In this document: piece by piece, positions 1 through 64,000 of the stretch | How the letters are laid out: every line of letters starts with the position of its first letter | How positions within the stretch are numbered: the stretch's first letter is position 1 | From: Desulfuromonas sp. AOP6 | GTDB taxonomy: Bacteria; Desulfobacterota; Desulfuromonadia; Desulfuromonadales; SZUA-540 | NCBI RefSeq assembly: GCF_009731355.2 | Contig: NZ_AP022810.1 | Location: forward strand, 682,001 to 746,000 | Direction of reading: 5' to 3' | Length of the DNA stretch: 64,000 nt | The notes under the pieces: model-generated | Told to the model about the DNA's origin: nothing | Databases searched by the model: none | The model's input: the letters and a program-made list of their open reading frames with translations, nothing else | Translations under genes and position numbers: made by a program

Positions 1-37
1 AAGGCAGGAGCGATCCTGCCTTTTCCTTTTTTGAAAA
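1..37 (+). terminator. Intrinsic terminator of an upstream gene
   Basis: A 9-bp perfect stem (AAGGCAGGA with TCCTGCCTT, loop GCGA) is followed by a T-rich tract. It would end a plus-strand gene lying to the left of the window. Confidence 0.8.
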
Positions 38-63
38 GGGGGAACACCCTGTACCCTAAGAGC

Positions 64-93
64 TTGTCATTGCTGAGGGATATGGTGTAAGAT
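64..93 (+). promoter_or_regulatory. Candidate sigma70 promoter of the haem operon
   Basis: TTGTCA and TAAGAT are separated by 18 bases, about 40 bases before the radical SAM start codon. A GGAG Shine-Dalgarno sequence (in AAGGAGTCGGC) precedes that start. The promoter is inferred from sequence match only. Confidence 0.5.
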
Positions 94-134
94 CTGGCGG
101 AGTTTTTAATCCGCACAACCGATAAGGAGTCGGC

Positions 135-1241
135 ATGGCCAAGACGGACGAGTTCATCCCCAAGTGGATCGCTTGGGAAAGCACCCAGCGCTGCAATCTC
201 AACTGCGTGCATTGCCGCTGCTCTTCGGACCTGCAGTCCTCGGAAGGGGATTTTACCACCGAAGAGGCCTTCAAGCTCATTGACGATATCTGCGAGGTGT
301 CCAAACCGGTTATGGTTCTTTCCGGCGGCGAGCCTCTTATGCGCAAGGATATTTTCGAGATCGCCCGCTACGGCACCGACAAGGGACTGCGCATGTGCAT
401 GGCCACCAACGGCACCCTCATCACCGACGAGGTCTGCCGGCAGATGAAGGAGGCGGACATCAAGATGGTCTCTCTCTCCCTCGACGGTTCCACAGCGGCC
501 ATCCACGACGATTTCCGTAACTGTCCCGGCGCCTTCGAGGGGACGATCCGCGGTGCCGAGACCCTCAAGCGCAACGGCATCAAGTTTCTGGTCAATTCCT
601 CCTTTACCAAGCGCAACCAAAAGGATATCGGCGCCACCTTCAAGCTGGCCAAGAGTCTGGGGGCGACGGCCTGGTACATGTTCATGATCGTTCCCACCGG
701 CCGTGGCGAAGAGATCATGAACGAGCTTATCTCCAAGGAGGATTACGAGGAGATTCTCGCCTGGCACTACGAGCAGGAGAAGGGGGAGGACGACATCCTC
801 ATGCGTCCCACCTGCGCCCCGCACTACTACCGTATCGTGCCGCAGATGGCCAAGGCCGAAGGGGTCGATTTCCAGCGGCGCAGCCTGACTTTTTCCACTG
901 GTGGCGGCAAGGGCTGCATCGCGGCCCAGACCATCTGCCTCATCGACTGCTACGGCAACCTCAAGCCCTGCTCCTACTTCCACTCTTCCGTCGGCAACGT
1001 CAAGCAGATCCCCTTCAAAGAACTCTGGTTCAATTCCAAGGTGTTCAACGACCTGCGTGATTTCAAGAAATATCAGGGCAAGTGCGGCGAGTGCGAATTC
1101 ATCAACGTCTGCGGCGGCTGCCGGGCCCGGGCCGACGCTGTGTACGGCGACTACATGGCCGAGGAGCCTTTCTGCAATTACATCCCCAATCGCACGCGCA
1201 AGCGCATGGAGAAGGAAGCGGCGGAGAACGCGGCAAAATAA
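135..1241 (+). CDS. Radical SAM/SPASM protein, AhbD/NirJ-like
   Basis: A 368-residue radical SAM enzyme. The [4Fe-4S]-SAM motif C20-x3-C24-x2-C27 lies near the N-terminus and is followed by the SGGEPL loop. The C-terminal third is cysteine-rich (about residues 255-350, including [13 protein letters not shown]), a SPASM domain that holds auxiliary iron-sulfur clusters. Family members with this layout include AhbD (oxidative decarboxylation of Fe-coproporphyrin III to haem) and NirJ/AhbC. It is the first gene of a run with hemE and hemH, so a role in oxygen-independent haem synthesis or modification is likely. The exact reaction cannot be read from the sequence; a peptide-modifying SPASM enzyme is the alternative. 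Confidence 0.8.
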
Positions 1242-1270
1242 TGACGTCGGGACGCAATTTATGGCGCCCA

Positions 1271-1290
1271 GGGCGTGATGAATCACGCCC
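1271..1290. repeat. Short perfect inverted repeat between genes
   Basis: GGGCGTGAT and ATCACGCCC form a 9-bp perfect stem with a two-base spacer between the radical SAM gene and hemE. There is no T-run, so it is unlikely to be a terminator. It resembles the small palindromes often scattered between genes and may stabilise or process the mRNA. Confidence 0.6.
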
Positions 1291-1330
1291 CTACGAGTTG
1301 AACCACATCCCATAGGAGGATCCAAGCGAT

Positions 1331-2359
1331 ATGACCACTGAATACAATTTCATCAAGGCCTGCTGGGGCCAGCCCGTCGACCGCACTCCCGTTTGGCTCA
1401 TGCGTCAGGCCGGTCGCTATCTTCCCCAGTACATGGAAGTCCGCAAGAAGGTCTCCTTTCTCGAACTGTGCAAGACGCCGGAGTTGGCCGCCGAGGTCAC
1501 CATCCAGCCCATCGATTACCTGGGTGCCGATGCCGCTATCCTCTTTTCCGATATCCTGACGCCGGTGGAGCCCATGGGGCTCAAGCTCGACTTCGTCCCC
1601 GGGCCGGTCTTTGAAAATCCGGTGCGCACCAAGGCCGACATCGACGCCCTGCGCATCCCCGTGATGGAAGAGGACGTCCCCTATGTGCTGGAGACCATCA
1701 AAATTCTGCGCCGCGAGTTCGAAGGCCGCGTTCCCCTCATCGGTTTCGGCGGAGCCCCCTTCACTCTGGCCTGCTACATGGTGGAAGGTAAGGGGAGCAA
1801 GGACTTCGCCCAGATCAAGCGCATGATGTACGGGGCGCCCGAACTCTACGCCGCCCTCATGGACAAGGTCACGGAGATGGACCGCCAGTATCTCAACGCC
1901 CAGATCGCCGCCGGGGCCCAGGCCATCCAGATCTTCGACACCTGGGGCGGTATTGTTTCTCCGCTCGATTACGAAAGGTACATCCTGCCCTACACCACCA
2001 AGCTCATCAACGGCCTCAATCGCAAGGACATCCCCATCATTCACTTTGTCAAGGGCTCGGGAACCATGCTGGACAGTGTCAAGAAGGCCGGCTCCGACGT
2101 GGTCGGGCTCGACTGGCATCTCGGCCTCGGCAAGGCCCGCGACATTCTCGGCGCCGAAATCGCCGTGCAGGGGAACCTTGACCCCACCGTCCTCTACGCG
2201 CCCAAGGCGCACATCGAGACGGAGGTCAAGCGCATTCTCGACGAAAATGCCGGCCGCCCGGGACACATTTTCAACCTAGGCCACGGCATCCTGCCCACGG
2301 TCGACCCCGAGCACGCCAAGTTCATGGTCGACTGCGTGCACCGCCTCAGCCAGAAGTAA
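1331..2359 (+). CDS. hemE: Uroporphyrinogen decarboxylase
   Basis: HemE removes four carboxyl groups from uroporphyrinogen III to give coproporphyrinogen III in the cytoplasm. The 342-residue protein has the family length and begins with the signature RTPVWLMRQAGRYLPQY, which holds the active-site arginines. The substrate-binding segment GFGGAPFTLACYM and the C-terminal FNLGHGILP are also present. The start codon has AGGAGG 10 bases upstream. It lies between the radical SAM gene and hemH, all in one direction, so a haem operon is likely. Confidence 0.97.
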   Translation: MTTEYNFIKACWGQPVDRTPVWLMRQAGRYLPQYMEVRKKVSFLELCKTPELAAEVTIQPIDYLGADAAILFSDILTPVEPMGLKLDFVPGPVFENPVRTKADIDALRIPVMEEDVPYVLETIKILRREFEGRVPLIGFGGAPFTLACYMVEGKGSKDFAQIKRMMYGAPELYAALMDKVTEMDRQYLNAQIAAGAQAIQIFDTWGGIVSPLDYERYILPYTTKLINGLNRKDIPIIHFVKGSGTMLDSVKKAGSDVVGLDWHLGLGKARDILGAEIAVQGNLDPTVLYAPKAHIETEVKRILDENAGRPGHIFNLGHGILPTVDPEHAKFMVDCVHRLSQK

Positions 2360-2443
2360 CGCGTACGGGGTGAGCCGAGAGACGAGGTTATAACGCCTCA
2401 CCCCTTTCGCCTCACCCCTCACCCCTCACGGGTTATAGCCATC

Positions 2444-3421
2444 ATGGAATCTGACAAACCGATCGGCATCGTCCTGCTCAACATGGGAGGGCCCGACTCG
2501 CTGGAGGCGGTGGAGCCCTTTCTCTACAACCTCTTTTCCGACCGGGAGCTGATTCGTCTGCCGCTGGGGGCCCTGCTGCAGCGCCCCTTTGCCCGGCTGA
2601 TCTCCTTTTTCCGGGCCAAAAAGGTTCGATTGAACTATCGCGCCATCGGCGGCAAGACACCGCTCCTCATGTGGACGCAGCGACAGGCTGAGGGCGTGAC
2701 CCAGGCTCTGGGCGCCTCCTTCAAGCCTTATGTGGCCATGCGCTACTGGCACCCTTTCGCCCAGGAGACCTTGCGCCAGATGCGGGCCGACGGAGTGGAA
2801 CGGGCGGTGGTGCTCTCCATGTATCCCCATTACACCGGCGCGACAGGAGGAAGCAGTATCAATGACTTCCGCCGCGCCGCCCGCGAGCATCATCCCGACC
2901 TGCAGTTTACCGTTATCGACCAGTGGTATAACTGGCCCGGCTATCTCGATGCTCTGGCCCAACGGATACGGGAAGGGCTGGAGCCGTTCCATGAGCTCCT
3001 GCGGGACGAGGTGCAGATCCTCTTTTCCGCCCACGCGCTGCCACAGAAGTTCATTGACCGCGGCGATCCTTATCTCGAACACATTCTGGCCACGGTCAAG
3101 GGAGTGATGGAGCGGGTGGGGGATCGTCCCTGGCATCTGGGCTTCCAGAGCCGCAGCGGCCCTGTCACCTGGATGGAGCCCGATACGGTGGAGGTGATCG
3201 ACACCCTGGCGGCGGAGGGGCACAAGGCCGTCCTTCTGGTGCCGATTTCTTTCGTTTCCGACCACATCGAAACCCTGCACGAGATCGATATCGAATATGC
3301 CGAACATGCCTACAAGGTCGGCATCCCCTCGTTCCGGCGGATACCGTCTCTCAACGACCACGACGACTTCATTCAGGCCCTGGCCGGCCTGGTGCGCCAC
3401 ACCCTGGAGACGCCGGCATGA
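2444..3421 (+). CDS. hemH: Ferrochelatase
   Basis: HemH inserts ferrous iron into a porphyrin. The 325-residue protein starts with IGIVLLNMGGPDSLEAVEPFLYNLF, typical of the family. It contains the catalytic histidine at about residue 197 (FSAHALPQK) and the conserved acidic site in SGPVTWMEPDT (E245). It is preceded by an 84-base spacer carrying repeats of CCTCACCCCT, and its stop codon overlaps the start of the next small gene. Whether it acts on protoporphyrin IX or coproporphyrin III is not settled by sequence. The hemG gene nearby supports the protoporphyrin route. Confidence 0.96.
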   Translation: MESDKPIGIVLLNMGGPDSLEAVEPFLYNLFSDRELIRLPLGALLQRPFARLISFFRAKKVRLNYRAIGGKTPLLMWTQRQAEGVTQALGASFKPYVAMRYWHPFAQETLRQMRADGVERAVVLSMYPHYTGATGGSSINDFRRAAREHHPDLQFTVIDQWYNWPGYLDALAQRIREGLEPFHELLRDEVQILFSAHALPQKFIDRGDPYLEHILATVKGVMERVGDRPWHLGFQSRSGPVTWMEPDTVEVIDTLAAEGHKAVLLVPISFVSDHIETLHEIDIEYAEHAYKVGIPSFRRIPSLNDHDDFIQALAGLVRHTLETPA

Positions 3422-3600
3422 AGACCTGCACCATCTGCGGTAAAATCTACGATCCCGACGCGCCCCTCGACAATCCGAGCGAGCAGGCCGGTCTGTACAT
3501 GGCCCGCGAACTCTATGACGACGCCGATCAGCTCTGCCCCCAGTGTCTGGCCAATCGCGGCACCCTGGGGATGATGTACTGCACCGAGTTTTACGGTTGA
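3418..3600 (+). CDS. Small zinc-ribbon-like protein in the haem operon
   Basis: A 60-residue protein whose ATG overlaps the hemH stop (ATGA), so translation is probably coupled. Two CxxC pairs (C4/C7 and C40/C43) suggest a treble-clef or zinc-ribbon fold that binds zinc or iron. I do not recognise the family. The position, immediately after ferrochelatase and before a terminator, suggests a role connected with haem or metal handling, but this is inference. Confidence 0.7.
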   Translation: MKTCTICGKIYDPDAPLDNPSEQAGLYMARELYDDADQLCPQCLANRGTLGMMYCTEFYG

Positions 3601-3623
3601 GGGTTGAGTCAGCGCCCGCAAGC

Positions 3624-3657
3624 AAAAAGGGCCTCCCCAATGTGGGAGGCCCTTTTT
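3624..3657. terminator. Bidirectional terminator between hemH operon and cbpA
   Basis: A 14-bp perfect stem (AAAAAGGGCCTCCC with GGGAGGCCCTTTTT, six-base loop) with A-runs and T-runs at its ends. It can terminate both convergent transcripts and touches the stop codon of the minus-strand gene. Confidence 0.9.
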
Positions 3658-4547
3658 CATAGTCCGTTTTTTTGTAGATCCTCCAGCAGTCGTCGCTGTT
3701 TGTCGGTGAGTTTCTGTGGCACTTCCACCTCGATGATAGCGTAGAGATCGCCTTTTTCCTGTTTGCCGCTGCGGGGAACGCCGAAGCCCTTGAGGCGGAT
3801 CTTCTTGCCGGCCGAGGTGCCGGCGGGCACTTTGACGCGTTTGGGGCCTTCGAGGGTGGGAACCTCCACCGAAGTGCCGAGGCAGGCGCCGCTGAAGGGC
3901 ACCTGCACACGGGCGTAGAGATCCTGGTCTTCGCGGGTGAGGGTGGGGTCAGGGTCCACCTTGATTTCCAGGTAGAGGTCCCCGGCAGGCCCCCCCGTCG
4001 GGCTGGGCCCACCCTTGCCGCCGACGCGCAGCTTCTGGCCGGGCTCGACTCCGGCGGGAATGCGCACCTGCAGGTGTTCCACCTGGTCCCCCTGTTTGTA
4101 GTCGACCCGCCGCTCACCGCCAAGGACGGCCTGGCGAAAGGGAATGGTGAGGGTCATCAGGTAGTCCTGCCCTTTGACGACCTGTCGGCGAGAGGAACCG
4201 GTAAAAGGCTGTTTGCGGCCGCCACTGAACAAATGACTGAAAATATCGTCGGTGCCGAAGCCGAACTCGCGGAAGATATCCCCCACATCGAAGTCGCGGT
4301 AAATGTCCTCCTGGCTGTAGCGCTGGTGGAAGCCGGTGGACCCGAACTGGTCGTACTGTTTCTTCTTGTCTGGGTTGGATAGTACGGCGTAGGCCTCGGT
4401 GATCTCCTTGAAGCGCTCTTCCGCCTTTTTGTCGCCAGGGTTTTTGTCGGGATGATATTTCAAGGCCAGTTTGCGATAGGCCTTCTTGATGTCTTCAGCC
4501 GAGGCATCCTTGGCTACGCCGAGCACCTCATAGTAGTTCTTGGTCAT
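3657..4547 (-). CDS. DnaJ-family co-chaperone, CbpA-like
   Basis: A 296-residue type II J-protein. It has an N-terminal J domain (residues 1-70) with HPD at 32-34, a short G/F-rich linker and two C-terminal beta-barrel substrate domains. The cysteine-rich zinc finger of DnaJ is absent, as in CbpA. It would stimulate DnaK ATPase activity and deliver clients. AGGAGA precedes the ATG by a few bases. It is convergent with the hemH operon and divergent from hemG. The symbol cbpA would fit, but several paralogues are usual. Confidence 0.9.
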
Positions 4548-4843
4548 GCTGTCTCCTGTTTCGTGGGCTTGTGTCGGGATTTACTATAATTACGCGCGCG
4601 CCCCCCGTCAAGCGCACCCTGGTCAAAATGCGCGATAAAGGCACATTCCTTGCTTTGAATCAGCCTGTAAAAGGCCCTCGGCGCCCCACCGGTCCGGTGC
4701 CTGCAGGTTCCGCTTGACCCTGCCGGTGGGCTGTTCTATTTTTTCCTGGCGGGTTCGGGTTATAAATACCCATCTGCCCGGCTATTTGACCAGATGGGCC
4801 AATAGCCCTTTGCATAAATCCCTACTCTTCAACCAAAGGAGCC
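4548..4843. other. Divergent intergenic region cbpA/hemG
   Basis: About 300 bases between divergent genes. On the minus strand an AT-rich TTATAGT block lies about 40 bases before cbpA and may be a -10 element. On the plus strand AAAGGAG precedes hemG. I see no convincing operator, hairpin or small gene. Confidence 0.5.
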
Positions 4844-6256
4844 ATGATGCGCGTCGCCATTATCGGAGCTGGTATTTCCGGTCTTTCCACGGCTTTTGCC
4901 ATTGAACGTCTAGCCCGTGAAGCCGGTCTCGACCTGCAGACGGTCGTTTATGAAAAGAAGGAGCGCACCGGCGGAAAAATTCACAGTATCAGGGAAGAGG
5001 GGTATCTGTGCGAATGGGGGCCTAACGGTTTTCTCGACAACAAGCCCATGACTCTCGAACTCTGTGATCGGCTGGATATCCAGGGGCAGTTGGCCCGCTC
5101 CAACGACAACGCCCGCAAGCGCTTCATCTATTCGGAAGGGCAACTGCACCGCCTGCCGGAAAACGGGCCGTCTTTTCTGAAATCCCCGCTCATTTCCTGG
5201 CCCGGCAAAGTCCGCCTCGCCTGTGAGACGCTGATTCCCACCTATCGGGGTGACGACGACGAGACTCTCGCCCATTTTGCTCGCCGCCGCCTGGGCGAGG
5301 AAGCTCTCGATAAGCTCATTGCCCCCATGGTCTCCGGTATCTTTGCCGGTGATCCGGAAACCATGAGTCTCAAGAGCTGTTTTCCCCGCATCCATCAACT
5401 CGAACAGGAATACGGCGGTCTGATCAAGGCCATGCTCAAGCTGGCCAAAAAGAAGAAGGCCGAGCGCAAGGCCGGCAAGGTCGTGGCCAGTGCAGCCGGC
5501 CCCGGCGGTGTCCTCACCTCGTTTGTCGGTGGCATCCAGGAATTGACGGACCGTCTGCAGGAGGCCGTCGCCGGCGAGGTGCGCACCGGGGTGGGGGTCA
5601 ACGGCGTCCTGCCCAAACAAGGGGGGTTCGAGCTGCACCTGCAGGACGGTTCCATCGAGGAGGCGGAGGTGGTGGTCAGCGCCGCCCCAGCCTATGCCCT
5701 GGCCGGCATGCTGGAAGAGTCGCTGCCCGAGGTGGCGAAAACGCTGCAGGATATCCCCTATGCCTCCATGAACGTCGTCTGCTTCGGCTATGCGCGGGAG
5801 CAGATTGCCCGGGATCTGGACGGGTTTGGCTATCTCATCCCCCGCAAGGAAGGGCGGCACACTCTGGGAACCTTGTGGGATTCCAGTATTTTTCCTAACC
5901 GCGCCCCCGAAGGGCATGTCCTTTTGCGTTCCATGATGGGTGGCGCCACCCATCCCGGCGCCTTCGACCTGGCGGAAACGGAGGTCAGGTCGCGGGTTAT
6001 GGAGGACCTTGCCACCATCATGGGGATCAAGGCCGAACCGCAATTCGTGCGCATCTTCCGTCACCGCCGCGCCATCCCTCAGTATGTGGCCGGTCACGCC
6101 AAGAAATTGTCGGCTCTGGATGAGAGGCTCGGGGCTTGCCCTGGATTATTCTTCACGGGCAACGCCTACTTCGGCGTCGGTCTCAACGACTGCGTCAACG
6201 CCTCCAACCTGGCGGCGGAAAAAGTGCTGGCCCATATTCGGGCCACCAAGGCCTGA
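4844..6256 (+). CDS. hemG: Protoporphyrinogen oxidase, HemY-type FAD enzyme
   Basis: A 470-residue flavoprotein that oxidises protoporphyrinogen IX to protoporphyrin IX. The N-terminal dinucleotide-binding motif is GAGISGLSTAFAIE, followed by an acidic residue in VYEKKERTGGK. The C-terminal FAD contact is GNAYFGVGLNDCV. The length matches the oxygen-dependent HemY/PPOX family, although members occur in strict anaerobes. The start is ATGATG, and the second ATG three bases later is equally possible. The gene is 15 bases ahead of the membrane protein that follows. Confidence 0.93.
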   Translation: MMRVAIIGAGISGLSTAFAIERLAREAGLDLQTVVYEKKERTGGKIHSIREEGYLCEWGPNGFLDNKPMTLELCDRLDIQGQLARSNDNARKRFIYSEGQLHRLPENGPSFLKSPLISWPGKVRLACETLIPTYRGDDDETLAHFARRRLGEEALDKLIAPMVSGIFAGDPETMSLKSCFPRIHQLEQEYGGLIKAMLKLAKKKKAERKAGKVVASAAGPGGVLTSFVGGIQELTDRLQEAVAGEVRTGVGVNGVLPKQGGFELHLQDGSIEEAEVVVSAAPAYALAGMLEESLPEVAKTLQDIPYASMNVVCFGYAREQIARDLDGFGYLIPRKEGRHTLGTLWDSSIFPNRAPEGHVLLRSMMGGATHPGAFDLAETEVRSRVMEDLATIMGIKAEPQFVRIFRHRRAIPQYVAGHAKKLSALDERLGACPGLFFTGNAYFGVGLNDCVNASNLAAEKVLAHIRATKA

Positions 6257-6271
6257 GAATTCGCTGGATTG

Positions 6272-7219
6272 ATGCGTCGAATCCGCACATCAGCCGCGCC
6301 CGCCCCTGCGGGTCGCGATATTGGCCGTATCATCGGTCTGGTGGTTGTTTTCTACCTGTCCTGGGTGGGGTTTTCCCTGGGGGTTCAGCACCTGCCGTCC
6401 CCGGCGGCGCTCAAGGAGCTGCTCCCTCTGCTGACCCTGGGGCTGCATCTGGGCTTTGCCACTCTTGCCCTGGCCCTCTTCCACCACCATTTCAGTCGGT
6501 TATTCGCAGTCAACCCTTCCCTGCGCCAGGTATTGATGGCCTTCTGTGTTCTGGTTGCCCTGGCCCTGTACGGTGGCAGTCGTTGGCTGGCGCTCTCACC
6601 GTCGGTTTTCGTCGATTTGATCAGCACCGCCAATCTGCTTTTGCTGGCCATGGTGCTGGGGAGTTGGATGACGACAGCCTTGAGCCGTCCCGCCGAGTTG
6701 GTGCCTGTCTGTCTGGTGATGTCGCTGGTCGATATTTTCAGCGTGAGTCGCGGTCCCAGTCGCTTTATCGCCGGCCGCATCGAGGAGTTCTATCTGAAGG
6801 GGAGGGAAGGGCTGCCCCCCGTCGGTGACTTTCTGCTCATCAAAATGACGCTTCCTGGCGGCTCGGCGACCTTTCCCGTCTTTGGCGTATCGGACTGGAT
6901 CATCGTCGCCTTTCTGGCTCTGGCCGCCGCCCGGTTCGAGTACAACGACAATCTGCTCGGGCCCGGGCTCGCCACCCTTGGCGAGAGAAAACGACCGACT
7001 CTCTACTTCCCGCTGCCGGCGGCCGCCCTGCTCCTCGCCGTCCTGCTGGCCCAATTTACGGGCGTTTTCCTGCCGGCCCTTCCCATCATTTCCGTACTCT
7101 TTCTGGCCTTCCTCTTTGTGCGTTATCCGGCCAGCCGTCAGCTGCTGCGGACCGACTGGTTGCTGGTGCTGACCGCCTTTGCGGCCATGGCCGCTCTCAT
7201 GCTGCTTCCCCCACGTTAG
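6272..7219 (+). CDS. Multi-pass membrane protein with presenilin-like motifs
   Basis: A 315-residue protein with about nine hydrophobic segments. The ATG was chosen over a TTG just before it. One segment ends in L-V-D154-I-F-S-V-S. A later one begins F-G-V-S-D208-W-I-I-V. A third contains P268-A-L-P271 at its start. Presenilin and signal-peptide-peptidase aspartyl proteases (family A22) have the same order: a YD-type aspartate, a GxGD-type aspartate and a PAL motif. Archaeal members also have D-x-x-S-V after the first aspartate. Here the glycines of GxGD are only partly kept (G-V-S-D). An intramembrane protease fold is therefore plausible but not shown. It lies 15 bases after hemG and is probably co-transcribed. 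Confidence 0.6.
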   Translation: MRRIRTSAAPAPAGRDIGRIIGLVVVFYLSWVGFSLGVQHLPSPAALKELLPLLTLGLHLGFATLALALFHHHFSRLFAVNPSLRQVLMAFCVLVALALYGGSRWLALSPSVFVDLISTANLLLLAMVLGSWMTTALSRPAELVPVCLVMSLVDIFSVSRGPSRFIAGRIEEFYLKGREGLPPVGDFLLIKMTLPGGSATFPVFGVSDWIIVAFLALAAARFEYNDNLLGPGLATLGERKRPTLYFPLPAAALLLAVLLAQFTGVFLPALPIISVLFLAFLFVRYPASRQLLRTDWLLVLTAFAAMAALMLLPPR

Positions 7220-7304
7220 TCCTGGACCAGGTCTCTGGAAAATTGCGCCCTGCCCGCCAGAGTAAAATTATCGCCAGTGTGACAAAATGAGGGATGCGTG
7301 GTGG

Positions 7305-8237
7305 TCATTCGTCAAGTTTTACCGGCGATATAAAGCCGGGTGGTTTGATAGCAAGGACAGAGCAGGGGAGCTGTTCCAGAATCATTTCCGCCGTGTTGCC
7401 GATGAAGAGCCCCGAAACCCCGGTACGGGCCAGAGTTCCCATGACCACCAGGTCGGCCTGTAGCTTTTCGGCCATAGCGGAGATTTCACGCTGGGGGGCG
7501 CCCTTCTGTAAATGATAACGCGGCCGCAGTTGGCTGTAGATTTCTTCGCCGACCTGCTTCTGCAGGCTGTCTTCGAGGCTGGACAGGCCACTTTGATGGC
7601 GCTGGCGCTCCATTTCCACGTAGGTCGCGACCTCATCAGGCGATTTATCGCTCCACCGCCGCACGATCCCTTCGGCAAAGCCTTCCCAGGCATGCACCAG
7701 ATGCAGGGCGGCGCCGTCGGAGACGGCCAGGGCGCTGGCCAGGGCGAGTATTTCGCTGTTGAGTGTTGTCTCCGTCTCGTCCGACCGCACGGGATTGACG
7801 TCGACAGCGGCCAGGATTTGGCTGTAGTGGGGAGTCTCCGGCACCTTCATCAACCAGACGGGGCAGGGACATTTGCGCAGCAGATGCATGTCGGTGCTGC
7901 CAAAGAGGCGTTGGAGAAAACCGGGATTTTCGGCCGCCTTAATAACCAGGTCGTAACCGTGGCGCAGGACGGCACGGATGATCTCCCGGAAGGCCGAACC
8001 CACCAGAACGTCGGTCTGGATGTTCGGATTCTGACCATGAGGGACTGCCAGATCCTGCAACGCCTGCCGCTGGAAGGCGACCTCCTCGTCCAGGTACTCA
8101 GGTTCGATCTTGGAAACGGTGGAGACGATCGTGAGTTTCGCCTCGTGGCGGGCAGCCAGGGAAACGGCGCGAGCCAGGGCGGAAGCCTGGTCCACCAAAG
8201 GTTCGCTGACATAGAGGATGTTCCTGAAATGTTTCAT
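7305..8237 (-). CDS. Tandem universal stress protein
   Basis: A 310-residue cytoplasmic protein with two Usp domains, as in UspE. The second domain ends with MGTLARTGVSGLFIGNTAE, matching the G-x2-G-x9-G nucleotide-binding signature. The first domain has a degenerate version. It lies 23 bases downstream of the CPA2 antiporter gene on the same strand and is likely co-transcribed. Usp domains are often partnered with, or fused to, cation/proton antiporters. Confidence 0.9.
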   Translation of the reverse strand: MKHFRNILYVSEPLVDQASALARAVSLAARHEAKLTIVSTVSKIEPEYLDEEVAFQRQALQDLAVPHGQNPNIQTDVLVGSAFREIIRAVLRHGYDLVIKAAENPGFLQRLFGSTDMHLLRKCPCPVWLMKVPETPHYSQILAAVDVNPVRSDETETTLNSEILALASALAVSDGAALHLVHAWEGFAEGIVRRWSDKSPDEVATYVEMERQRHQSGLSSLEDSLQKQVGEEIYSQLRPRYHLQKGAPQREISAMAEKLQADLVVMGTLARTGVSGLFIGNTAEMILEQLPCSVLAIKPPGFISPVKLDE

Positions 8238-8260
8238 GATGTCTATCCCTTTCTCGTGCC

Positions 8261-10417
8261 TTAAAGGGGCTCCAGTCCCCTCAACTGCTGAATAGCGGTG
8301 ACCTTGCCGATAACAATAAGGCTGTCCCCGGCTTGCAGGCGCTCCTCCGACTGGAGGCTCATGATGGATTCCTGTCCGCGACGGATACCGACCAGGGTGA
8401 CGCCGTAGGTCTGGCGAAAGCGCAACTCGGCCAGCGACTGGCCGGAAAGGCTGGAGTCAGCGGCCACGCGGATTTCCGCCAGTTCGAAATGGTCTCCTTC
8501 CTGTGCCTTCTCTGGTGCCGCCAGCTGGTTCAGAGTCATCTCCGCTTCTTTAAGTTCGGCAAGTGGTCCCATGATGAGAAGACGATCGGCCGGGTAGATA
8601 CGGAAATCCGGAGTTGGTTCATAGTGGACGCGCCCCCCGCGGCTGACCGCCAGAATCGAAATCCCTGTGGTCGAAGTCAGGGGAAGGTCGCGAATCGTTT
8701 CCCCCGCCACGGCCGCATCTGACTTGATCCGCACCTCCAGAAAGGAGACGGGCCAGTCAATGCTCGATGGCAGCAACGCCATGGCGTAGGTCAGGGCGTC
8801 GGCAGCCTGCTCGGTAGCGTCGACAAAAGGGCGGAAAATCAGATGAGCGCCTGCTTTTTCAAACTCGCGTACTTCAGCTGCCGTCGTGGCGGTGAGAGCC
8901 ACCTTGCCAGCATACCCCTCTTTTTTGAGATTGTGGATCAGGGCCAGATTCATCTCCTTGTCCCGCACGGCGCTGATGACCCAGCGTGCTTTGTGCAGTG
9001 GCAGATACTCGTGGATGTCCGGGTCGGCCATATCGCCATAGATAACCGGCAGTCCCCGTTGGCGCCAGCTGTCCAGGGTGCCAGGATCAAAGTCGATCCC
9101 CATCACCGGCTTCTGGCGACGCAACAGGTATTCGGCCAACCCGCTGCCATAGTTGCCCAGGCCGAAGAGAATGACATCGACCGGGATGCTCTCCTTGAGG
9201 GTGTCGATGGCTGACTCCCGGTAGGGGGTGCGCCGTTCAAAGAACGTCAACGGCCCGGAAAGAAAATTGTAGAGGGGAGCGGAATAGAGGATCATGTAGG
9301 TGGAAATAAAAATGGTGACGACGCCGACCAGGGTAACCAGACCGACGGTTTCGTTGCTGATGTGGCCGAGACTTAAACCCAGGGCCGCCACGATAAGGGA
9401 GAACTCACTGATCTGGGCCACCGTGAGGCCGGCCAGGAAACTGGTGCGGCGCCGATAGCCCATCCAACCCATGATGATAAGGACGATCAGGGGGTTGCCG
9501 ATGAGGACGAAGAGGGAGAAGACCACGGATGACCCCAGCTGGGAGCCGACCGTGGACCATTCCAGGCGGGAGCCGAGGTCGATAAAAAAGAAGAGCAGCA
9601 GAAAGTCACGCAGCCCGGTAAGGCGCCCGCCGATGGAGTCCCGGTAGTCGGTGGAGGCCAGGGAAATGCCGGCGAGGAAAGCGCCTACCTCTTTGCTGAA
9701 GCCAAGCAATTCGCTGCCGGCCCCGAGAAAGACGGCCCAGGCGATGGCGAAGAGGGTCAGCAGTTCAAGGGAGTGGGCCAGACGCCGGGTCAGGCCAGGG
9801 AGAACGAACTTCATGAGCAGAGCGACGACCCCCAGTAGTCCCAGGCCCTTGGCGACGATCTCCAGTGCGGTGAGAAAGGGAGAGCCCTCGCCGGCGACCG
9901 AGGAACCCAGGGTGGTGAGGCCGACCAGGGCCAGGATGGCGGCGATATCCTGCACGATAAGAAAACCGATAGCGATCTGGCCGTGCAGGGAGTCGATCTC
10001 CTTTTTATCGGAGAGCAGTTTGACGATGATGATGGTGCTGGAAAAGGTCAGGGCTACGGCCACATAGGCGGCGCTCAGCCAGGAGAGATCCAGGGCCAGG
10101 GCAATGGCAAAGCCGATGATGGAGGTGAAGATGATCTGTCCCAATCCCGTTGCCAGCGCGACGGGGCCGGTTGTGCGGATCAGGTGCAGGTCGAGCTTGA
10201 GGCCAACGATGAAAAGCAGCAGAGCGATGCCGATGTGGGCCAGTAGTTCGATCTGGTGATAGCTCTGGATGATGCCGAGACCGGAAGGCCCTGCCAGGAT
10301 GCCGGTGGCCAGAAACATGATGATGAGAGGCTGTCGCAGCTTCTGGCCGATAATGCCAAGAAGAGTGGCTAAGCCAAGGATCGAGGCGATTTCGAGAAAA
10401 GTGCTTCCTTCCGACAT
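8261..10417 (-). CDS. CPA2 cation/proton antiporter with RCK and TrkA-C domains
   Basis: A 718-residue inner-membrane protein. The first 390 residues hold about 12 membrane helices of the Na+/H+ exchanger (KefB/KefC-like) fold. A TrkA-N (RCK) nucleotide-binding domain follows (VILFGLGNYGSGLAEYLL, with D in GIDFDPG). Two TrkA-C ligand domains complete the C-terminus (about residues 560-640 and 645-718). It would exchange K+ or Na+ for protons under nucleotide control. CAGGAG precedes the start. The downstream usp gene supports a stress or osmotic role. Confidence 0.92.
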   Translation of the reverse strand: MSEGSTFLEIASILGLATLLGIIGQKLRQPLIIMFLATGILAGPSGLGIIQSYHQIELLAHIGIALLLFIVGLKLDLHLIRTTGPVALATGLGQIIFTSIIGFAIALALDLSWLSAAYVAVALTFSSTIIIVKLLSDKKEIDSLHGQIAIGFLIVQDIAAILALVGLTTLGSSVAGEGSPFLTALEIVAKGLGLLGVVALLMKFVLPGLTRRLAHSLELLTLFAIAWAVFLGAGSELLGFSKEVGAFLAGISLASTDYRDSIGGRLTGLRDFLLLFFFIDLGSRLEWSTVGSQLGSSVVFSLFVLIGNPLIVLIIMGWMGYRRRTSFLAGLTVAQISEFSLIVAALGLSLGHISNETVGLVTLVGVVTIFISTYMILYSAPLYNFLSGPLTFFERRTPYRESAIDTLKESIPVDVILFGLGNYGSGLAEYLLRRQKPVMGIDFDPGTLDSWRQRGLPVIYGDMADPDIHEYLPLHKARWVISAVRDKEMNLALIHNLKKEGYAGKVALTATTAAEVREFEKAGAHLIFRPFVDATEQAADALTYAMALLPSSIDWPVSFLEVRIKSDAAVAGETIRDLPLTSTTGISILAVSRGGRVHYEPTPDFRIYPADRLLIMGPLAELKEAEMTLNQLAAPEKAQEGDHFELAEIRVAADSSLSGQSLAELRFRQTYGVTLVGIRRGQESIMSLQSEERLQAGDSLIVIGKVTAIQQLRGLEPL

Positions 10418-10444
10418 GAGGCGTAACTCCTGTGTGCTGCCCGG

Positions 10445-10473
10445 TGGATAAGGATGTTTTCAGACCAAGTCAA
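10445..10473 (-). promoter_or_regulatory. Candidate sigma70 promoter for antiporter-usp operon
   Basis: Reading the minus strand, TTGACT and TATCCA are separated by 17 bases and lie about 30 bases ahead of the antiporter start codon. Confidence 0.45.
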
Positions 10474-10547
10474 CCCGATAAGTGTACCTGACTTTGCCCT
10501 TTTTTTGCAGCACAATGAGCAGCCCTTCCGTCATAGATGGTCATAAA

Positions 10548-10573
10548 AAAAGGCCGACATACGCCGGCCTTTT
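10548..10573 (-). terminator. Intrinsic terminator of the FdnH/FdnI-like pair
   Basis: A 9-bp stem AAAAGGCCG/CGGCCTTTT with an 8-base loop, followed on the minus strand by a run of T. It lies 32 bases after the cytochrome b stop codon. Confidence 0.85.
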
Positions 10574-10604
10574 CCTTCCAATCAACCATCACTTTGCTGA
10601 AACC

Positions 10605-11246
10605 TCAGATTTCCCACTCACTGTGACGATGCTCGGCGTAGTCGCGACGCACCTTGCCCGTAAACATGGAGGGGAGGAGGGGGCGGTTGGCCTTGATGAG
10701 AAAAGCGCCGAGATGGGCGACGAATAGACCGAGAAAGATCATGGTCGCCAGGGTGTGGGTCAGGGTCACCACCTGCAGAAAGGTCGGATCAAGCGTGATG
10801 ACGCCGGTGTTTTTGTAGACCTTGATCAGGCCGGTGGCGATGAGCAGCAGCGAAGTGAGGCCCATGGCCGCGTAAGCGAGGCGTTGCTCGGCCAGAAACT
10901 TGCCGCTCGGTGGCTCTTCCTGGCCCGTCACCATGGCCTTGATGATCTCGACGCTCTCTTTGACATCCCCTTTTTGCGGGACGGCGGCGAACTCGCGGCG
11001 GCGCAGATGAAAGACCAGGTGAAAGAAGACGGCGGCAGTGAAGAGCATGGCGGCCACATAGTGGATGACCTGCTGAATGAGGAAGTTGGTGGACCAGCTC
11101 AGCCCCGGCAGTTCGTTGACATAGAAGCGGCCATAGAGGGGCATGGTGCCAAAGCCGGAAAAGATCAGAACCAGGCCGCTGATGGCCACGGCCCAGTGAG
11201 TCAGGCGCACGGCGCCGTCATGACGCAATACGTAATTATTTTTCAT
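10605..11246 (-). CDS. Cytochrome b556-type membrane subunit, FdnI-like
   Basis: A four-helix dihaem cytochrome b of the formate dehydrogenase gamma/HydC family, about 213 residues from the chosen ATG. The start at 11246 begins MKNNYVLRHDGAVRLTHW, has GGGAGA upstream and overlaps the preceding gene by 11 bases. Candidate haem-ligand histidines lie in RLTHW (helix 1), in QQVIHYVAAM and FFHLVFHL (helix 2), and in LTHTLATMIFLGLFVAHL (last helix). Such subunits exchange electrons with the menaquinone pool. No catalytic molybdenum or hydrogenase subunit is adjacent, so its partner is unknown. Confidence 0.85.
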   Translation of the reverse strand: MKNNYVLRHDGAVRLTHWAVAISGLVLIFSGFGTMPLYGRFYVNELPGLSWSTNFLIQQVIHYVAAMLFTAAVFFHLVFHLRRREFAAVPQKGDVKESVEIIKAMVTGQEEPPSGKFLAEQRLAYAAMGLTSLLLIATGLIKVYKNTGVITLDPTFLQVVTLTHTLATMIFLGLFVAHLGAFLIKANRPLLPSMFTGKVRRDYAEHRHSEWEI

Positions 11247-12216
11247 CGTTCTTCTCCCGTTTTGAAACCGTGGCGGCAAAGGCACCGACGATACCGGCTA
11301 CCGGGGCGAGGAGGGCCGCCTTGGCCAGGGCACTCTGCTTTTCCAGGGCGTTTTCGGGGTTATGCAAGCGCATGACCTTGGCGGAATCAGCCCCTTCCCG
11401 CAGGGCGGCATCGATCTTTTCAAAAGGCACCTTGGAAACGTACAGGGTCGAGGTGCCACCGTGCTCCGTTTTGCCGTAAAGGTGACCGGAGTAAGCAGCG
11501 GCCAGTGCTTCCGCCTTTTGCAGGATATCCTGGCGGTGTCCGATGTGCATGGCACCACGAGGGCAGGCCGTCATGCAGGCGGGTTTATCGCCCCGGCCCA
11601 GGTCCTCGCGGCAGAGGTCGCATTTGTACATGACGCCGCCGCCGACGGGAGCGGGGTCGAGATAGGTGTAGACGCCGACGCCGGCCTGGCGCTGGGGCAC
11701 ATCCCAGGGGCAGACGGTGCGACACTTGGCGCCGCCGAAGCAGAGGGCCGGGTCAATATGTACAGGCCCGTCCTTGTCCTTCTTGGCGGTACCGAAAGGG
11801 CAGAGCTTGACGCAGGGCGGATTGTCGCAATGCATGCAGCGGCGGGGAATGCTCAACTCCTGCGGCTTGCCATCGACTTCCACGGCAACCTTCTGCACAA
11901 AGAGCCAGTTGTAGGGAGTCAGCTGCTCGGTCAATTCGCGGCGGTCGCTCCAGTCTTCATGGAATTTCTGGGGCCAGTAATCCTTGAGCATGGCGGGATC
12001 GGGCTCGGGAAAACGAGCGGCATTGTGCCGGCGGCAGGCCGAAACGCAGGCCGGTGTGTCCTTGTCGGGGCAGCCGTCGCAGCGGGTGAGGTCAATCAGG
12101 GTGGCATAGGAGTCGTCAGCGAGGGCCGCCTGCGCCCGCCCCTTGGGGATGACCGTGGCCGCGGTTGCCGCTGCCATGCCGGCCAGAAAACTTCTGCGGG
12201 AAAATTTCATAGACAC
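11236..12216 (-). CDS. Tat-exported four-cluster ferredoxin subunit, FdnH/HybA-like
   Basis: A 326-residue protein beginning with a twin-arginine signal (SRRSFLAG, residues 6-13). Four cysteine-rich segments (CDGCPDKDTPACVSAC, CMHCDNPPCVKLCP, CFGGAKCRTVCP, CDLCREDLGRGDKPACMTACP) would bind [4Fe-4S] clusters in a periplasmic electron conduit. A hydrophobic stretch near the C-terminus (about residues 292-315) may anchor it to the cytochrome b encoded directly downstream. It has no adjacent catalytic subunit. The TetR-type operator just upstream suggests control by the neighbouring regulators. Confidence 0.9.
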   Translation of the reverse strand: MSMKFSRRSFLAGMAAATAATVIPKGRAQAALADDSYATLIDLTRCDGCPDKDTPACVSACRRHNAARFPEPDPAMLKDYWPQKFHEDWSDRRELTEQLTPYNWLFVQKVAVEVDGKPQELSIPRRCMHCDNPPCVKLCPFGTAKKDKDGPVHIDPALCFGGAKCRTVCPWDVPQRQAGVGVYTYLDPAPVGGGVMYKCDLCREDLGRGDKPACMTACPRGAMHIGHRQDILQKAEALAAAYSGHLYGKTEHGGTSTLYVSKVPFEKIDAALREGADSAKVMRLHNPENALEKQSALAKAALLAPVAGIVGAFAATVSKREKNDEK

Positions 12217-12265
12217 CTCTTCTTCATTTCTTGAGGACAGCAGGATTGTGGTGTGTGTGGCCAGA

Positions 12266-12279
12266 AACGAACGTTCGTT
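12266..12279. promoter_or_regulatory. TetR-type operator upstream of the FdnH/FdnI-like pair
   Basis: A 14-bp perfect palindrome AACGAACGTTCGTT lies 50 bases ahead of the ferredoxin subunit start. The 12-base core GAACGTTCGTTC recurs exactly at 23485-23496, next to the other TetR gene. This supports a shared operator. Confidence 0.65.
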
Positions 12280-12300
12280 CGGTGAGGCCAGATAAAAAAT

Positions 12301-12906
12301 TCAGCGGCTCACCGATTTCCAGGAACACTGCCAAACGGGTTCAAGATGGCGCGATACCTCGCCGTCGATGAGACCATCCAGACGCAGATAGATCATGCGA
12401 ATCGGTCCCCCGAACAGGCTGGTGGCCGCCACGAGGGGATCCATAAGCGCGATTTCCCCCTGTTCCATCCCTTCCTGCACCATCTGCTTCATCAGGGCGA
12501 AGGGGCTGGAGGAGCAGATGGGAACGCCATCCGACATGAACTCGCGGTGGCGGGCGTTCAGGATAAACTCCATGGCCGCCGGCTGGCTGTCCGCCATGGA
12601 CAGCAGCAGAGCGACCGCCGCCCGGCAGCGCTCATAGGCGCTGGCATGCGTGGCCAGAATATTGCGCATGGCCTCTTCCATTTGCGCCAGCAGATCGTGG
12701 TAAATCGCCTTGGCGATGGCTTCCTTGCTGGGAAAATGGTGATAGATCGAACCGATACTGATGTCCGCTTCCTTGCGAATATCCTGGACGGAAGTGTTGA
12801 AATAGCCGGTACGGGAAAAAAGACCCAGGGCTGTATCGAGAATCAAAGCCCGGGTCGTATCGGGCGTGGAAGGTATGGGCTTAATCGACGTCGTCATAAA
12901 AGTCAT
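12301..12906 (-). CDS. TetR/AcrR family transcriptional regulator
   Basis: A 201-residue regulator. The N-terminal helix-turn-helix (about residues 20-65) has the typical TSVQDIRKEADISIGSIYHHFPSKEAI. The remainder is a helical ligand-binding domain. An in-frame ATG at codon 4 is an alternative start; neither start has a clear Shine-Dalgarno sequence. The gene lies between extS and the FdnH/FdnI-like pair on the same strand. A strong inverted repeat at 12960-12987 sits just upstream and a palindromic operator just downstream. The effector is unknown. Confidence 0.9.
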   Translation of the reverse strand: MTFMTTSIKPIPSTPDTTRALILDTALGLFSRTGYFNTSVQDIRKEADISIGSIYHHFPSKEAIAKAIYHDLLAQMEEAMRNILATHASAYERCRAAVALLLSMADSQPAAMEFILNARHREFMSDGVPICSSSPFALMKQMVQEGMEQGEIALMDPLVAATSLFGGPIRMIYLRLDGLIDGEVSRHLEPVWQCSWKSVSR

Positions 12907-12959
12907 CGGCAGTTGCAGGCTGGCCCGCCCGATTGTTGAAAAGCAATTATCGCCTTAGG

Positions 12960-12987
12960 TCTATATATTGAAAAGTGAATATATAGA
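12960..12987. promoter_or_regulatory. Long inverted repeat upstream of tetR
   Basis: TCTATATATT and AATATATAGA form perfect 10-bp arms around an 8-base spacer, 54 bases ahead of the tetR start and 33 bases after the extS stop. There is no T-run, so an operator is more likely than a terminator. TTGAAAAG within it is repeated 32 bases away (12936-12943), about three helical turns. Confidence 0.6.
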
Positions 12988-13020
12988 AAGGACAGATCCA
13001 GGTCAAGCTTTTAATGAGCC

Positions 13021-13854
13021 TCAGGGGGAGACGGATTCCAGCGGCGGGGGGACGGCAATGTGCAGGGTCTGTATCAGTTGCGAAAACTCGCCGTCTTTGA
13101 AGACGATGGGCTGCATGCGGGTGAGAGGCCGAAGCTTGCGGGGATTTTTGAGCCAGTCTTCCAGATCTTTTTCGGACCAGGGGGCATCCTTGCCAGGCTT
13201 TTCAGCGCTGCGCGGATAGTAGGGGGTGAGCAGGCCGGAGAGGTTGGGAGCCGTTTCGCCGTCGCCGAGCCCTCCTTCTTTTACGGTAAGGGCGCGATGG
13301 CAGCCACCGCAGCGCTTGGCAAAGATGTTTTCCGAAGCGGCTCCCTCTTTTTCGAAATGAATGACCAGGGGAACTTCTGTGTCTTGCCGTGGGGTCGCCA
13401 CCCCTTCTTTCAGCAGGAGGGTCACCAGGGCGGCAACATCGTCGGTCCCGAAGCGGAAGTCAGGCATCAGGGCCACGGGCTGGCGGATGCTCTCCTCCAG
13501 GTCCAGCGGCGGCGTGGCGGCGGCGGTGCGGTCGAGGTTGCTGGCCAGGGTCGTGCCCTTGCCACCCAGGGTGTGACAGCGTCGGCACCCGGCCTTGTCG
13601 GTCAGGGTAGTGCCACGCTTGATTACGGGGGAGTCGGGCTGGCTGAAGGTGGCAAGGCGGCCAGGTACGAAGCGGTCGTGGGCGATCTCAATCCGCGTCG
13701 TGCCGGGATGGCCGCGGTGACAGTCGGTGCAGGTGCCCTGGCTGTCGTAGTGGACCTCATGGCAGCGCAGGCACAGGGGTGGTCCGGTGGCTGCGCAGGC
13801 GGTGCCGACGGACAGGCTCAGCAGGAGAATCAGAAGGGCAGCACGAAAGACCAA
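13021..13854 (-). CDS. extS: Tetrahaem c-type cytochrome, ExtS-like
   Basis: A 277-residue exported cytochrome c with four CxxCH haem sites (CLRCH, CTDCH, CRRCH, CGGCH). The N-terminal hydrophobic segment ends at C20 in a weak lipobox (GTAC), so it may be a lipoprotein. The C-terminal half resembles a mono-haem cytochrome c domain with a distal methionine (LTRMQPI). It overlaps extQ by 25 bases and is the last ext gene. The name rests on its position and description relative to known selenite/tellurite-reduction operons (extHIJKLMNOPQS). Confidence 0.75.
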   Translation of the reverse strand: MVFRAALLILLLSLSVGTACAATGPPLCLRCHEVHYDSQGTCTDCHRGHPGTTRIEIAHDRFVPGRLATFSQPDSPVIKRGTTLTDKAGCRRCHTLGGKGTTLASNLDRTAAATPPLDLEESIRQPVALMPDFRFGTDDVAALVTLLLKEGVATPRQDTEVPLVIHFEKEGAASENIFAKRCGGCHRALTVKEGGLGDGETAPNLSGLLTPYYPRSAEKPGKDAPWSEKDLEDWLKNPRKLRPLTRMQPIVFKDGEFSQLIQTLHIAVPPPLESVSP

Positions 13855-14243
13855 TTTTCACCTCGAAAAAACATGGCGATCAGTGTCAGGGCCAAAATAC
13901 CGAAAAAGGTTGTCAGGCCAAGAGCGGTGGCCAGGCGCTGATCGCGGCCGAACCAGCGGGCGCTCGATGCGGGCTTTGAGCCGGGCAGGAAGGGGAGCAG
14001 CAGAAAGACCAGGGCGCAGAGGATGATCAGATAGACCAGGTACTTGGAATAGCTCACCAGTTCCTGGGTCCACAACAGGAACCAGGCTGATTTAACGGGG
14101 TTGGGCACGGTGGCGATATCGGCCGGCCCCTGCAACGGAGCGGGAAAGAGCAGGGCCAGCCCCATGAGAACGAGACAGGTAACCAGTGCCGCCCGTTTGA
14201 TGAGAGGAAAGAAACCCTCAGTGCTGAAAACATATTTTTTCAT
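13830..14243 (-). CDS. extQ: Cytochrome b C-terminal-like membrane subunit, ExtQ-like
   Basis: A 137-residue protein with three hydrophobic helices. The segment VPNPVKSAWFLLWTQELVSYSKYL resembles the PxPVxPEWYFL region of cytochrome b6f subunit IV or the cytochrome b C-terminal domain, which lines the quinol-oxidation site; the PEWY tetrapeptide itself is replaced. Its start overlaps the extP stop by 4 bases. With ExtP and ExtO it would make a b6f-like quinol oxidase in the inner membrane. Confidence 0.75.
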   Translation of the reverse strand: MKKYVFSTEGFFPLIKRAALVTCLVLMGLALLFPAPLQGPADIATVPNPVKSAWFLLWTQELVSYSKYLVYLIILCALVFLLLPFLPGSKPASSARWFGRDQRLATALGLTTFFGILALTLIAMFFRGENWSFVLPF

Positions 14244-14860
14244 AGGTAGGGCAACACTCCCTTGTCTCGGCGGATGCGGTAAAAATGCAGAAAAGAGAGG
14301 GCCAGCATGCAGGCCGGCACAAAGACGATATGCAGGGCATAAAAGCGCAGCAGCGACAGCTCGCCGCCGACTTCATCGGGAACCAGAATCCGTTTGAGAG
14401 CCGGCCCGCCCGGTACTGTGGCGAGCAGTTCCATGCCTGTCTGAGTGGCCCACAGGGCCAACTGGTCCATGGGCAGCAGGTAGCCGGTGTAGGCGGCAAA
14501 GACCGCCAGGCAGAGCAGGGCGAAGCCGATAATCCAGTTCAGCTCCCGCGGCTTGCGGTAGGCTCCGGTGAAAATCACGCGCAGGGTGTGCAGGAAGATG
14601 AAGACGAGCAGGGCGTGGGAAGCAAGGCGGTGCAGACTGCGGATATAGCCGCCGAGAAAGACGCTGCGCTCCAGGGCCAGAATTGATTCGAAGGCCTTTT
14701 CCGGGGTCGGCTGATAGTAGAAGATGAGCAGCAGGCCCGTGGCGATAAGGAGCAAAAAGGCGGTAAAGGCCAGTCCCCCCAGACAGAAGGTATAGGTGAG
14801 CCGCAGGTTGCGTCGCAAAACCACACGGGGGAAGAGATGGGCGATGAAATCTTTGTACAC
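14240..14860 (-). CDS. extP: Cytochrome b6-like dihaem subunit, ExtP-like
   Basis: A 206-residue four-helix cytochrome b. Four histidines, H77 and H91 in helix 2 and H177 and H192 in helix 4, have the 14 and 15 residue spacing of cytochrome b6 and would ligate the two b haems. The region HRLASHALLVFIFLHTLRV is a typical signature. The gene starts one base after the Rieske gene and overlaps extQ. Its role is transmembrane quinol oxidation feeding the Rieske protein. Confidence 0.88.
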   Translation of the reverse strand: MYKDFIAHLFPRVVLRRNLRLTYTFCLGGLAFTAFLLLIATGLLLIFYYQPTPEKAFESILALERSVFLGGYIRSLHRLASHALLVFIFLHTLRVIFTGAYRKPRELNWIIGFALLCLAVFAAYTGYLLPMDQLALWATQTGMELLATVPGGPALKRILVPDEVGGELSLLRFYALHIVFVPACMLALSFLHFYRIRRDKGVLPYL

Positions 14861-14862
14861 CG

Positions 14863-15261
14863 TCAGGCCTTTCCGCTGTAGATCGTCAACATGTCGCCGC
14901 GTTCATCCAGGGCCAGCCGCCGCAGGGGCTGGTCGGCGGGACCGGACAGCACGGCGCCGTCGCGGGCAAAGAGGCTGCCGTGACAGGGGCAGACCAGGTT
15001 CGTGGGGGTGACCGACACCGTGCAGCCCAAATGGGTGCAGGTCAGGTCCAGGGCGAACACCTCTTCCCCCTGACGGATGACGGCGACCCGCGCCTGCCGA
15101 AAGACCAGGGCACCATCAGGGGGGATGTCACTCCGAGGAACTTCCAGCAACACCTGCTGCGAAGCGGCCTTGGGAAAGAGAAACTTGCCGATCAGCAGAG
15201 CCAGCCCCGAAAAGGTCAGGGCTTTAAGGAGGTATCGACGCTTTCGACCAAACTTTTCCAT
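14863..15261 (-). CDS. extO: Rieske [2Fe-2S] protein, ExtO-like
   Basis: A 132-residue protein with an N-terminal membrane anchor (about residues 10-30). The Rieske motifs are C75-T-H77-L-G-C80 and C91-P-C93-H94-G-S96; the two C-x-H pairs bind the cluster and C80/C93 form the disulfide. It would accept electrons from the ExtPQ cytochrome b and pass them to a periplasmic multihaem cytochrome. Its first 46 bases overlap the end of extN. Confidence 0.9.
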   Translation of the reverse strand: MEKFGRKRRYLLKALTFSGLALLIGKFLFPKAASQQVLLEVPRSDIPPDGALVFRQARVAVIRQGEEVFALDLTCTHLGCTVSVTPTNLVCPCHGSLFARDGAVLSGPADQPLRRLALDERGDMLTIYSGKA

Positions 15262-16448
15262 TTTTCGATATAGGCCTTCGTGTAAGTGGACGTCGGCGTG
15301 CTCAGCCGCTCATAGCGTTCACGGGGCATGAATTGGCCGTTAACCAGGGTCTGTCCCTGCTGATCCCAGAAAGAGGGCAGGGGCAGACCGTCGCGCTGCA
15401 GTTCGTAGATACGATCTCGGGGATCCTCCAGCAGAAAGCGGCGCGGATTGTCGTGGCAGCCTTCACAGGTCGCCGTGCCGCGGCGGATGGTATGGGGAAA
15501 GAAGGCTTTCCACTGGGCCGCGACCAGGGCGTTTTCCACCCGATTCGGGTCATCCTTTTGACGCAGGTCCGAGTAAAAGGCGATGAACTGGGGGCGGATG
15601 GGACTGACCTTGCCGCGACTGTTCAGCCCCAGAGGGGGCGCGTTCTGCTGGCGCAGATAGGCACTCTGCACATATTCGTCGGCCGGATTCTGTTTGAGAT
15701 TGAAGTATTCGCGGTTGGGGTTGTCTCCCAGGCGCAGGAAAAAGCTGCCGTATTCCTGGGGTGCCCAGCTGGCGTGGCAGGCAGTGCATTCCAGTTTTTC
15801 CTGGTGGGCGGCAATGCGGTGCTCGACGATGGTTGGGTCCGGTTCATGGCAGTCCGTGCATCCCTTGGCGCTGAGACGGCCGTCCACCAAGCTCTGCATA
15901 CTGTGGCAGTCGCCGCAGCTCAGCCCCGCCTCCTCATGCACGTCGGGACGCATTTTCAGATAGGCCTGGCCATCGACGATTTCTCCCCGCTGGTAGCGGT
16001 TGTGATTCTCTCGCGGCGCCCGCCCGAAAAAGTCGGCGCCGACAAAATAGCCCTGGTGGCAGCGGTGGCAGGTATCCGAGGTCGGGCGCGTGAGGGTGTG
16101 GATGTCCTCTCCGTGGCAGTCGGCGCAGGAGCTCACATGGCAGTCGGCGCAGTTTTTCTGGAAAAAGTCGGTATCATGCCCACCAAAAGCCCCATGCACG
16201 AAGGCCTTTTCAGCATTGCGGGTCGTCATGGCCTGGGTGAAGATGCCCTGGTAGCCGTCGTGGCAGTCGGCGCATTCCCGCGCCCCGTCGCGCACGGAGG
16301 CGGTTTCCCCTGGCGCATGGCAGGCGGCGCAGCTCAGGCCGCCATGGGCGCCGCTGAGGCGTTTTGTGGTGGGGTCGGCCACGGCCGCCCCGTTGAGGCT
16401 AAGGCCGAGCAGGCACAGAGCGCTCAAGGCAGCGATCCAGCGCGCCAT
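15216..16448 (-). CDS. extN: Nonahaem periplasmic cytochrome c, ExtN-like
   Basis: A 410-residue protein with a Sec signal peptide (cleavage expected after AAVA, residue 24) and nine CxxCH haem sites spread along the chain. Between haem sites 8 and 9 is a haem-poor stretch (about residues 228-325) containing GLNSRGKVSPIRPQF, which also occurs in similar form in ExtM (ALNQRGKISPVTPGC); the two proteins are related. It overlaps extM by 50 bases and extO by 46 bases. AAGGA lies upstream of the ATG. It probably links the Rieske/b complex to other cytochromes. Confidence 0.8.
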   Translation of the reverse strand: MARWIAALSALCLLGLSLNGAAVADPTTKRLSGAHGGLSCAACHAPGETASVRDGARECADCHDGYQGIFTQAMTTRNAEKAFVHGAFGGHDTDFFQKNCADCHVSSCADCHGEDIHTLTRPTSDTCHRCHQGYFVGADFFGRAPRENHNRYQRGEIVDGQAYLKMRPDVHEEAGLSCGDCHSMQSLVDGRLSAKGCTDCHEPDPTIVEHRIAAHQEKLECTACHASWAPQEYGSFFLRLGDNPNREYFNLKQNPADEYVQSAYLRQQNAPPLGLNSRGKVSPIRPQFIAFYSDLRQKDDPNRVENALVAAQWKAFFPHTIRRGTATCEGCHDNPRRFLLEDPRDRIYELQRDGLPLPSFWDQQGQTLVNGQFMPRERYERLSTPTSTYTKAYIEKWKSLVESVDTSLKP

Positions 16449-18249
16449 AGTCGAGTTCCTTTTGATAAATAGGGTCCTTGGGATTGTCGTGGCAGACCAG
16501 ACAGAGGTTGACGGCCAGCACTTTTTTCACTTCCGCACCGTTCAAGGGCCGAGAATTCTCGCGGGTGATGGCGGAAAAGGCCTTGACCTTGCCGTCCTCC
16601 ATGGTTAGGTAGCCGTCCAGGGGCTTGCTGTCCGATTTTTCGCACAGCAGAGTTCCTTCGATGGTGGCGCCCTCGATGACATGCTGGCCGAAACCGAGGA
16701 AGGACGGATTGCCGTGACACTCGGCGCAGTTGACGGCCCGGGTGCCCGTGTTGTGGCTGTAAAAGGGGGCAAAGCGCAGCTGCTGGCGGTCGCCGAAGCG
16801 GGCCACGTACTCGTCCTTGCTCTTGCGGCCGTCCCGTTCGATGACGGTGATGAAGGTCTGACAACCCGGCGTCACCGGGGAGATCTTGCCGCGCTGGTTC
16901 AGGGCCAGAGGGAAGGGATAGAGCATACGGAAATCTTCCGTCTCACTGAAGGCGCCAGGAGTATCGTAGCCCTTGACAAAGTCGCGGGCGTTGCGGGTGA
17001 GGTCGTACTCGGTATGACAGCCGTAGCACTGCACCACCGTGCGCGAATGGCAGCTGTAACACTCAAGACGGTCATGGCCGGCGATGGTGTGCTCCGGCGT
17101 GTCGGTGATGACCTTCGATTCGTGCAGCTTGCCGCTGCGTTTGCCCTGCAGCCAGATCTTGCCGTCCTGCTCGAAGACGTTGGCGTATTTGCGCCCCTTG
17201 GCGGTCAGCACCATGTTGGTGCCGTAGGTCATGGGCAGCTGGTAGCTGCGTGATTCCACCAGGGCGCTGTCGTTCTCGCGGCTGATGGCTTCCAGGCGAG
17301 GATGCTCGCGGGCACTGCCATGACAGTCTTCGCAGGCGGTCTCCGTCTGCAGATACATGTTTTCGTAGGCGTAGCCATCCCCCATGACATCGCGGGAGGT
17401 GTGACAGTCGATGCAGTCCATCCCCTTGGCGTGGTGGATATCTGGCGCGATGCTGGTGACGTTGCGCACGCCGCCGATGAGTTCAGGACCGGGGATGGCG
17501 TCGCGGGTGGGCACCAGGCTGTTGTTGCCGTCGTTTTGCCCCTGGTAGGAAAGGGCGATGCGCCCACTGCGGTTGTGACAGCGGAAGCAGACCTTGTTGT
17601 CAGGCAGGGAGGCCATTTCATGGCTGGCCGAATAGGGCCACTTGCCATGTACCGTCTCGTCCCCCCCCTGGTAGGTGGCGTTGTCGTTGTAAGGGAAATG
17701 ACAGGCGGCGCAGCCCGAGCCATGGCTGCCGCTCCACACCTGGTTGGATTCACGGCCGACATGACAGAGGGAGCAGAACTTGCGATAGAGTTCGCCGGAG
17801 AGGTTGTCGAGTTCGCTCACCGACTTCAAAGTCAGCGGTTCTCCCTTGGCGTCAAAAACATCTTCCTGGCGGGTGGCGTACAACTGGCCATCTACCCCCT
17901 CCCAGGTGAGCTGCGCGTTTTTGATGATGCCGGTGTTGGTGTACATCAGATTGGAGCGGACCCTTTTCAATTGCTCCTCATGGCAGCCGCCGCAACCCTT
18001 GTCCCAGACCTCTGGTGCCGCCGGATTCTTCTTGCCGAACATGCCCCGGTGGGCGGCGTCCTTGTTGTCGGTGCTGGGGTCGCCGCCGTGACAGGTCGTA
18101 CAGGCGCCGTGGGTGGGAGAAGCAAGTTCTAACCCTTGGTGGCAGCTTTCGCAGCGGGATTCCTCGTCTTGGCTGGTAGTACAGCCGGCGGCGAAGCACA
18201 GCAGGAGGGTGGCGAGAATCCAGTATGACAGACGACAGCGCAGCGGCAT
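16399..18249 (-). CDS. extM: Dodecahaem cytochrome c lipoprotein, ExtM-like
   Basis: A 616-residue cytochrome with twelve CxxCH haem sites. The N-terminus is a lipoprotein signal with a lipid-attachment cysteine at C23 (FAAGC), so it is membrane-anchored. The middle region has paired CYSCH/CYGCH sites. It shares the short RGKISP segment with ExtN, suggesting an ancient duplication. There is no clear Shine-Dalgarno sequence, and a strong terminator hairpin lies between it and extKL. A separate promoter or regulated readthrough is therefore likely. Confidence 0.8.
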   Translation of the reverse strand: MPLRCRLSYWILATLLLCFAAGCTTSQDEESRCESCHQGLELASPTHGACTTCHGGDPSTDNKDAAHRGMFGKKNPAAPEVWDKGCGGCHEEQLKRVRSNLMYTNTGIIKNAQLTWEGVDGQLYATRQEDVFDAKGEPLTLKSVSELDNLSGELYRKFCSLCHVGRESNQVWSGSHGSGCAACHFPYNDNATYQGGDETVHGKWPYSASHEMASLPDNKVCFRCHNRSGRIALSYQGQNDGNNSLVPTRDAIPGPELIGGVRNVTSIAPDIHHAKGMDCIDCHTSRDVMGDGYAYENMYLQTETACEDCHGSAREHPRLEAISRENDSALVESRSYQLPMTYGTNMVLTAKGRKYANVFEQDGKIWLQGKRSGKLHESKVITDTPEHTIAGHDRLECYSCHSRTVVQCYGCHTEYDLTRNARDFVKGYDTPGAFSETEDFRMLYPFPLALNQRGKISPVTPGCQTFITVIERDGRKSKDEYVARFGDRQQLRFAPFYSHNTGTRAVNCAECHGNPSFLGFGQHVIEGATIEGTLLCEKSDSKPLDGYLTMEDGKVKAFSAITRENSRPLNGAEVKKVLAVNLCLVCHDNPKDPIYQKELDYGALDRCLERSVPARP

Positions 18250-18375
18250 AGGTTCAGAGATTGATGGATGATGGTGATTTCAAGGGATGAAAGACTCCCG
18301 GTATCTTAACCGAAGTCGCTTTGGACAACCAGTAAAAAGGACGGGGTAGAGGCGACGATTTTTATCAGAAAAAAA

Positions 18376-18418
18376 GCGGCTGACCGGATGTCTCAGCGGG
18401 AAGAATCCGATCAGCCGC
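18376..18418 (-). terminator. Intrinsic terminator between extKL and extM
   Basis: On the minus strand GCGGCTGATCGGA pairs with TCCGGTCAGCCGC (one mismatch) and is followed by a run of T. It lies 44 bases after the extKL stop codon. Confidence 0.85.
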
Positions 18419-18461
18419 GCATGGCAAGAGGTGCCAATATCAGGAGGGCTTCAGCCAGCGC

Positions 18462-19778
18462 TTAAAGTTTGCTGACCTTCACCGTTTTGATCTCTTCCTT
18501 CCACAGGAAGGGGTCACTCTGCTTGTTGCCGTAAGGCAGATACCAGAGCTGTACTTTCAGCTCCATTTCCGTTTGTCCTTCGGGGAAGCGGATTTCAAAG
18601 TGTTCTTTGACTTTCTTGCCCGGGTGCAGCCCGGTGTCGGCGATGATGCCGCTCTTCTCGTAGGGGCCGCGGCCCATTTCATCGCCCCGCGCGAATTTCT
18701 GCGGGATAGGCATGTAGATCTTGTCCTGATTGAAAACTTCCTGACCATCCTTCGTTGTGGCGATTACCGACAGAACCAGTCGGTTGGGGGTCGGTCAGCC
18801 ATCAGGGATGGCGTGGCCGGTGCGGTTGGTCATGGCCACGTCGAGCATGACCTGAGGCACCACATTACGGCCGTCACGCCAGTTCATGGGGATGGCATGT
18901 ACTTCGAACTCCACGGCCCGATCGGCCATGCCTTTGTCGCGGTAGCTCTGCATGTTGTGGCCGAGCCCGCTCTCTTCCATGTGGCACTGCTGACAGGTCT
19001 TGTCACCGCCGCCGGCCACGTAGGACCAGAGGTAGCTGCCATAGGCCGTGGCGCACTGGGTGGGGTTGTCCAGCTCCAGGTTGGGGCCGAGGCCGTGGCA
19101 CTGCCCGCAGAGGATCGACTCCTTCATGATGGGACTGGTCTTCATGACCGGGAAGTCGGCATCCATGTGCTCGCCGTCCACGTTGCCGTAGACTACCCCT
19201 GCCTGCGGATAACCGTCGGCCCACTTGTGGGTGATCGCCATGCGGTTGTGGCAGACGAGGCAGTTGATGTTGAGTTTAAGCAGGGTTTCCTTCTTGGCTT
19301 CGAAGGTCTTCATGTCGTCTTCGGCATAGGCGTTCATGAAGGCATAGATGGTGCCTACGAACTCTTTGGCCACGGCGTCGGTAGCGTCGGCCAGCTGGGG
19401 CAGGTGGCACTTGGCGCAGCCCATCAGGTGCTCAACTTCGACATCCTTGGGATCGGTGACGCCCGAATAGGCCCAGGACATGAAGCCGTTGGTAAAGGCG
19501 GTCTTGAAGGTGGCGGCGGTACGGCCGGTGCCGTACACCGAGCGGGAGTGTGCCGACTCGGCCCACTCGTCATGCGCCTGCTGGTGGCAGTCGATGCAGG
19601 AGCTCGAATCGTACATGTCGATCAGCTCCTGCAGGGTGTTCGCCTTGCCTTTTTTGGCGGCGATGGTGCCGTCCTTGCCGATGCCTGCGGCCTCGCTGGA
19701 AGCAGGGGCCAGGCCAAAGGTGGCAGCCGCCAGGAAAGCGAGACCCCAGAGGCTAAGGGTCCTTCCTGTCGCGTTCAT
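18462..19778 (-). CDS. extKL: Pentahaem cytochrome c with in-frame UGA, candidate selenocytochrome ExtKL
   Basis: Reading through an in-frame TGA (18795-18797, codon 328) gives a 438-residue protein. The upstream part has a signal peptide and five CxxCH haem sites (CIDCH, CAKCH, CLVCH, CGQCH, CQQCH). The TGA falls in GHAIPDG-U-PTPNRLVL, inside a conserved-looking beta-domain, and the frame stays open for 110 more codons to TAA. A SECIS-like hairpin starts directly after the TGA. The separate extK and extL genes described in relatives may be the two halves of such a gene. It follows extJ after a strong terminator and would act in the periplasm or at the outer membrane. Selenocysteine is inferred; a nonsense mutation is the alternative. 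Confidence 0.8.
18767..18794 (-). promoter_or_regulatory. SECIS-like hairpin after the extKL UGA
   Basis: In the mRNA, CCGAC immediately after UGA pairs with GUCGG 24-28 bases downstream. Inside, AACC pairs with GGUU around the loop GACU (bases 14-17 after UGA). A small apical stem whose loop begins with G, at this distance, is the form expected of a bacterial SECIS bound by SelB. Confidence 0.65.
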
Positions 19779-19826
19779 ATCGGTTCCATTTCATATTTAG
19801 GTTGTTTGGGACAGTTTAGAAAAAAA

Positions 19827-19866
19827 TCAGGGCAGGTCAGGCTCTGTTAAGCCCGACCTGCCCTGA
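19827..19866 (-). terminator. Strong terminator or attenuator between extJ and extKL
   Basis: A 17-bp stem with one mismatch (TCAGGGCAGGTCGGGCT on the minus strand with its partner) is followed by a T-run. It lies 10 bases after the extJ stop. Expression of extKL therefore needs readthrough or a promoter of its own. Confidence 0.9.
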
Positions 19867-19875
19867 GGGTAGGCA

Positions 19876-20118
19876 TTAGCAGCCCATCAGCATGTCTTTG
19901 CCTTTTTTAGGGGCGGCTTTCTTCTCGCCTTTTTCTTTCTTTACTTCCACTTCGACAGCGTCGCCGACGCTCAGGTCAGACGCGTTGCCTTTTTCCACTT
20001 CAATGGTGACGGTCTTGCCGCTGACGGCGGTGACCTTGCCCTTGAGCTCGTGGCTGCTGGCAAAAGCCACGCCGGCGCTCAGCAGGGTGATGACGGTTAG
20101 AATCAGCAGTTTTTTCAT
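19876..20118 (-). CDS. extJ: Small exported protein, ExtJ-like
   Basis: An 80-residue protein with a signal peptide (residues 1-20), a short beta-rich segment (ELKGKVTAVSGKTVTIEV) and a lysine-rich tail that ends in MLMGC. A C-terminal cysteine in a periplasmic protein could bind metal, selenium species or a partner. AAGGAGACACATC gives a good ribosome site. It lies 34 bases after extI and just before the strong hairpin. Its function is unknown; relatives are named selenite/tellurite reduction operon protein ExtJ. Confidence 0.8.
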   Translation of the reverse strand: MKKLLILTVITLLSAGVAFASSHELKGKVTAVSGKTVTIEVEKGNASDLSVGDAVEVEVKKEKGEKKAAPKKGKDMLMGC

Positions 20119-20152
20119 GATGTGTCTCCTTTTGTGCCTGGTTTAGCAGAGG

Positions 20153-21337
20153 TTAAAAGATGAGCTGCAGCTGGGCAGCCAGGGTGTTGATGTCCTCGGT
20201 CGTCTCGCCACCGAAGGACCCTTCCTGGTCGAAGTCTGCCATAGAATACTCAACAGTCAACTTGAGATCCTGGCCGCGCATGTAGTAGTTGAAGCCCAGG
20301 GCGTAAGCGGTGACTTCCTGGTCGATGACGTTGCTCAAGGTGGCAAAAGACCAATCCTCATAGCGGGCGAAGAACTGCAGGGGCGTATTGGGCAGCATGT
20401 AGCCGGCCTTGTAGTAAGAGCCGTTCTTTTCGCCGTTGATGCCGGTGAGACCGGCGGCAGTGTTGGTCTGATAGGCGTCGTCGAGGTCATAGTCGACATA
20501 GGCGCCGGACAGGGTGAAGGTGCCGACATCTTCGACGGGATACTCGAAGAAGCCGTCCACGGTCCAGGCCGCGTAATCGACGGAACCGCTATTGGGAGCT
20601 TCGTACTCGACATCAGACTCGAACTGGTAAGCGGCGCCCACGGTGAGCACTTTCTTCTCACCCATGTAGGTGCCTTTGTAACCGTAGCCGGTCTCCTTGT
20701 CGAACAAGCTCACGTGACCACGAGCGCTGTAACGCAGGTTCGATTTGGGAGACGAGTCGTTGTCGTTGCGGCCATTCATGGCGTCAACGCGGTACTGGAA
20801 CATGCCGTCGGCCAGGTTGCCCCACACGGCCACCCCTTTGTCGCGGGTTGTGACATAAGGGGCGCGGATGAAGTAGGACCGGTCGAGGGTCAGGGGAGCC
20901 TCGCAGGCTTCGAGGTTTTCACGGGTCAGGTTGTACTTGAACTTACCGACCCAGACATTGACCTGCTCACTGAGCTTGAAACGCATGACGGCGTCGAGAA
21001 TCTGGAAGTTCGAGTTATCGCCATCCGATACAGACAGCGTACCGATGTTGTTGTCTTCGTTGAACTCGGTCTGCACATACAGGCCAAAGTTGGGGCCGTA
21101 AGCGCCCATGAGAGCCAGGCGGTTGCGGCGGAAGTTGAATTCGGAGGCCGATTCGTCGTTGTTCTCGCCAGCGCCGGTATCACGATGGTTGAACTGGAAC
21201 TGACCTTTGTACTCCAGTTTGAGCAGACCCTGGTCTTCGGGGCCAAACTGCCAGACGGGTCCGGCCACAGCCGTGGAGGCCAGCAGCATCATGCCCGCGA
21301 GGGATGTTACAATATGACGTAGTTTCACGGTGTTCAC
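20153..21337 (-). CDS. extI: Outer-membrane porin, ExtI-like
   Basis: A 394-residue phosphate-selective-porin-like beta-barrel. It has a signal peptide (cleavage after STAVA, about residue 25). Alternating amphipathic strands follow throughout, and the last residue is phenylalanine (QLQLIF), the usual outer-membrane insertion signal. The N-terminal region LLKLEYKGQFQFNHRD and FRRNRLALMGAYGPNFGLYVQTEFNED resemble OprO/P-type porins. In ext conduits the porin carries or surrounds the electron or substrate path across the outer membrane. It lies 31 bases after extH. Confidence 0.85.
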   Translation of the reverse strand: MNTVKLRHIVTSLAGMMLLASTAVAGPVWQFGPEDQGLLKLEYKGQFQFNHRDTGAGENNDESASEFNFRRNRLALMGAYGPNFGLYVQTEFNEDNNIGTLSVSDGDNSNFQILDAVMRFKLSEQVNVWVGKFKYNLTRENLEACEAPLTLDRSYFIRAPYVTTRDKGVAVWGNLADGMFQYRVDAMNGRNDNDSSPKSNLRYSARGHVSLFDKETGYGYKGTYMGEKKVLTVGAAYQFESDVEYEAPNSGSVDYAAWTVDGFFEYPVEDVGTFTLSGAYVDYDLDDAYQTNTAAGLTGINGEKNGSYYKAGYMLPNTPLQFFARYEDWSFATLSNVIDQEVTAYALGFNYYMRGQDLKLTVEYSMADFDQEGSFGGETTEDINTLAAQLQLIF

Positions 21338-21368
21338 TCCTTTGATGAAAAGAGGGTTTTAAATTAAA

Positions 21369-22724
21369 TTAGCAGCCGCTGGCATCCCCGGTCCCGACAT
21401 TGGTCGGTGCGGAAGGAAGTGTCGACATATACTCGCTGTCCTCGTTTTCAATCTGGTTGGCGCGCGGATCGTCAACCGTCATGTAGCGGCTGTTCAGGAT
21501 GGGGTCGATAATGTCGTAGGTGTTTCCTTTGCTATCTACGGCGAGTGCTGCAGGATTTGTAGAGAGATCGCTGGTGTTCCAAGCATCATTAGGAATAACC
21601 CTATCTTCAGCTGGCAATCCGCGGTACGCATTCCATTGATTGGTCGAACCGTCAAAAATCGCGACATTCCAACCAAGGATAGCGTCGAGGGAGAAGAAAA
21701 TAGGGGCGCAGCTCATGCCAGAGGCGCAATGGGTGATGGTGGGGAGCCCTTCAACAAAGTCGCCAACTCCTGACTCTTTAGTGGGATCGAGAATGGCGTC
21801 GGTGTCGAACACGACGTCGGTGAGGATGGCGTCAGCCGTTTTGTAGGCCCAATCAGGGGTAAATAATTCGGTTGTATCTCTGACAATAGCCGATAGGAGG
21901 GTGGGACTTGAAGCCGCCGAGGTGCGGTGGATGATGTTGAATTCCTGGGAGCCGTCGGTATTGTCTTCAACGACCTGGATCATCTCCCCAATGGAGTAAC
22001 GCAGGTCGTCGCGGAGCTGGTAGTTTTCCCGTACGCTGAACGTGTTGTTGGTGTATTCGATGGGTCGTTTGGTCGTCAGGCCATTGGCATCAAGGTCCCA
22101 ATTGGCAAAGGTTGTCGTGTCCCAATCCGGATTTGCGACATACGCTGCTGACCAGGCGCTGACGCCGCCATTGAGAAACTTGATTCTTTCCTTGGGAATT
22201 CCCCAGTAGCGCAGGGTGAAATATGCCCTGGCTGGTGCCCAGTTGACAATAGGGGTTCCACCCGAATTAAGGGAAAATGCAGGTCCGGTAATCACGATGG
22301 TGGAATATTTGTTGGCTCCGGCGCGTTGCAGAATGGCATCCATCATGGGGCCAGTGATGACGCTACTTCCGGCGTTGCCAAGGCCCTCCAGGCGGGTCAT
22401 CGATAATTCAACTCTGGTGTCCCAAAGATAAGCGTTGGGAATCGTGGATCCGGTGAAGATATAAGTACCCGGATTGTCTGGAAGGTCTTCGGTCGTTGCG
22501 TCCAGATGCAGAATGACGACATTCTCATTGCCGTCCGCATTGACCAGCCCGGCGTCAAACCAGCTCTTGAGCTGCTCGGCGGTAATCACGGGTGTCTCTG
22601 TCCTGGTCTGGACTTGTGCGGTGTGGTCCGTGTAGCTGTCCGACCCGCAACCCCACATGACCACAGAGGTCAGCAGAGCCAGGGTCACCATCATAAACGA
22701 TTTTCTGAACGTGCTCAGATTCAT
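21369..22724 (-). CDS. extH: Rhodanese-like lipoprotein, ExtH-like
   Basis: A 451-residue exported protein with a lipoprotein-type signal (cysteine at C26) and two rhodanese-like domains. The first (about 50-210) lacks an obvious catalytic cysteine. The second (about 215-400) has the active-site loop HC333ASGMSC339AP. It could handle sulfane sulfur or selenium during oxyanion reduction. It is the first ext gene, with GGAGG ahead of the ATG. Like ExtJ it ends in Gly-Cys. Confidence 0.85.
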   Translation of the reverse strand: MNLSTFRKSFMMVTLALLTSVVMWGCGSDSYTDHTAQVQTRTETPVITAEQLKSWFDAGLVNADGNENVVILHLDATTEDLPDNPGTYIFTGSTIPNAYLWDTRVELSMTRLEGLGNAGSSVITGPMMDAILQRAGANKYSTIVITGPAFSLNSGGTPIVNWAPARAYFTLRYWGIPKERIKFLNGGVSAWSAAYVANPDWDTTTFANWDLDANGLTTKRPIEYTNNTFSVRENYQLRDDLRYSIGEMIQVVEDNTDGSQEFNIIHRTSAASSPTLLSAIVRDTTELFTPDWAYKTADAILTDVVFDTDAILDPTKESGVGDFVEGLPTITHCASGMSCAPIFFSLDAILGWNVAIFDGSTNQWNAYRGLPAEDRVIPNDAWNTSDLSTNPAALAVDSKGNTYDIIDPILNSRYMTVDDPRANQIENEDSEYMSTLPSAPTNVGTGDASGC

Positions 22725-22879
22725 GATTAGGTGCCTCCAAAGTTAGATTCGATACTTCGTGTGTTTGTTACCTTGGTCCAGTTTGTTGACGTCCTTTCCC
22801 GGGTAACCTCCTTTCTCAGTTGTGATTTGCCATTGTTCAACTCGTGTGGCCGAGCGTTGGAAAGGTCGGCCTTTCGCCT

Positions 22880-23467
22880 TCAGGTCGCCTTGATTGCCGC
22901 CCAGGCGTTCTCGATAATCAGGTCGCCGATCTCGGTCAGCGGTTGTTCCAGTACGCAGATCAGACGCAACTCAGCGGCGCGCAGGATGACGCCGGTGTAG
23001 GCCGCGCCCAGAATGTAAACCTCGCCCGGCTTGATCTCGCCGTCTTCGATGCCTTTTCGCACGATGGCCTGCACGCGCCGGAAAGGGTCGGTGAAGCAGA
23101 GGGGCGGCTCTACGCTCTTGAGGTCGCCCTGGTTGATGAAGAGCATGTAGCCCATCATATCCGGATCATTCTCGGTGATCTCGAAAATCAGCCGGGCAAA
23201 GACCGCGAGTTTTTCCTGAGCGGTCTCCTTGCCCTCCAGGCGGCGGTTGAATTCCCGGTAAAAGTCGCCCAGAGTCTGTTTGCGGATAAAGCTGACCAGG
23301 TTTTCCTTGCTGCCGAAGTGGTGGTAGATAGCCCCGGTGCTGGTGTCCGAGGCCTTGACAATCATGGGGATGGAGACATGGTGGACCCCGTTCTTGACAA
23401 AAAGACTGCGGGCAACTTTGACAATTTGGTCATGTTTGAGCTGTTGTTTTCGGGGCGCTGTATCCAC
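22880..23467 (-). CDS. TetR/AcrR regulator at the head of the ext operon
   Basis: A 195-residue regulator beginning with GTG at 23467. That start has TGGAG eight bases upstream; an upstream in-frame ATG would place the operator inside the gene and was not chosen. The helix-turn-helix is at about residues 22-50 (VSIPMIVKASDTSTGAIYHHFGSKENLV). It lies 155 bases ahead of extH on the same strand, so it is the likely ext regulator. The effector is unknown. Confidence 0.88.
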   Translation of the reverse strand: MDTAPRKQQLKHDQIVKVARSLFVKNGVHHVSIPMIVKASDTSTGAIYHHFGSKENLVSFIRKQTLGDFYREFNRRLEGKETAQEKLAVFARLIFEITENDPDMMGYMLFINQGDLKSVEPPLCFTDPFRRVQAIVRKGIEDGEIKPGEVYILGAAYTGVILRAAELRLICVLEQPLTEIGDLIIENAWAAIKAT

Positions 23468-23483
23468 CAAAATAACTCCAGAA

Positions 23484-23497
23484 AGAACGTTCGTTCT
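23484..23497. promoter_or_regulatory. TetR-type operator in front of the ext-linked tetR
   Basis: AGAACG and CGTTCT form an inverted repeat with a TT spacer, ending 17 bases before the GTG start. The core GAACGTTCGTTC is identical to the one at 12269-12280. Autoregulation is the simplest reading. Confidence 0.65.
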
Positions 23498-23924
23498 GTT
23501 TTTGAGTATGTAGCATAATCCATGCCTGAGCGAAGAGGACCAGGCGCCGTTCGAAGGGTTGCGGTGTTTGTATATCCGTAAAGTCCACATGTTGCGGTGT
23601 TTTAATCCGCCTGTGATTTTACCTGAAAAAGGTGAGTTTATTGCCCCGCTGACGTCGTGATTTCACTGGGAAAGCTGGTTTGTGCCAGGTGAAAAAGAGG
23701 AGCACGTCGCTTTTGGCGCGGCTGGCCTTTTGGCTGTATTATACAGGTTAAATCGCGTAGTCAAGTGATGATAAGGTATTGTAATATCTAAATTATTGTC
23801 TATTTGAAATATTGAATCCATGGGGCTGGTCAGCGCAGGCTCGGCAGGAATTGGCCTTGACAGGGTCTGCGGAAAAGGTATGTTCTGCCCTTGTGTAAGA
23901 AACGCACATTGAGGAGGAGGAATC
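23498..23924. other. Intergenic region between tetR and mobB
   Basis: About 430 bases without a supported gene. TTGACA and TATGTT with a 16-base spacer (23857-23884) make a likely plus-strand promoter for mobB, which has GGAGGAGGAATC before its ATG. The central 100 bases are AT-rich with no clear symmetry. Confidence 0.5.
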
Positions 23925-24434
23925 ATGAACGTACCCGTCGTTTCGGTGGTCGCCAAGAGCGGGACCGGCAAGACTACCCTGTTGATAAAACTCATTGCCG
24001 GCCTGAAGGCACGCGGCTATCGGGTCGGGGCGCTGAAGCATGATGCCCATCGCTTCGAGATGGATCACGAGGGCAAGGACTCCTGGCGCATGACCCAGGC
24101 CGGGGCCGCCACTACGGTGATCACTTCACCGGCCAAGATCGCCATGATCAAGATGAACCGCGACGAAGAGGAACCGCCGCTGGAGGAGACCATCCAGAAG
24201 CTGTTTGCCGACGTGGACATAGTGCTGACCGAGGGTTTTAAAAAAAGCGCCATGCCCAAGATCGAGGTGCACCGCACCTCCCGCAGCGAACGCCTGCTCT
24301 GCCGTGGAGAGGAGCCTGACCCCACCCTTATCGCCGTGGCCTCCGACGCCGGGCTGCAGCTTGATGTGCCGGTCTTTCATCTTGACGATGCCGGAGCCAT
24401 CTGTGATTTCATCGAGGAGCGGTTTTTGCGATGA
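23925..24434 (+). CDS. mobB: Molybdopterin-guanine dinucleotide synthesis adaptor
   Basis: A 169-residue P-loop GTPase-like protein. The Walker A is AKSGTGKTTL near residue 11, and ALKHDAHRFEMDHEGKDSWRMTQAGA follows, as in MobB. It helps MobA convert molybdopterin to the guanine dinucleotide form used by DMSO-reductase-family enzymes. Its presence beside the oxyanion-reduction locus is suggestive, but no molybdoenzyme lies in the window. Confidence 0.92.
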   Translation: MNVPVVSVVAKSGTGKTTLLIKLIAGLKARGYRVGALKHDAHRFEMDHEGKDSWRMTQAGAATTVITSPAKIAMIKMNRDEEEPPLEETIQKLFADVDIVLTEGFKKSAMPKIEVHRTSRSERLLCRGEEPDPTLIAVASDAGLQLDVPVFHLDDAGAICDFIEERFLR

Positions 24435-24567
24435 TGGCAATATAGGCAGGTAGACTTGTTTTCGCACGCACTGGTGTGGAATTTGCTAGCTTAGGTGGTG
24501 CTCATCATGGAATTTTTATGAAGCACCGCAGTTTGGGTGAATTTGATGCAATGGCGGGAGGGGCCTT

Positions 24568-27279
24568 GTGAGCCTCAGTCTCAGGAGTAAACTTTTTTTC
24601 GGTTTTCTGGCCGTTGCCGCCCTGGCGGCGACATCGGGATTCTTTGCCCTGAGTGCCAACCGGCAGATTGTCGGCTATTTCGCGGGAGGGGAAAGCCATT
24701 TTCGCTCCAACGTGGCGGCCGCCACCGAAGTGGCCAGCCATGCCAAACGCCTCGAAAGTCATCTCCTTCTCTATCTATCCCTTCACAACGCCGAGGATCG
24801 CGCCGCCGTCTTCTCCCTTTATGAGGGGATGGGTCGTGAACTGGCCACGCTGGAAGCCCAGGTGGAGAACCCCGACGCCCGCCGTTTTTTGGAGACCCTT
24901 CAGCGCACGCAGGAAACAGTCAGGCACCTGGCGCTGACTCTCGTCCTGGCCCATGACGAAGAGCTGGACGACTCCAGCGAATTTGTGCTGGCCCGCCACA
25001 ACACCGCCTTGCGCAATCTGAGTGACGCTGTCAGTCATCTGGCCGCCAGCGCCTTGCGTATCGCCCATATCGAAACCAATTTTCTCAACAAGCAGGAAGC
25101 CATCACGGCGGCAACAGCCGTGGCCAGCCTGGCCAAAAGGGCCGAAAGCAGTCTGCTGTTCTTCCTTTCCCTTGGCTGCGAAGAGGATCGGGCCGATTTC
25201 TTCGATTTTAATCTGGAGCTGACACGAAACATCGATATTTTACGGGATCGGGTCAAGGAGCCCTTCGGGCAGGCCCTGCTCGACCGTATCGCGGCCGGTG
25301 AACGGGACATGTTTCTGGCCGGACGGCAGCTGGTGGAAATCCGTGATGCCGGGGTCGTCGGCGGCCAGTTCAATTATCATAGGAATGAGGCCTTGCTGCG
25401 CGACCTGCACGGGGCGGCGGCCAGCATCCGTGCCCTGGGCGTCCAGTTGGCGGATTACGAAGTCGGTCTGGAGAGCCAGCTTAAAGCTGGTGCCGTTGAC
25501 AGGGCGCAACGCACCATCTTTCTGGTCTCCCTGGTTATGGCGGCCGTGGTGACGCTCGCTTTGGGCCTTGGCTACCTCATCTCCCATTCCCTCTCCCTGC
25601 GCCTGCAGAAGCTGAAAGCGGCCGTCGCCGACATCGGCCGCGGCCATCTGGAAACGGCTGTTCCCGTCGACAAAAATGACGAAATCGGCGAGGTCGCCAC
25701 CGCTATCAACCTGATGGCGAGAGACCTGCACCATACGCTGGTGTCGCGGCGTTATGTCGAAAATATCCTCCATTCCATGATGGATATGCTGCTGGTCTTT
25801 GACTCGGACCTTCGCATCCAGGTAGTCAACCGTTCAACCGTGAGTCTGCTCGGCTACCCTGAGGAAGAACTGATCGGCCGCTCTTTCATTGATATCGTCG
25901 GCACCGATTTCAATGAGATGATCAGCCGGAACCTTTTTCACGCCGGCTTTGTTTCCAATATCGAACTGCACTTTCTGGGCAAGAGCGGTAAGCGGATACC
26001 GGTGCTCTTCTCCGCCAAGGTCATGCGGGATGATGGGCGCAGCGTGGAGGGTGTGGTGTGCGCCGCCCGGGACATGACCGAGAGCAAGCGGGGAGAGGAA
26101 GAACGTGCCCGTCTGCAGGCCCAGCTCATTCAGGCGCAGAAGATGGAGACCGTCGGGACTCTGGCCGGTGGCATCGCCCATGACTTCAACAACATCCTGA
26201 CCCCCATTCTGGGCTTCAGCGAACTGTGCAAGGGCGAGGTGCCCGGCGACAGCCGGGCCAGCCAGTGTCTCGACCATGTCATCAACGCCGCCCGCCGCGC
26301 CCGTAATCTTGTGCAGCAGGTGCTGACCTTCAGCCGGCGCACCGAGGGCAGCCGGCGTCCCGTTGACTTGGCGCAGGTGGTCAGCGAAGCGGTGGAATTT
26401 CTGCAGGCCTCTTTGCCGAAAAAGATCGGCCTTCGTCAACGGCTGGCGGTCGATTTGCCCCTGGTCATGGCTGATCCGACCCAGATCCACCAGATATTGA
26501 TGAATCTGGGGACCAATGCCCTGCAGGCCATGCCGAACGGGGACGGTGACCTGGAAGTCGTTCTGGAGGAGGTACGTATTGATGCCGCCCAGTCCAGAAT
26601 ACACCCCGAACTCAAGCCGGGTCCCTACCTGCGCCTGCAGTTCCGCGACAATGGCCAGGGTATGAGCGAAGAGACCTGCAAGCGGGTGTTCGAACCCTTT
26701 TTCACCACCAAGGATGTGGGGCAGGGGACGGGATTGGGGCTATCGGTCGTGCACGGGATTGTGACCAGTCATGGCGGCCATATCTCTGTGCAGAGTGTCG
26801 AGGGTCGGGGAACTACCTTCACTATTCTGCTGCCGGCCGTCGTCGCCCCGGAAATGGACGGCGCGCCTGCCGTCGTCGGTACCACAGCGGGGCAGGCTCA
26901 TATCATGCTGGTGGATGACGAGGAGATCGTGCTGTTGCTGGTGCAGGAGATGCTGGAGGCCCAGGGGTACCGGGTGTCCGCTTTTGAAGGGGCCGAGGAG
27001 GCCTTGGAAGCCTTTGGCCGCCGCCCGCAGGATTTCGATCTGGTCATCACCGATTTGTCCATGCCGGACAAAAACGGTCTGGATCTCGCCCGTCAGTTGA
27101 AGGGGATTCGTCGCGACTTGCCCATTGTGCTGCTGAGTGGATTTGTGGGGACGATATCCCCTGAGGAGAGCGCGGCGGCCGGCATCGACCGATTGATCAT
27201 GAAACCGATCGTGGCCGCCGAACTCCATGAGGTGGTTGGCGCTCTCCTGGAGGGAGACGCAGCGTCCTCCCCAGGGTAG
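24568..27279 (+). CDS. Hybrid sensor histidine kinase
   Basis: A 903-residue membrane sensor starting at GTG with GGGAGGGG upstream. The order is: transmembrane segment (about 10-28), a large helical periplasmic sensor domain (30-315), a second transmembrane segment (317-338), HAMP (340-392), PAS (about 400-510), HisKA with H538 in GGIAHDFNNILTPILG, HATPase with the FFTTK-GTGLGLS motif, and a receiver domain with D829 in ITDLSMPD. No separate response regulator is adjacent. The signal is unknown; the two-part helical sensor region looks duplicated, with ASHAKRLESHLLLYLSL and ASLAKRAESSLLFFLSL. Confidence 0.93.
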   Translation: MSLSLRSKLFFGFLAVAALAATSGFFALSANRQIVGYFAGGESHFRSNVAAATEVASHAKRLESHLLLYLSLHNAEDRAAVFSLYEGMGRELATLEAQVENPDARRFLETLQRTQETVRHLALTLVLAHDEELDDSSEFVLARHNTALRNLSDAVSHLAASALRIAHIETNFLNKQEAITAATAVASLAKRAESSLLFFLSLGCEEDRADFFDFNLELTRNIDILRDRVKEPFGQALLDRIAAGERDMFLAGRQLVEIRDAGVVGGQFNYHRNEALLRDLHGAAASIRALGVQLADYEVGLESQLKAGAVDRAQRTIFLVSLVMAAVVTLALGLGYLISHSLSLRLQKLKAAVADIGRGHLETAVPVDKNDEIGEVATAINLMARDLHHTLVSRRYVENILHSMMDMLLVFDSDLRIQVVNRSTVSLLGYPEEELIGRSFIDIVGTDFNEMISRNLFHAGFVSNIELHFLGKSGKRIPVLFSAKVMRDDGRSVEGVVCAARDMTESKRGEEERARLQAQLIQAQKMETVGTLAGGIAHDFNNILTPILGFSELCKGEVPGDSRASQCLDHVINAARRARNLVQQVLTFSRRTEGSRRPVDLAQVVSEAVEFLQASLPKKIGLRQRLAVDLPLVMADPTQIHQILMNLGTNALQAMPNGDGDLEVVLEEVRIDAAQSRIHPELKPGPYLRLQFRDNGQGMSEETCKRVFEPFFTTKDVGQGTGLGLSVVHGIVTSHGGHISVQSVEGRGTTFTILLPAVVAPEMDGAPAVVGTTAGQAHIMLVDDEEIVLLLVQEMLEAQGYRVSAFEGAEEALEAFGRRPQDFDLVITDLSMPDKNGLDLARQLKGIRRDLPIVLLSGFVGTISPEESAAAGIDRLIMKPIVAAELHEVVGALLEGDAASSPG

Positions 27280-27294
27280 CTGGGAACCTGGCGT

Positions 27295-27795
27295 CTATTT
27301 CTTGCGGCGGAAGACGTCCGTCTTGAGGCTGGACACACGGTCGAGAAAGAGAAAACCGTCAAGATGATCCAGCTCGTGCTGGATGGCCACCGCTTCAAAG
27401 CCACTGGCCTGGATTACCGTTTCACGTCCCTGCCGGTCGAGGAACTGTACTACCACCTGCTCGGCCCGGCTGACGTTGCCCGTGTAGTCCGGCACGCTCA
27501 TGCACCCTTCGCGCATGCTGCTGCAGCCTGCCTTCTCCAGGATCACCGGATTGACCATCACCAGCAGACCGTGATTGTTTTCCCTGCCCAGCTTTGACTT
27601 GGACACGTCGACGACAAGGGCCCGGCGGGTTGCGCCGATCTGCGGCGCCGCCACGCCCACGGAGTGGCCGGCGGCAACCATGGTGTCGATCAGATCCTCG
27701 ATGAGAGATTCCACCGAGGCGTCGAAAGCCTCTATCGGTTCGCAGACGGTTTTAAGAATCGGGTCGGGGTAAAGTCGGATTTCCTGTACGGCCAT
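27295..27795 (-). CDS. def: Peptide deformylase
   Basis: A 166-residue metalloenzyme that removes the formyl group from nascent N-terminal methionine. All three motifs are present: GVAAPQIG (47-54), EGCMS (96-100, metal ligand C98) and HELDH (140-144). It follows the ACT-domain gene by 3 bases and is convergent with the histidine kinase gene. Confidence 0.96.
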   Translation of the reverse strand: MAVQEIRLYPDPILKTVCEPIEAFDASVESLIEDLIDTMVAAGHSVGVAAPQIGATRRALVVDVSKSKLGRENNHGLLVMVNPVILEKAGCSSMREGCMSVPDYTGNVSRAEQVVVQFLDRQGRETVIQASGFEAVAIQHELDHLDGFLFLDRVSSLKTDVFRRKK

Positions 27796-27798
27796 GGT

Positions 27799-28338
27799 TT
27801 AAAGCTCAACGGGGGTGATGGAGCGGACGTTGATATCCACTTGCAGTTCGTCCTTGAGGCCGGCCATGATCTCTTTCAGCGTGTCCTCGTCCTGGCCCTC
27901 GGGCAGCATCGCTTCGAGCATCATGACATAGACCGGGCGCTCCTGGCTGCCGACCAGCTTGGTGTTGAGATCGGTGATGTTGATCTGGCGGTGGGCAAGC
28001 TCCTGGGTGACGCGATAGACGATGCCGGGCTTGTCCGAGCCGTAAACCGAGATCATGCAGATTTCTCCGCGCAGGTCCGGGCTCAGTTCTCCTCCTGGCT
28101 TGAGTACGCGCACAAAGACGGAGAGGCCGCTCTCCTCGATGTTGGCGAAGGCGTCGAGAAAGGGCTGCTTGCTGTCGATGTCGGGGCTGGAGACGATGAG
28201 GATCATGGCGAACTGGCCGCCAAGCAGGGTACAGCTCGAGTCAGCGATATTGCAGCCGAGACGGTAGAGAACTTCGGTAACGTCGGCAACGATGCCGGGT
28301 CGGTCGCGGCCGATGATGGTCAGAGCGAAATAGTGCAT
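27799..28338 (-). CDS. GcvR-like protein with two ACT domains
   Basis: A 179-residue protein made of two ACT domains (about 1-80 and 88-175), each beginning with a G-x-D-(R/K)-PGI motif (GRDRPGIVADV, GSDKPGIVYRV). This is the layout of the glycine cleavage repressor GcvR, which senses glycine. The ATG at 28338 has GTGGAG upstream; an earlier GTG has no ribosome site. It has no DNA-binding domain and would act through a partner. It probably forms an operon with def. Confidence 0.85.
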   Translation of the reverse strand: MHYFALTIIGRDRPGIVADVTEVLYRLGCNIADSSCTLLGGQFAMILIVSSPDIDSKQPFLDAFANIEESGLSVFVRVLKPGGELSPDLRGEICMISVYGSDKPGIVYRVTQELAHRQINITDLNTKLVGSQERPVYVMMLEAMLPEGQDEDTLKEIMAGLKDELQVDINVRSITPVEL

Positions 28339-28431
28339 GACAGACTCCACGGGCAGGGGTGAAATGAATCATGACTTTTCTAGCATGAACAGACCCGCTT
28401 GCCAAGATGATCTCTGCCAACACAAAGAAAA

Positions 28432-28456
28432 AGCCCCTGCCGATTCGGCAGGGGCT
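28432..28456 (-). terminator. Intrinsic terminator
   Basis: An 11-bp perfect stem (AGCCCCTGCCG/CGGCAGGGGCT, three-base loop) followed on the minus strand by TTTTTCTTT, 28 bases after the secreted-protein stop codon. Confidence 0.9.
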
Positions 28457-28484
28457 ATGACATAACAACGCAACAGATCAGGTT

Positions 28485-29642
28485 TTATTCCGTCCTGGGG
28501 ATCAGGCGGATGGCAAAAGAATCGGGGGTCGGCCAGTTGGCCGAGTTGCCCAGGGTGATGTACCAGTTGAGGCTGAGGTTGGCGAAGTCGTCGATGGGGC
28601 CGGGGGCCACCCAGGGATCAGCCGCCCACTGGGCCAGCAGCTCTGCCGAAACCGGCTTGGCGACGCCATCGGAAATGTAGGCTTTTTCCAGACCGTCAAC
28701 AGGGTCAATGTAGGTGCCTTCCTGGGAGCGATAGGTCATCCAGGTGCCGTCGCAGACGCCGGCGACTTCGTCAAAAGTCCCCTGACAGTTGGCCATGAGA
28801 ATGTTGTCGGTGTAGTACAGTTGATCGCTGTCCCAATACATGCCGTAGATGGTGATGGGGGCGCTGTTCCACAGGCCAAACAGGTTGTAGTGGTTATCTG
28901 AGATGCCGTTGGACTCGAAGCGGTCTTCAGCGGCCTGCAGGGCAAAGTCACCACGCTCGTTGGGATCGAAATAGCCGGGCTCGGGGTGATGCTTGTCAGG
29001 GGCGCCGAAGAGACCATGGGCGAAGAGAGCGACCATGTCCTTGTCGCGGGCTTCGCCGATGACGACCGGCTTGCCAGTGCTGGTGGTGATGGCGAGTCCG
29101 TCGCCGACAGTGGAAGGAATCCAGTTGCCGTTGGCGTCGACAAAGCCCAGCTCGATGGCGAAGTCGGTGAGATCCACGCCCGTCCAGTTGGAGAGTTTCT
29201 GCATCATGCTGTAGGTTTTAACCGAACCGTCATTGGTTACATTGAACTTGATAACGGTGGGCTGTGCGAGATTGTTCATGAGCGATTTAAAGCGTTTGCT
29301 CGACTGGAAGGGGTCGGAGCACTGCTTGATGGTGAAGTCATAGGGGTTATAGCCGGAAGTCATCACGCAGTTGGTGCCGTCCTGATCGTCGCCGTTGACA
29401 ATGCTGATACCGGGGGCCTGGGAGTCACTCTCTTTCCAGCTGATGCCGCCGATGGTGGTGCTGAAGCTGGCGTCAGTGTAGATAAAGTTGACGTACGACT
29501 CATACAGAGTGTAGGGCCCCAGGTTGAGGTCGACGTCGGTGGTGTCCCAGGCCGTGATGGTGGCGGCCTGAGCCACGCCGGCGAAGGCCAGCAGGCTGAG
29601 TGTGGCGGTGAGTTTTTGCAGCAGTCTTTTGGGGTTTTTCAT
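28485..29642 (-). CDS. Secreted protein, probable choice-of-anchor F family
   Basis: A 385-residue exported protein from the ATG with AGGAAGGACGCAA upstream. It has a signal peptide ending AQA (about residue 26). The body starts ITAWDTTDVDLNLGPYTLYESYVNFIYTD and contains GGISWKESDSQAPGISIVNGDDQDGTNC, features I associate with the choice-of-anchor F family of surface proteins. No PEP-CTERM, LPXTG or other sorting tail is seen. It is monocistronic with its own terminator. Function unknown. Confidence 0.75.
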   Translation of the reverse strand: MKNPKRLLQKLTATLSLLAFAGVAQAATITAWDTTDVDLNLGPYTLYESYVNFIYTDASFSTTIGGISWKESDSQAPGISIVNGDDQDGTNCVMTSGYNPYDFTIKQCSDPFQSSKRFKSLMNNLAQPTVIKFNVTNDGSVKTYSMMQKLSNWTGVDLTDFAIELGFVDANGNWIPSTVGDGLAITTSTGKPVVIGEARDKDMVALFAHGLFGAPDKHHPEPGYFDPNERGDFALQAAEDRFESNGISDNHYNLFGLWNSAPITIYGMYWDSDQLYYTDNILMANCQGTFDEVAGVCDGTWMTYRSQEGTYIDPVDGLEKAYISDGVAKPVSAELLAQWAADPWVAPGPIDDFANLSLNWYITLGNSANWPTPDSFAIRLIPRTE

Positions 29643-30229
29643 TTGCGTCCTTCCTTTCTCCATGTGCATTGGGCCAGAGGCATCCCCCCTGGCACGTTGT
29701 TGTTCTCCAGCGCCGGAAAGACAGATCCCGTCGCTGGAAACCTTCGATACACCCTCCAGGATGTCACTCCGAAACGTTGACGGAGTTTCGTTGGCTTCAT
29801 AGCATCGGTTGTGCCAGCTTTTTTAATGAGAATTGGTGGGCCTTGATGAAGGAGGGTTTATTTAGAAAACATCATCGAAAGAACTGCTGGCGAACTCTGT
29901 TCGTGATGTGGCGGTCAGTACGCGGAAAATACAAAGGTTTTTCCTCAGGCGAAACCATTTTTCTAATGGGGAATCCGTGGGGGGTTTCTGGGGGTTTTCC
30001 CTTATATGACATTAATTACCGTTAAGTATTTAAGTGCGGGAGAAATGAGGGAATTGATGCTGGTGATTTCACCTTCAGTAGGGGGGAAACACCATTGATT
30101 TTTGTTAATTTTGGTATTTGCCCATGAATAAGTGGGGTGCACTGGCTGGCAAGTTGTCCGTCTGCTTGCGCCGGCATGTTGCCTCTGCTAGCATGCAGCG
30201 TCTTTACGTACTAATTGGGGAGATAGAGA
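29643..30229. other. Divergent intergenic region
   Basis: About 590 bases between the secreted-protein gene and slyX. TTGCGC and TAGCAT with a 17-base spacer (30166-30194) may be the slyX promoter. Several short frames exist, but none has a ribosome site or recognisable product. The rest is moderately AT-rich with no strong repeat. Confidence 0.5.
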
Positions 30230-30433
30230 ATGAATGCTGATGAGAAGAGCCTGACGGAGCGCCTGATCGAGCTGGAAATACGCTATGCGCACCTGTCTGA
30301 GCAGGCGGAAGAACTCAATGACGAGGTGGTGCTGTGCCATCGGCGGCTGGACGGGCTGGAGCGAGAGAATCGCCGCCTGCAGGATGCCCTGAAGTCCCTG
30401 GCGCCCGACACCCCCGAATCGCCGGACGAATGA
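30230..30433 (+). CDS. slyX: SlyX family protein
   Basis: A 67-residue, highly charged coiled-coil protein (heptad pattern across residues 8-57, with LTERLIELEIRYAHLSEQ and LDGLERENRRLQDAL). The length and sequence match SlyX, whose function is unknown. Its stop codon overlaps the ATG of the radical SAM gene, so the two are translationally coupled. Confidence 0.88.
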   Translation: MNADEKSLTERLIELEIRYAHLSEQAEELNDEVVLCHRRLDGLERENRRLQDALKSLAPDTPESPDE

Positions 30434-32043
30434 GTCGGATCGCCGGGCAGGATCTGCTGCTCATCCACCCGCCGGCAGCCAAACCGGCCGAGCCGCCTCT
30501 GGGTGTGGCCGCCCTGCTGGGACATCTACGCGGTCTCGGTTTCGCGGCGGCAGCGCTGGACGCCAATCTGGAGGCCTATCTCTACCTGCTCGAAACGTCC
30601 CGGCTGGAAGGCGCGCTGGGGTCATCGCCATCCCGTGCCCTGCAGCGGGCCGTGCGCCATGCCCGTGCTTCCCTCGACCTGCTGCGCTCACCGGAGGCGC
30701 TGCGGAGCTTTGCCCGCTACGGCACGGCGGTGCATCATCTCAATCAGGCCCTGTCGGTCTATGGGGGTGATGGTGGGCGGGAACGCCTGACCTTGGGGGA
30801 TTACCAGCACGGGGAACTTTCCGAATTCTCTCCTGCCGACCTTGAGCGGGTGGCCGCGGGGGAGATATCTACCCTGTTCGCTCCCTACTTCCGTGAACAG
30901 GTGCTGCCGCAACTGGAAGTACAGCGGCCGCGCTGGGTCGCCCTCTCCGTCAACTACCGCCACCAGGTCCTGCCCGCCTTCGAATTGGCCGGGATGATCC
31001 GTCGTCACCTGCCGGACGTGGGCCTGGTGGGCGGCGGCGGCATGTTCACCTCCTGGAAGCCTTTTCTGCACAAGAGCGGGCAGCGTTTTTCCTGCTTCGA
31101 CCATATCGGTTTCGGTCCTGGTGAATCGGTATTGAACACGCTGCTGGCCGGCAGCAGCCCCGCCGGCGCCTATGAGCTGGAAGACCCTGCCGCCATTGCC
31201 TTCACCCCGGATTACAGCTTCGCCCCCTTCTCCCAGTATCTGTCCCCCGTGCCGGTGCTCCCTTTGAGTGCGTCCCGTGGCTGCTACTGGCAGAAGTGCC
31301 TCTTTTGCCCCGAGGCCACCTCGCCGACCCATCCCTGGGCGACGGTGGAGGACGCCTCCTTCGTTCCCTGGCTGCTGGAACTGAGCGCTCGTTATAGCAC
31401 GCCCTTTCTCCATTTTTCCGACAACGCCATGCCGCCGCGCCTGCTTAGAGCTATGGCTGCCCGGGCGGAAGAGATGTCTGCGCTGCGCTGGCACGGTTTT
31501 GTGCGTTTTGAAAAAGCGCTCCTTGACGCCGATCTCGTCCAAGCCCTGGCTGACGGTGGCTGCCGCCTGCTGCAGTTGGGACTGGAAAGCGGTTCCCAGG
31601 CCGTGCTCGACCGCCTGGGCAAGGGAACCCGCCTGGCCGACGTTTCGGCAATTCTGCGCAATCTGCAGCGCGCCGGTATCGCCACCTATGTTTACATCAT
31701 GCTCGGCACCCCCGGTGAGACCGCAGCCGACGCCGAGGCGACCCTGGATTTTCTTGAAGAACACGCCGAAGCCGTGACCTTTCTCAACGCCGCCATCATG
31801 AATCTGCCCCGTCAGTCGGAGATACTGGACCGGCCCGCCGACTTCGGCATCGAAGGCTCCATGCTTCCCACGGACAGCGAGTCTCTGGGGCTTTACGAAA
31901 CCTTTCAGTCCTCTTCCGGCTGGGGGCGTAAAGAGGCCCGGCGTTTTCTGCAACAGCGCCTGCTGGCTTCCCCGGCGGTACGGGCCATGGTCAACCGCGT
32001 TCCCCCGCTCTTTACCTCCAGTCATGCCTTCCTCTTTTGCTGA
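30430..32043 (+). CDS. B12-binding-type radical SAM protein
   Basis: A 537-residue enzyme. The N-terminal region (1-230) looks like a cobalamin-binding domain in its overall form (IHPPAAKPAEPPLGVAALLGHLRGLGF, VGLVGGGGMF), but the B12-coordinating DxHxxG is not evident. The radical SAM core has C285-x4-C290-x2-C293 and later the GLESGSQAVLDRLGKG and GTPGET segments. The CX4CX2C spacing differs from the usual CX3CX2C. The substrate is unknown. Its ATG overlaps the slyX stop codon. Confidence 0.85.
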   Translation: MSRIAGQDLLLIHPPAAKPAEPPLGVAALLGHLRGLGFAAAALDANLEAYLYLLETSRLEGALGSSPSRALQRAVRHARASLDLLRSPEALRSFARYGTAVHHLNQALSVYGGDGGRERLTLGDYQHGELSEFSPADLERVAAGEISTLFAPYFREQVLPQLEVQRPRWVALSVNYRHQVLPAFELAGMIRRHLPDVGLVGGGGMFTSWKPFLHKSGQRFSCFDHIGFGPGESVLNTLLAGSSPAGAYELEDPAAIAFTPDYSFAPFSQYLSPVPVLPLSASRGCYWQKCLFCPEATSPTHPWATVEDASFVPWLLELSARYSTPFLHFSDNAMPPRLLRAMAARAEEMSALRWHGFVRFEKALLDADLVQALADGGCRLLQLGLESGSQAVLDRLGKGTRLADVSAILRNLQRAGIATYVYIMLGTPGETAADAEATLDFLEEHAEAVTFLNAAIMNLPRQSEILDRPADFGIEGSMLPTDSESLGLYETFQSSSGWGRKEARRFLQQRLLASPAVRAMVNRVPPLFTSSHAFLFC

Positions 32044-32050
32044 ACGGCCA

Positions 32051-32079
32051 TTGACAGGGCGTTTTTTTGGGTGTTAGTC
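32051..32079 (+). promoter_or_regulatory. Candidate sigma70 promoter of mgtE
   Basis: TTGACA and TTAGTC separated by 17 bases, about 47 bases before the mgtE start. The leader is too short for a magnesium riboswitch. Confidence 0.55.
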
Positions 32080-32125
32080 TTAGCCGTTTAAGTTCCCCAA
32101 GACCCGACGAGGAGGAGAAAAGACC

Positions 32126-33481
32126 ATGGATAAAAAGCTGGAGATGCTCCTCGATACGGTGAGAAAACTGATTCGCCGCGGGGCCTACCCCAATCTCACC
32201 AAGGTTATCGCCAAAACCCACCCCGTCGATATCGCTCACCTGTTCCGCTACCTCGACCTGAAGGAGCAGCGCATCCTCTTTAATCTTATCGAGGAGGCCG
32301 AGACGGCGGCCTACGTCCTTTCCGAACTTGATCACAGTGTTGGCGCCCAGCTGCTCGAGCAGATCGAACCGGAGGCGATCACCGAAGTTCTGCAGGAGAT
32401 GCCCTACGATGACGCCGTCGACATCATCCGCAATATGCCCGAGGAACTGGCGGAAGAGATCCTCAACATCATGCAGGACGAACACTCGGAGGAGATCGAA
32501 CAACTCCTGCGCTACGACGAGGATACGGCCGGCGGCATCATGTCGACGGAGATCTTCTCTCTCAACCAGGATCTCAGCGTCAAAAAGGCCGTCGAGTCGC
32601 TGCAGCAGGCCGAGGACGTGGAGATGGTTTTTTACCTCTACGTCACCGACGAGAACAACCATCTGGTCGGGGTGCTCTCCCTGCGCCAGTTGCTGACGGT
32701 GCCGCCGTCGACTCTGCTCAGGGACATCATGATCCGCGACGTCATCAGCGTGCGCACCGACATGGACCAGGAAGAGGTGGCCCTGCTGGTCGCCAAGTAC
32801 AACATCCTGGCCATCCCCGTCGTCGATGACGGCAACAAGCTCATGGGTATCATCACCGTCGATGACGTAATCGATGTCATGCGGCAGGAGGCCACCGAGG
32901 ATATCTACAAGATGGCCGGCGCCAGCGAGGAAGAGCTGCTGTACGGCTACAAGTCTTTCAAAATTGCCCGCCTGCGCCTGCCCTGGCTGGTGACCAACCT
33001 CTTCGGCGGCGTCATCACCGGCTATCTCATGTGGCGCTTCAAGGCCACCCTCGAACAGGTCATCGCCCTCATCTCCTTCATCCCGGTTATCACCGGCATG
33101 GGCGGTAACGTCGGCGGCCAGTCCGCCACCATCGTCGTGCGCGGCTTCGCCACCGGCCGCATCGATTTCTCGACCCTGCGTCAGGTCTTTTTCAAGGAAC
33201 TGCGCGTGGGGGTCATCATGGGAGCTGTCTGTGGCCTGGTCGTCGGTCTGGTCGCTTTTATCTGGCACCACAATGTCTATCTGGGCCTGGTCGTCGGTCT
33301 GGCCATGGTCACCGCCATGACCGTGGCGGCCACCATGGGGGTAGTCGCTACCTCCTTCTTCAAGAAAATCGGCATCGACCCGGCCATCGCCTCCAGCCCC
33401 TTCGTGCAGACGGCCAACGACATCACCGGCATCCTGATTTATTTCGGCACCGCCACCATGTTTCTCCGGCATCTCGTTTAG
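32126..33481 (+). CDS. mgtE: Magnesium transporter MgtE
   Basis: A 451-residue inner-membrane Mg2+ channel. The cytoplasmic N domain (1-130) is acidic and helical, two CBS domains follow (about 135-255), then a connecting helix, then five transmembrane helices (280-450) with the pore region PVITGMGGNVGGQSATI. Acidic residues between the N and CBS domains sense intracellular Mg2+ in this family. GAGGAG precedes the ATG. Confidence 0.95.
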   Translation: MDKKLEMLLDTVRKLIRRGAYPNLTKVIAKTHPVDIAHLFRYLDLKEQRILFNLIEEAETAAYVLSELDHSVGAQLLEQIEPEAITEVLQEMPYDDAVDIIRNMPEELAEEILNIMQDEHSEEIEQLLRYDEDTAGGIMSTEIFSLNQDLSVKKAVESLQQAEDVEMVFYLYVTDENNHLVGVLSLRQLLTVPPSTLLRDIMIRDVISVRTDMDQEEVALLVAKYNILAIPVVDDGNKLMGIITVDDVIDVMRQEATEDIYKMAGASEEELLYGYKSFKIARLRLPWLVTNLFGGVITGYLMWRFKATLEQVIALISFIPVITGMGGNVGGQSATIVVRGFATGRIDFSTLRQVFFKELRVGVIMGAVCGLVVGLVAFIWHHNVYLGLVVGLAMVTAMTVAATMGVVATSFFKKIGIDPAIASSPFVQTANDITGILIYFGTATMFLRHLV

Positions 33482-33549
33482 GGCCACTGTTGCAGGCTTG
33501 TTGGCTGCCAGCTGTTAAGATATTTGCAGTGAGAAGGGTTCTGTAATCA

Positions 33550-35526
33550 ATGGGAATCGCAGCGGACATCATTATCATCATTGTCGCCGGCCTGCTCGGG
33601 GCGTTGGTCGCCCACCGCCTGAAGCAGCCGTTGATGCTGGGATATATCCTGGCCGGCGTCCTGGTTGGCCCATTTACCGGTGGCGTCTCTGTGGGGGATG
33701 CCCATGACATCGAAAAACTGGCCGAGATCGGTGTCGCCCTGCTGCTCTTTGCCCTGGGGCTTGAGTTTTCGCTGAAGGAGCTGCGGCCTGTCCGCATGAT
33801 CGCCCTGGTGGGGACGCCGATTCAGATCCTTTTGACCCTGGGTTTCGGCTTTCTCATCGGGCGCTGGTTTGGCTGGGACTGGATTCCCTCGTTGTGGCTG
33901 GGCGGCGTGGTCTCCTTTTCCAGCACCATGGTCATCCTCAAGACCCTGATGAACCAGGGGGTCATGGGGACCCTCTCCAGCCGCGTCATGATCGGTATCC
34001 TCATCGTGCAGGATCTGGCCGTAGTGCCGATGATGATCATGCTTCCCCAATTGAGCAATCCGGCCTCGGGGCTGCCGACTCTTGGTTTTGCCGCGATCAA
34101 GTCGGCGGTTTTCCTGGCCGTTATGCTGCTGTTGGGAACCAAGCTGCTGCCGAAACTACTGGCCATCATCGCCCGCTGGGACTCCCGGGAACTCTTCCTG
34201 CTCTCCATCACCGCCATCGGCCTCGGTATCGGCTACGCCACCTATCTGGCCGGTCTGTCCTTCGCCTTCGGCGCCTTCGTCGCCGGCATCGTGCTGAGCG
34301 AATCGGATTACGGCCACCAGGCCCTGAGCGACATCATCCCCCTGCGCGACCTCTTCGGCTTGCTCTTCTTCACCTCCGTCGGCATGCTGCTCAACCCGGT
34401 CTTTTTCATGGCCAACTGGCTCGAAGTGCTCACCCTCGTGTTATTGGTGGCCCTCGGCAAAGGGTTCATCATGGGCGTTTTGGCGCGGAGCTTTGGCTAT
34501 GGCAACGTTATCCCGCTGGCGACGGGGCTGGGCATGTTCCAGATCGGCGAATTCTCCTTTCTGCTGGCCCAGGAAGGCTACGGCATCGGCGCGCTGAGTC
34601 TCGACCAGTACTCTCTCATTCTGGCCGCCACCATCATCAGCATGTTTATGACGCCTGTCGTCTCGGGACTGACCGCGCCTCTCTATGCCCTGCGTCAGCG
34701 CTTCGGCAGCAACGATACGCTGGAGGCCATCAATCTGCCGGTTGAGGAACTCAAGGACCACATCGTCGTCGTCGGAGGGGGACGGGTCGGTCAGCATGTG
34801 GCCCGGGTCCTGCGTCAGATCGAGGTTCCCTTCGTCATTGTGGAGGTCAACCATCGGCGCTTTGAAGAATGTAAAAGGGAGCGTTTCCCGGCAATTTTTG
34901 GTGATGCCAGTCAGAATATCGTTCTTGAGGCGGCCCGGATTCACAACGCCCAGCAGCTGCTCATCACGGCCCCGGCGGTGATTTCGGCCCAGACCATTGT
35001 CCGTCACGTGCGGCAGTTCCACCCGGATTTGAACATTGTCGTGCGCGCCGATGGGGAAGACCAGATGCGCTCTCTTTACGACGATGGCGTCTACATGGTC
35101 ATTCTGCCGGAGCTGGAGGCGGGCCTGGAAATTGCCCGTCAGGCCCTTCTTCACCTGAAAATGCCCATCCCGGTAATTCAGCGTTATACCGACGCCATCC
35201 GCCGCGAACTCTACCACCCCCTCTCCGAAGGGCGTGACGACCATCAGGAGATCCGTCAGCTGCGGCGGGCCGGTGATCTGCTGGAGTTGAGCTGGGAACG
35301 CCTGTCCTCGGACAATTCCATGGTGGGCAAGAGCCTGCGGGAGCTGGAGATTAGGCAGCGCACCGGCGTCTCTATCGTGGGCGTCATCCGGCAGGGGGAA
35401 TTTCTACCCAACCCGGAAGCTGATTTTCGTTTTGCCGAGGGCGATCTGATTGCGACCATCGGCAATACCGCCCAGCGACAGGCCTTCAATGCCGCCATGA
35501 TGAAAAAGTCGATTCCGGCGGCCTGA
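33550..35526 (+). CDS. CPA2 cation/proton antiporter with RCK domain, YbaL/KefB-like
   Basis: A 658-residue membrane protein. About 12 helices span residues 5-380 ([35 protein letters not shown]). A TrkA-N domain follows ([31 protein letters not shown]) and then a TrkA-C domain (about 570-650). It differs from the antiporter at 8-10 kb by having a single TrkA-C domain. It is the first gene of a pair with ybaN, 20 bases apart. Confidence 0.92.
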
Positions 35527-35545
35527 GACGACCGTCCGAGGATTC

Positions 35546-35956
35546 ATGCCTGATCGAAGGACGAAAATAATCGACAGCAGGGTTCTCAGGCTGCTGCTCG
35601 CCGCCGCCGGGCTCATCAGTACCGCTCTGGCCGTCGTCGGTATCTTTCTGCCCCTGTTGCCGACGGTGCCCTTGCTCCTGCTGGCCGCCGCCTGCTTTGC
35701 CCGCAGTTCTGAACGCTTTCACAACTGGCTCCTCGACCATCCCCACCTGGGACCCATGATCCGAGGCTATCTCGACGGCCAGGGCATCCCCCTGCGCGCC
35801 AAGATCACGGCCATCACCCTTATCTGGATCAGCATTCCCGTTTCTGTTTTCTTCCTTATTCCCCTTTTCTGGGTCAAAGTCTTCCTCATCGCCATTGGCC
35901 TTTGCGTCACCGTCTATCTGCTGCGCCTGCCGGTGTGCGAGGGTGGGGAAGAGTGA
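35546..35956 (+). CDS. DUF454 inner-membrane protein, YbaN-like
   Basis: A 136-residue protein with three or four hydrophobic helices and the DUF454 signature: GIFLPLLPTVPLLLLAAACFARSSERFHNWLLDHPHLGP. Its function is unknown. In other bacteria ybaN is often regulated by iron or near antiporters; here it directly follows a CPA2 antiporter gene. Confidence 0.85.
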   Translation: MPDRRTKIIDSRVLRLLLAAAGLISTALAVVGIFLPLLPTVPLLLLAAACFARSSERFHNWLLDHPHLGPMIRGYLDGQGIPLRAKITAITLIWISIPVSVFFLIPLFWVKVFLIAIGLCVTVYLLRLPVCEGGEE

Positions 35957-36021
35957 TCCTCAGAATCAAAAGCCAGGCCGCTGGCCTTGGCCCCCTTTGC
36001 AAGTAGAAAAGAAAATCAATT

Positions 36022-36708
36022 TCAATTGGTGGCGCATAAAAAAGGGTGCCCGCCAGTATGCCCTGGATGCTTGCAGGGTCGGCGGGACGAACGGGCCTGG
36101 TGGACCAGGCGGTGGGCCATACGGTTTCGGCAGGTAGAGAAGCTGTGGGCCAACTGCAGGCTGCGGCGCGGGTCACCATAGATTTTCCAGAGGCGCTGGC
36201 AGCTGAAGGGGAGAGAGACCCAACCCATGAAGGCGGCCACATCCTTGAGGGGATAACCGAGAAAAACCCCAATTTCATGGGGAAATCCCCGGCCAGCCTG
36301 CAGGCGCGCCCCTAACTCGGCGAGAACGCTGTCTTTGTCCAAGGGGGCTTGGTAGCCAGCCCGGCGCAGCACGGCCATGACGTTGGGACGGGAGAGGAGG
36401 GCGGTGAAAGCCTCGTCCCGGTAAACCAGCAGGAGCAGGGACTCACCGCGGTCGATCATGACGCTGGGCGTAAGGCCGCTGTCGACCAGCAGGTTGTCAC
36501 CATATTTTTTCCAGAGCAGATAGAGATTGCGGCCGCAGGGTTGCGGTCGGTTGACCACGTTGATGAGGTTGGCCGGCTTGACGCCGTCCAGGATTTCGGC
36601 GGTCTCCAGCGCCATGAACGCCGCGATGCAGGCGCGTTCATCAATGAAGAGGGGGGCCAGTTGGCCCCAGCCGAGCTGTTTTGAATCGTGAATGGCTGCT
36701 GCAGACAT
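36022..36708 (-). CDS. DUF3793 family protein
   Basis: A 228-residue cytoplasmic protein. The chosen ATG has TGGAGG seven bases upstream; a longer frame lacks a ribosome site. Typical family segments are LINVVNRPQPCGRNLYLLWKKYG and PHEIGVFLGYPLKDVAAFMGW. The C-terminus has CRNRMAHRLVHQ. The function is unknown. A Fur-type box lies between the -35 and -10 of its probable promoter, so iron-responsive expression is likely. It is divergent from the ferric-reductase-like gene. Confidence 0.85.
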   Translation of the reverse strand: MSAAAIHDSKQLGWGQLAPLFIDERACIAAFMALETAEILDGVKPANLINVVNRPQPCGRNLYLLWKKYGDNLLVDSGLTPSVMIDRGESLLLLVYRDEAFTALLSRPNVMAVLRRAGYQAPLDKDSVLAELGARLQAGRGFPHEIGVFLGYPLKDVAAFMGWVSLPFSCQRLWKIYGDPRRSLQLAHSFSTCRNRMAHRLVHQARSSRRPCKHPGHTGGHPFLCATN

Positions 36709-36789
36709 GAAATACCTCCATGCAATGAATTCTGTGCTGTGGGGAGCCGGCCACGACTTTGAGACTACGGCAATGGCAGTATTTGAGTC

Positions 36790-36818
36790 AAGATAAAAAT
36801 GAAAACCGTTTTCAACAA
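36790..36818 (-). promoter_or_regulatory. Fur-controlled promoter of the DUF3793 gene
   Basis: On the minus strand TTGTTG and TATCTT are separated by 17 bases. The spacer holds the perfect 7-1-7 palindrome TGAAAAC-N-GTTTTCA (36800-36814), the form of a Fur box. Occupancy would block RNA polymerase. Confidence 0.65.
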
Positions 36819-36974
36819 AAGGAGTGGCTCTGCATTGATCGGGGTTTGATAAGGTGTGTTGCAGAAAATTCGCCGGGGAAAATGGACTTCGTGATGATCT
36901 TCCGGGATACCCTTGCACTGTTGCCGAAAAAGATTAGAGTTTTATGAACTGTAATTTTGCGAGAGGAGGAGAGG

Positions 36975-38291
36975 TTGAAATACGTCTTTTCCGGACTGTT
37001 CTGGATTGGGGTCTATCTGGCGCTGGTGATGGCGCCGCTGCTGGTGCTCCTGCTTGGTCCGATGCCTGCCGGCAGCGGTTTCTGGTGGGATTTATCCCTT
37101 GCCCTGGGCTTTGCCGGTACGGCCATGATGGGTACTCTTTTCGTGCAGACGGCCCGCTTTCGCCGACCCTCCGCTCCTTTTGGCATCGATATCGTCTACT
37201 ATTTTCACCGGCAGAGTGCGTTGGCGGCCTTCCTGTTTATTCTGGCCCATCCTGTCGTACTGCTGTGGCGGGAGCCGCCCCTGTGGGCCTTCTTTCGCCC
37301 CGGCCTGGCACCCTGGCACTTCTGGGCAGGCGTGGCGTCTCTGCTGGCCCTCAGCCTGCTGCTGATCAGTTCCCTCTGGCGCAAACCGCTGAGTATCGAT
37401 TACGATCGCTGGCGTCTGGGCCATGCGCTGCTGGCCGTCCTGGCTCTTGGTCTGGCCATTGGCCATATTGTGGGGGTTGGACATTACGCCGCCGCACCCT
37501 GGACCAAAGTTCTCTGGGGAGTGATCTCCCTTTCCTGTCTGCTGCTGCTGGTCACCGTGCGCATTATCAGGCCGGCCATGCTGCTGCGCCGTCCCTACCG
37601 GGTTACGGGCGTGAGCGCCGAGCGGGGAGAGGCCTGGACGCTGCAGGTCGTTCCCGCGGGGCACGACGGTTTCAGCTTCCTGCCCGGTCAGTTCGCCTGG
37701 ATCACCCTCGGGGCTTCCCCTTTCGCGCTCAAAGAGCATCCCTTCTCCATCGCCTCCAGTTCTGAAAAGGCGGCCGAGCTCCACTTCACCATCAAGGAAC
37801 TGGGGGACTTCACCAGCCGCATCAAGGAGGTCGAGGTCGGGACGCCGGTCTACGTGGATGGTCCCTATGGCTGTTTCAGCCTTGACCGGCAGCCGGCAAG
37901 CAGCTATGTCTTTGTCGCCGGCGGCATCGGCATCGCCCCTATCATGGGCATGCTGCGCACGCTGGCGGATCGAGGCGATCGCCGTCCGCTACTGCTGTTG
38001 TACGCCTATAATACCTGGGATCGTCTGACCTTCCGGGAAGAGCTGGAGGCATTGCGGGACCGCCTCAATCTCCGGCTTGTCTTTGTGTTGAACGATCCCC
38101 CGCCCGATTGGCAGGGGGAGGAGGGGCTGCTCACCAGGGATCTGCTTCTGCGCCATGTGCCGCAGCCCCTGACGGCAGCGGAGTATTTCATTTGCGGGCC
38201 GGTGGCGATGATCCACATCGCGGAAAAATATCTGCATGAATTGGGCGTCCCCCTGGGGCAGCTTCATTCCGAACTCTTCGATCTGGTCTGA
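36975..38291 (+). CDS. Ferric-reductase-like FAD/NAD(P)H membrane oxidoreductase
   Basis: A 438-residue protein. TTG at 36975 was chosen because GAGGAGGAGAGG lies directly before it; a TTG 18 bases earlier would overlap this site. Six transmembrane helices (about 1-205) hold histidines for haem (YYFHRQSALAAFLFILAHP, LGHALLAVLALGLAIGHIVGVGHY). An FAD domain follows (PGQFAWITLG, HPFSIASS), then an NAD(P)H domain (FVAGGIGIAPIMGML, FICGPVAMI). It would move electrons across the inner membrane, perhaps to Fe(III). It shares its upstream region with the Fur-box promoter. Confidence 0.87.
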   Translation: MKYVFSGLFWIGVYLALVMAPLLVLLLGPMPAGSGFWWDLSLALGFAGTAMMGTLFVQTARFRRPSAPFGIDIVYYFHRQSALAAFLFILAHPVVLLWREPPLWAFFRPGLAPWHFWAGVASLLALSLLLISSLWRKPLSIDYDRWRLGHALLAVLALGLAIGHIVGVGHYAAAPWTKVLWGVISLSCLLLLVTVRIIRPAMLLRRPYRVTGVSAERGEAWTLQVVPAGHDGFSFLPGQFAWITLGASPFALKEHPFSIASSSEKAAELHFTIKELGDFTSRIKEVEVGTPVYVDGPYGCFSLDRQPASSYVFVAGGIGIAPIMGMLRTLADRGDRRPLLLLYAYNTWDRLTFREELEALRDRLNLRLVFVLNDPPPDWQGEEGLLTRDLLLRHVPQPLTAAEYFICGPVAMIHIAEKYLHELGVPLGQLHSELFDLV

Positions 38292-38312
38292 GTCAGGTAA
38301 AGGAGGGCATCG

Positions 38313-38405
38313 ATGCGACTTTTGCTGGCCAAGCTGCTGGCCTGGACGACGGGGGGGATCATTCTGATTCTGGCCGGGGTCTTCGCCCTGTCGCAGAACG
38401 GCTGA
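38313..38405 (+). CDS. 30-residue single-span membrane peptide
   Basis: A very short frame with a strong AGGAGGG site 5-6 bases before the ATG, located 22 bases after the ferric-reductase-like gene. The product starts MRLLLAKLLAW and has a hydrophobic stretch ILILAGVFAL, so it would be a small single-pass membrane protein. Such peptides often serve as accessory subunits of membrane oxidoreductases. It is unrecognised by family. Confidence 0.55.
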   Translation: MRLLLAKLLAWTTGGIILILAGVFALSQNG

Positions 38406-38548
38406 TCTTTTCCTTTAGCCTCGTTTGCCGGGGACATTCTGTTTGATCTTCGCCGGGCTCCTGTCTATGATACGGGGACGCAGGGCTCGATCTTCGCGCT
38501 CTTTCGACGTACAAACCTCTTCTTTATTCGAAAAACGGCACCCTCTTT

Positions 38549-39307
38549 ATGCAGATTCTGCGTAGCGAAGCGATCATTCTGCGCCATGTCGATTATGGTG
38601 AAGCGGACAGGATCGTGACCTTCTATACGCCCGAGCTGGGACTGCTCAAAGGTTTTGCCCGCAGCGCCCGTCGCAGCCGCAAGCGCTTTGGACCGGCTCT
38701 GGAGCCTTTTGCACAGGTGATGATGCACTGGAGCCCGCCGGGGCGCGGGCAGCTCCTGTCCCTGAAGGAGGCGGAACTGCTCGACCTTCACGCCGGCCTG
38801 CGTACAGATCTGTTGGCGCTGGCCTTGGCGGGATATGGCTGTGAGCTGGTGGAAGAGTTGCAGGGGGAAGAATCGGGGCACCCGCGGGTTTACGGGCTGC
38901 TGCGGGCTTTTCTGGGACATCTTGCCACTTCTGGAGGCTCGCCGGAGGCCCGGCTCCTCTTCGAGTTGAGGTTGCTGGAACTGGCCGGCTATATCCCGCA
39001 TCTGCTGCACTGCTCCGAGTGCATGGAGACCTTGCGCACAGAGACCGTCTATTTTGAAGCCGCCCGCGGTGGGAGTCTCTGTGCCCTTTGCGAGGGAGGG
39101 CGTGGCAGCCTGAAGGTCAGTCTGCTGACGCTGGGAACCCTGTCCCGCATTCTGCGCGCCCCCCTGGAAAGTTTCGAGGGCTATCGCCTGAGCGAGCATA
39201 CGCTGGTGCAGGCGGAGGCGATGCTCACCTCGGCCATTGGTCCCCATCTGCATCACCGGCTCAAGTCGCTGGTTTTTCTGCAGCAAGTCGGGGGTCGCAA
39301 CGGCTGA
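38549..39307 (+). CDS. recO: DNA repair protein RecO
   Basis: A 252-residue protein with an N-terminal OB fold (ILRHVDYGEADRIVTFYTPELGLLKGFARSARRSRKRFG) and a C-terminal helical domain. A C4 zinc site is present (HCSECMET and SLCALC). RecO loads RecA with RecF and RecR at gaps. The length is normal. It lies ahead of glyQS. Confidence 0.95.
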   Translation: MQILRSEAIILRHVDYGEADRIVTFYTPELGLLKGFARSARRSRKRFGPALEPFAQVMMHWSPPGRGQLLSLKEAELLDLHAGLRTDLLALALAGYGCELVEELQGEESGHPRVYGLLRAFLGHLATSGGSPEARLLFELRLLELAGYIPHLLHCSECMETLRTETVYFEAARGGSLCALCEGGRGSLKVSLLTLGTLSRILRAPLESFEGYRLSEHTLVQAEAMLTSAIGPHLHHRLKSLVFLQQVGGRNG

Positions 39308-39357
39308 AGCCTTGCACCGGAGCTCCTGTCGCATCTCGGAATTGCCCAGAAATTGCC

Positions 39358-39386
39358 TTGACAGGCTTGGGGCCAGGGGCTAAAAT
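39358..39386 (+). promoter_or_regulatory. Sigma70 promoter of glyQS
   Basis: TTGACA and TAAAAT separated by exactly 17 bases, about 85 bases before glyQ. Confidence 0.75.
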
Positions 39387-39402
39387 TCTGCTTTTTGAAT
39401 TT

Positions 39403-39415
39403 GTATACAGTATAC
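39403..39415. promoter_or_regulatory. GTATAC-A-GTATAC element downstream of the glyQS promoter
   Basis: Two copies of the palindrome GTATAC with one base between them, starting about 16 bases after the -10 element and so within the first transcribed bases. Placement fits a repressor site. No regulator is identified. Confidence 0.45.
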
Positions 39416-39470
39416 CTGTAAACAGGCCCTGAAGAGTGGGCGCCAACTGTTTTTACTGCCTGGAGGCATC

Positions 39471-40340
39471 GTGACTTTTCAAGATCTCATTCTTTCCCTG
39501 CAGAACTACTGGGCCAAGCAAGGCTGTATTATTCAGCAGCCCTACGACATGGAAAAAGGGGCTGGTACGTTCAACCCGGCCACTTTTCTGCGCGTACTGG
39601 GGCCCGAGCCCTGGAAGGTGGCTTACGTAGAGCCGTCCCGCCGTCCCACCGACGGCCGCTACGGTGAAAACCCCAATCGCCTGCAGCACTATTACCAGTT
39701 TCAGGTCATCATGAAGCCCTCGCCCCTGAATATTCAGGAGCTCTACCTCGATTCGCTCAAGAGCTTCGGCCTCAACCCTTCGCAGCACGACATCCGCTTC
39801 GTCGAGGACGACTGGGAATCACCGACGCTGGGCGCCTGGGGGCTGGGCTGGGAAGTGTGGCTCGACGGCATGGAAATCACGCAGTTTACCTACTTCCAGC
39901 AGGCCGGCGGTATCGATCTCAAACCCATTTCCGGTGAGATCACCTACGGCTGCGAGCGCATTGCCATGTACCTGCAGGGCGTGGACAACGTCTACGACCT
40001 TGAGTGGGTCAAGGGGGTCAAATACGGCGACGTCCATCACCAGAGCGAGGTGGAGTTCTCCACCTACAACTTTGAAGAGGCCGACGTCGACATGCTCCTC
40101 AATCTCTTCACCATGTACGAGAAGGAGTGTATCCGCCTGGCGCAGCGCGGGCTGGTGCTGCCGGCCTACGATTACGTCATGAAATGCTCCCACGCTTTCA
40201 ATATGCTCGACGCCCGCGGTGCCATTTCGGTGACCGAACGCGCCTCCTATATCGGCCGGGTGCGCAATGTAGCGCGGCTCTGCGCCGAAGGTTACGTGGC
40301 CCAGAGAGAGAAGCTTGGCTTCCCGCTGCTGAAAAAATGA
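39471..40340 (+). CDS. glyQ: Glycyl-tRNA synthetase alpha subunit
   Basis: A 289-residue class II synthetase subunit, starting at GTG with CTGGAGG upstream. Characteristic segments are the [39 protein letters not shown] start and [22 protein letters not shown]. It forms the alpha2beta2 enzyme with GlyS, and the gene lies 48 bases ahead of glyS. Confidence 0.98.
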
Positions 40341-40388
40341 TTTGCCGGGGCGCACCCCGCGTCCCGGTGTCCCCTTACCGGAGATACC

Positions 40389-42455
40389 ATGTCTGCTGAA
40401 CTTTTTCTTGAAATCGGTACCGAAGAGATCCCGGCCGGCTTTCTGCCGGCGGCCATGCGTGATATGGAACGCCTCATGCGCAAGGAGCTGGAGCATGCCC
40501 GCATCTCCTTCGGAACGATCCAGACCTTCGCTACCCCTCGTCGCCTGGCCATCGCCGTGGCTGACGTGGCTTCCGAGCAGCCCCGGCAGGAGCTGAGTCT
40601 CTCAGGTCCCTCCGTCAAGGTCGCTTTCGATGGCGACGGTAATCCGACCAAGGCAGCCCTTGGTTTTGCCCGCGCCAACGGCGTCGAGGTTGCCGACCTG
40701 CAGCAGGTGGAGACGGACAAGGGAGCCTATCTCTTTCTTACCAAAGTGGAGGAAGGCCGCCACACCGCCGATCTGCTGCCGGAGATGCTGCCCCGCCTGA
40801 TCGCCAGCATCCCCTTCAAGAAGTCCATGCGCTGGAAGGATCTCGACATCCGCTTTGCCCGCCCCATGCACTGGATCGTCGCCCTTTATGACGGCGTCGT
40901 CGTCCCCTTCAGCTACGGCAACCTCGAGAGCGGCAATCTCTCCCGTGGCCACCGCTTCATGGCACCGGCGACCTTCCCCGTGCGTGATCTCGCCAGCTGG
41001 ATTGACGAGTGCGAGCGCCATTTCGTCACTCCCGACCCCGCCAAGCGCCGCGACCTCATCGCCCGCGAGATCGAGCGCGTCGCCCATGCCGCCGGCGGCG
41101 AAGTCAATGCCGACGAGGCCCTGCTCGACGAGGTCTCTTACCTGGTGGAGGACGCTACCCCCATCATCGGCTCTTTCGAGGACAAATACCTGCAGCTTCC
41201 CCGCGAACTGCTGATCACCACCATGCGCGAGCATCAGCGCTACTTCACCCTGGTCGATAAACAGGGGAAGCTGCTGCCCCGTTTCATCACCATCTCCAAT
41301 ACCCGTCCGGAAGACCCGGCCGTGGTCGCCCGTGGCAACGAGCGGGTGCTGCGGGCCCGTCTTTCCGATGCCATGTTCTTCTGGACCGAAGACCAGAAGG
41401 TCAAACTGGAGACCCGTCTCGACGCTTTAAAGAACGTGGTTTATCAGGCCAAGCTCGGCACCAGCTACGAGAAGGTCATGCGTTTCCGCGAACTGGCCGC
41501 CATGCTGGCCGCCAAGCTGTCTCCCGCCGACAGCGCCCTGACGGACCGGGCCGCCCTGTTGGCCAAGTGCGACCTGGAGACGGGGATGGTCTACGAGTTC
41601 CCCGAGCTGCAAGGCATCATGGGCCGCGAGTACGCCCTTCTCGAAGGGGAGGACGCCCGCGTGGCCCGCGCCATCCATGAGCACTATCTCCCCGTTGAAG
41701 CCGGCGGCGCGCTCCCTACCGACCATCTGGGTGCTTTCGTCTCCATCGCCGACAAGATCGACACCATCTGCGGCTGCTTCGGCGTTGGTCTCATCCCCAC
41801 CGGCTCTGCCGACCCCTATGCCCTGCGGCGTAGCGCCATCGGCGTCTTGTCCATCCTACTCGACCGCGGCTACCGTCTCTCCCTGGCCGAGCTGGTCGGC
41901 AAGGCCGTGGATCTGCTCGCCGCCAAGCTTACCCGCCCAGCCGACGAGGTGAAGAAGGACGTCCTGGAATTCATCCGCCTGCGCTTTTTCAACATGCTTA
42001 CCGGCCAGGGTCAGCCTCAGGACGTGGTCGACGCCGTGCTGTCGGCCTCCTTTGACGATGTCATCGACGCCCAAGAGCGTGTCAAGGCGCTGGCTGCCCT
42101 CAAGGGAAGGGAAGATTTCGAGCCTCTGGCCGTGGCCTTCAAGCGCGTGGTCAACATTATCAAGGGGGGCGTGGACACCCCGGTGAACGCCGACCGCTTC
42201 GAGGCTGCCTGCGAAAAGACGCTGCATGACGAGGTGCAGGCTGCCGCCGCCCGTGTCGCCGCCGCCACCGAGGCGGGAGACTACGCCGCCGCCCTGCAGG
42301 CCATCGCCGCCCTGCGTGGGGCCGTGGACGACTTCTTCGAAGGGGTGATGGTCATGGCCGAGGATGAAAGCGTGCGAATAAACCGGCTGGCCCTGCTGAC
42401 AGGGGTCGCCCGGCTCTTCGAAGACATTGCAGACTTTGCGAAGATAGCCGCCTAG
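40389..42455 (+). CDS. glyS: Glycyl-tRNA synthetase beta subunit
   Basis: A 688-residue subunit with the N-terminal LFLEIGTEEIPAGFLPAA and LLITTMREHQRYF motifs, a central HD-like region and a C-terminal anticodon-binding domain. The length matches the family. Its stop codon is inside the stem of the following terminator. It charges tRNA-Gly together with GlyQ. Confidence 0.98.
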   Translation: MSAELFLEIGTEEIPAGFLPAAMRDMERLMRKELEHARISFGTIQTFATPRRLAIAVADVASEQPRQELSLSGPSVKVAFDGDGNPTKAALGFARANGVEVADLQQVETDKGAYLFLTKVEEGRHTADLLPEMLPRLIASIPFKKSMRWKDLDIRFARPMHWIVALYDGVVVPFSYGNLESGNLSRGHRFMAPATFPVRDLASWIDECERHFVTPDPAKRRDLIAREIERVAHAAGGEVNADEALLDEVSYLVEDATPIIGSFEDKYLQLPRELLITTMREHQRYFTLVDKQGKLLPRFITISNTRPEDPAVVARGNERVLRARLSDAMFFWTEDQKVKLETRLDALKNVVYQAKLGTSYEKVMRFRELAAMLAAKLSPADSALTDRAALLAKCDLETGMVYEFPELQGIMGREYALLEGEDARVARAIHEHYLPVEAGGALPTDHLGAFVSIADKIDTICGCFGVGLIPTGSADPYALRRSAIGVLSILLDRGYRLSLAELVGKAVDLLAAKLTRPADEVKKDVLEFIRLRFFNMLTGQGQPQDVVDAVLSASFDDVIDAQERVKALAALKGREDFEPLAVAFKRVVNIIKGGVDTPVNADRFEAACEKTLHDEVQAAAARVAAATEAGDYAAALQAIAALRGAVDDFFEGVMVMAEDESVRINRLALLTGVARLFEDIADFAKIAA

Positions 42456-42469
42456 GAAACTAGGCGGCT
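42446..42469 (+). terminator. Terminator of glyQS overlapping the glyS stop codon
   Basis: A perfect 10-bp stem AGCCGCCTAG/CTAGGCGGCT closed by a GAAA tetraloop and followed by CTTTTATTTT. The glyS TAG is part of the left arm. Confidence 0.92.
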
Positions 42470-42545
42470 CTTTTATTTTCAGTAAAAAACGGTGCCGGAA
42501 GTGGCGCAATTGTTTATTTTTACTAACCTTTGAGGAGGAGTACCG

Positions 42546-45209
42546 ATGGCTACGAAGTATGTTTATTTCTTCGGCGACGGCAAGGCCGAAGGAAAAGGGG
42601 ACATGAAAAACCTACTGGGCGGTAAAGGGGCCAATCTGGCCGAAATGACCTCGATCGGTCTGCCGGTGCCGGCTGGTTTTACCCTCACCACCGAGGTGTG
42701 TACCGAGTTCTACAAGAACAACCGCCAGTACCCCGCCGAACTCAAAGGGCAGGTAGAAGAGAATCTACGCAAGGTCGAGACGCTCATGGGGAAGAAATTC
42801 GGCGACGCGAAGAACCCGCTGCTCGTCTCCGTGCGCTCCGGCGCCCGCGCCTCCATGCCCGGTATGATGGACACCGTCCTCAACCTCGGTCTTAACGGTC
42901 AGACTGTGCAGGGCATCATCGAACAGAGCGGCGACGCCCGTTTCGCGTACGACTCCTACCGCCGCTTTATCCAGATGTACTCGAACGTCGTTCTCAATCT
43001 TGACGGTGATGTCCTCGAACATATCCTCGAAAATATGAAAGAACAGCGCGGCGTCGAGCAGGACACCAAGTTGACCGCAGACGACCTCAAGGAAATGGTC
43101 GTCCTCTTTAAAAAGAAGGTCCGTGAAGAGCTGGGACGAGATTTCCCTGAAGATCCCCAGGAACAGCTGTGGGGCGCTATCGGCGCCGTCTTCGGTTCCT
43201 GGATGAACCCTCGCGCCATCACCTACCGCAAGCTCAACAGCATCCCCGCCGAGTGGGGGACCGCCGTCAACGTTCAGTCCATGGTCTATGGCAACATGGG
43301 CGACGACTGCGCCACGGGCGTGGCCTTCACCCGTAACCCCTCCACCGGCGAAAACGTCTTCTTCGGCGAGTTCCTGGTCAACGCCCAGGGTGAAGATGTC
43401 GTAGCCGGCATTCGTACGCCCCAGCCCATCAACAAGATCGGCGGCGACGGCACCCTCCCTTCCATGGAAGAGGTCATGCCCGTGTGCTACGACCAGCTCA
43501 TGAAGGTGCAGCAGACCCTGGAGAAGCACTACCGCGACATGCAGGACATCGAGTTCACCATCGAGAAAGGCAAGCTCTACATGCTGCAGACCCGCAACGG
43601 CAAGCGCACCGCCCAGGCGGCGGTGAAGATCGCCGTCGACATGGTGCGGGAAGGGGTGCTCAGCGACAAGGAAGCGGTTCTGCGCGTGCAGCCCGAACAG
43701 CTCGATCAGCTGCTGCATCCCTCTCTTGATCCCAAGGCGCCCAAGAATGTTATCGCCAAAGGCCTGCCCGCTTCCCCCGGCGCCGCCAGCGGCGAGGTGG
43801 TCTTCTCGGCCGATGAGGCCGAAGAAGCGGCCAAGATCGGTCTCAAGGTCATTCTGGTGCGCGTGGAAACGAGCCCGGAAGATATTCACGGCATGCACGC
43901 CGCCCAGGGCATCCTCACCGCCCGCGGCGGCATGACCTCCCACGCCGCCGTCGTGGCGCGCGGCATGGGCAAGTGCTGCGTGGCCGGTTGCGGCGATATC
44001 AAGGTCGACTACAAGACCCAGCAGTTCGTCGCCCGCGACGGCGTCGTCCTCAAGAAGGGGGATGTCATCACCCTCGATGGCTCCACCGGTGAAGTGATGA
44101 AGGGCGAAGTTCCCACCGTTCAGCCTGAGCTGACCGGAGATTTCGGTGCCCTCATGGAGTGGGTCGATACCTTCCGCCGCCTCAAGGTGCGCACCAACGC
44201 CGATACGCCCAACGACTCCAGGGTGGCCCGCAACTTCGGCGCCGAGGGTATCGGTCTGTGCCGCACCGAGCACATGTTTTTCGAAGCCGAGCGCATCATG
44301 GCGGTGCGGGAGATGATTCTGTCCGAGGATATCGCTGGCCGCAAAGGCGCCCTGGCCAAAATTCTACCCATGCAGAAAGGGGACTTCCTCGGCATTTTCC
44401 GCGAGATGAAGGGGCTGCCGGTGACCATTCGCCTGCTTGATCCGCCCCTGCACGAGTTCCTTCCCCATACGGACAAGGACATTGATGAGCTGGCTGCCGT
44501 CATGAAGGTGCAGCCCCAGGTATTGCGCAACAAGGTTGATTTCCTGCACGAGTTCAACCCCATGCTCGGCCATCGCGGCTGCCGCCTGGGCATCACCTTC
44601 CCCGAGATTTACGACATGCAGGTGCAGGCCATCATGGAAGCGGCCTGTGAACTGGTCAAGGAAGAGGGCTTCGACATCGTTCCCGAGATCATGATTCCCC
44701 TGGTTGGCCACGTCAAGGAACTGTCCATCCTGCGGGCCAACGCTATTCGCATCGCCGACGAGGTCGTCGCCCGTTACGGCGTCAAGGTCGAGTACCTCAT
44801 CGGCACCATGATCGAGCTGCCCCGCGCCGCCCTGACCGCCGATGAAATCGCCAAAGAGGCCGAGTTCTTCTCTTTCGGCACCAATGACCTCACCCAGACC
44901 ACTTACGGTCTTTCCCGCGACGACGCCGGCAAGTTTCTGCCTTTCTATGTCGAGCGCGAGATCTACCCCAACGATCCTTTCGTCGCCCTCGATCAGAGCG
45001 GTGTCGGACAGTTGGTGGAGATGGGCTGCGTCAAAGGGCGCCAGACCCGCCCCAACATCAAGCTCGGCATTTGCGGCGAGCACGGTGGCGAGCCTTCCAG
45101 TGTCATCTTCTGCCATAAGATCGGTCTCGATTACGTTTCCTGTTCTCCTTTCCGCGTGCCCATTGCCCGCCTGGCAGCGGCGCATGCCGCCCTGATGGAC
45201 GAGCAATAA
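42546..45209 (+). CDS. ppdK: Pyruvate, phosphate dikinase
   Basis: An 887-residue enzyme that interconverts pyruvate, ATP and phosphate with phosphoenolpyruvate, AMP and diphosphate. The N-terminal ATP-grasp domain (GGKGANLAEM, LVSVRSGARASMPGMMDT), the swivelling phosphohistidine domain with H466 in GGMTSHAAVVARGMG, and the C-terminal TIM barrel with the catalytic cysteine in LGICGEHGG are all present. It would supply PEP for gluconeogenesis from lactate or acetate. TTTGAGGAGGAG precedes the ATG. Confidence 0.97.
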   Translation: MATKYVYFFGDGKAEGKGDMKNLLGGKGANLAEMTSIGLPVPAGFTLTTEVCTEFYKNNRQYPAELKGQVEENLRKVETLMGKKFGDAKNPLLVSVRSGARASMPGMMDTVLNLGLNGQTVQGIIEQSGDARFAYDSYRRFIQMYSNVVLNLDGDVLEHILENMKEQRGVEQDTKLTADDLKEMVVLFKKKVREELGRDFPEDPQEQLWGAIGAVFGSWMNPRAITYRKLNSIPAEWGTAVNVQSMVYGNMGDDCATGVAFTRNPSTGENVFFGEFLVNAQGEDVVAGIRTPQPINKIGGDGTLPSMEEVMPVCYDQLMKVQQTLEKHYRDMQDIEFTIEKGKLYMLQTRNGKRTAQAAVKIAVDMVREGVLSDKEAVLRVQPEQLDQLLHPSLDPKAPKNVIAKGLPASPGAASGEVVFSADEAEEAAKIGLKVILVRVETSPEDIHGMHAAQGILTARGGMTSHAAVVARGMGKCCVAGCGDIKVDYKTQQFVARDGVVLKKGDVITLDGSTGEVMKGEVPTVQPELTGDFGALMEWVDTFRRLKVRTNADTPNDSRVARNFGAEGIGLCRTEHMFFEAERIMAVREMILSEDIAGRKGALAKILPMQKGDFLGIFREMKGLPVTIRLLDPPLHEFLPHTDKDIDELAAVMKVQPQVLRNKVDFLHEFNPMLGHRGCRLGITFPEIYDMQVQAIMEAACELVKEEGFDIVPEIMIPLVGHVKELSILRANAIRIADEVVARYGVKVEYLIGTMIELPRAALTADEIAKEAEFFSFGTNDLTQTTYGLSRDDAGKFLPFYVEREIYPNDPFVALDQSGVGQLVEMGCVKGRQTRPNIKLGICGEHGGEPSSVIFCHKIGLDYVSCSPFRVPIARLAAAHAALMDEQ

Positions 45210-45235
45210 GACTTTCAGTTTTCCAGTCCTATGTG

Positions 45236-45269
45236 ATCCCCCGGGAAAGACTTTCCCGGGGGATTTTTT
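45236..45269 (+). terminator. Intrinsic terminator of ppdK
   Basis: Arms ATCCCCCGGGAAAG and CTTTCCCGGGGGAT form a near-perfect hairpin followed by a T-run, 26 bases after the stop codon. Confidence 0.92.
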
Positions 45270-45370
45270 ATCGCACCACGCTGCTTGCGTGCTGGTCGAT
45301 ATATGCTAAATTATCTGTCATGCCGATGGTTTAACCGGTTTTTTTATTCATGACGACGAAAGGATTTTTT

Positions 45371-45907
45371 ATGACTCCACGTTTTGCCCCTGGGCGCGAC
45401 GGCGCCTGGAATCCCTATCTGGCCGGAGCCCTTTCCGGGCTGGTCTCCGTCTTCTCTGTGTGGATCGCTGGAAAATATCTCGGTGCTTCCACCACCTTTG
45501 TCCGCGCCGCCGGCATGGTCGAAAAGGTCTTCTCGCCGGAACGCGTGGAGAAAATGGACTACTTTATCAAGACCGCACCCAAGATCGACTGGCAGTGGAT
45601 GTTTGTGGTCGGTATCTTCATCGGTGCCCTCATTGCTTCCGTCACCGGTCGCACCTTCCGTCTGCAGGGCCTGCCCGATATGTGGCGCCAGCGTTTCGGT
45701 AGTGCCAGTTACGGCAGGCGTGCCCTCTTTGCTTTCAGCGGTGGCGCCGTGGCCATGTTCGGAGCGCGTCTTGCCGATGGCTGACCGAGCGGTCATGGGC
45801 TGAGCGGTTCGCTCCAGCTGGCTGTTAGCGGTCTTCTTTCTCTCGCCTGCTTTTTCATCGGCGGCATTATCGTCGCCCGCCTCATCTATGGGAGGAAGTC
45901 CTCATGA
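45371..45907 (+). CDS. YeeE/YedE-type transporter half with in-frame UGA (candidate selenoprotein)
   Basis: Reading through a TGA at 45782-45784 gives a 178-residue membrane protein with selenocysteine at position 138. The UGA sits in GARLADG-U-PSGHGLSG. In YeeE/YedE thiosulfate transporters the same spot holds the conserved cysteine of a GC-x-SGHG motif. The 40 codons after the UGA encode two more hydrophobic stretches (LQLAVSGLLSLACFFIGGIIVARLI) and end in a TGA that overlaps the next ATG. A SECIS-like hairpin follows the UGA. The ATG at 45371 has AAGGA upstream. It could import a sulfur or selenium anion; the exact substrate is unknown. Confidence 0.82.
45799..45818 (+). promoter_or_regulatory. 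SECIS-like hairpin after the transporter UGA
   Basis: Fifteen to 34 bases after UGA, GCUG pairs with CAGC and AGCG with CGCU, with one bulged C. The apical loop region reads GGUUC, close to the GGUC loop of the Escherichia coli fdhF SECIS. Distance and shape fit a bacterial SECIS. Confidence 0.7.
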
Positions 45908-46431
45908 ATATGCTGATCTATGGGCTGCTCACGGGTGTGGCCTTCGGTTTTATCCTGCAGAAAGGCGGCGTACTGCGTTACGACAAGCAGCTCGGCGTGC
46001 TGCGCCTCATCGACATGACCATTATCAAATTCATGCTGACCAGCGTTCTCGTCGGTATGGTCGGTATCTACCTGCTGGTCGATCTGGAGCTGGCCAAGCT
46101 CAGTCTCAAAACGACGATTCTTGGCGGCAATATCATCGGCGGACTCATTTTCGGTATCGGCTGGGGTCTGCTGGGCTACTGCCCCGGCACCTCTGCCGGG
46201 GCCCTGGGTGAAGGACGTTGGGACGCCCTCTACGGCATCCTCGGTATGGTGGCCGGCGCCGCCGTCTACGCCGAAGCCTTTCCCCTGATGAAGCGCACCG
46301 TGCTCACCTGGGGTAACCTGGGCAAAATCACTATTCCGCAGGTGCTGGGTGTCAATCACTGGCCGGTGATCCTGGTCTTTGTCGTTGGGGCGGTTTTGCT
46401 TTTTCGGTTTTTTGAGAAGAAGGGGTTGTGA
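45904..46431 (+). CDS. YeeE/YedE-type transporter, second half
   Basis: A 175-residue protein with about five membrane helices and the family motif GWGLLGYCPGTSAGALGEG, containing a conserved cysteine. Its ATG overlaps the stop codon of the previous gene (ATGA). Together the two halves equal one full YeeE/YedE transporter. Two-gene forms (the second half often listed as DUF6691) are common in Proteobacteria. Confidence 0.88.
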   Translation: MNMLIYGLLTGVAFGFILQKGGVLRYDKQLGVLRLIDMTIIKFMLTSVLVGMVGIYLLVDLELAKLSLKTTILGGNIIGGLIFGIGWGLLGYCPGTSAGALGEGRWDALYGILGMVAGAAVYAEAFPLMKRTVLTWGNLGKITIPQVLGVNHWPVILVFVVGAVLLFRFFEKKGL

Positions 46432-46435
46432 GAGA

Positions 46436-46640
46436 CCGGCGGGTTGCGCCCCGCCGGACGCCTTACTTTTTGTCCAAGCCCACAAAAAGTAAGCAAAAAA
46501 GGGCTTTTTTATTGCTGGCGCCGGATTTTGGTGGTTTTGTTGAAATGGAGCCAGCTTAAGAGGTTCTTTACTTCGTAGCACGAAAAGGCAAGGGCCCCGG
46601 CTCACTGCGTTCACACGGGGTAACTTGTTCCTGCCGTGTG
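46436..46640. repeat. Intergenic element with two nested inverted repeats
   Basis: CCGGCGGG/CCCGCCGG (46436-46457) is followed by the perfect 12-bp arms CTTACTTTTTGT/ACAAAAAGTAAG (46462-46493) and an A/T-rich tail, then a GC-rich stretch. Elements of this type recur in many proteobacterial genomes and often create spurious short frames. I see no gene between here and 46794. Confidence 0.55.
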
Positions 46641-46793
46641 TCACCTGTCCCGGTCTGCCGGGCACTGCCTGTTGGTCTTTTTGATCGTTTAAGTTGTTCT
46701 GAGTTTACTCCCCCTGGGTTTGCTGAGGTGTATGCTTCCTTTTATTTTGCTATGCTGTCAGCTCAGGTCGACAATCCCGGAGGACATATAAAT

Positions 46794-47750
46794 ATGAAAA
46801 TTGTGGTTCTTGACGGTTATACGCTGAATCCCGGCGATTTGAGCTGGGATTCTCTTCAGGCGCTGGGTGAGTGTGCCATTTATGAACGCACCCCGGCCCC
46901 GCAAGTGGTGGAGCGCTGCCGGGGCGCCGAGGCCGTACTCACCAATAAGGTGGTCTTTTCCGCCGAGGTGCTCGATCAGTTGCCCGAGCTGCGCTATATC
47001 GGCGTCACTGCCACCGGCTACAACGTGGTGGCGCTGGAAGAAGTGCGTCGTCGGGGCATCACCGTGACCAACGTGCCCGGCTACAGCACGGCTTCAGTGG
47101 CGCAGATGGTCTTCGCCCTGGTGCTGGAACTGACCCAGCAGGTCGGCCATCACGACCATCTGGTCCGGCAGGGGCGCTGGTCGGCCAGCCCCGACTTCTG
47201 TTTCTGGGATCGTTCCCTGACCGAGCTCGACGGCCGCACCATGGGTATTGTGGGCTACGGCCAGATCGGTCGGGCGGTGAGCCGCATCGCCGGCGCTTTC
47301 GGTATGAGAGTCCTGGTCCATACCGCCCATCCAGAGAAGTATGGCGAGAGCGAAGAGGTGACCTTTGTCGAGCTTCCTGAGCTCTTTGCCCGTGCCGACG
47401 TCATCAGCCTGCATTGTCCGCTCACCCCGCAGACCGAGGGGCTGGTGGATGAAACGCGGCTGGCCACCATGAAGAAGACGGCTCTGCTTATCAATACGGG
47501 ACGGGGGCCGCTGGTTGACGAGGCCGCCCTGGCTGCTGCCCTGAACAGCGGCAGGATCGCCGGCGCCGGCCTCGATGTCCTCGGCAGCGAGCCGCCTTCA
47601 CCCGACAACCCCCTGCTGACGGCGAAGAACTGCTTCATCACCCCGCATATCGCCTGGGCCACTCAGGAGGCCCGCCAGCGCCTCCTCGATATTACCGTCG
47701 CCAATCTCGCGGCCTACCAGCGCGGGGAAGCCGCCAACGTGGTGAGCTGA
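46794..47750 (+). CDS. D-2-hydroxyacid dehydrogenase, glycerate/hydroxypyruvate type
   Basis: A 318-residue NAD-dependent dehydrogenase. The ATG follows GGAGGA. The Rossmann motif is MGIVGYGQIGRAVSRIAGAFGMRVLVHT (about 149). The catalytic residues are R in INTGRGPLVDE (about 232), E in GSEPPSP (about 261) and H in PHIAWAT (about 281). The closest well-known type is hydroxypyruvate or glycerate dehydrogenase (HprA), but substrate choice is not fixed by sequence. Confidence 0.9.
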   Translation: MKIVVLDGYTLNPGDLSWDSLQALGECAIYERTPAPQVVERCRGAEAVLTNKVVFSAEVLDQLPELRYIGVTATGYNVVALEEVRRRGITVTNVPGYSTASVAQMVFALVLELTQQVGHHDHLVRQGRWSASPDFCFWDRSLTELDGRTMGIVGYGQIGRAVSRIAGAFGMRVLVHTAHPEKYGESEEVTFVELPELFARADVISLHCPLTPQTEGLVDETRLATMKKTALLINTGRGPLVDEAALAAALNSGRIAGAGLDVLGSEPPSPDNPLLTAKNCFITPHIAWATQEARQRLLDITVANLAAYQRGEAANVVS

Positions 47751-47770
47751 AACCATTCCCCCGCTTCACC

Positions 47771-47799
47771 TTGACAGCTGCCGGTGCTGATGGTATAAG
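47771..47799 (+). promoter_or_regulatory. Sigma70 promoter
   Basis: TTGACA and TATAAG with exactly 17 bases between, 73 bases before the zinc-ribbon gene. Confidence 0.75.
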
Positions 47800-47824
47800 A
47801 GGCGCTCACTTTGACAGGACAACC

Positions 47825-47856
47825 GCCGCAGGGAGTTTTCTCTGTGGCTTTTTTTT
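47825..47856 (+). terminator. Terminator-like hairpin in a 5' leader (possible attenuator)
   Basis: GCCGCAGGG pairs with CTCTGTGGC (two wobbles) and is followed by eight T. It lies between the promoter at 47771-47799 and the start codon at 47872, so most transcripts could stop before the gene. Confidence 0.55.
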
Positions 47857-47871
47857 GAAAGAAGGAAAGAT

Positions 47872-48318
47872 ATGAGCCCAAAGAAAATCTCCGCCGGCGA
47901 CCTGGTCGATTCCCAATGCACCAAATGCCGTATGGTCACCAACCATACCGTTGTCGCCATGGTGGGCGATAAGGTGGTGCGGGTTCAGTGTAATACCTGT
48001 GGCGGCATGCACAATTACCGGGATGCGGCACCGAAGAAGACCGCCACGCCACGGACCACGGCCACCAAAGGTAATACCGTGCCGCGTCAGCCCCGGCAAC
48101 GCGCCGCTACCGCTGACCTGATATTCTGGGAGGAACGCTGTGGCGAGGAGGCTACCGGCGCGGCGAAAACCTATGCCATGGACGGCACCTACCGCGCCGA
48201 CGATCTGGTGAGCCATCCCGTCTTCGGCGTAGGCATCGTCACCGCCGTCACCCCGCCCAACAAGGTGGAAATCCTCTTCCGCGACGGCCGTAAGCTGCTG
48301 CGCGGCCTGCCCCGCTGA
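47872..48318 (+). CDS. Zinc-ribbon protein with CarD-like C-terminal segment
   Basis: A 148-residue protein. The N-terminal ribbon has two CxxC pairs (CTKC at 16-19 and CNTC at 40-43). A basic, proline- and threonine-rich linker follows (about 52-80). The C-terminus has LVSHPVFGVGIVTAVTPPNKVEILFRDG, a small SH3-like fold similar to CarD/Tudor-type RNA-polymerase-binding or repair modules. Its function is unknown. It has its own promoter and a hairpin in the leader, so expression seems controlled. Confidence 0.7.
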   Translation: MSPKKISAGDLVDSQCTKCRMVTNHTVVAMVGDKVVRVQCNTCGGMHNYRDAAPKKTATPRTTATKGNTVPRQPRQRAATADLIFWEERCGEEATGAAKTYAMDGTYRADDLVSHPVFGVGIVTAVTPPNKVEILFRDGRKLLRGLPR

Positions 48319-48403
48319 TTCAACTCTCTGCCCATGGCCAGGCTCCGCTTTCTGCAGCGGGCCTGGCTTCTTGATTCCTGCCGTTAGACCTCGAAAAATC
48401 GTT

Positions 48404-48923
48404 CACCACCAAGCCACAAAGACACCAAGGAAACCCATCCATTCAACCGGACCCCAGGAACGGGCTGCTATCCTTAAGCCAGACCATCTTGGTGGCATGG
48501 TGCCTTGGTGGTAGATTGCCTTTTTTGCCCTTGATTCTTTCACCACCAAGGCACAAAGACACCAAGGAAACCCCTAAATCCAACCGGGACCCAGAGGTAC
48601 GGGCTGTTATCCTTAAGCCAGACCATCTTGGTGGCATGGTGCCTTGGTGGTAGATTGTCTTTGTTGCCCTTGATCCTTTCACCACCAAGCCACAAAGACA
48701 CCAAGGAAACCCCTAAATCCAACCGGGACTCAGAGGTACGGGCTGTTATCCTTAAGCCAGACATTCTTGGTGTCCTGGTGCCTTGGTGGTGGATTGTCTT
48801 TGTTGCCCTTGATTCTTTCACCACCAAGGCACAAAGACACCAAGGAAACCCCTAAATTCAAACGGGACTGTTATCCTTAAGCCAGACCTTCTTGGTGTCC
48901 TGGTGCCTTGGTGGTGGATTGTC
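48404..48923. repeat. Tandem array of four palindrome-ended repeats
   Basis: Four units begin with CACCACCAAG at 48404, 48541, 48680 and 48819, with periods of 137, 139 and 139 bases; the last is shortened. Each unit begins with CACCACCAAGGCAC (or a one-base variant) and ends with GTGCCTTGGTGGT, so the ends are inverted repeats. Short frames cross the array on both strands but show no coding character. It ends just ahead of the endonuclease V gene. Confidence 0.88.
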
Positions 48924-48963
48924 AATTGTCGTTGATGTTGGCTCGATGATGACGGGGGAGATG

Positions 48964-49662
48964 ATGGACTTTGCGCGTCTGCATGATTGGTCGGTGACTT
49001 ATGCCGAGGCGGTCGCTCTGCAGCGGCGGCTGGCCGCACAGGTGCGTCTGGAGGATGGAGTGACGCCTTCGCTGCGTCGGGTGGCGGGAGTTGACGTCTC
49101 CTATGAAAAACACGGGGATTTATTCTTTGCGGCGGTCGTGCTGCTGAGCTATCCGGATCTGCAGGTAGTGGAAGAGGCCAGCGCCGTGGCTCGGGTCAGC
49201 TTCCCCTACATCCCCGGTCTGCTGTCCTTTCGCGAACTGCCGGTGCTGCTGCAAGCTTTCCAGGGTTTGCAGACGCGGCCGGACGTGGTGCTGGTGGACG
49301 GGCAGGGCATCGCCCATCCGCGCCGCCTCGGTCTGGCCAGTCATCTTGGGCTCTGGTTGCAGCTGCCGACCATCGGCTGTGCCAAGAGCCGTCTGTGCGG
49401 GGACCACGAGGAGCCCGGGCTGCATAAAGGCGATTATGCGGCGCTGGAGCTGAAGGGCGATCAGGTGGGCGCGGTGCTGCGAACGCGCGACCGGGTGCGC
49501 CCCCTCTATGTGTCGCCGGGGCACCTGTGTACGGTCGCCCGCGCCGCGCAAGTGACCCTGGCCTGCACGACGCGTTACCGCATGCCGGAGCCGACCCGCC
49601 TGGCCCATCTTTTGACCAACCGGCTGCGGTTGCAGGCCCGCGAAGGGGTCGGCCTCGATTAA
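48964..49662 (+). CDS. nfi: Endonuclease V
   Basis: A 232-residue nuclease that cleaves near deaminated bases such as hypoxanthine. Signature segments are RRVAGVDVSY (catalytic aspartate), PGLLSFRELPVLL, VLVDGQGIAHPRRLGLASHLG and GCAKSRLCG. The exact start is uncertain: GGGGGAG lies directly before ATGATG at 48961, and ATGs at 48946 and 48949 are also in frame. The repeat array ends 40 bases upstream. Confidence 0.92.
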   Translation: MDFARLHDWSVTYAEAVALQRRLAAQVRLEDGVTPSLRRVAGVDVSYEKHGDLFFAAVVLLSYPDLQVVEEASAVARVSFPYIPGLLSFRELPVLLQAFQGLQTRPDVVLVDGQGIAHPRRLGLASHLGLWLQLPTIGCAKSRLCGDHEEPGLHKGDYAALELKGDQVGAVLRTRDRVRPLYVSPGHLCTVARAAQVTLACTTRYRMPEPTRLAHLLTNRLRLQAREGVGLD

Positions 49663-49669
49663 AACCAGC

Positions 49670-50542
49670 TTACTTCTGCAGCAGGTCTCGCAAGATGGCG
49701 GCCTTGTCGGCGTCCAGTCGCCCCGACTCTTCGGCTACATCCACCGTTTTTCCTCCCATGAGGCGATAAATGCGACCCAGGTCCGCCGGCAACGCCTCCA
49801 GCGCCGCCAGATGTTTTTCGACGGTGAGGATGTCGCCGCGTACGATGGGTCCGGTGAGAGCCGTCTGCGGTCCCAGGGCGGACAGGTTTTTCACGGTGCC
49901 GTTAAGCAGGGGAGCAAAGAGGCGGCCGGCGTCTTTCGCGTCGATGCCGCAGTGCGACAGCATCTCTCCGGCGGTCGCCACCAGCGCGACCAGGAAGTTT
50001 GAGGCCGTGCAGGCGGCGGCGTGATAGAGGGGTTTCTGTTCACGGGTGAGGATGAACGGCAGGCCGCCCATGTCATCCACCAACGCTCTGGCGAGGGGGA
50101 TGAGGGAGGCGTCGCCTTCAATGGCGAAGAGACTGCCGGGTAGATTGCGCATACCGATGACCGCGTCGGCAAAGCTCTGCATGGGATGGATGGCCAGTCC
50201 CTGTACCGGCGTTCCTTCTTCCCCCAGCAGGATACTGCTATCGTGAATGCCGCTGAAGTGAACAAGGATGGTGCCGGGCCGGACCAGTGCTCCCTGGCGC
50301 AGTCTGGCCGCCATAGGGGCGATGTCGTCGTCCGGCAGGGCCAGAAAGACCATCTCCGCGTCCTTGACCTTCGTCAGGTCTGTCGTCCCCGCCTGGGGGT
50401 TGCCGATGAAGCGGGCGGCCGCCCGGGCACGGGCGAGGTCGCGGCTGACCACGGCGCTGAACTCATGGCCGGCGTCAGCCAGCAGGCGACCGACGGCCTG
50501 CCCCAGCCGTCCCGGTCCAATGAGGGCGATGCGGGTGCTCAC
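49670..50542 (-). CDS. Rossmann-like/DUF2520 domain protein
   Basis: A 290-residue NAD(P)-binding protein. The N-terminal Rossmann fold begins IALIGPGRLGQAVGRLLADAGHEF (residues 5-28). The DUF2520 helical domain (about 130-260) includes IHPMQSFAD and YHAAACTASNFLVAL. It resembles pyrroline-5-carboxylate or 6-phosphogluconate dehydrogenase folds. The substrate is unknown. Its start overlaps the stop of the fumarylacetoacetase-family gene by four bases. Confidence 0.88.
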   Translation of the reverse strand: MSTRIALIGPGRLGQAVGRLLADAGHEFSAVVSRDLARARAAARFIGNPQAGTTDLTKVKDAEMVFLALPDDDIAPMAARLRQGALVRPGTILVHFSGIHDSSILLGEEGTPVQGLAIHPMQSFADAVIGMRNLPGSLFAIEGDASLIPLARALVDDMGGLPFILTREQKPLYHAAACTASNFLVALVATAGEMLSHCGIDAKDAGRLFAPLLNGTVKNLSALGPQTALTGPIVRGDILTVEKHLAALEALPADLGRIYRLMGGKTVDVAEESGRLDADKAAILRDLLQK

Positions 50543-51195
50543 TTTACCCCCACTTCGAGACAGCCGACCTTGTCAATCTCGGCCCGCAGACGGCTGCGTC
50601 TCTGGACCGACCCCACTCCGGCCGGGGTGCCGGTCAGGATGATATCCCCTTCCTCCAGAGTGAAGATGGCCGAGATCGCCTGGACGATGGCCGGGATGCG
50701 GCGCATCATCAACGCTGTGGAGGCATCCTGGCGCAGCATGCCGTCTACGGAAAGACGGATGCCCAGGTTGTGCGGATCCTCGACCTCACTGGCAGCGACG
50801 AAATCGGAGAGGGGGCAGGCGGTGTCGAACCCTTTGGCGATCTCCCAGGGGAGCCCCTTGGCTTTGAGCTCCGACTGTACGTCCCGCAGGGTCATGTCAA
50901 TGGCAACGCCGTAGCCGGCCACATGGCTCATGGCATCTTTTTCGGCGACGTTTTTGGCAAACTTGCCGATGAGTACCGCCAGTTCCACCTCGTAGTGGCA
51001 GTCGTTGCTGTAGGCAGGAATGACCACGTTCTCACCGTCGCGGATAATGCTGGTGGCCGGCTTGATGAAGAGGACCGGCTTGTCGGGAACCTCGTTCCCC
51101 AGCTCCTTGATGTGATCGGCGTAGTTGCGGGCCAGACAGACGATTTTTCCGACCCGGAAAACCTTCTGGCTGCTCAGAATATGAACGGTCTGCAT
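50539..51195 (-). CDS. Fumarylacetoacetate hydrolase family protein
   Basis: A 218-residue protein of the FAH/acylpyruvase fold. It has the metal-binding pattern H-x-E-x-E (CHYEVELAVLIG) and GYGVAIDMTLRDVQ, and ends with DIILTGTPAGVGSVQ. Bacterial members hydrolyse acylpyruvates or act as oxaloacetate tautomerase/decarboxylase. The ATG is not followed by a clear alternative. It shares an operon with the DUF2520 gene. Confidence 0.9.
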   Translation of the reverse strand: MQTVHILSSQKVFRVGKIVCLARNYADHIKELGNEVPDKPVLFIKPATSIIRDGENVVIPAYSNDCHYEVELAVLIGKFAKNVAEKDAMSHVAGYGVAIDMTLRDVQSELKAKGLPWEIAKGFDTACPLSDFVAASEVEDPHNLGIRLSVDGMLRQDASTALMMRRIPAIVQAISAIFTLEEGDIILTGTPAGVGSVQRRSRLRAEIDKVGCLEVGVK

Positions 51196-51283
51196 GATGC
51201 GCTCCTCAAAGATGGTCTATAGAGATCAACTTAAGTAAATCGCGGGAATGGGCAAAGGGCAAGGCCTTGTTTTATTTTTCACT

Positions 51284-51889
51284 TCAAGCGCGCGCCTTGG
51301 GAAGGGCCCAGTTGTGACGGATGGCCAGCAGGCGCACCATGATGACGGTCAGAGCGGCCAGCAGCGCCGCCAGGGAGTGGGGCAGGGGAAGGTGATGCAG
51401 CAGGTAGAGCAGGGCCGCCCCGGCCAGACAGGCGGAAGCGTATACCTCCTTGCGCAGGATAAGGGGGACCTGGTTGGAGAGGACGTCACGTACCACGCCG
51501 CCGGCGGTGGCGGTCATTACCCCCATCATGACGGCGCCGATGAAGCCGGTGTTGAAGGCCAGCGCCTTGCTGGTGCCGATGACCACGAACGTACCGAGGC
51601 CGATGGCATCGAAGTAGAGCAGGGGGTGCTGCAGGCGGTGCAGGCGGCGGTGGAAGAAGAAGACGGCCAGGGATACGATAATGGAGAGATAGAGATAGGT
51701 CTCATCCTTCAGGCTGAAGGGAGGGAGGTCGCCCAGCAGGATGTCGCGCAGGGTGCCGCCGCCGGTGGCGGTGACCAGGCCCAGCACCAGCACGCCGAGA
51801 AGGTCCATTTTGCGGCGGACTCCCGCCCAGGCGCCGGAGGCGGCAAAGGCGGCGGTGCCGATAAGATCGAGAGCGTAGAGCAGGGACAT
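51284..51889 (-). CDS. TRIC-type cation channel family protein (UPF0126)
   Basis: A 201-residue membrane protein with about seven helices, made of two similar halves: LDLIGTAAFAASGAWAG with TGGGTLRDIL and LDAIGLGTFVVIGTSKAL-like with TAGGVVRDVL. Prokaryotic TRIC channels have this repeat. The ATG at 51889 has GGAGGA upstream; longer frames lack a ribosome site. K+ conduction is known for some relatives; the role here is not known. Confidence 0.88.
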   Translation of the reverse strand: MSLLYALDLIGTAAFAASGAWAGVRRKMDLLGVLVLGLVTATGGGTLRDILLGDLPPFSLKDETYLYLSIIVSLAVFFFHRRLHRLQHPLLYFDAIGLGTFVVIGTSKALAFNTGFIGAVMMGVMTATAGGVVRDVLSNQVPLILRKEVYASACLAGAALLYLLHHLPLPHSLAALLAALTVIMVRLLAIRHNWALPKARA

Positions 51890-52036
51890 GGCAGGCTTCC
51901 TCCAGGCTGGGCAGAATACCTTTTTCACCCGTGGAAAGCAAGAGGTGTCAGCGGGCCCGATCTGTGCTAAAATGCCGTCTGGACCGCGTCGCAGAAAAGC
52001 TTTTCGGGGCGGACGATTCACAGAGAAAGGTTTGCC

Positions 52037-53215
52037 ATGTTTCTGCCCATTGGCGACACGCCCAATCCCCGTTCCACCCCCATCATGACCTACCTGCTCA
52101 TCGGGCTCAACGTCGCGATCTTTCTGCTGCTCTCCCTGCCGCTCACCGCCCGCAGCCCCGAACTGGCCGACCCCATGCTGCTCGAATACCTGCGCTCTCT
52201 TGGTGTGCGCGGCGGCATTTCAGCCCAGCAGATCCTGGCGCACCTGAGCGCCTACGACGTCTTTGTCTATGAGTACGGCTACCGTCCCGGCGCGCCGTCC
52301 CTGCTCTCCCTCTTTACCGCCATGTTCCTGCACGGGGGCTGGATGCACCTGGCCGGCAACATGCTCTTCCTGTGGATCTTCGGCGACAATGTCGAGCACC
52401 GCCTCGGCCACCTCGGCTTTCTGCTGGTCTATCTGGTCACCGGTATCGCCGCCACCCTCTTTTTTGCGCTCTTTGTTCCTCACTCCCAGGTGCCCCTGGT
52501 AGGTGCCTCCGGCGCCATCTCCGGTGTGCTCGGTCTCTACTTCCTGTGGTTCCCGCGCAATCAGGTCAAGGTCTTCATTTTTCTCTTTCCCTTCATCATG
52601 AACACCTTCCTCATCCCCGCCCGCCTGGTGCTCGGTTTCTATCTGCTGGCCGACAACCTGCTTCCCTTCCTGCTGTCCCGCGGCGGTGAGGGTGGGGTGG
52701 CGCACGGGGCCCACATCGGCGGCTTTATTGCCGGGATGGGTATTGCCTGGGGCATCGACCGCTTCCCTCTGTGGCGCTCCGCCTCCTCGGTGCGGCCGGC
52801 GTCTTCCGCCCGTAGCAGGGAGAATGGCACGTACTTGCCGGAGCAGATTACCGGCCACCTGCGTGAAGGCAATCCCGCCTGGGCGGCGGCCAAATACTTT
52901 TCCCTTTCCAGCCGGGCGGATCGCCTGCGGGTACCAGCGCCGGTGGTGCTCGAGCTGGGGGAATACCTCCTTGGCAGCGGCGCTCATGACCAAGCCTTGT
53001 CTCTTTTCCGACGCTTCATCGGCGAGCGTCCGACCGACCCGCAGATCGCCCGCGCCTATCTGGGGGCGGGGCGGGCCCAGCTGCACACCCCCCGCGCCGT
53101 CACCAGCGCCTACCACTACTTTCTCTCAGCCCTCGACACCGCCCGCAGCGATGAGGTCGCCGAGGAAGCGCGTCTGCACCTGCGCGCCATTGAACGACTG
53201 GGCGAAAAAGAGTAG
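52037..53215 (+). CDS. Rhomboid-family intramembrane serine protease with C-terminal extension
   Basis: A 392-residue protein. The rhomboid core (1-250) has the GxSG motif GAS158GAIS and the catalytic histidine H226 in HIGGFIAGM. HGGWMHLAGNMLFLWIFGDNVEHRLG is the second-helix signature. The soluble C-terminal part (about 275-392) looks helical and TPR-like (LGEYLLGSGAHDQALSLFRRF). It would cleave membrane proteins within the bilayer; substrates are unknown. AGAAAGG precedes the ATG. Confidence 0.93.
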   Translation: MFLPIGDTPNPRSTPIMTYLLIGLNVAIFLLLSLPLTARSPELADPMLLEYLRSLGVRGGISAQQILAHLSAYDVFVYEYGYRPGAPSLLSLFTAMFLHGGWMHLAGNMLFLWIFGDNVEHRLGHLGFLLVYLVTGIAATLFFALFVPHSQVPLVGASGAISGVLGLYFLWFPRNQVKVFIFLFPFIMNTFLIPARLVLGFYLLADNLLPFLLSRGGEGGVAHGAHIGGFIAGMGIAWGIDRFPLWRSASSVRPASSARSRENGTYLPEQITGHLREGNPAWAAAKYFSLSSRADRLRVPAPVVLELGEYLLGSGAHDQALSLFRRFIGERPTDPQIARAYLGAGRAQLHTPRAVTSAYHYFLSALDTARSDEVAEEARLHLRAIERLGEKE

Positions 53216-53262
53216 CCAAACCCGATTTCCTCACGGATTCAAGCCCTTACAAATGCGGTCAT

Positions 53263-53291
53263 TTGACATGAAAGGCTGTTTATGTTAAAAA
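53263..53291 (+). promoter_or_regulatory. Candidate sigma70 promoter of ablAB
   Basis: TTGACA and TAAAAA separated by 17 bases, about 92 bases before the lysine aminomutase start. Confidence 0.6.
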
Positions 53292-53382
53292 CGTTCGCGT
53301 ACGAAATATTCGACTTGAAAATAAATGGCGGGCTTTTCAGCTACCCGCCCTGGCATTCACTATCACCAAAGGAGTTTTCCCC

Positions 53383-54691
<1,309 letters not shown>

Positions 54692-54699
<8 letters not shown>

Positions 54700-55531
54700 T
54701 ACCATAGAGCAGTTCGGACAATCGACCATTCAACACGGCCCCCACAGCAACCGGGCCTACCTGATGAGCCTGTCGGCCGAGGATCTGCCCCGCCTGGTCC
54801 CCTATCTTGACCAGCTGGCGCAGGAGCAGGACTACACCAAGGTCTTCGCCAAGGTGCCGGAGGCCGCCCTGGAGTCCTTCCGCCAGCATGGCTACGAAGC
54901 CGAGGCCGCCATCCCTGAATTCTACCGGGGAGAAGACCCGGTCTATTTCATGGGCAAGTACTTCTGTCCCGACCGGCAGCAGGAGCAGAAGCCCGAGCTG
55001 GTGGAGAGCGCCCTGGAGGCCGCCCGTTCCCGTCAAGGGAACCAGGCCGACATCACCCTGCCGCCGGCCATGACCTGCCGTCTGGCCGAACCCGCCGACG
55101 CCCTGGCCATGGCAGAAGTCTACCGCCAGGTCTTCGCCACCTATCCCTTCCCCATTCACGATCCCGATTATCTGCGCGATACCATGGAGAGCCATGTCGA
55201 TTACCTGGGCATCTGGGATGGCGATCACCTCGTCGCTTTGGCTTCGGCCGAAAAGGACGTGCGCGGCCTGAACGCCGAGATGACTGACTTCGCTACCCTT
55301 CCCGACTACCGGGGCCAGGGTCTGGCCGGCCACCTGCTGGATCGGCTCGAAGAGGTCGCCGGCGACCGCGGCATCCAGACGGCCTACACCATTGCCCGCG
55401 CCTACAGCCATGGCATGAACATCACCTTTGCCCGTGGCGGTTACACCTACAGCGGCACCCTCACCCACAATACGCAGATCTCCGGCGAGCTCGAAAGCAT
55501 GAACGTGTGGTACAAGCCTCTGCAGAGCTGA
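54692..55531 (+). CDS. ablB: Beta-lysine N6-acetyltransferase
   Basis: A 279-residue protein. The C-terminal GNAT fold (about 130-279) has the acetyl-CoA loop [15 protein letters not shown]. The N-terminal part with [40 protein letters not shown] is typical of AblB. It acetylates beta-lysine made by the overlapping ablA. The product protects against salt stress, so this pair suggests a marine or saline habitat. Confidence 0.93.
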
Positions 55532-55562
55532 AGCGACGGCGTAAGGCGGAGTCTCCCGAGCC

Positions 55563-55591
55563 TTGACAGGCCTCACCAGGTGTCGTAAGAT
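55563..55591 (+). promoter_or_regulatory. Sigma70 promoter of the FadR/LldR-type gene
   Basis: TTGACA and TAAGAT with exactly 17 bases between, 63 bases ahead of the regulator start codon. Confidence 0.75.
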
Positions 55592-55597
55592 TGTCCG

Positions 55598-55615
55598 AAT
55601 TTGGTAAGACCAATT
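55598..55615. promoter_or_regulatory. GntR/FadR-type operator (autoregulatory)
   Basis: TGGT-AAG-ACCA with AT-rich flanks (AATTTGGTAAGACCAATT) begins seven bases after the -10 element, over the expected transcription start. The same motif is found twice upstream of dctP. Confidence 0.7.
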
Positions 55616-55653
55616 GCCCAACCGCTTTCACCTTCGGATGACGATCACCTGCA

Positions 55654-56376
55654 ATGAACTCACTCTTTACGCCCATTCGTCCTCGCCGGATTGCCGAGGA
55701 AATCATCGAGCAGATCAAGGAACTGATTGCCAGGGGAGAGCTGGGGCCGGGAGAACGCATCCCGTCCGAGCGGGATCTGGCCTCTCTGCTGGGGGTCAGC
55801 CGTCCTTCCGTGCGCGAGGCGATCACCGTTCTCGAAGCCATGGGGTTTCTGGAATCCCGCCAGGGTGGTGGTACCTACGTGCGCTCTCTGGCCCAGACCT
55901 CCCTGGCCGATCCCCTCTCGGCCCTGGTCGGCGAAAAAGATCCCCGGATGCTGCATGCCCTCGTGGAGGTCCGTATGGGGCTGGAGAGCTGGTCCGCTTT
56001 TTTGGCGGCGCAGCGAGCCCGTCCCGAAGAGATCGACCGGATGAGGATGCTGCTGGAGGAGATGGAGGGCCAGGCCCCGAGCGGGGGTTGGGATCCCGAA
56101 CTCGATTCGCAGTTTCACTATGCCATCACGGCAGCTACCCACAATACCCTGCAGGTGCATGTCCTCGACACCATTCATTCCCTCTTTCACGCCACCGTCC
56201 ATGTGGCCCTGATGGAGTTCTACCGGAAAGAGGGATATATCGATATTCTCAAAAAACAGCACCGGGACGTATACGACGCTATTGCCGCCGGCGATCCGGA
56301 AGGGGCCCGGCAGGCCATGATGACACACCTCGTCATGGTCGAAGAAAAGATGGCCGAACTCCTGAAAATCTCCTGA
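55654..56376 (+). CDS. FadR-family (GntR) regulator, LldR/PdhR-like
   Basis: A 240-residue regulator. The winged helix (residues 8-75) contains GPGERIPSERDLASLLGVSRPSVREAITVLEAMGFLESRQGGGTYV. The FCD domain (about 90-230) has the metal- or ligand-binding histidines in DSQFHYAITAATHN and HRDVYDAI. LldR and PdhR relatives respond to lactate or pyruvate. It is convergent with, and likely controls, the glcF-glcD-usp-dctMQP operon, which carries the same operator. Confidence 0.92.
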   Translation: MNSLFTPIRPRRIAEEIIEQIKELIARGELGPGERIPSERDLASLLGVSRPSVREAITVLEAMGFLESRQGGGTYVRSLAQTSLADPLSALVGEKDPRMLHALVEVRMGLESWSAFLAAQRARPEEIDRMRMLLEEMEGQAPSGGWDPELDSQFHYAITAATHNTLQVHVLDTIHSLFHATVHVALMEFYRKEGYIDILKKQHRDVYDAIAAGDPEGARQAMMTHLVMVEEKMAELLKIS

Positions 56377-56398
56377 TTTCTCGCCGTCCCCCACGAAA

Positions 56399-56424
56399 AA
56401 AGGCCATCCCTGCGGATGGCCTTT
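56399..56424. terminator. Bidirectional terminator
   Basis: An 11-bp perfect stem AAAGGCCATCC/GGATGGCCTTT, loop CTGC, with A-rich and T-rich flanks. It serves both the regulator gene and the convergent glcF gene. Confidence 0.9.
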
Positions 56425-56456
56425 CCTTTTTCTGTGCATGGCTTTCGTTTCGCCAC

Positions 56457-57758
56457 TCAGTCCGGAATCGCTTCCCCCAGAATTTCCATGAGGTGCCGCA
56501 CCTCCTGAGGCATATCGGCCTGGCGGACCCCCCAGGCGAGCTGCAGCTGGCACCCCGGATTGGCGGTGACGAGAATGTCGGCCTTCGTCGCCGTCACATT
56601 CTGGAGCTTGCGGTCGAGAACCTGGCGGCTCTCCTCGCTGTACTTCAACCCCCAGGTGGCCGCCGACCCGCAGCACCAGCTGGACTCCGCCATCTCCCGC
56701 AGTTCGAGGCCGGGAATGGCCTTCAGCAGCTGTCTGGGCTGGTTTGAGATGCCCTGGGCGTGGCAGAGATGACAGGGTTCGTGATAGGTCACCGAACGGC
56801 GCACCTCCTTCATCCCTTCGGTGCGCAAGCCTTCGGCCGCCAGAAACTCGGAAATGTCCCTGACTTTGGCGCGGAACAGGGCGAGCCGATGATGATCGGC
56901 GTCCTCGGCCAGGATCTCTTCATACTCCTTCAGGGCGGCGCCGCAGCCGGCGCAGTCGGTCACGATCCAGTCGACTTCCTGCGAGAGGAAGAGATCGAGA
57001 TTGAAAAGGGCCAGCTCCCGGGCGGTTTGCCGGTCACCCTCGGAGAGGTGGGGGGCGCCGCAGCACTTGGTCGCCTTGGGGGTGACGACCTCATAGCCTT
57101 GATGGGAGAGGACGCGCACGGTCTGCCGGGAGACCTGGGGGTAGAGCAGGGTCATGACGCAGCCGAGAAAGAAGCCGACCCGGCCGCGTTTTTCCCCTTG
57201 GGCCGGGACCACTTCCGGCAGCTGGGGGCGCAGCGGCTTCTCCAGCGAAGGCAGCATCCCTTCGGCCTTGGCCATCCAGTCCGGGCCGAGCTTGAGGATG
57301 CCCAGGTGGCGCACGAGCCACTGCAGGCCGAGACGCTGGTACAGGCGGGTCGGCAGCATGGAGTGCTCGAGAAGATCGGGGGACACCAGCATGCGCTGCA
57401 GGATGAACTCGCGAAAGGTCTTGCCCATGGCCCCCAGAGGGTAGAAGGCGTGGGCCTGGCTACGGCAGACCTCCATGACTTCCCCCGCCTTTACGCCGGA
57501 GGGGCAGGCCGTGGTGCAGGCGCGGCAGTCCAGGCAGAAGAAGGCCTCTTCCTTGACGGCGCCGGTGAATTCGAGTTTCTTCTCGGCCACGGCCCGGGCC
57601 AGCGCCACCCGCCCGCGGGGACTGGAGCGCTCCCGGCCGGTGAGAGCGTAGGTCGGACAGGTGGGCAGGCAGAAGCCGCAGCGCATGCACTGCAGAACGT
57701 CTTCGTACTCCGGGGCGTCCTTAGGACGGAAGTTGCCGAGGCTGTCAGTGTGAGACAC
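56457..57758 (-). CDS. GlcF-like iron-sulfur subunit of lactate/glycolate oxidase
   Basis: A 433-residue protein. Two [4Fe-4S] ferredoxin motifs lie near the N-terminus (CMRCGFCLPTCP and CLDCRACTTACP). Two CCG domains follow (CGAPHLSEG region with CCG, and CCGSAATWGL), as in GlcF and the heterodisulfide reductase family. It passes electrons from the FAD subunit to quinone. It overlaps the glcD-like gene by 14 bases. The substrate may be D-lactate or glycolate. Confidence 0.92.
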   Translation of the reverse strand: MSHTDSLGNFRPKDAPEYEDVLQCMRCGFCLPTCPTYALTGRERSSPRGRVALARAVAEKKLEFTGAVKEEAFFCLDCRACTTACPSGVKAGEVMEVCRSQAHAFYPLGAMGKTFREFILQRMLVSPDLLEHSMLPTRLYQRLGLQWLVRHLGILKLGPDWMAKAEGMLPSLEKPLRPQLPEVVPAQGEKRGRVGFFLGCVMTLLYPQVSRQTVRVLSHQGYEVVTPKATKCCGAPHLSEGDRQTARELALFNLDLFLSQEVDWIVTDCAGCGAALKEYEEILAEDADHHRLALFRAKVRDISEFLAAEGLRTEGMKEVRRSVTYHEPCHLCHAQGISNQPRQLLKAIPGLELREMAESSWCCGSAATWGLKYSEESRQVLDRKLQNVTATKADILVTANPGCQLQLAWGVRQADMPQEVRHLMEILGEAIPD

Positions 57759-59178
57759 GGAATCCCTCCTCCAGATGCTGTTCGGCGCCGGAGTCCTGGT
57801 CCTCGAAGATCTTGCCCGGGTTGAGAATGCCTTCGGGGTCGAAGGACTGCTTGATGCGCTTCATGACCTTGACGCCGCCGGCGCCGATCTGGCGGGCCAG
57901 ATACTCCTTCTTGGCCAGGCCGATGCCGTGTTCGCCGGAGACGGTCCCCCCCCAGTCGAGCACTTTTTCATAAAGCTCGTTGTAGAAGGCATGGGCCCGC
58001 TCCATCTCATCGTGGTTGCGCTCGTCGCACAGCACCGTCGGGTGCAGGTTGCCATCGCCGGCGTGGCCGAAGGTGCCGACCTTCAATTTGAACTTGGCCG
58101 CCAGTCGCTCGATTTCTCCGAAAGTCTCGGCCAGGCGCGAGCGCGGCACGGTGGCATCCTCCAGCAGGGTGGTGGGGGAGACCCGGGCCAGGGCCGACAG
58201 GGCGGTGCGGCGCGCCGCCGCGAGGCTGGCCGCCTGTTCGGCCGTTTCGGCGACGTGGATCTCGGCGGCTTTCACCTGTTCGAGTACGCGCCGTACCTCC
58301 GCCGCCTCCTCCGCCACGGGCGCGGGGTGACCGTCGACCTCGATAAGGAGCAGGGCCGCCATCTGCCGGGGCAGGCCGATATTGACGTAATCCTCCACGC
58401 AGTTGATCGTCACCCGGTCCATGATCTCCATGGTCGAGGGGATGATGCGGGCGGCGATGATGCGGGAGACCGCCTCACCGGCGGTGCGCACATCGTTGAA
58501 GTAGGCCAGGAAGGTGCGCTTGTCGCGCGGGGGCGGCACGAGCTTGACGGTCACCTCGGTGATGATCCCCAGGGTCCCTTCGCTGCCGACCAGCAGGTCC
58601 TTGAAACCGTAGCCCGCCACGTCCTTGACGCTCTTGCCGCCCGTCGTGATAAGGCTCCGGTCCGGCAGGATTCCCTTGAGGCCCATGACGTAATCCCGCG
58701 TCACCCCGTACTTGAGGCCGCGCAGGCCGCCGGCGTTTTCCGCCACGTTGCCGCCGATGGTGGAGATCTTCTGCGAGCCGGGGTCAGGCGGGTAGAAGAG
58801 GCCTTTGGCGGCGACGGCATTGAAGAGGTCGAGGGTGATCACCCCCGGCTCCATTGTCGCCGTCAGGTTCTCCTCGTCGATTTCCAGGATCCGGTTCATG
58901 CGGGTCAGCGTCAGCACCATACCGCCCCGCACGGGAACACTCCCCCCCGACAGGCCGGTGCCCGACCCCCGAGGGACCAGGGGCAGACCTTCGCGGGCGG
59001 CGATCTCCATGGCGGCCAGCACCTGCTCCGTCGAGGTGGGATAAACGACGACTTCGGGAAGGTGATGAACCCCGGGGGTCGAATCATAACCGAGGACCAG
59101 CAGGTCCTCTTTTTCGTGGAGGACGTTCTTCTCGCCCAGCTTTTCCTTGAGGTGCTTGATCGCAGTCTTGGAAATCAT
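57745..59178 (-). CDS. GlcD-like FAD-linked D-lactate/glycolate dehydrogenase
   Basis: A 477-residue flavoprotein. The FAD-binding PCMH domain (about 35-220) has LVPRGSGTGLSGGSVPVRGGMVL and GGNVAENAGGLRGLKYG. The oxidase C-terminal domain has FGHAGDGNLHPT and SGEHGIGLAKK. It oxidises a D-2-hydroxyacid to the 2-oxoacid. With the downstream iron-sulfur subunit and the TRAP transporter it forms an uptake-and-oxidation unit. D-lactate is favoured by the LldR-like regulator. Confidence 0.93.
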   Translation of the reverse strand: MISKTAIKHLKEKLGEKNVLHEKEDLLVLGYDSTPGVHHLPEVVVYPTSTEQVLAAMEIAAREGLPLVPRGSGTGLSGGSVPVRGGMVLTLTRMNRILEIDEENLTATMEPGVITLDLFNAVAAKGLFYPPDPGSQKISTIGGNVAENAGGLRGLKYGVTRDYVMGLKGILPDRSLITTGGKSVKDVAGYGFKDLLVGSEGTLGIITEVTVKLVPPPRDKRTFLAYFNDVRTAGEAVSRIIAARIIPSTMEIMDRVTINCVEDYVNIGLPRQMAALLLIEVDGHPAPVAEEAAEVRRVLEQVKAAEIHVAETAEQAASLAAARRTALSALARVSPTTLLEDATVPRSRLAETFGEIERLAAKFKLKVGTFGHAGDGNLHPTVLCDERNHDEMERAHAFYNELYEKVLDWGGTVSGEHGIGLAKKEYLARQIGAGGVKVMKRIKQSFDPEGILNPGKIFEDQDSGAEQHLEEGFRVSH

Positions 59179-59215
59179 CTTGGCCTCTTCATTGGTGTAT
59201 CCGTGGTCAATAATT

Positions 59216-59725
59216 TCAGAAACCCGCTTCGCGGTAGCCGTCGGGTATGCGCACCAGCAGCACCGGGATTTCGGAACGATGCACGACCCGGTTGGCGGTA
59301 TGACCCAGCATGGCTTCCCCCATGGCGCTGTGGCGATGGGAGCCGATGATGATCAGGTCGGCCTTGATCTCCCGGGCGCAGGAGACGATCTCCAGGTGGG
59401 GTTGACCTTCCATGACCCGGATTTCGTCGACAATCTTTTCGCCGACGGCCACATGGCAGGACTCCTTTTCGCAGAGCCGCCTTATCCGCTCATCTATCTT
59501 TGAGCGGGCATGGTCGCGCGCCTGGTCCTGGATCTGCTGCCGCTGCTCCTGGGAGATATGCAGCTCCACCAGGTGCTGGCCGAAAGGGTTCAGCGGCTCC
59601 AGCACATGCAGGACCACCAGTCGCGCCTGGTGTTTTTCCGCCTCCGTCATCGCATAGCGAAAGACATGGGGCGCGCCGGGGCCGAGGCCGGTGGCATAGA
59701 GAATCGTTTTGATTTCCGGTAGCAT
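59216..59725 (-). CDS. Universal stress protein (single domain)
   Basis: A 169-residue UspA-type protein with the ATP-binding signature GSHRHSAMGEAMLGHTANRVVHRS near the C-terminus. It lies between the TRAP transporter and the dehydrogenase genes on the same strand. Usp proteins are frequently found with TRAP transporters and may tune their activity. Confidence 0.92.
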   Translation of the reverse strand: MLPEIKTILYATGLGPGAPHVFRYAMTEAEKHQARLVVLHVLEPLNPFGQHLVELHISQEQRQQIQDQARDHARSKIDERIRRLCEKESCHVAVGEKIVDEIRVMEGQPHLEIVSCAREIKADLIIIGSHRHSAMGEAMLGHTANRVVHRSEIPVLLVRIPDGYREAGF

Positions 59726-59754
59726 AGGTCTCTTCCCTCAAGGTTGAAGGTGAA

Positions 59755-61095
59755 TCAGCCCCCGAAGAACACCGTGGGGAGCCAGGTGACGATTTGGGGG
59801 AAGGCGATCATTACGCCCAGGCCGATGACCTGAATCAGCACGAAGGGCAGAATCCCCTTGTAGATATCCCCCATGGAGTACTCCGGCGGTGCGACCCCCT
59901 TGAAGTAGAAGAGGGCATAGCCGAAGGGCGGCGTCAGGAAGGAGGTCTGCAGATTGACGCATACCAGCATGGCGAACCAGAGCGGGTCGAAACCGAGGTC
60001 GTTGGCAATGGGGGTGAAGATGGGCACGACGACGAGCAGAATGGCGGCCCAGTCGATGAACATCCCCATGATGAAGACCACGCCCATCATGATGGCCAGG
60101 ATCACGTAATCGTGAACGTCCATCCCCAAGAGCAGATCGGCGACCACATCGCCGCCGCCCATGGACAGAAAGACGACGCTGAAGAGCTTGCCGCCGACGA
60201 ACAGCAGCATGATCATGGCGGTGGTGCGCAGGGTGGCGTTGCAGGTCTGGGAAAGGACCTCCCAGGTGAGCTTGCGATTGAACAGGGCCAGCACCATGGC
60301 GCCGATGCAGCCCAGGGCGGCCGCTTCCGTCGGGGTGGCGATCCCCGCCAGAATGGTGCCCATAACAATGAGGATGAGGCTGAAGGGGGGGACGAAACTC
60401 TTTAAGGTCATGGAGAGCTTCTGACCCAGCGTGGCGGTGCGTTCCTCCTTCGGAATCGGTGGACCCAGGCTGGGGTTGATTCCGCAGCGGATGGCGACGT
60501 AGGCCAGGTAGATGCCGGACAGCAGGATGCCCGGCAGGATGGCCGCGGCAAAAAGGTTGCCGACGGACGTCTCCTTCATGCCTGTCAGCCCGCCATAGAC
60601 CACCAGCATGATGCTCGGCGGAATCAGAATGCCCAGGGTGCCGGAGGAGCAGATGATGCCCGCCCCCAGTCCGGTCTGGTAGCCGCGTTTCAGCAGCGCG
60701 GGTCCGGCCATCAGGCCCATGGCCACCACGGAGGCGCCGATGATGCCGGTGGTGGCGGCAAAGACGGTGCTGACCACGATAACGGCCATGCCAAGACCGC
60801 CGCGCAGTCCCCCCAGCACAATGTAGAGGGCATCGAAGAGACCCTCCGAGACCTTCGATCGATCGAGGATCTGGGCCATGAAAATAAACAGGGGAATCGC
60901 CACCAGTACGTAGTTCTGCTGCAGCCCCCAGGCATTATTGACGAACAGGTCGATCAGGACGCTGATGTTCCCGTCGTATTCAATCAGTCCGTAAAAAGTG
61001 GCGACCGCCGCCAGGGTGATGGCCAGCGGATGTCCGAGCGCGATGCAAAGCATCAGCGTACCGAACATCAATAAGGTCATGATTTCAGGAGTCAT
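59755..61095 (-). CDS. dctM: TRAP transporter large permease
   Basis: A 446-residue inner-membrane protein with about 12 helices. MTPEIMTLLMFGTLMLCIALGHPLAITL is the N-terminus from the ATG at 61095; a longer frame upstream has no membrane or family character. Segments LGAGIICSSGTLGILIPPSIMLVVYGGLTG and GIATPTEAAALG are typical of DctM. It uses the sodium or proton gradient to take up the organic acid bound by DctP. Confidence 0.94.
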   Translation of the reverse strand: MTPEIMTLLMFGTLMLCIALGHPLAITLAAVATFYGLIEYDGNISVLIDLFVNNAWGLQQNYVLVAIPLFIFMAQILDRSKVSEGLFDALYIVLGGLRGGLGMAVIVVSTVFAATTGIIGASVVAMGLMAGPALLKRGYQTGLGAGIICSSGTLGILIPPSIMLVVYGGLTGMKETSVGNLFAAAILPGILLSGIYLAYVAIRCGINPSLGPPIPKEERTATLGQKLSMTLKSFVPPFSLILIVMGTILAGIATPTEAAALGCIGAMVLALFNRKLTWEVLSQTCNATLRTTAMIMLLFVGGKLFSVVFLSMGGGDVVADLLLGMDVHDYVILAIMMGVVFIMGMFIDWAAILLVVVPIFTPIANDLGFDPLWFAMLVCVNLQTSFLTPPFGYALFYFKGVAPPEYSMGDIYKGILPFVLIQVIGLGVMIAFPQIVTWLPTVFFGG

Positions 61096-61126
61096 GGGAA
61101 AAATCTTCTCCGCGGGGCAAGGATGA

Positions 61127-61627
61127 TCAGTCTCTGGTGTCGCCGAGGGTTCGGAAATCGGCGATAAGTTTGGCCACGCCCTGCAGGAACAGCAGGATGA
61201 AGCCGATGGCCATGATCGTCTTAAAAGGATAGAGCGGGGGGGCCCAGGACGTGGGCGCCTTTTCCCAGTCCTGCCAGGAAGAGACCGCATAAATCACCGA
61301 GCCGTAAGACAGCAGGCCGACGGTGGGGATAAAGAGCACAAGGTTGGTCACCATGCGCAGGATGGTTCGAGGCCGCTGCGGGAGCTTCGCCTCGAAGACA
61401 TCAATCGAGACATGGGCATCGTGCAGATAGGTGAAGCCGAAGCCGAGGACGAAATGCATCCCGTAAAGGAAGGTCGTCAGTTCAAATCCCCAGGTGGTCG
61501 GCGCATTGAAGGCGTACCGCATGAAAACCTCGTACACCACCACCACGATAAGCGGCAGCGCTAGATACGAGGTGAGGACGCCGGTTTTTTCATTCAGGGT
61601 ATTGATGGAACGCTCAACTGAGAGCAT
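61127..61627 (-). CDS. dctQ: TRAP transporter small permease
   Basis: A 166-residue protein with four membrane helices and the DctQ pattern (LPLIVVVVYEVFMRYAFNAPTTWGFELTTFLYGMHFVLGFGFTY). The ATG at 61627 has GGAG six bases upstream; an ATG 12 bases earlier is possible. The gene lies 31 bases ahead of dctM and after an intercistronic hairpin. Confidence 0.92.
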   Translation of the reverse strand: MLSVERSINTLNEKTGVLTSYLALPLIVVVVYEVFMRYAFNAPTTWGFELTTFLYGMHFVLGFGFTYLHDAHVSIDVFEAKLPQRPRTILRMVTNLVLFIPTVGLLSYGSVIYAVSSWQDWEKAPTSWAPPLYPFKTIMAIGFILLFLQGVAKLIADFRTLGDTRD

Positions 61628-61651
61628 GGGTGTCTCCATGGCTGCAGGAGA

Positions 61652-61678
61652 GGACCCCGGCCGGTGCGGCCGGGGTCC
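61652..61678 (-). other. Intercistronic hairpin between dctP and dctQ
   Basis: An 11-bp perfect GC-rich stem GGACCCCGGCC/GGCCGGGGTCC with a five-base loop and no T-run. It probably protects the dctP part of the mRNA from decay, giving more binding protein than permease. Confidence 0.75.
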
Positions 61679-61698
61679 ATCGTTGAAAAAGACCGCTG

Positions 61699-62877
61699 CT
61701 AGTGCAGATGGTGCCCTTGGGATTTCTGTTCCCCGCTGATGTACTTTTCATAGGGCCAGGGCGCGACGCCGCTGCGAATCTGGCGCCATGACGCGAAGTC
61801 TTTTTTGAAGGCTTCCTGAGAATCCAGGGCTTTTTTGACTTCGGGATGTTTCTTCTTGAGTCCCTCCAGGTATTCCTGGGTGTGCTTGGCGAAGGCGTTC
61901 AGGGTCTCGTCGTCCAGCTGCACGAACTCGACCTTTTCCTGGAAGCGCTTGATCGCTTCGGCATTGAGGTTCTCGATCCAGGCGTTCGACCAGAGCTGGG
62001 TTTCCTTGGCCGCGATCTTCACGATCCACTTCAGGTCGTCCGGCAGGGCGTCCCAGGCCTTCTGGTTGATCATGATGTCGCACTGGAAGCCGGGCTGATG
62101 GACGCCCGGGGTGATGACGTACTTGGTGATTTCGTCAAAGCCCATCGGGTAGTTGATGGCGGGGGTGGAGTACTCGGCGGCATCGATGACGCCGCGCTCC
62201 AGGGCCAGATAGACCTCGCCGCCGGGGAGGGGGCTGACGGAGGCGCCGAGACCGTTCATGATGTCCATGTACCAGCCGGGAGTACGGATGCGCATCCCCT
62301 TGAAGTCGGACATTTTGGTGGCCTTCTTATTGGAGAACAGACCCATTTCCTGACCGGTCTGACCGGCCGGTAAAGCGTAGATGTTGTAGGGCTTGTAGAG
62401 GTCCTGGAGCATTTCCAGACCGCCGCGCTCATAGAGCCAGATGTTGTAGCCTTCGGCATCCAGCCCGAAGGGGACGGAGGCGTAGGCGACAAAGGCCTCA
62501 TTCTTGCCTTTCCAGTACAGCGGCGACGAGTGGGCGATTTCGGCCGAACCCTTGCTCACCGCGTCAAAAACCTCATTGGCGCCGACCAGTTCGCCCGCCG
62601 AGAAGAGCTTGATCTGCAGGCGGCCGCCGGAAGCCAGGGCAACCGAGTCAGAAAAGTGCTGGGCTATATCGTAAAAGAGCATGCCCTTGGCCCAGGGCAT
62701 GACCATCTTCCAGCGGAACTCTTCCTTGGATGGTTTGATTGTGCGAATCTCCCGTTTGACTTCCTCGTTGCGCTTGTCCACGCCGAACTTTTCGCGTTTT
62801 TCCTGTGAGAATGCCTGTGGGGCGAAAACCAGGGTGAAAACTGCGGCCAGAGCGACCAGCCATCCGAATCTCCTCAT
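61699..62877 (-). CDS. dctP: TRAP transporter solute-binding protein
   Basis: A 392-residue periplasmic protein with a signal peptide (cleavage after AFS, about residue 24) and the DctP fold: FFDIAQHFSDSVALASGGRLQIKLFSAGELVGANEVFDAV-like and the conserved arginine in MRIRTPGWYMDIMNGLGASVSPLPGGEVYLALERGVIDAAEY. The substrate is likely lactate, pyruvate or another 2-hydroxy or 2-oxo acid given the operon. It is the first gene of the operon. Confidence 0.94.
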   Translation of the reverse strand: MRRFGWLVALAAVFTLVFAPQAFSQEKREKFGVDKRNEEVKREIRTIKPSKEEFRWKMVMPWAKGMLFYDIAQHFSDSVALASGGRLQIKLFSAGELVGANEVFDAVSKGSAEIAHSSPLYWKGKNEAFVAYASVPFGLDAEGYNIWLYERGGLEMLQDLYKPYNIYALPAGQTGQEMGLFSNKKATKMSDFKGMRIRTPGWYMDIMNGLGASVSPLPGGEVYLALERGVIDAAEYSTPAINYPMGFDEITKYVITPGVHQPGFQCDIMINQKAWDALPDDLKWIVKIAAKETQLWSNAWIENLNAEAIKRFQEKVEFVQLDDETLNAFAKHTQEYLEGLKKKHPEVKKALDSQEAFKKDFASWRQIRSGVAPWPYEKYISGEQKSQGHHLH

Positions 62878-62904
62878 TGCTTCTCCTCCTTTTGTCCGAA
62901 TCTG

Positions 62905-62926
62905 GCGAGCGCGCCTTTGCGCTCGC
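62905..62926 (-). other. Hairpin in the dctP leader
   Basis: GCGAGCGC and GCGCTCGC form an 8-bp stem with a six-base loop, about 30 bases ahead of the dctP start and after the predicted transcription start. It may affect mRNA stability. Confidence 0.5.
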
Positions 62927-62953
62927 GGGTTGAAGGTGGTGGTATGTTGTTAA

Positions 62954-62968
62954 ATTGGTCAGACCAAT
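62954..62968. promoter_or_regulatory. GntR/FadR-type operator at the dctP promoter
   Basis: The perfect palindrome ATTGGT-CAG-ACCAAT lies two bases downstream of the -10 element, over the predicted transcription start. This matches the arrangement at the regulator's own gene. Confidence 0.8.
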
Positions 62969-62970
62969 AA

Positions 62971-62999
62971 AACTTAGACGAACTTTCAGGCCTCGTCAA
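62971..62999 (-). promoter_or_regulatory. Sigma70 promoter of the dctP operon
   Basis: On the minus strand TTGACG and TAAGTT are separated by 17 bases, about 95 bases before dctP. Confidence 0.65.
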
Positions 63000-63006
63000 T
63001 AGAAAA

Positions 63007-63023
63007 AACAAACATTGTTTGTT
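63007..63023. promoter_or_regulatory. 17-bp palindrome upstream of the dctP promoter
   Basis: AACAAACA-T-TGTTTGTT is a perfect inverted repeat located eight bases beyond the -35 element. It differs from the GntR sites and may bind another regulator. Confidence 0.5.
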
Positions 63024-63090
63024 GTATACCTTACGAGAAAAATGAGGAAAGTCAAAGTGAGGCACTTCACATGGTCGCCATGGATTTACA

Positions 63091-63108
63091 ATATGGTCAG
63101 ACCAATAT
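63091..63108. promoter_or_regulatory. Second GntR/FadR-type operator upstream of dctP
   Basis: ATATGGTCAGACCAATAT keeps the TGGT-CAG-ACCA core, with centres 138 bases from the proximal site. Two separated sites allow repression by DNA looping. Confidence 0.65.
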
Positions 63109-63326
63109 ATTTCTGTTTTGCTATATAGAACGGCCGGAGTTTTACCTCGGGTTCCCCGCTTTTTCGGCAGAGCTCCTTGGAAAAACTCTGGTTCTGGTGT
63201 CTGGCCGGGGCAGAAACAGGGGCGAGGCAAGACCTTGAAGCCGCAAAGCCTTTGCCATTTTCGCCCAGTGCGGGTAAAGTCGGGGGAGTGCGTCCCCCGG
63301 CAACCCGAGCAGGCAGGAAATCAGGC

Positions 63327-64000
63327 ATGTATTATTATTTCGATTACCAGGAGCCGGTCTTTCGGCCCCCCTCCGAAGCCCAGTCCCTCATCTTCCAGAT
63401 CACCGTCGGCTGCAGCCAGAACCAGTGCCGCTTCTGCGGCATGTACAAGATGAAATCCTTCCACATCCGCTCCGTAGACGAAATCGCCGCCGAGATCGCC
63501 GAGGTTCCCCCCCATCATCGCCCCCACATCCGGCGGATCTTCCTCGCCGACGGCGACGCCCTCGTCTATCCCCAGGCCGGTCTGCTCGACATCCTCGACC
63601 GCCTCGCCGAGGCCTTTCCCAATCTCACCCGCGTCGGCGCCTACGCCTCGCCCAACAGCCTCACCACCAAAAGCCTGGCCGATCTCGAAGCCCTGCGCGA
63701 AAAGAAGCTGCGCATTCTCTATTTCGGTCTTGAAAGCGGCGACGACGACACCCTCAAGCTGGTCAACAAAGGTTTTAACGCCGCCGACATGCTGCAGCTC
63801 TGCCGCAAAGCCCAGGCCGCCGGCCTCAAGCTCTCCGTCACCGCCATTCTGGGCTTGGCCGGCAGTGAACGCAGCCGCGAACACGCCCGCGCCACGGCGG
63901 CGTGGATCACCGAACTCTCCCCCGAATATTTCTCCCTGCTCACCATGTTCCGTCGGCACAACGACGCCTATTTCCGCCTCATCCGCCCCTTGAGCAACGG
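63327..64000 (+). CDS. Radical SAM protein (partial at window end)
   Basis: The first 224 residues of a radical SAM enzyme; the gene runs off the window. The cluster motif is C29-x4-C34-x2-C37 (GCSQNQCRFCGMYKM). GLESGDDDTLKLVNKG and ILGLAGSERSREHARATA follow, typical of the HemN/Elp3-like branch. The start is ATG with a weak ribosome site (CAGGAAATCAGGC). The reaction is not identified. It is transcribed divergently from the dctP operon. Confidence 0.87.
   Translation, partial: MYYYFDYQEPVFRPPSEAQSLIFQITVGCSQNQCRFCGMYKMKSFHIRSVDEIAAEIAEVPPHHRPHIRRIFLADGDALVYPQAGLLDILDRLAEAFPNLTRVGAYASPNSLTTKSLADLEALREKKLRILYFGLESGDDDTLKLVNKGFNAADMLQLCRKAQAAGLKLSVTAILGLAGSERSREHARATAAWITELSPEYFSLLTMFRRHNDAYFRLIRPLSN

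Follow-up and report, generated by a model that had tools for sequence, protein, structure and literature searches.

Presenilin is the catalytic subunit of gamma-secretase, the enzyme that generates the amyloid of Alzheimer's disease. It is oriented in the membrane opposite to signal peptide peptidase (SPP), and its active-site loop is cytosolic. Presenilin-like enzymes had not been shown outside eukaryotes before archaeal ones were reported (PMC2947513), and a review from 2015 includes archaea among the organisms with A22 (PMC4343526). The phrase "bacterial presenilin homologue" is used in PMC8396450, at a place in the available text where no species is given, and we take it as the archaeal presenilin homologue (PSH). 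No description of a bacterial presenilin-type family was found in the open-licence literature. The archaeal enzyme MCMJR1 has nine helices, YD, GMGD and PPL motifs, and its two aspartates on TM6 and TM7; these aspartates (D162 and D220; PMC2947513) are 58 residues apart. In presenilin-1 (PS1), TMD6a (268-277) is followed by beta1 (288-290) and beta2 (377-381), and then by G382-x-G384-D385 (PMC10290658). The second glycine of the GxGD motif matters for activity in both PS1 and MCMJR1, and its change from Gly to Ala in MCMJR1 makes cleavage considerably slower (PMC2947513).

Herein, a gene annotated as hypothetical in sediment bacteria is analysed in Desulfuromonas sp. AOP6. Its product belongs to a divergent bacterial family and is most probably an intramembrane aspartyl protease of presenilin/SPP fold, the activity being predicted. 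The fold and the catalytic layout are strongly supported, by prediction and by conservation, and the putative protease activity is likely. The initial annotation had proposed a presenilin-like protease next to hemG, and the presenilin-like reading is now supported by invariant motifs and by two predicted models whose top matches are A22 only.

The gene, its neighbours and its distribution

The window, meaning the whole stretch of 64,000 nucleotides that was analysed, covers positions 682001-746000 of a 3.27 Mb genome. Two genes within the window are needed first.

6272..7219, + strand: CDS of the presenilin-like protein, 315 aa; ATG at 6272, stop end at 7219; ORF intact (homologues, dN/dS)
4844-6256: hemG, protoporphyrinogen oxidase (NCBIfam TIGR00562 above cut-off)

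An alternative start, TTG, lies at 6269. The translation of the reading frame places the proposed sites where they had been put from the letters: D154 at codon 6731-6733, D208 at 6893-6895 and PALP (residues 268-271) at 7073-7084. The gene is under purifying selection, as is evident from a dN of 0.055 and a dS of 0.417 against its closest homologue, which is 90% identical.

The gene lies 3' of hemG, its ATG at 6272 coming 16 bases after the hemG stop. This adjacency, a point of the initial annotation, holds for the close relatives of the window, with hemG directly upstream in five loci around its genus (duplicates included), is not conserved beyond them, and says little about function. Small genes resembling VF530 and SUI1 follow directly downstream in the same direction in 12 and 9 loci, respectively (L068 and others; names by inspection), a recurrence that belongs, as far as seen, to the Malonomonas-type subfamily. 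The gene-neighbour analysis found no conserved neighbour that might reveal a substrate. With no fixed neighbours, nothing in the gene context ties the family to haem synthesis, and no gene stands out as a possible substrate. The surroundings of hemG hold other genes. The radical SAM protein encoded at 135-1241 of the window has AhbD haem b synthase as its closest match, with 453.7 bits, which is below the curated cut-off of 500; its gene is immediately followed by hemE and hemH, with hemG nearby, so that an AhbD-like gene stands beside protoporphyrin-route genes. hemH and hemG are separated by a DnaJ/CbpA-like chaperone gene (3657-4547, - strand) of opposite direction.

The family comprises at least 63 distinct proteins after removal of duplicates and is found mainly in Desulfuromonadales. 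A query with the single protein returned homologues in 71 of 147 related genomes, and the family profile found members in 72 of 136 genomes of the same order, in single copy each except for one split gene. In a sample of the phylum, the profile was positive in 2 of 297 genomes, both from the same order. When about 85,000 species genomes were scanned for conserved peptides of the family, a pattern-based approach that would miss distant relatives, 59 loci came out, mostly in Desulfuromonadales; the remaining ones came from some Desulfobacteraceae-like, Desulfofustis and Desulfosediminicola genomes. One homologue in a draft genome (G054:C505:1069-1874) is split over two frames, by a frameshift or an assembly error.

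Predicted fold and register with presenilin

The window protein was modelled with AlphaFold2 (AF2) without templates from 28 sequences (pLDDT 91.3, pTM 0.89). A second AlphaFold2 model was made of the Malonomonas rubra member, which belongs to another subfamily and is without the last helix (pLDDT 92.3). The nine helices claimed for the window protein agree with the prediction. The parts are as follows.

6308..6388, + strand: predicted TM1, residues 13-39 (AF2); paired with no presenilin helix, as the VIA range begins at 48-52
6422..6511, + strand: predicted TM2, residues 51-80, paired with PS1 TM1 (AF2, structural alignment)
6515..6586, + strand: predicted TM3, residues 82-105 (AF2)
6605..6673, + strand: predicted TM4, residues 112-134 (AF2)
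6689..6748, + strand: predicted TM5, residues 140-159, with the first putative catalytic residue D154 in the motif VDIFSV; D154 pairs with PS1 D257 (AF2, alignments)
6755..6796, + strand: TM6a-like helix, residues 162-175, after the conserved G161-P162; counterpart of PS1 TMD6a 268-277 (AF2; PMC10290658)
6836..6850, + strand: predicted beta strand 1, residues 189-193, containing K191; counterpart of PS1 288-290 (both models)
6869..6886, + strand: predicted beta strand 2, residues 200-205, just ahead of the second Asp; counterpart of PS1 377-381 (both models)
6884..6895, + strand: G205-V-S-D208, GxGD-like motif with the second putative catalytic Asp (alignments, profile alignment)
6887..6934, + strand: predicted TM6, residues 206-221, with D208 (AF2)
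7013..7060, + strand: predicted TM7, residues 248-263 (AF2)
7073..7084, + strand: PALP, residues 268-271, in structural register with PS1 P433-P436 (alignments, both models)
7076..7123, + strand: predicted TM8, residues 269-284, starting at PALP; counterpart of PS1 TM9 (AF2, structural alignment)
7148..7204, + strand: predicted TM9, residues 293-311, an extra C-terminal helix of the window's subfamily only, absent in the Malonomonas type (AF2)

The structure prediction, named in the initial annotation as a way to refute the presenilin-like reading, did not refute it: the two aspartates are placed on adjacent predicted membrane helices that flank the segment of the TM6a-like helix and the beta pair. 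These helices are TM5 and TM6, not TM6 and TM7, and the core has 8 helices in both models. The predicted order between the aspartates (helix 162-175, strands 189-193 and 200-205, then G205-x-x-D208) is the same as in PS1.

The window model was compared with the PDB by Foldseek. Ranks 1-10 were all presenilin-1, with E values of 0.005-0.07 and probabilities of 0.91-0.99, and from rank 11 onward the probability was at most 0.10. In the VIA structural realignment of the same model, ranks 1-21 were all A22, and the next, unrelated structure had a Z of 5.0. Similarly, ranks 1-22 were all A22 for the Malonomonas rubra model, and the next scored 5.2. The window model gave Z 12.0 with PS1 (201 residues, rmsd 3.8 Å), 11.1 with SPPL2a, 8.8 with PS2 and 7.6 with archaeal PSH, and the Malonomonas rubra model gave 13.1 with PS1 (202 residues, 3.6 Å) and 9.6 with PSH; by the tool's own warning, helical bundles can reach a Z of up to about 13, and the values of 12-13 fall in that range. 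The fold match carries weight because a single family fills all the top rows, the gap to the next structure is large, and the two models agree. Among viral structures, the best match of the window model was a giant-virus signal peptide peptidase. Presenilin, SPP and PSH were the only convincing fold matches, which supports a presenilin fold for the predicted structures.

The register of the third motif was given by the structural pairing. Residue 287 of the window model paired with PS1 452, and residue 280 of the Malonomonas model paired with PS1 457. Both pairings place PALP exactly on PS1 P433-P436.

Conserved residues and comparison with A22 proteases

Residues D154, D208, G205, P268, L270 and P271 never vary in the 89-90 aligned rows, which represent the 63 distinct proteins. 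S157, G161, P183, K191, P202 and F204 are invariant or nearly so, and the PALP site reads P-A/V-L-P throughout the main alignment. Of the acidic residues deep within predicted membrane helices, only D154 and D208 are invariant, and every homologue that covers the two sites has both of them, so the search of the alignments for one without either aspartate came up empty. E142 (codon 6695-6697; residue 131 in L069), at the cytoplasmic start of the D154 helix, is also invariant in all 63 members; we know of no counterpart role for it in presenilin.

The signature motifs are changed in the family. The residue preceding D154 is V or A, rarely S or I, in all members, and never forms YD. The GxGD glycines had been described as partly kept, which is borne out: the first (G205) is invariant, and the second is replaced in the main alignment by S, A or T (69, 18 and 3 rows in a first count, duplicates included), never being G. 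Since these signature features are absent, the family is not filed in the GxGD family; it is called a presenilin-fold variant, most likely with the same working. A divergent subclade (L097, L098 and L099 in genomes G051, G073 and G065), which matches the main profile at about E 1e-50, retains the two aspartates and P-x-L. In this subclade PALP becomes PALV or PGLV with the loss of the last proline, and the position ahead of the second Asp may hold V (in one member) or T.

With presenilin-1/-2 (MEROPS A22A; PDB 6idf, 6iyc, 7y5x), the family shares the fold over about 200 residues (Z 12-13, within the helical-bundle range given above), aspartates on two adjacent helices, a TM6a-like helix, a beta pair before the second Asp and the PALP register. 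It differs from presenilin in having V/A in place of Y before the first Asp and GxSD/GxAD in place of GxGD, in lacking the large cytosolic loop, in having no known gamma-secretase partners, and in its predicted orientation, which is opposite. By a helix mapping that uses alignment ranges and helix counts only, there are two helices fewer between the matched first helix and the first Asp, and one extra helix at the N-terminus; the difference follows from the position of the first Asp on the fifth helix and from the alignment of the family's second helix with PS1 TM1.

With SPP/SPPL2a (MEROPS A22B, PF04258; PDB 9k93), the shared features are the fold (Z 11-11.6), the predicted orientation and the catalytic layout, and in the beta1 region the family has (I/V)K-L-x-F-P, a stretch similar to IKLVFP of human SPP. 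The family has PALP where SPP has QPALL, it has no PF04258 match, and the differences in YD, GxGD and the helix set are those noted for presenilin. The archaeal PSH/MCMJR1 (PF06550; PDB 4hyg, 4y6k) is likewise prokaryotic and of about 300 aa, with a fold Z of 7.6-9.6 and a shared D-x-x-S-V; the resemblance of this context at the first Asp to archaeal PSH had been pointed out from the sequence, and it stands. The spacing of the aspartates is 54 in the family vs 58 in MCMJR1. In the YD, GMGD and PPL motifs, the nine helices and the location of the aspartates the family differs from MCMJR1 on each count, and it has no PF06550 match.

At the sequence level, the window protein alone gave no match to Pfam, NCBIfam or PDB sequences, and the family profile gave none to PDB sequences. 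PF06550, PF01080, PF04258 and NCBIfam A22 were absent from the matches listed for 28 and for 63 members; under the same settings, the control proteins MCMJR1 and a Natrinema homologue matched PF06550 strongly. Canonical PF06550 members were found neither in the window genome nor in 20 relatives and 297 genomes of the phylum. Viral contigs scanned with SPP and PSH queries gave no match. The best profile alignment of the family with human PS1 paired D154 with D257, D208 with D385 and P268 with P433, and none of 150 locally shuffled PS1 decoys had all three motifs in register. In the profile alignments D208 also paired with the GxGD aspartates of MCMJR1 and of human SPP. The scores of the family profile against PS1, MCMJR1 and SPP were non-significant and inside the decoy range, so sequence homology to A22 is only suggested. 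The query letters for MCMJR1 and for the PS1 core were confirmed against PDB records, and those for SPP only through a match to SPPL2a.

Orientation, activity and meaning for the family

The positive residues are distributed unevenly between the two sides of the membrane. Summed over the loops, K+R came to 14.0 per protein on the N-terminal side vs 4.0 on the opposite side, a bias with the same direction in 63 of 63 rows. By the positive-inside rule, this places the N-terminus in the cytoplasm and the TM5-TM6 segment with the PALP loop in the periplasm. From the charge bias only, we infer a periplasmic active-site loop, SPP-like and opposite to presenilin. The presenilin-type orientation, with a cytoplasmic active-site loop, a periplasmic N-terminus and type I substrates, is unlikely. 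It would agree with the closest structural matches, which are to presenilin-1 with its cytosolic active-site loop, but orientation is not dictated by a similar fold, SPPL2a comes within about 1.5 Z of PS1, and the charge bias points the other way in every row.

It is quite unlikely that the protein is a presenilin-fold non-protease, such as a scaffold, a transporter or a pseudoenzyme, whose buried aspartates are kept for structure or ion binding. Such a function would fit the residue before D208, which is S, A or T and never the G that matters in PS1 and MCMJR1 (PMC2947513), and also the neighbour genes, which offer no clue to proteolysis. Against it, the two aspartates, the G at -3 and P-x-L are the most conserved residues of the family, and pseudoenzymes usually lose such residues; the substrate-gripping beta pair is also predicted in both models. 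Similarly, it is very unlikely that an unrelated polytopic protein carries D, D and PALP in presenilin order by chance. The motifs are short and the profile scores non-significant, but the invariance is family-wide, both models are topped by A22 only, the PALP register is exact, and the profile alignment is in register. Least probable of all is a relative of the type IV prepilin peptidases (MEROPS A24), which are known bacterial polytopic GxGD aspartyl proteases: the family is likewise bacterial and polytopic with two Asp and a GxxD motif, but its PAL motif and its TM6a/beta pair are A22-like, no prepilin peptidase family is among the Pfam/NCBIfam matches listed for the 63 members, and FlaK and other A24 structures are absent from the fold matches listed, which alone does not exclude A24.

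The preferred reading is thus named again: an intramembrane aspartyl protease of the presenilin/SPP fold. In such an enzyme, D154 on TM5 and D208 on TM6 are predicted to face each other, to activate a water molecule and to cut the peptide bond within the membrane. By analogy with PS1, the substrate helix would enter sideways and unwind, and its end would be pinned as an extra strand beside the paired strands 189-193 and 200-205 and the residue just ahead of PALP. Because the spans cut by SPP are of type II, the likely substrates are single spans with N-in (type II) topology, and leftover signal peptides or signal anchors may be among them. Candidate roles are the clearance of membrane proteins or signalling via regulated cleavage.

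Since the described presenilin-type proteases come from eukaryotes and archaea, the family would represent a divergent branch in bacteria, built on a simpler plan. It is fairly probable that it forms a third presenilin/SPP-fold branch native to bacteria, with an 8-helix core, a GxSD motif and a stand-alone protease that faces the periplasm. If this is true, the fold occurs in bacteria too, and the catalytic module of gamma-secretase can do without the canonical GxGD and without all nine helices. With its reduced helix set and with Ser/Ala occurring naturally at the GxGD glycine, the family would serve as a new natural experiment on the active site, and small stand-alone enzymes would be offered by culturable bacteria such as Malonomonas rubra and Desulfuromusa kysingii. 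The question would also be raised whether the fold is ancestral or has moved between domains. For bacterial membrane biology, the family adds a candidate intramembrane aspartyl protease beyond the prepilin peptidases.
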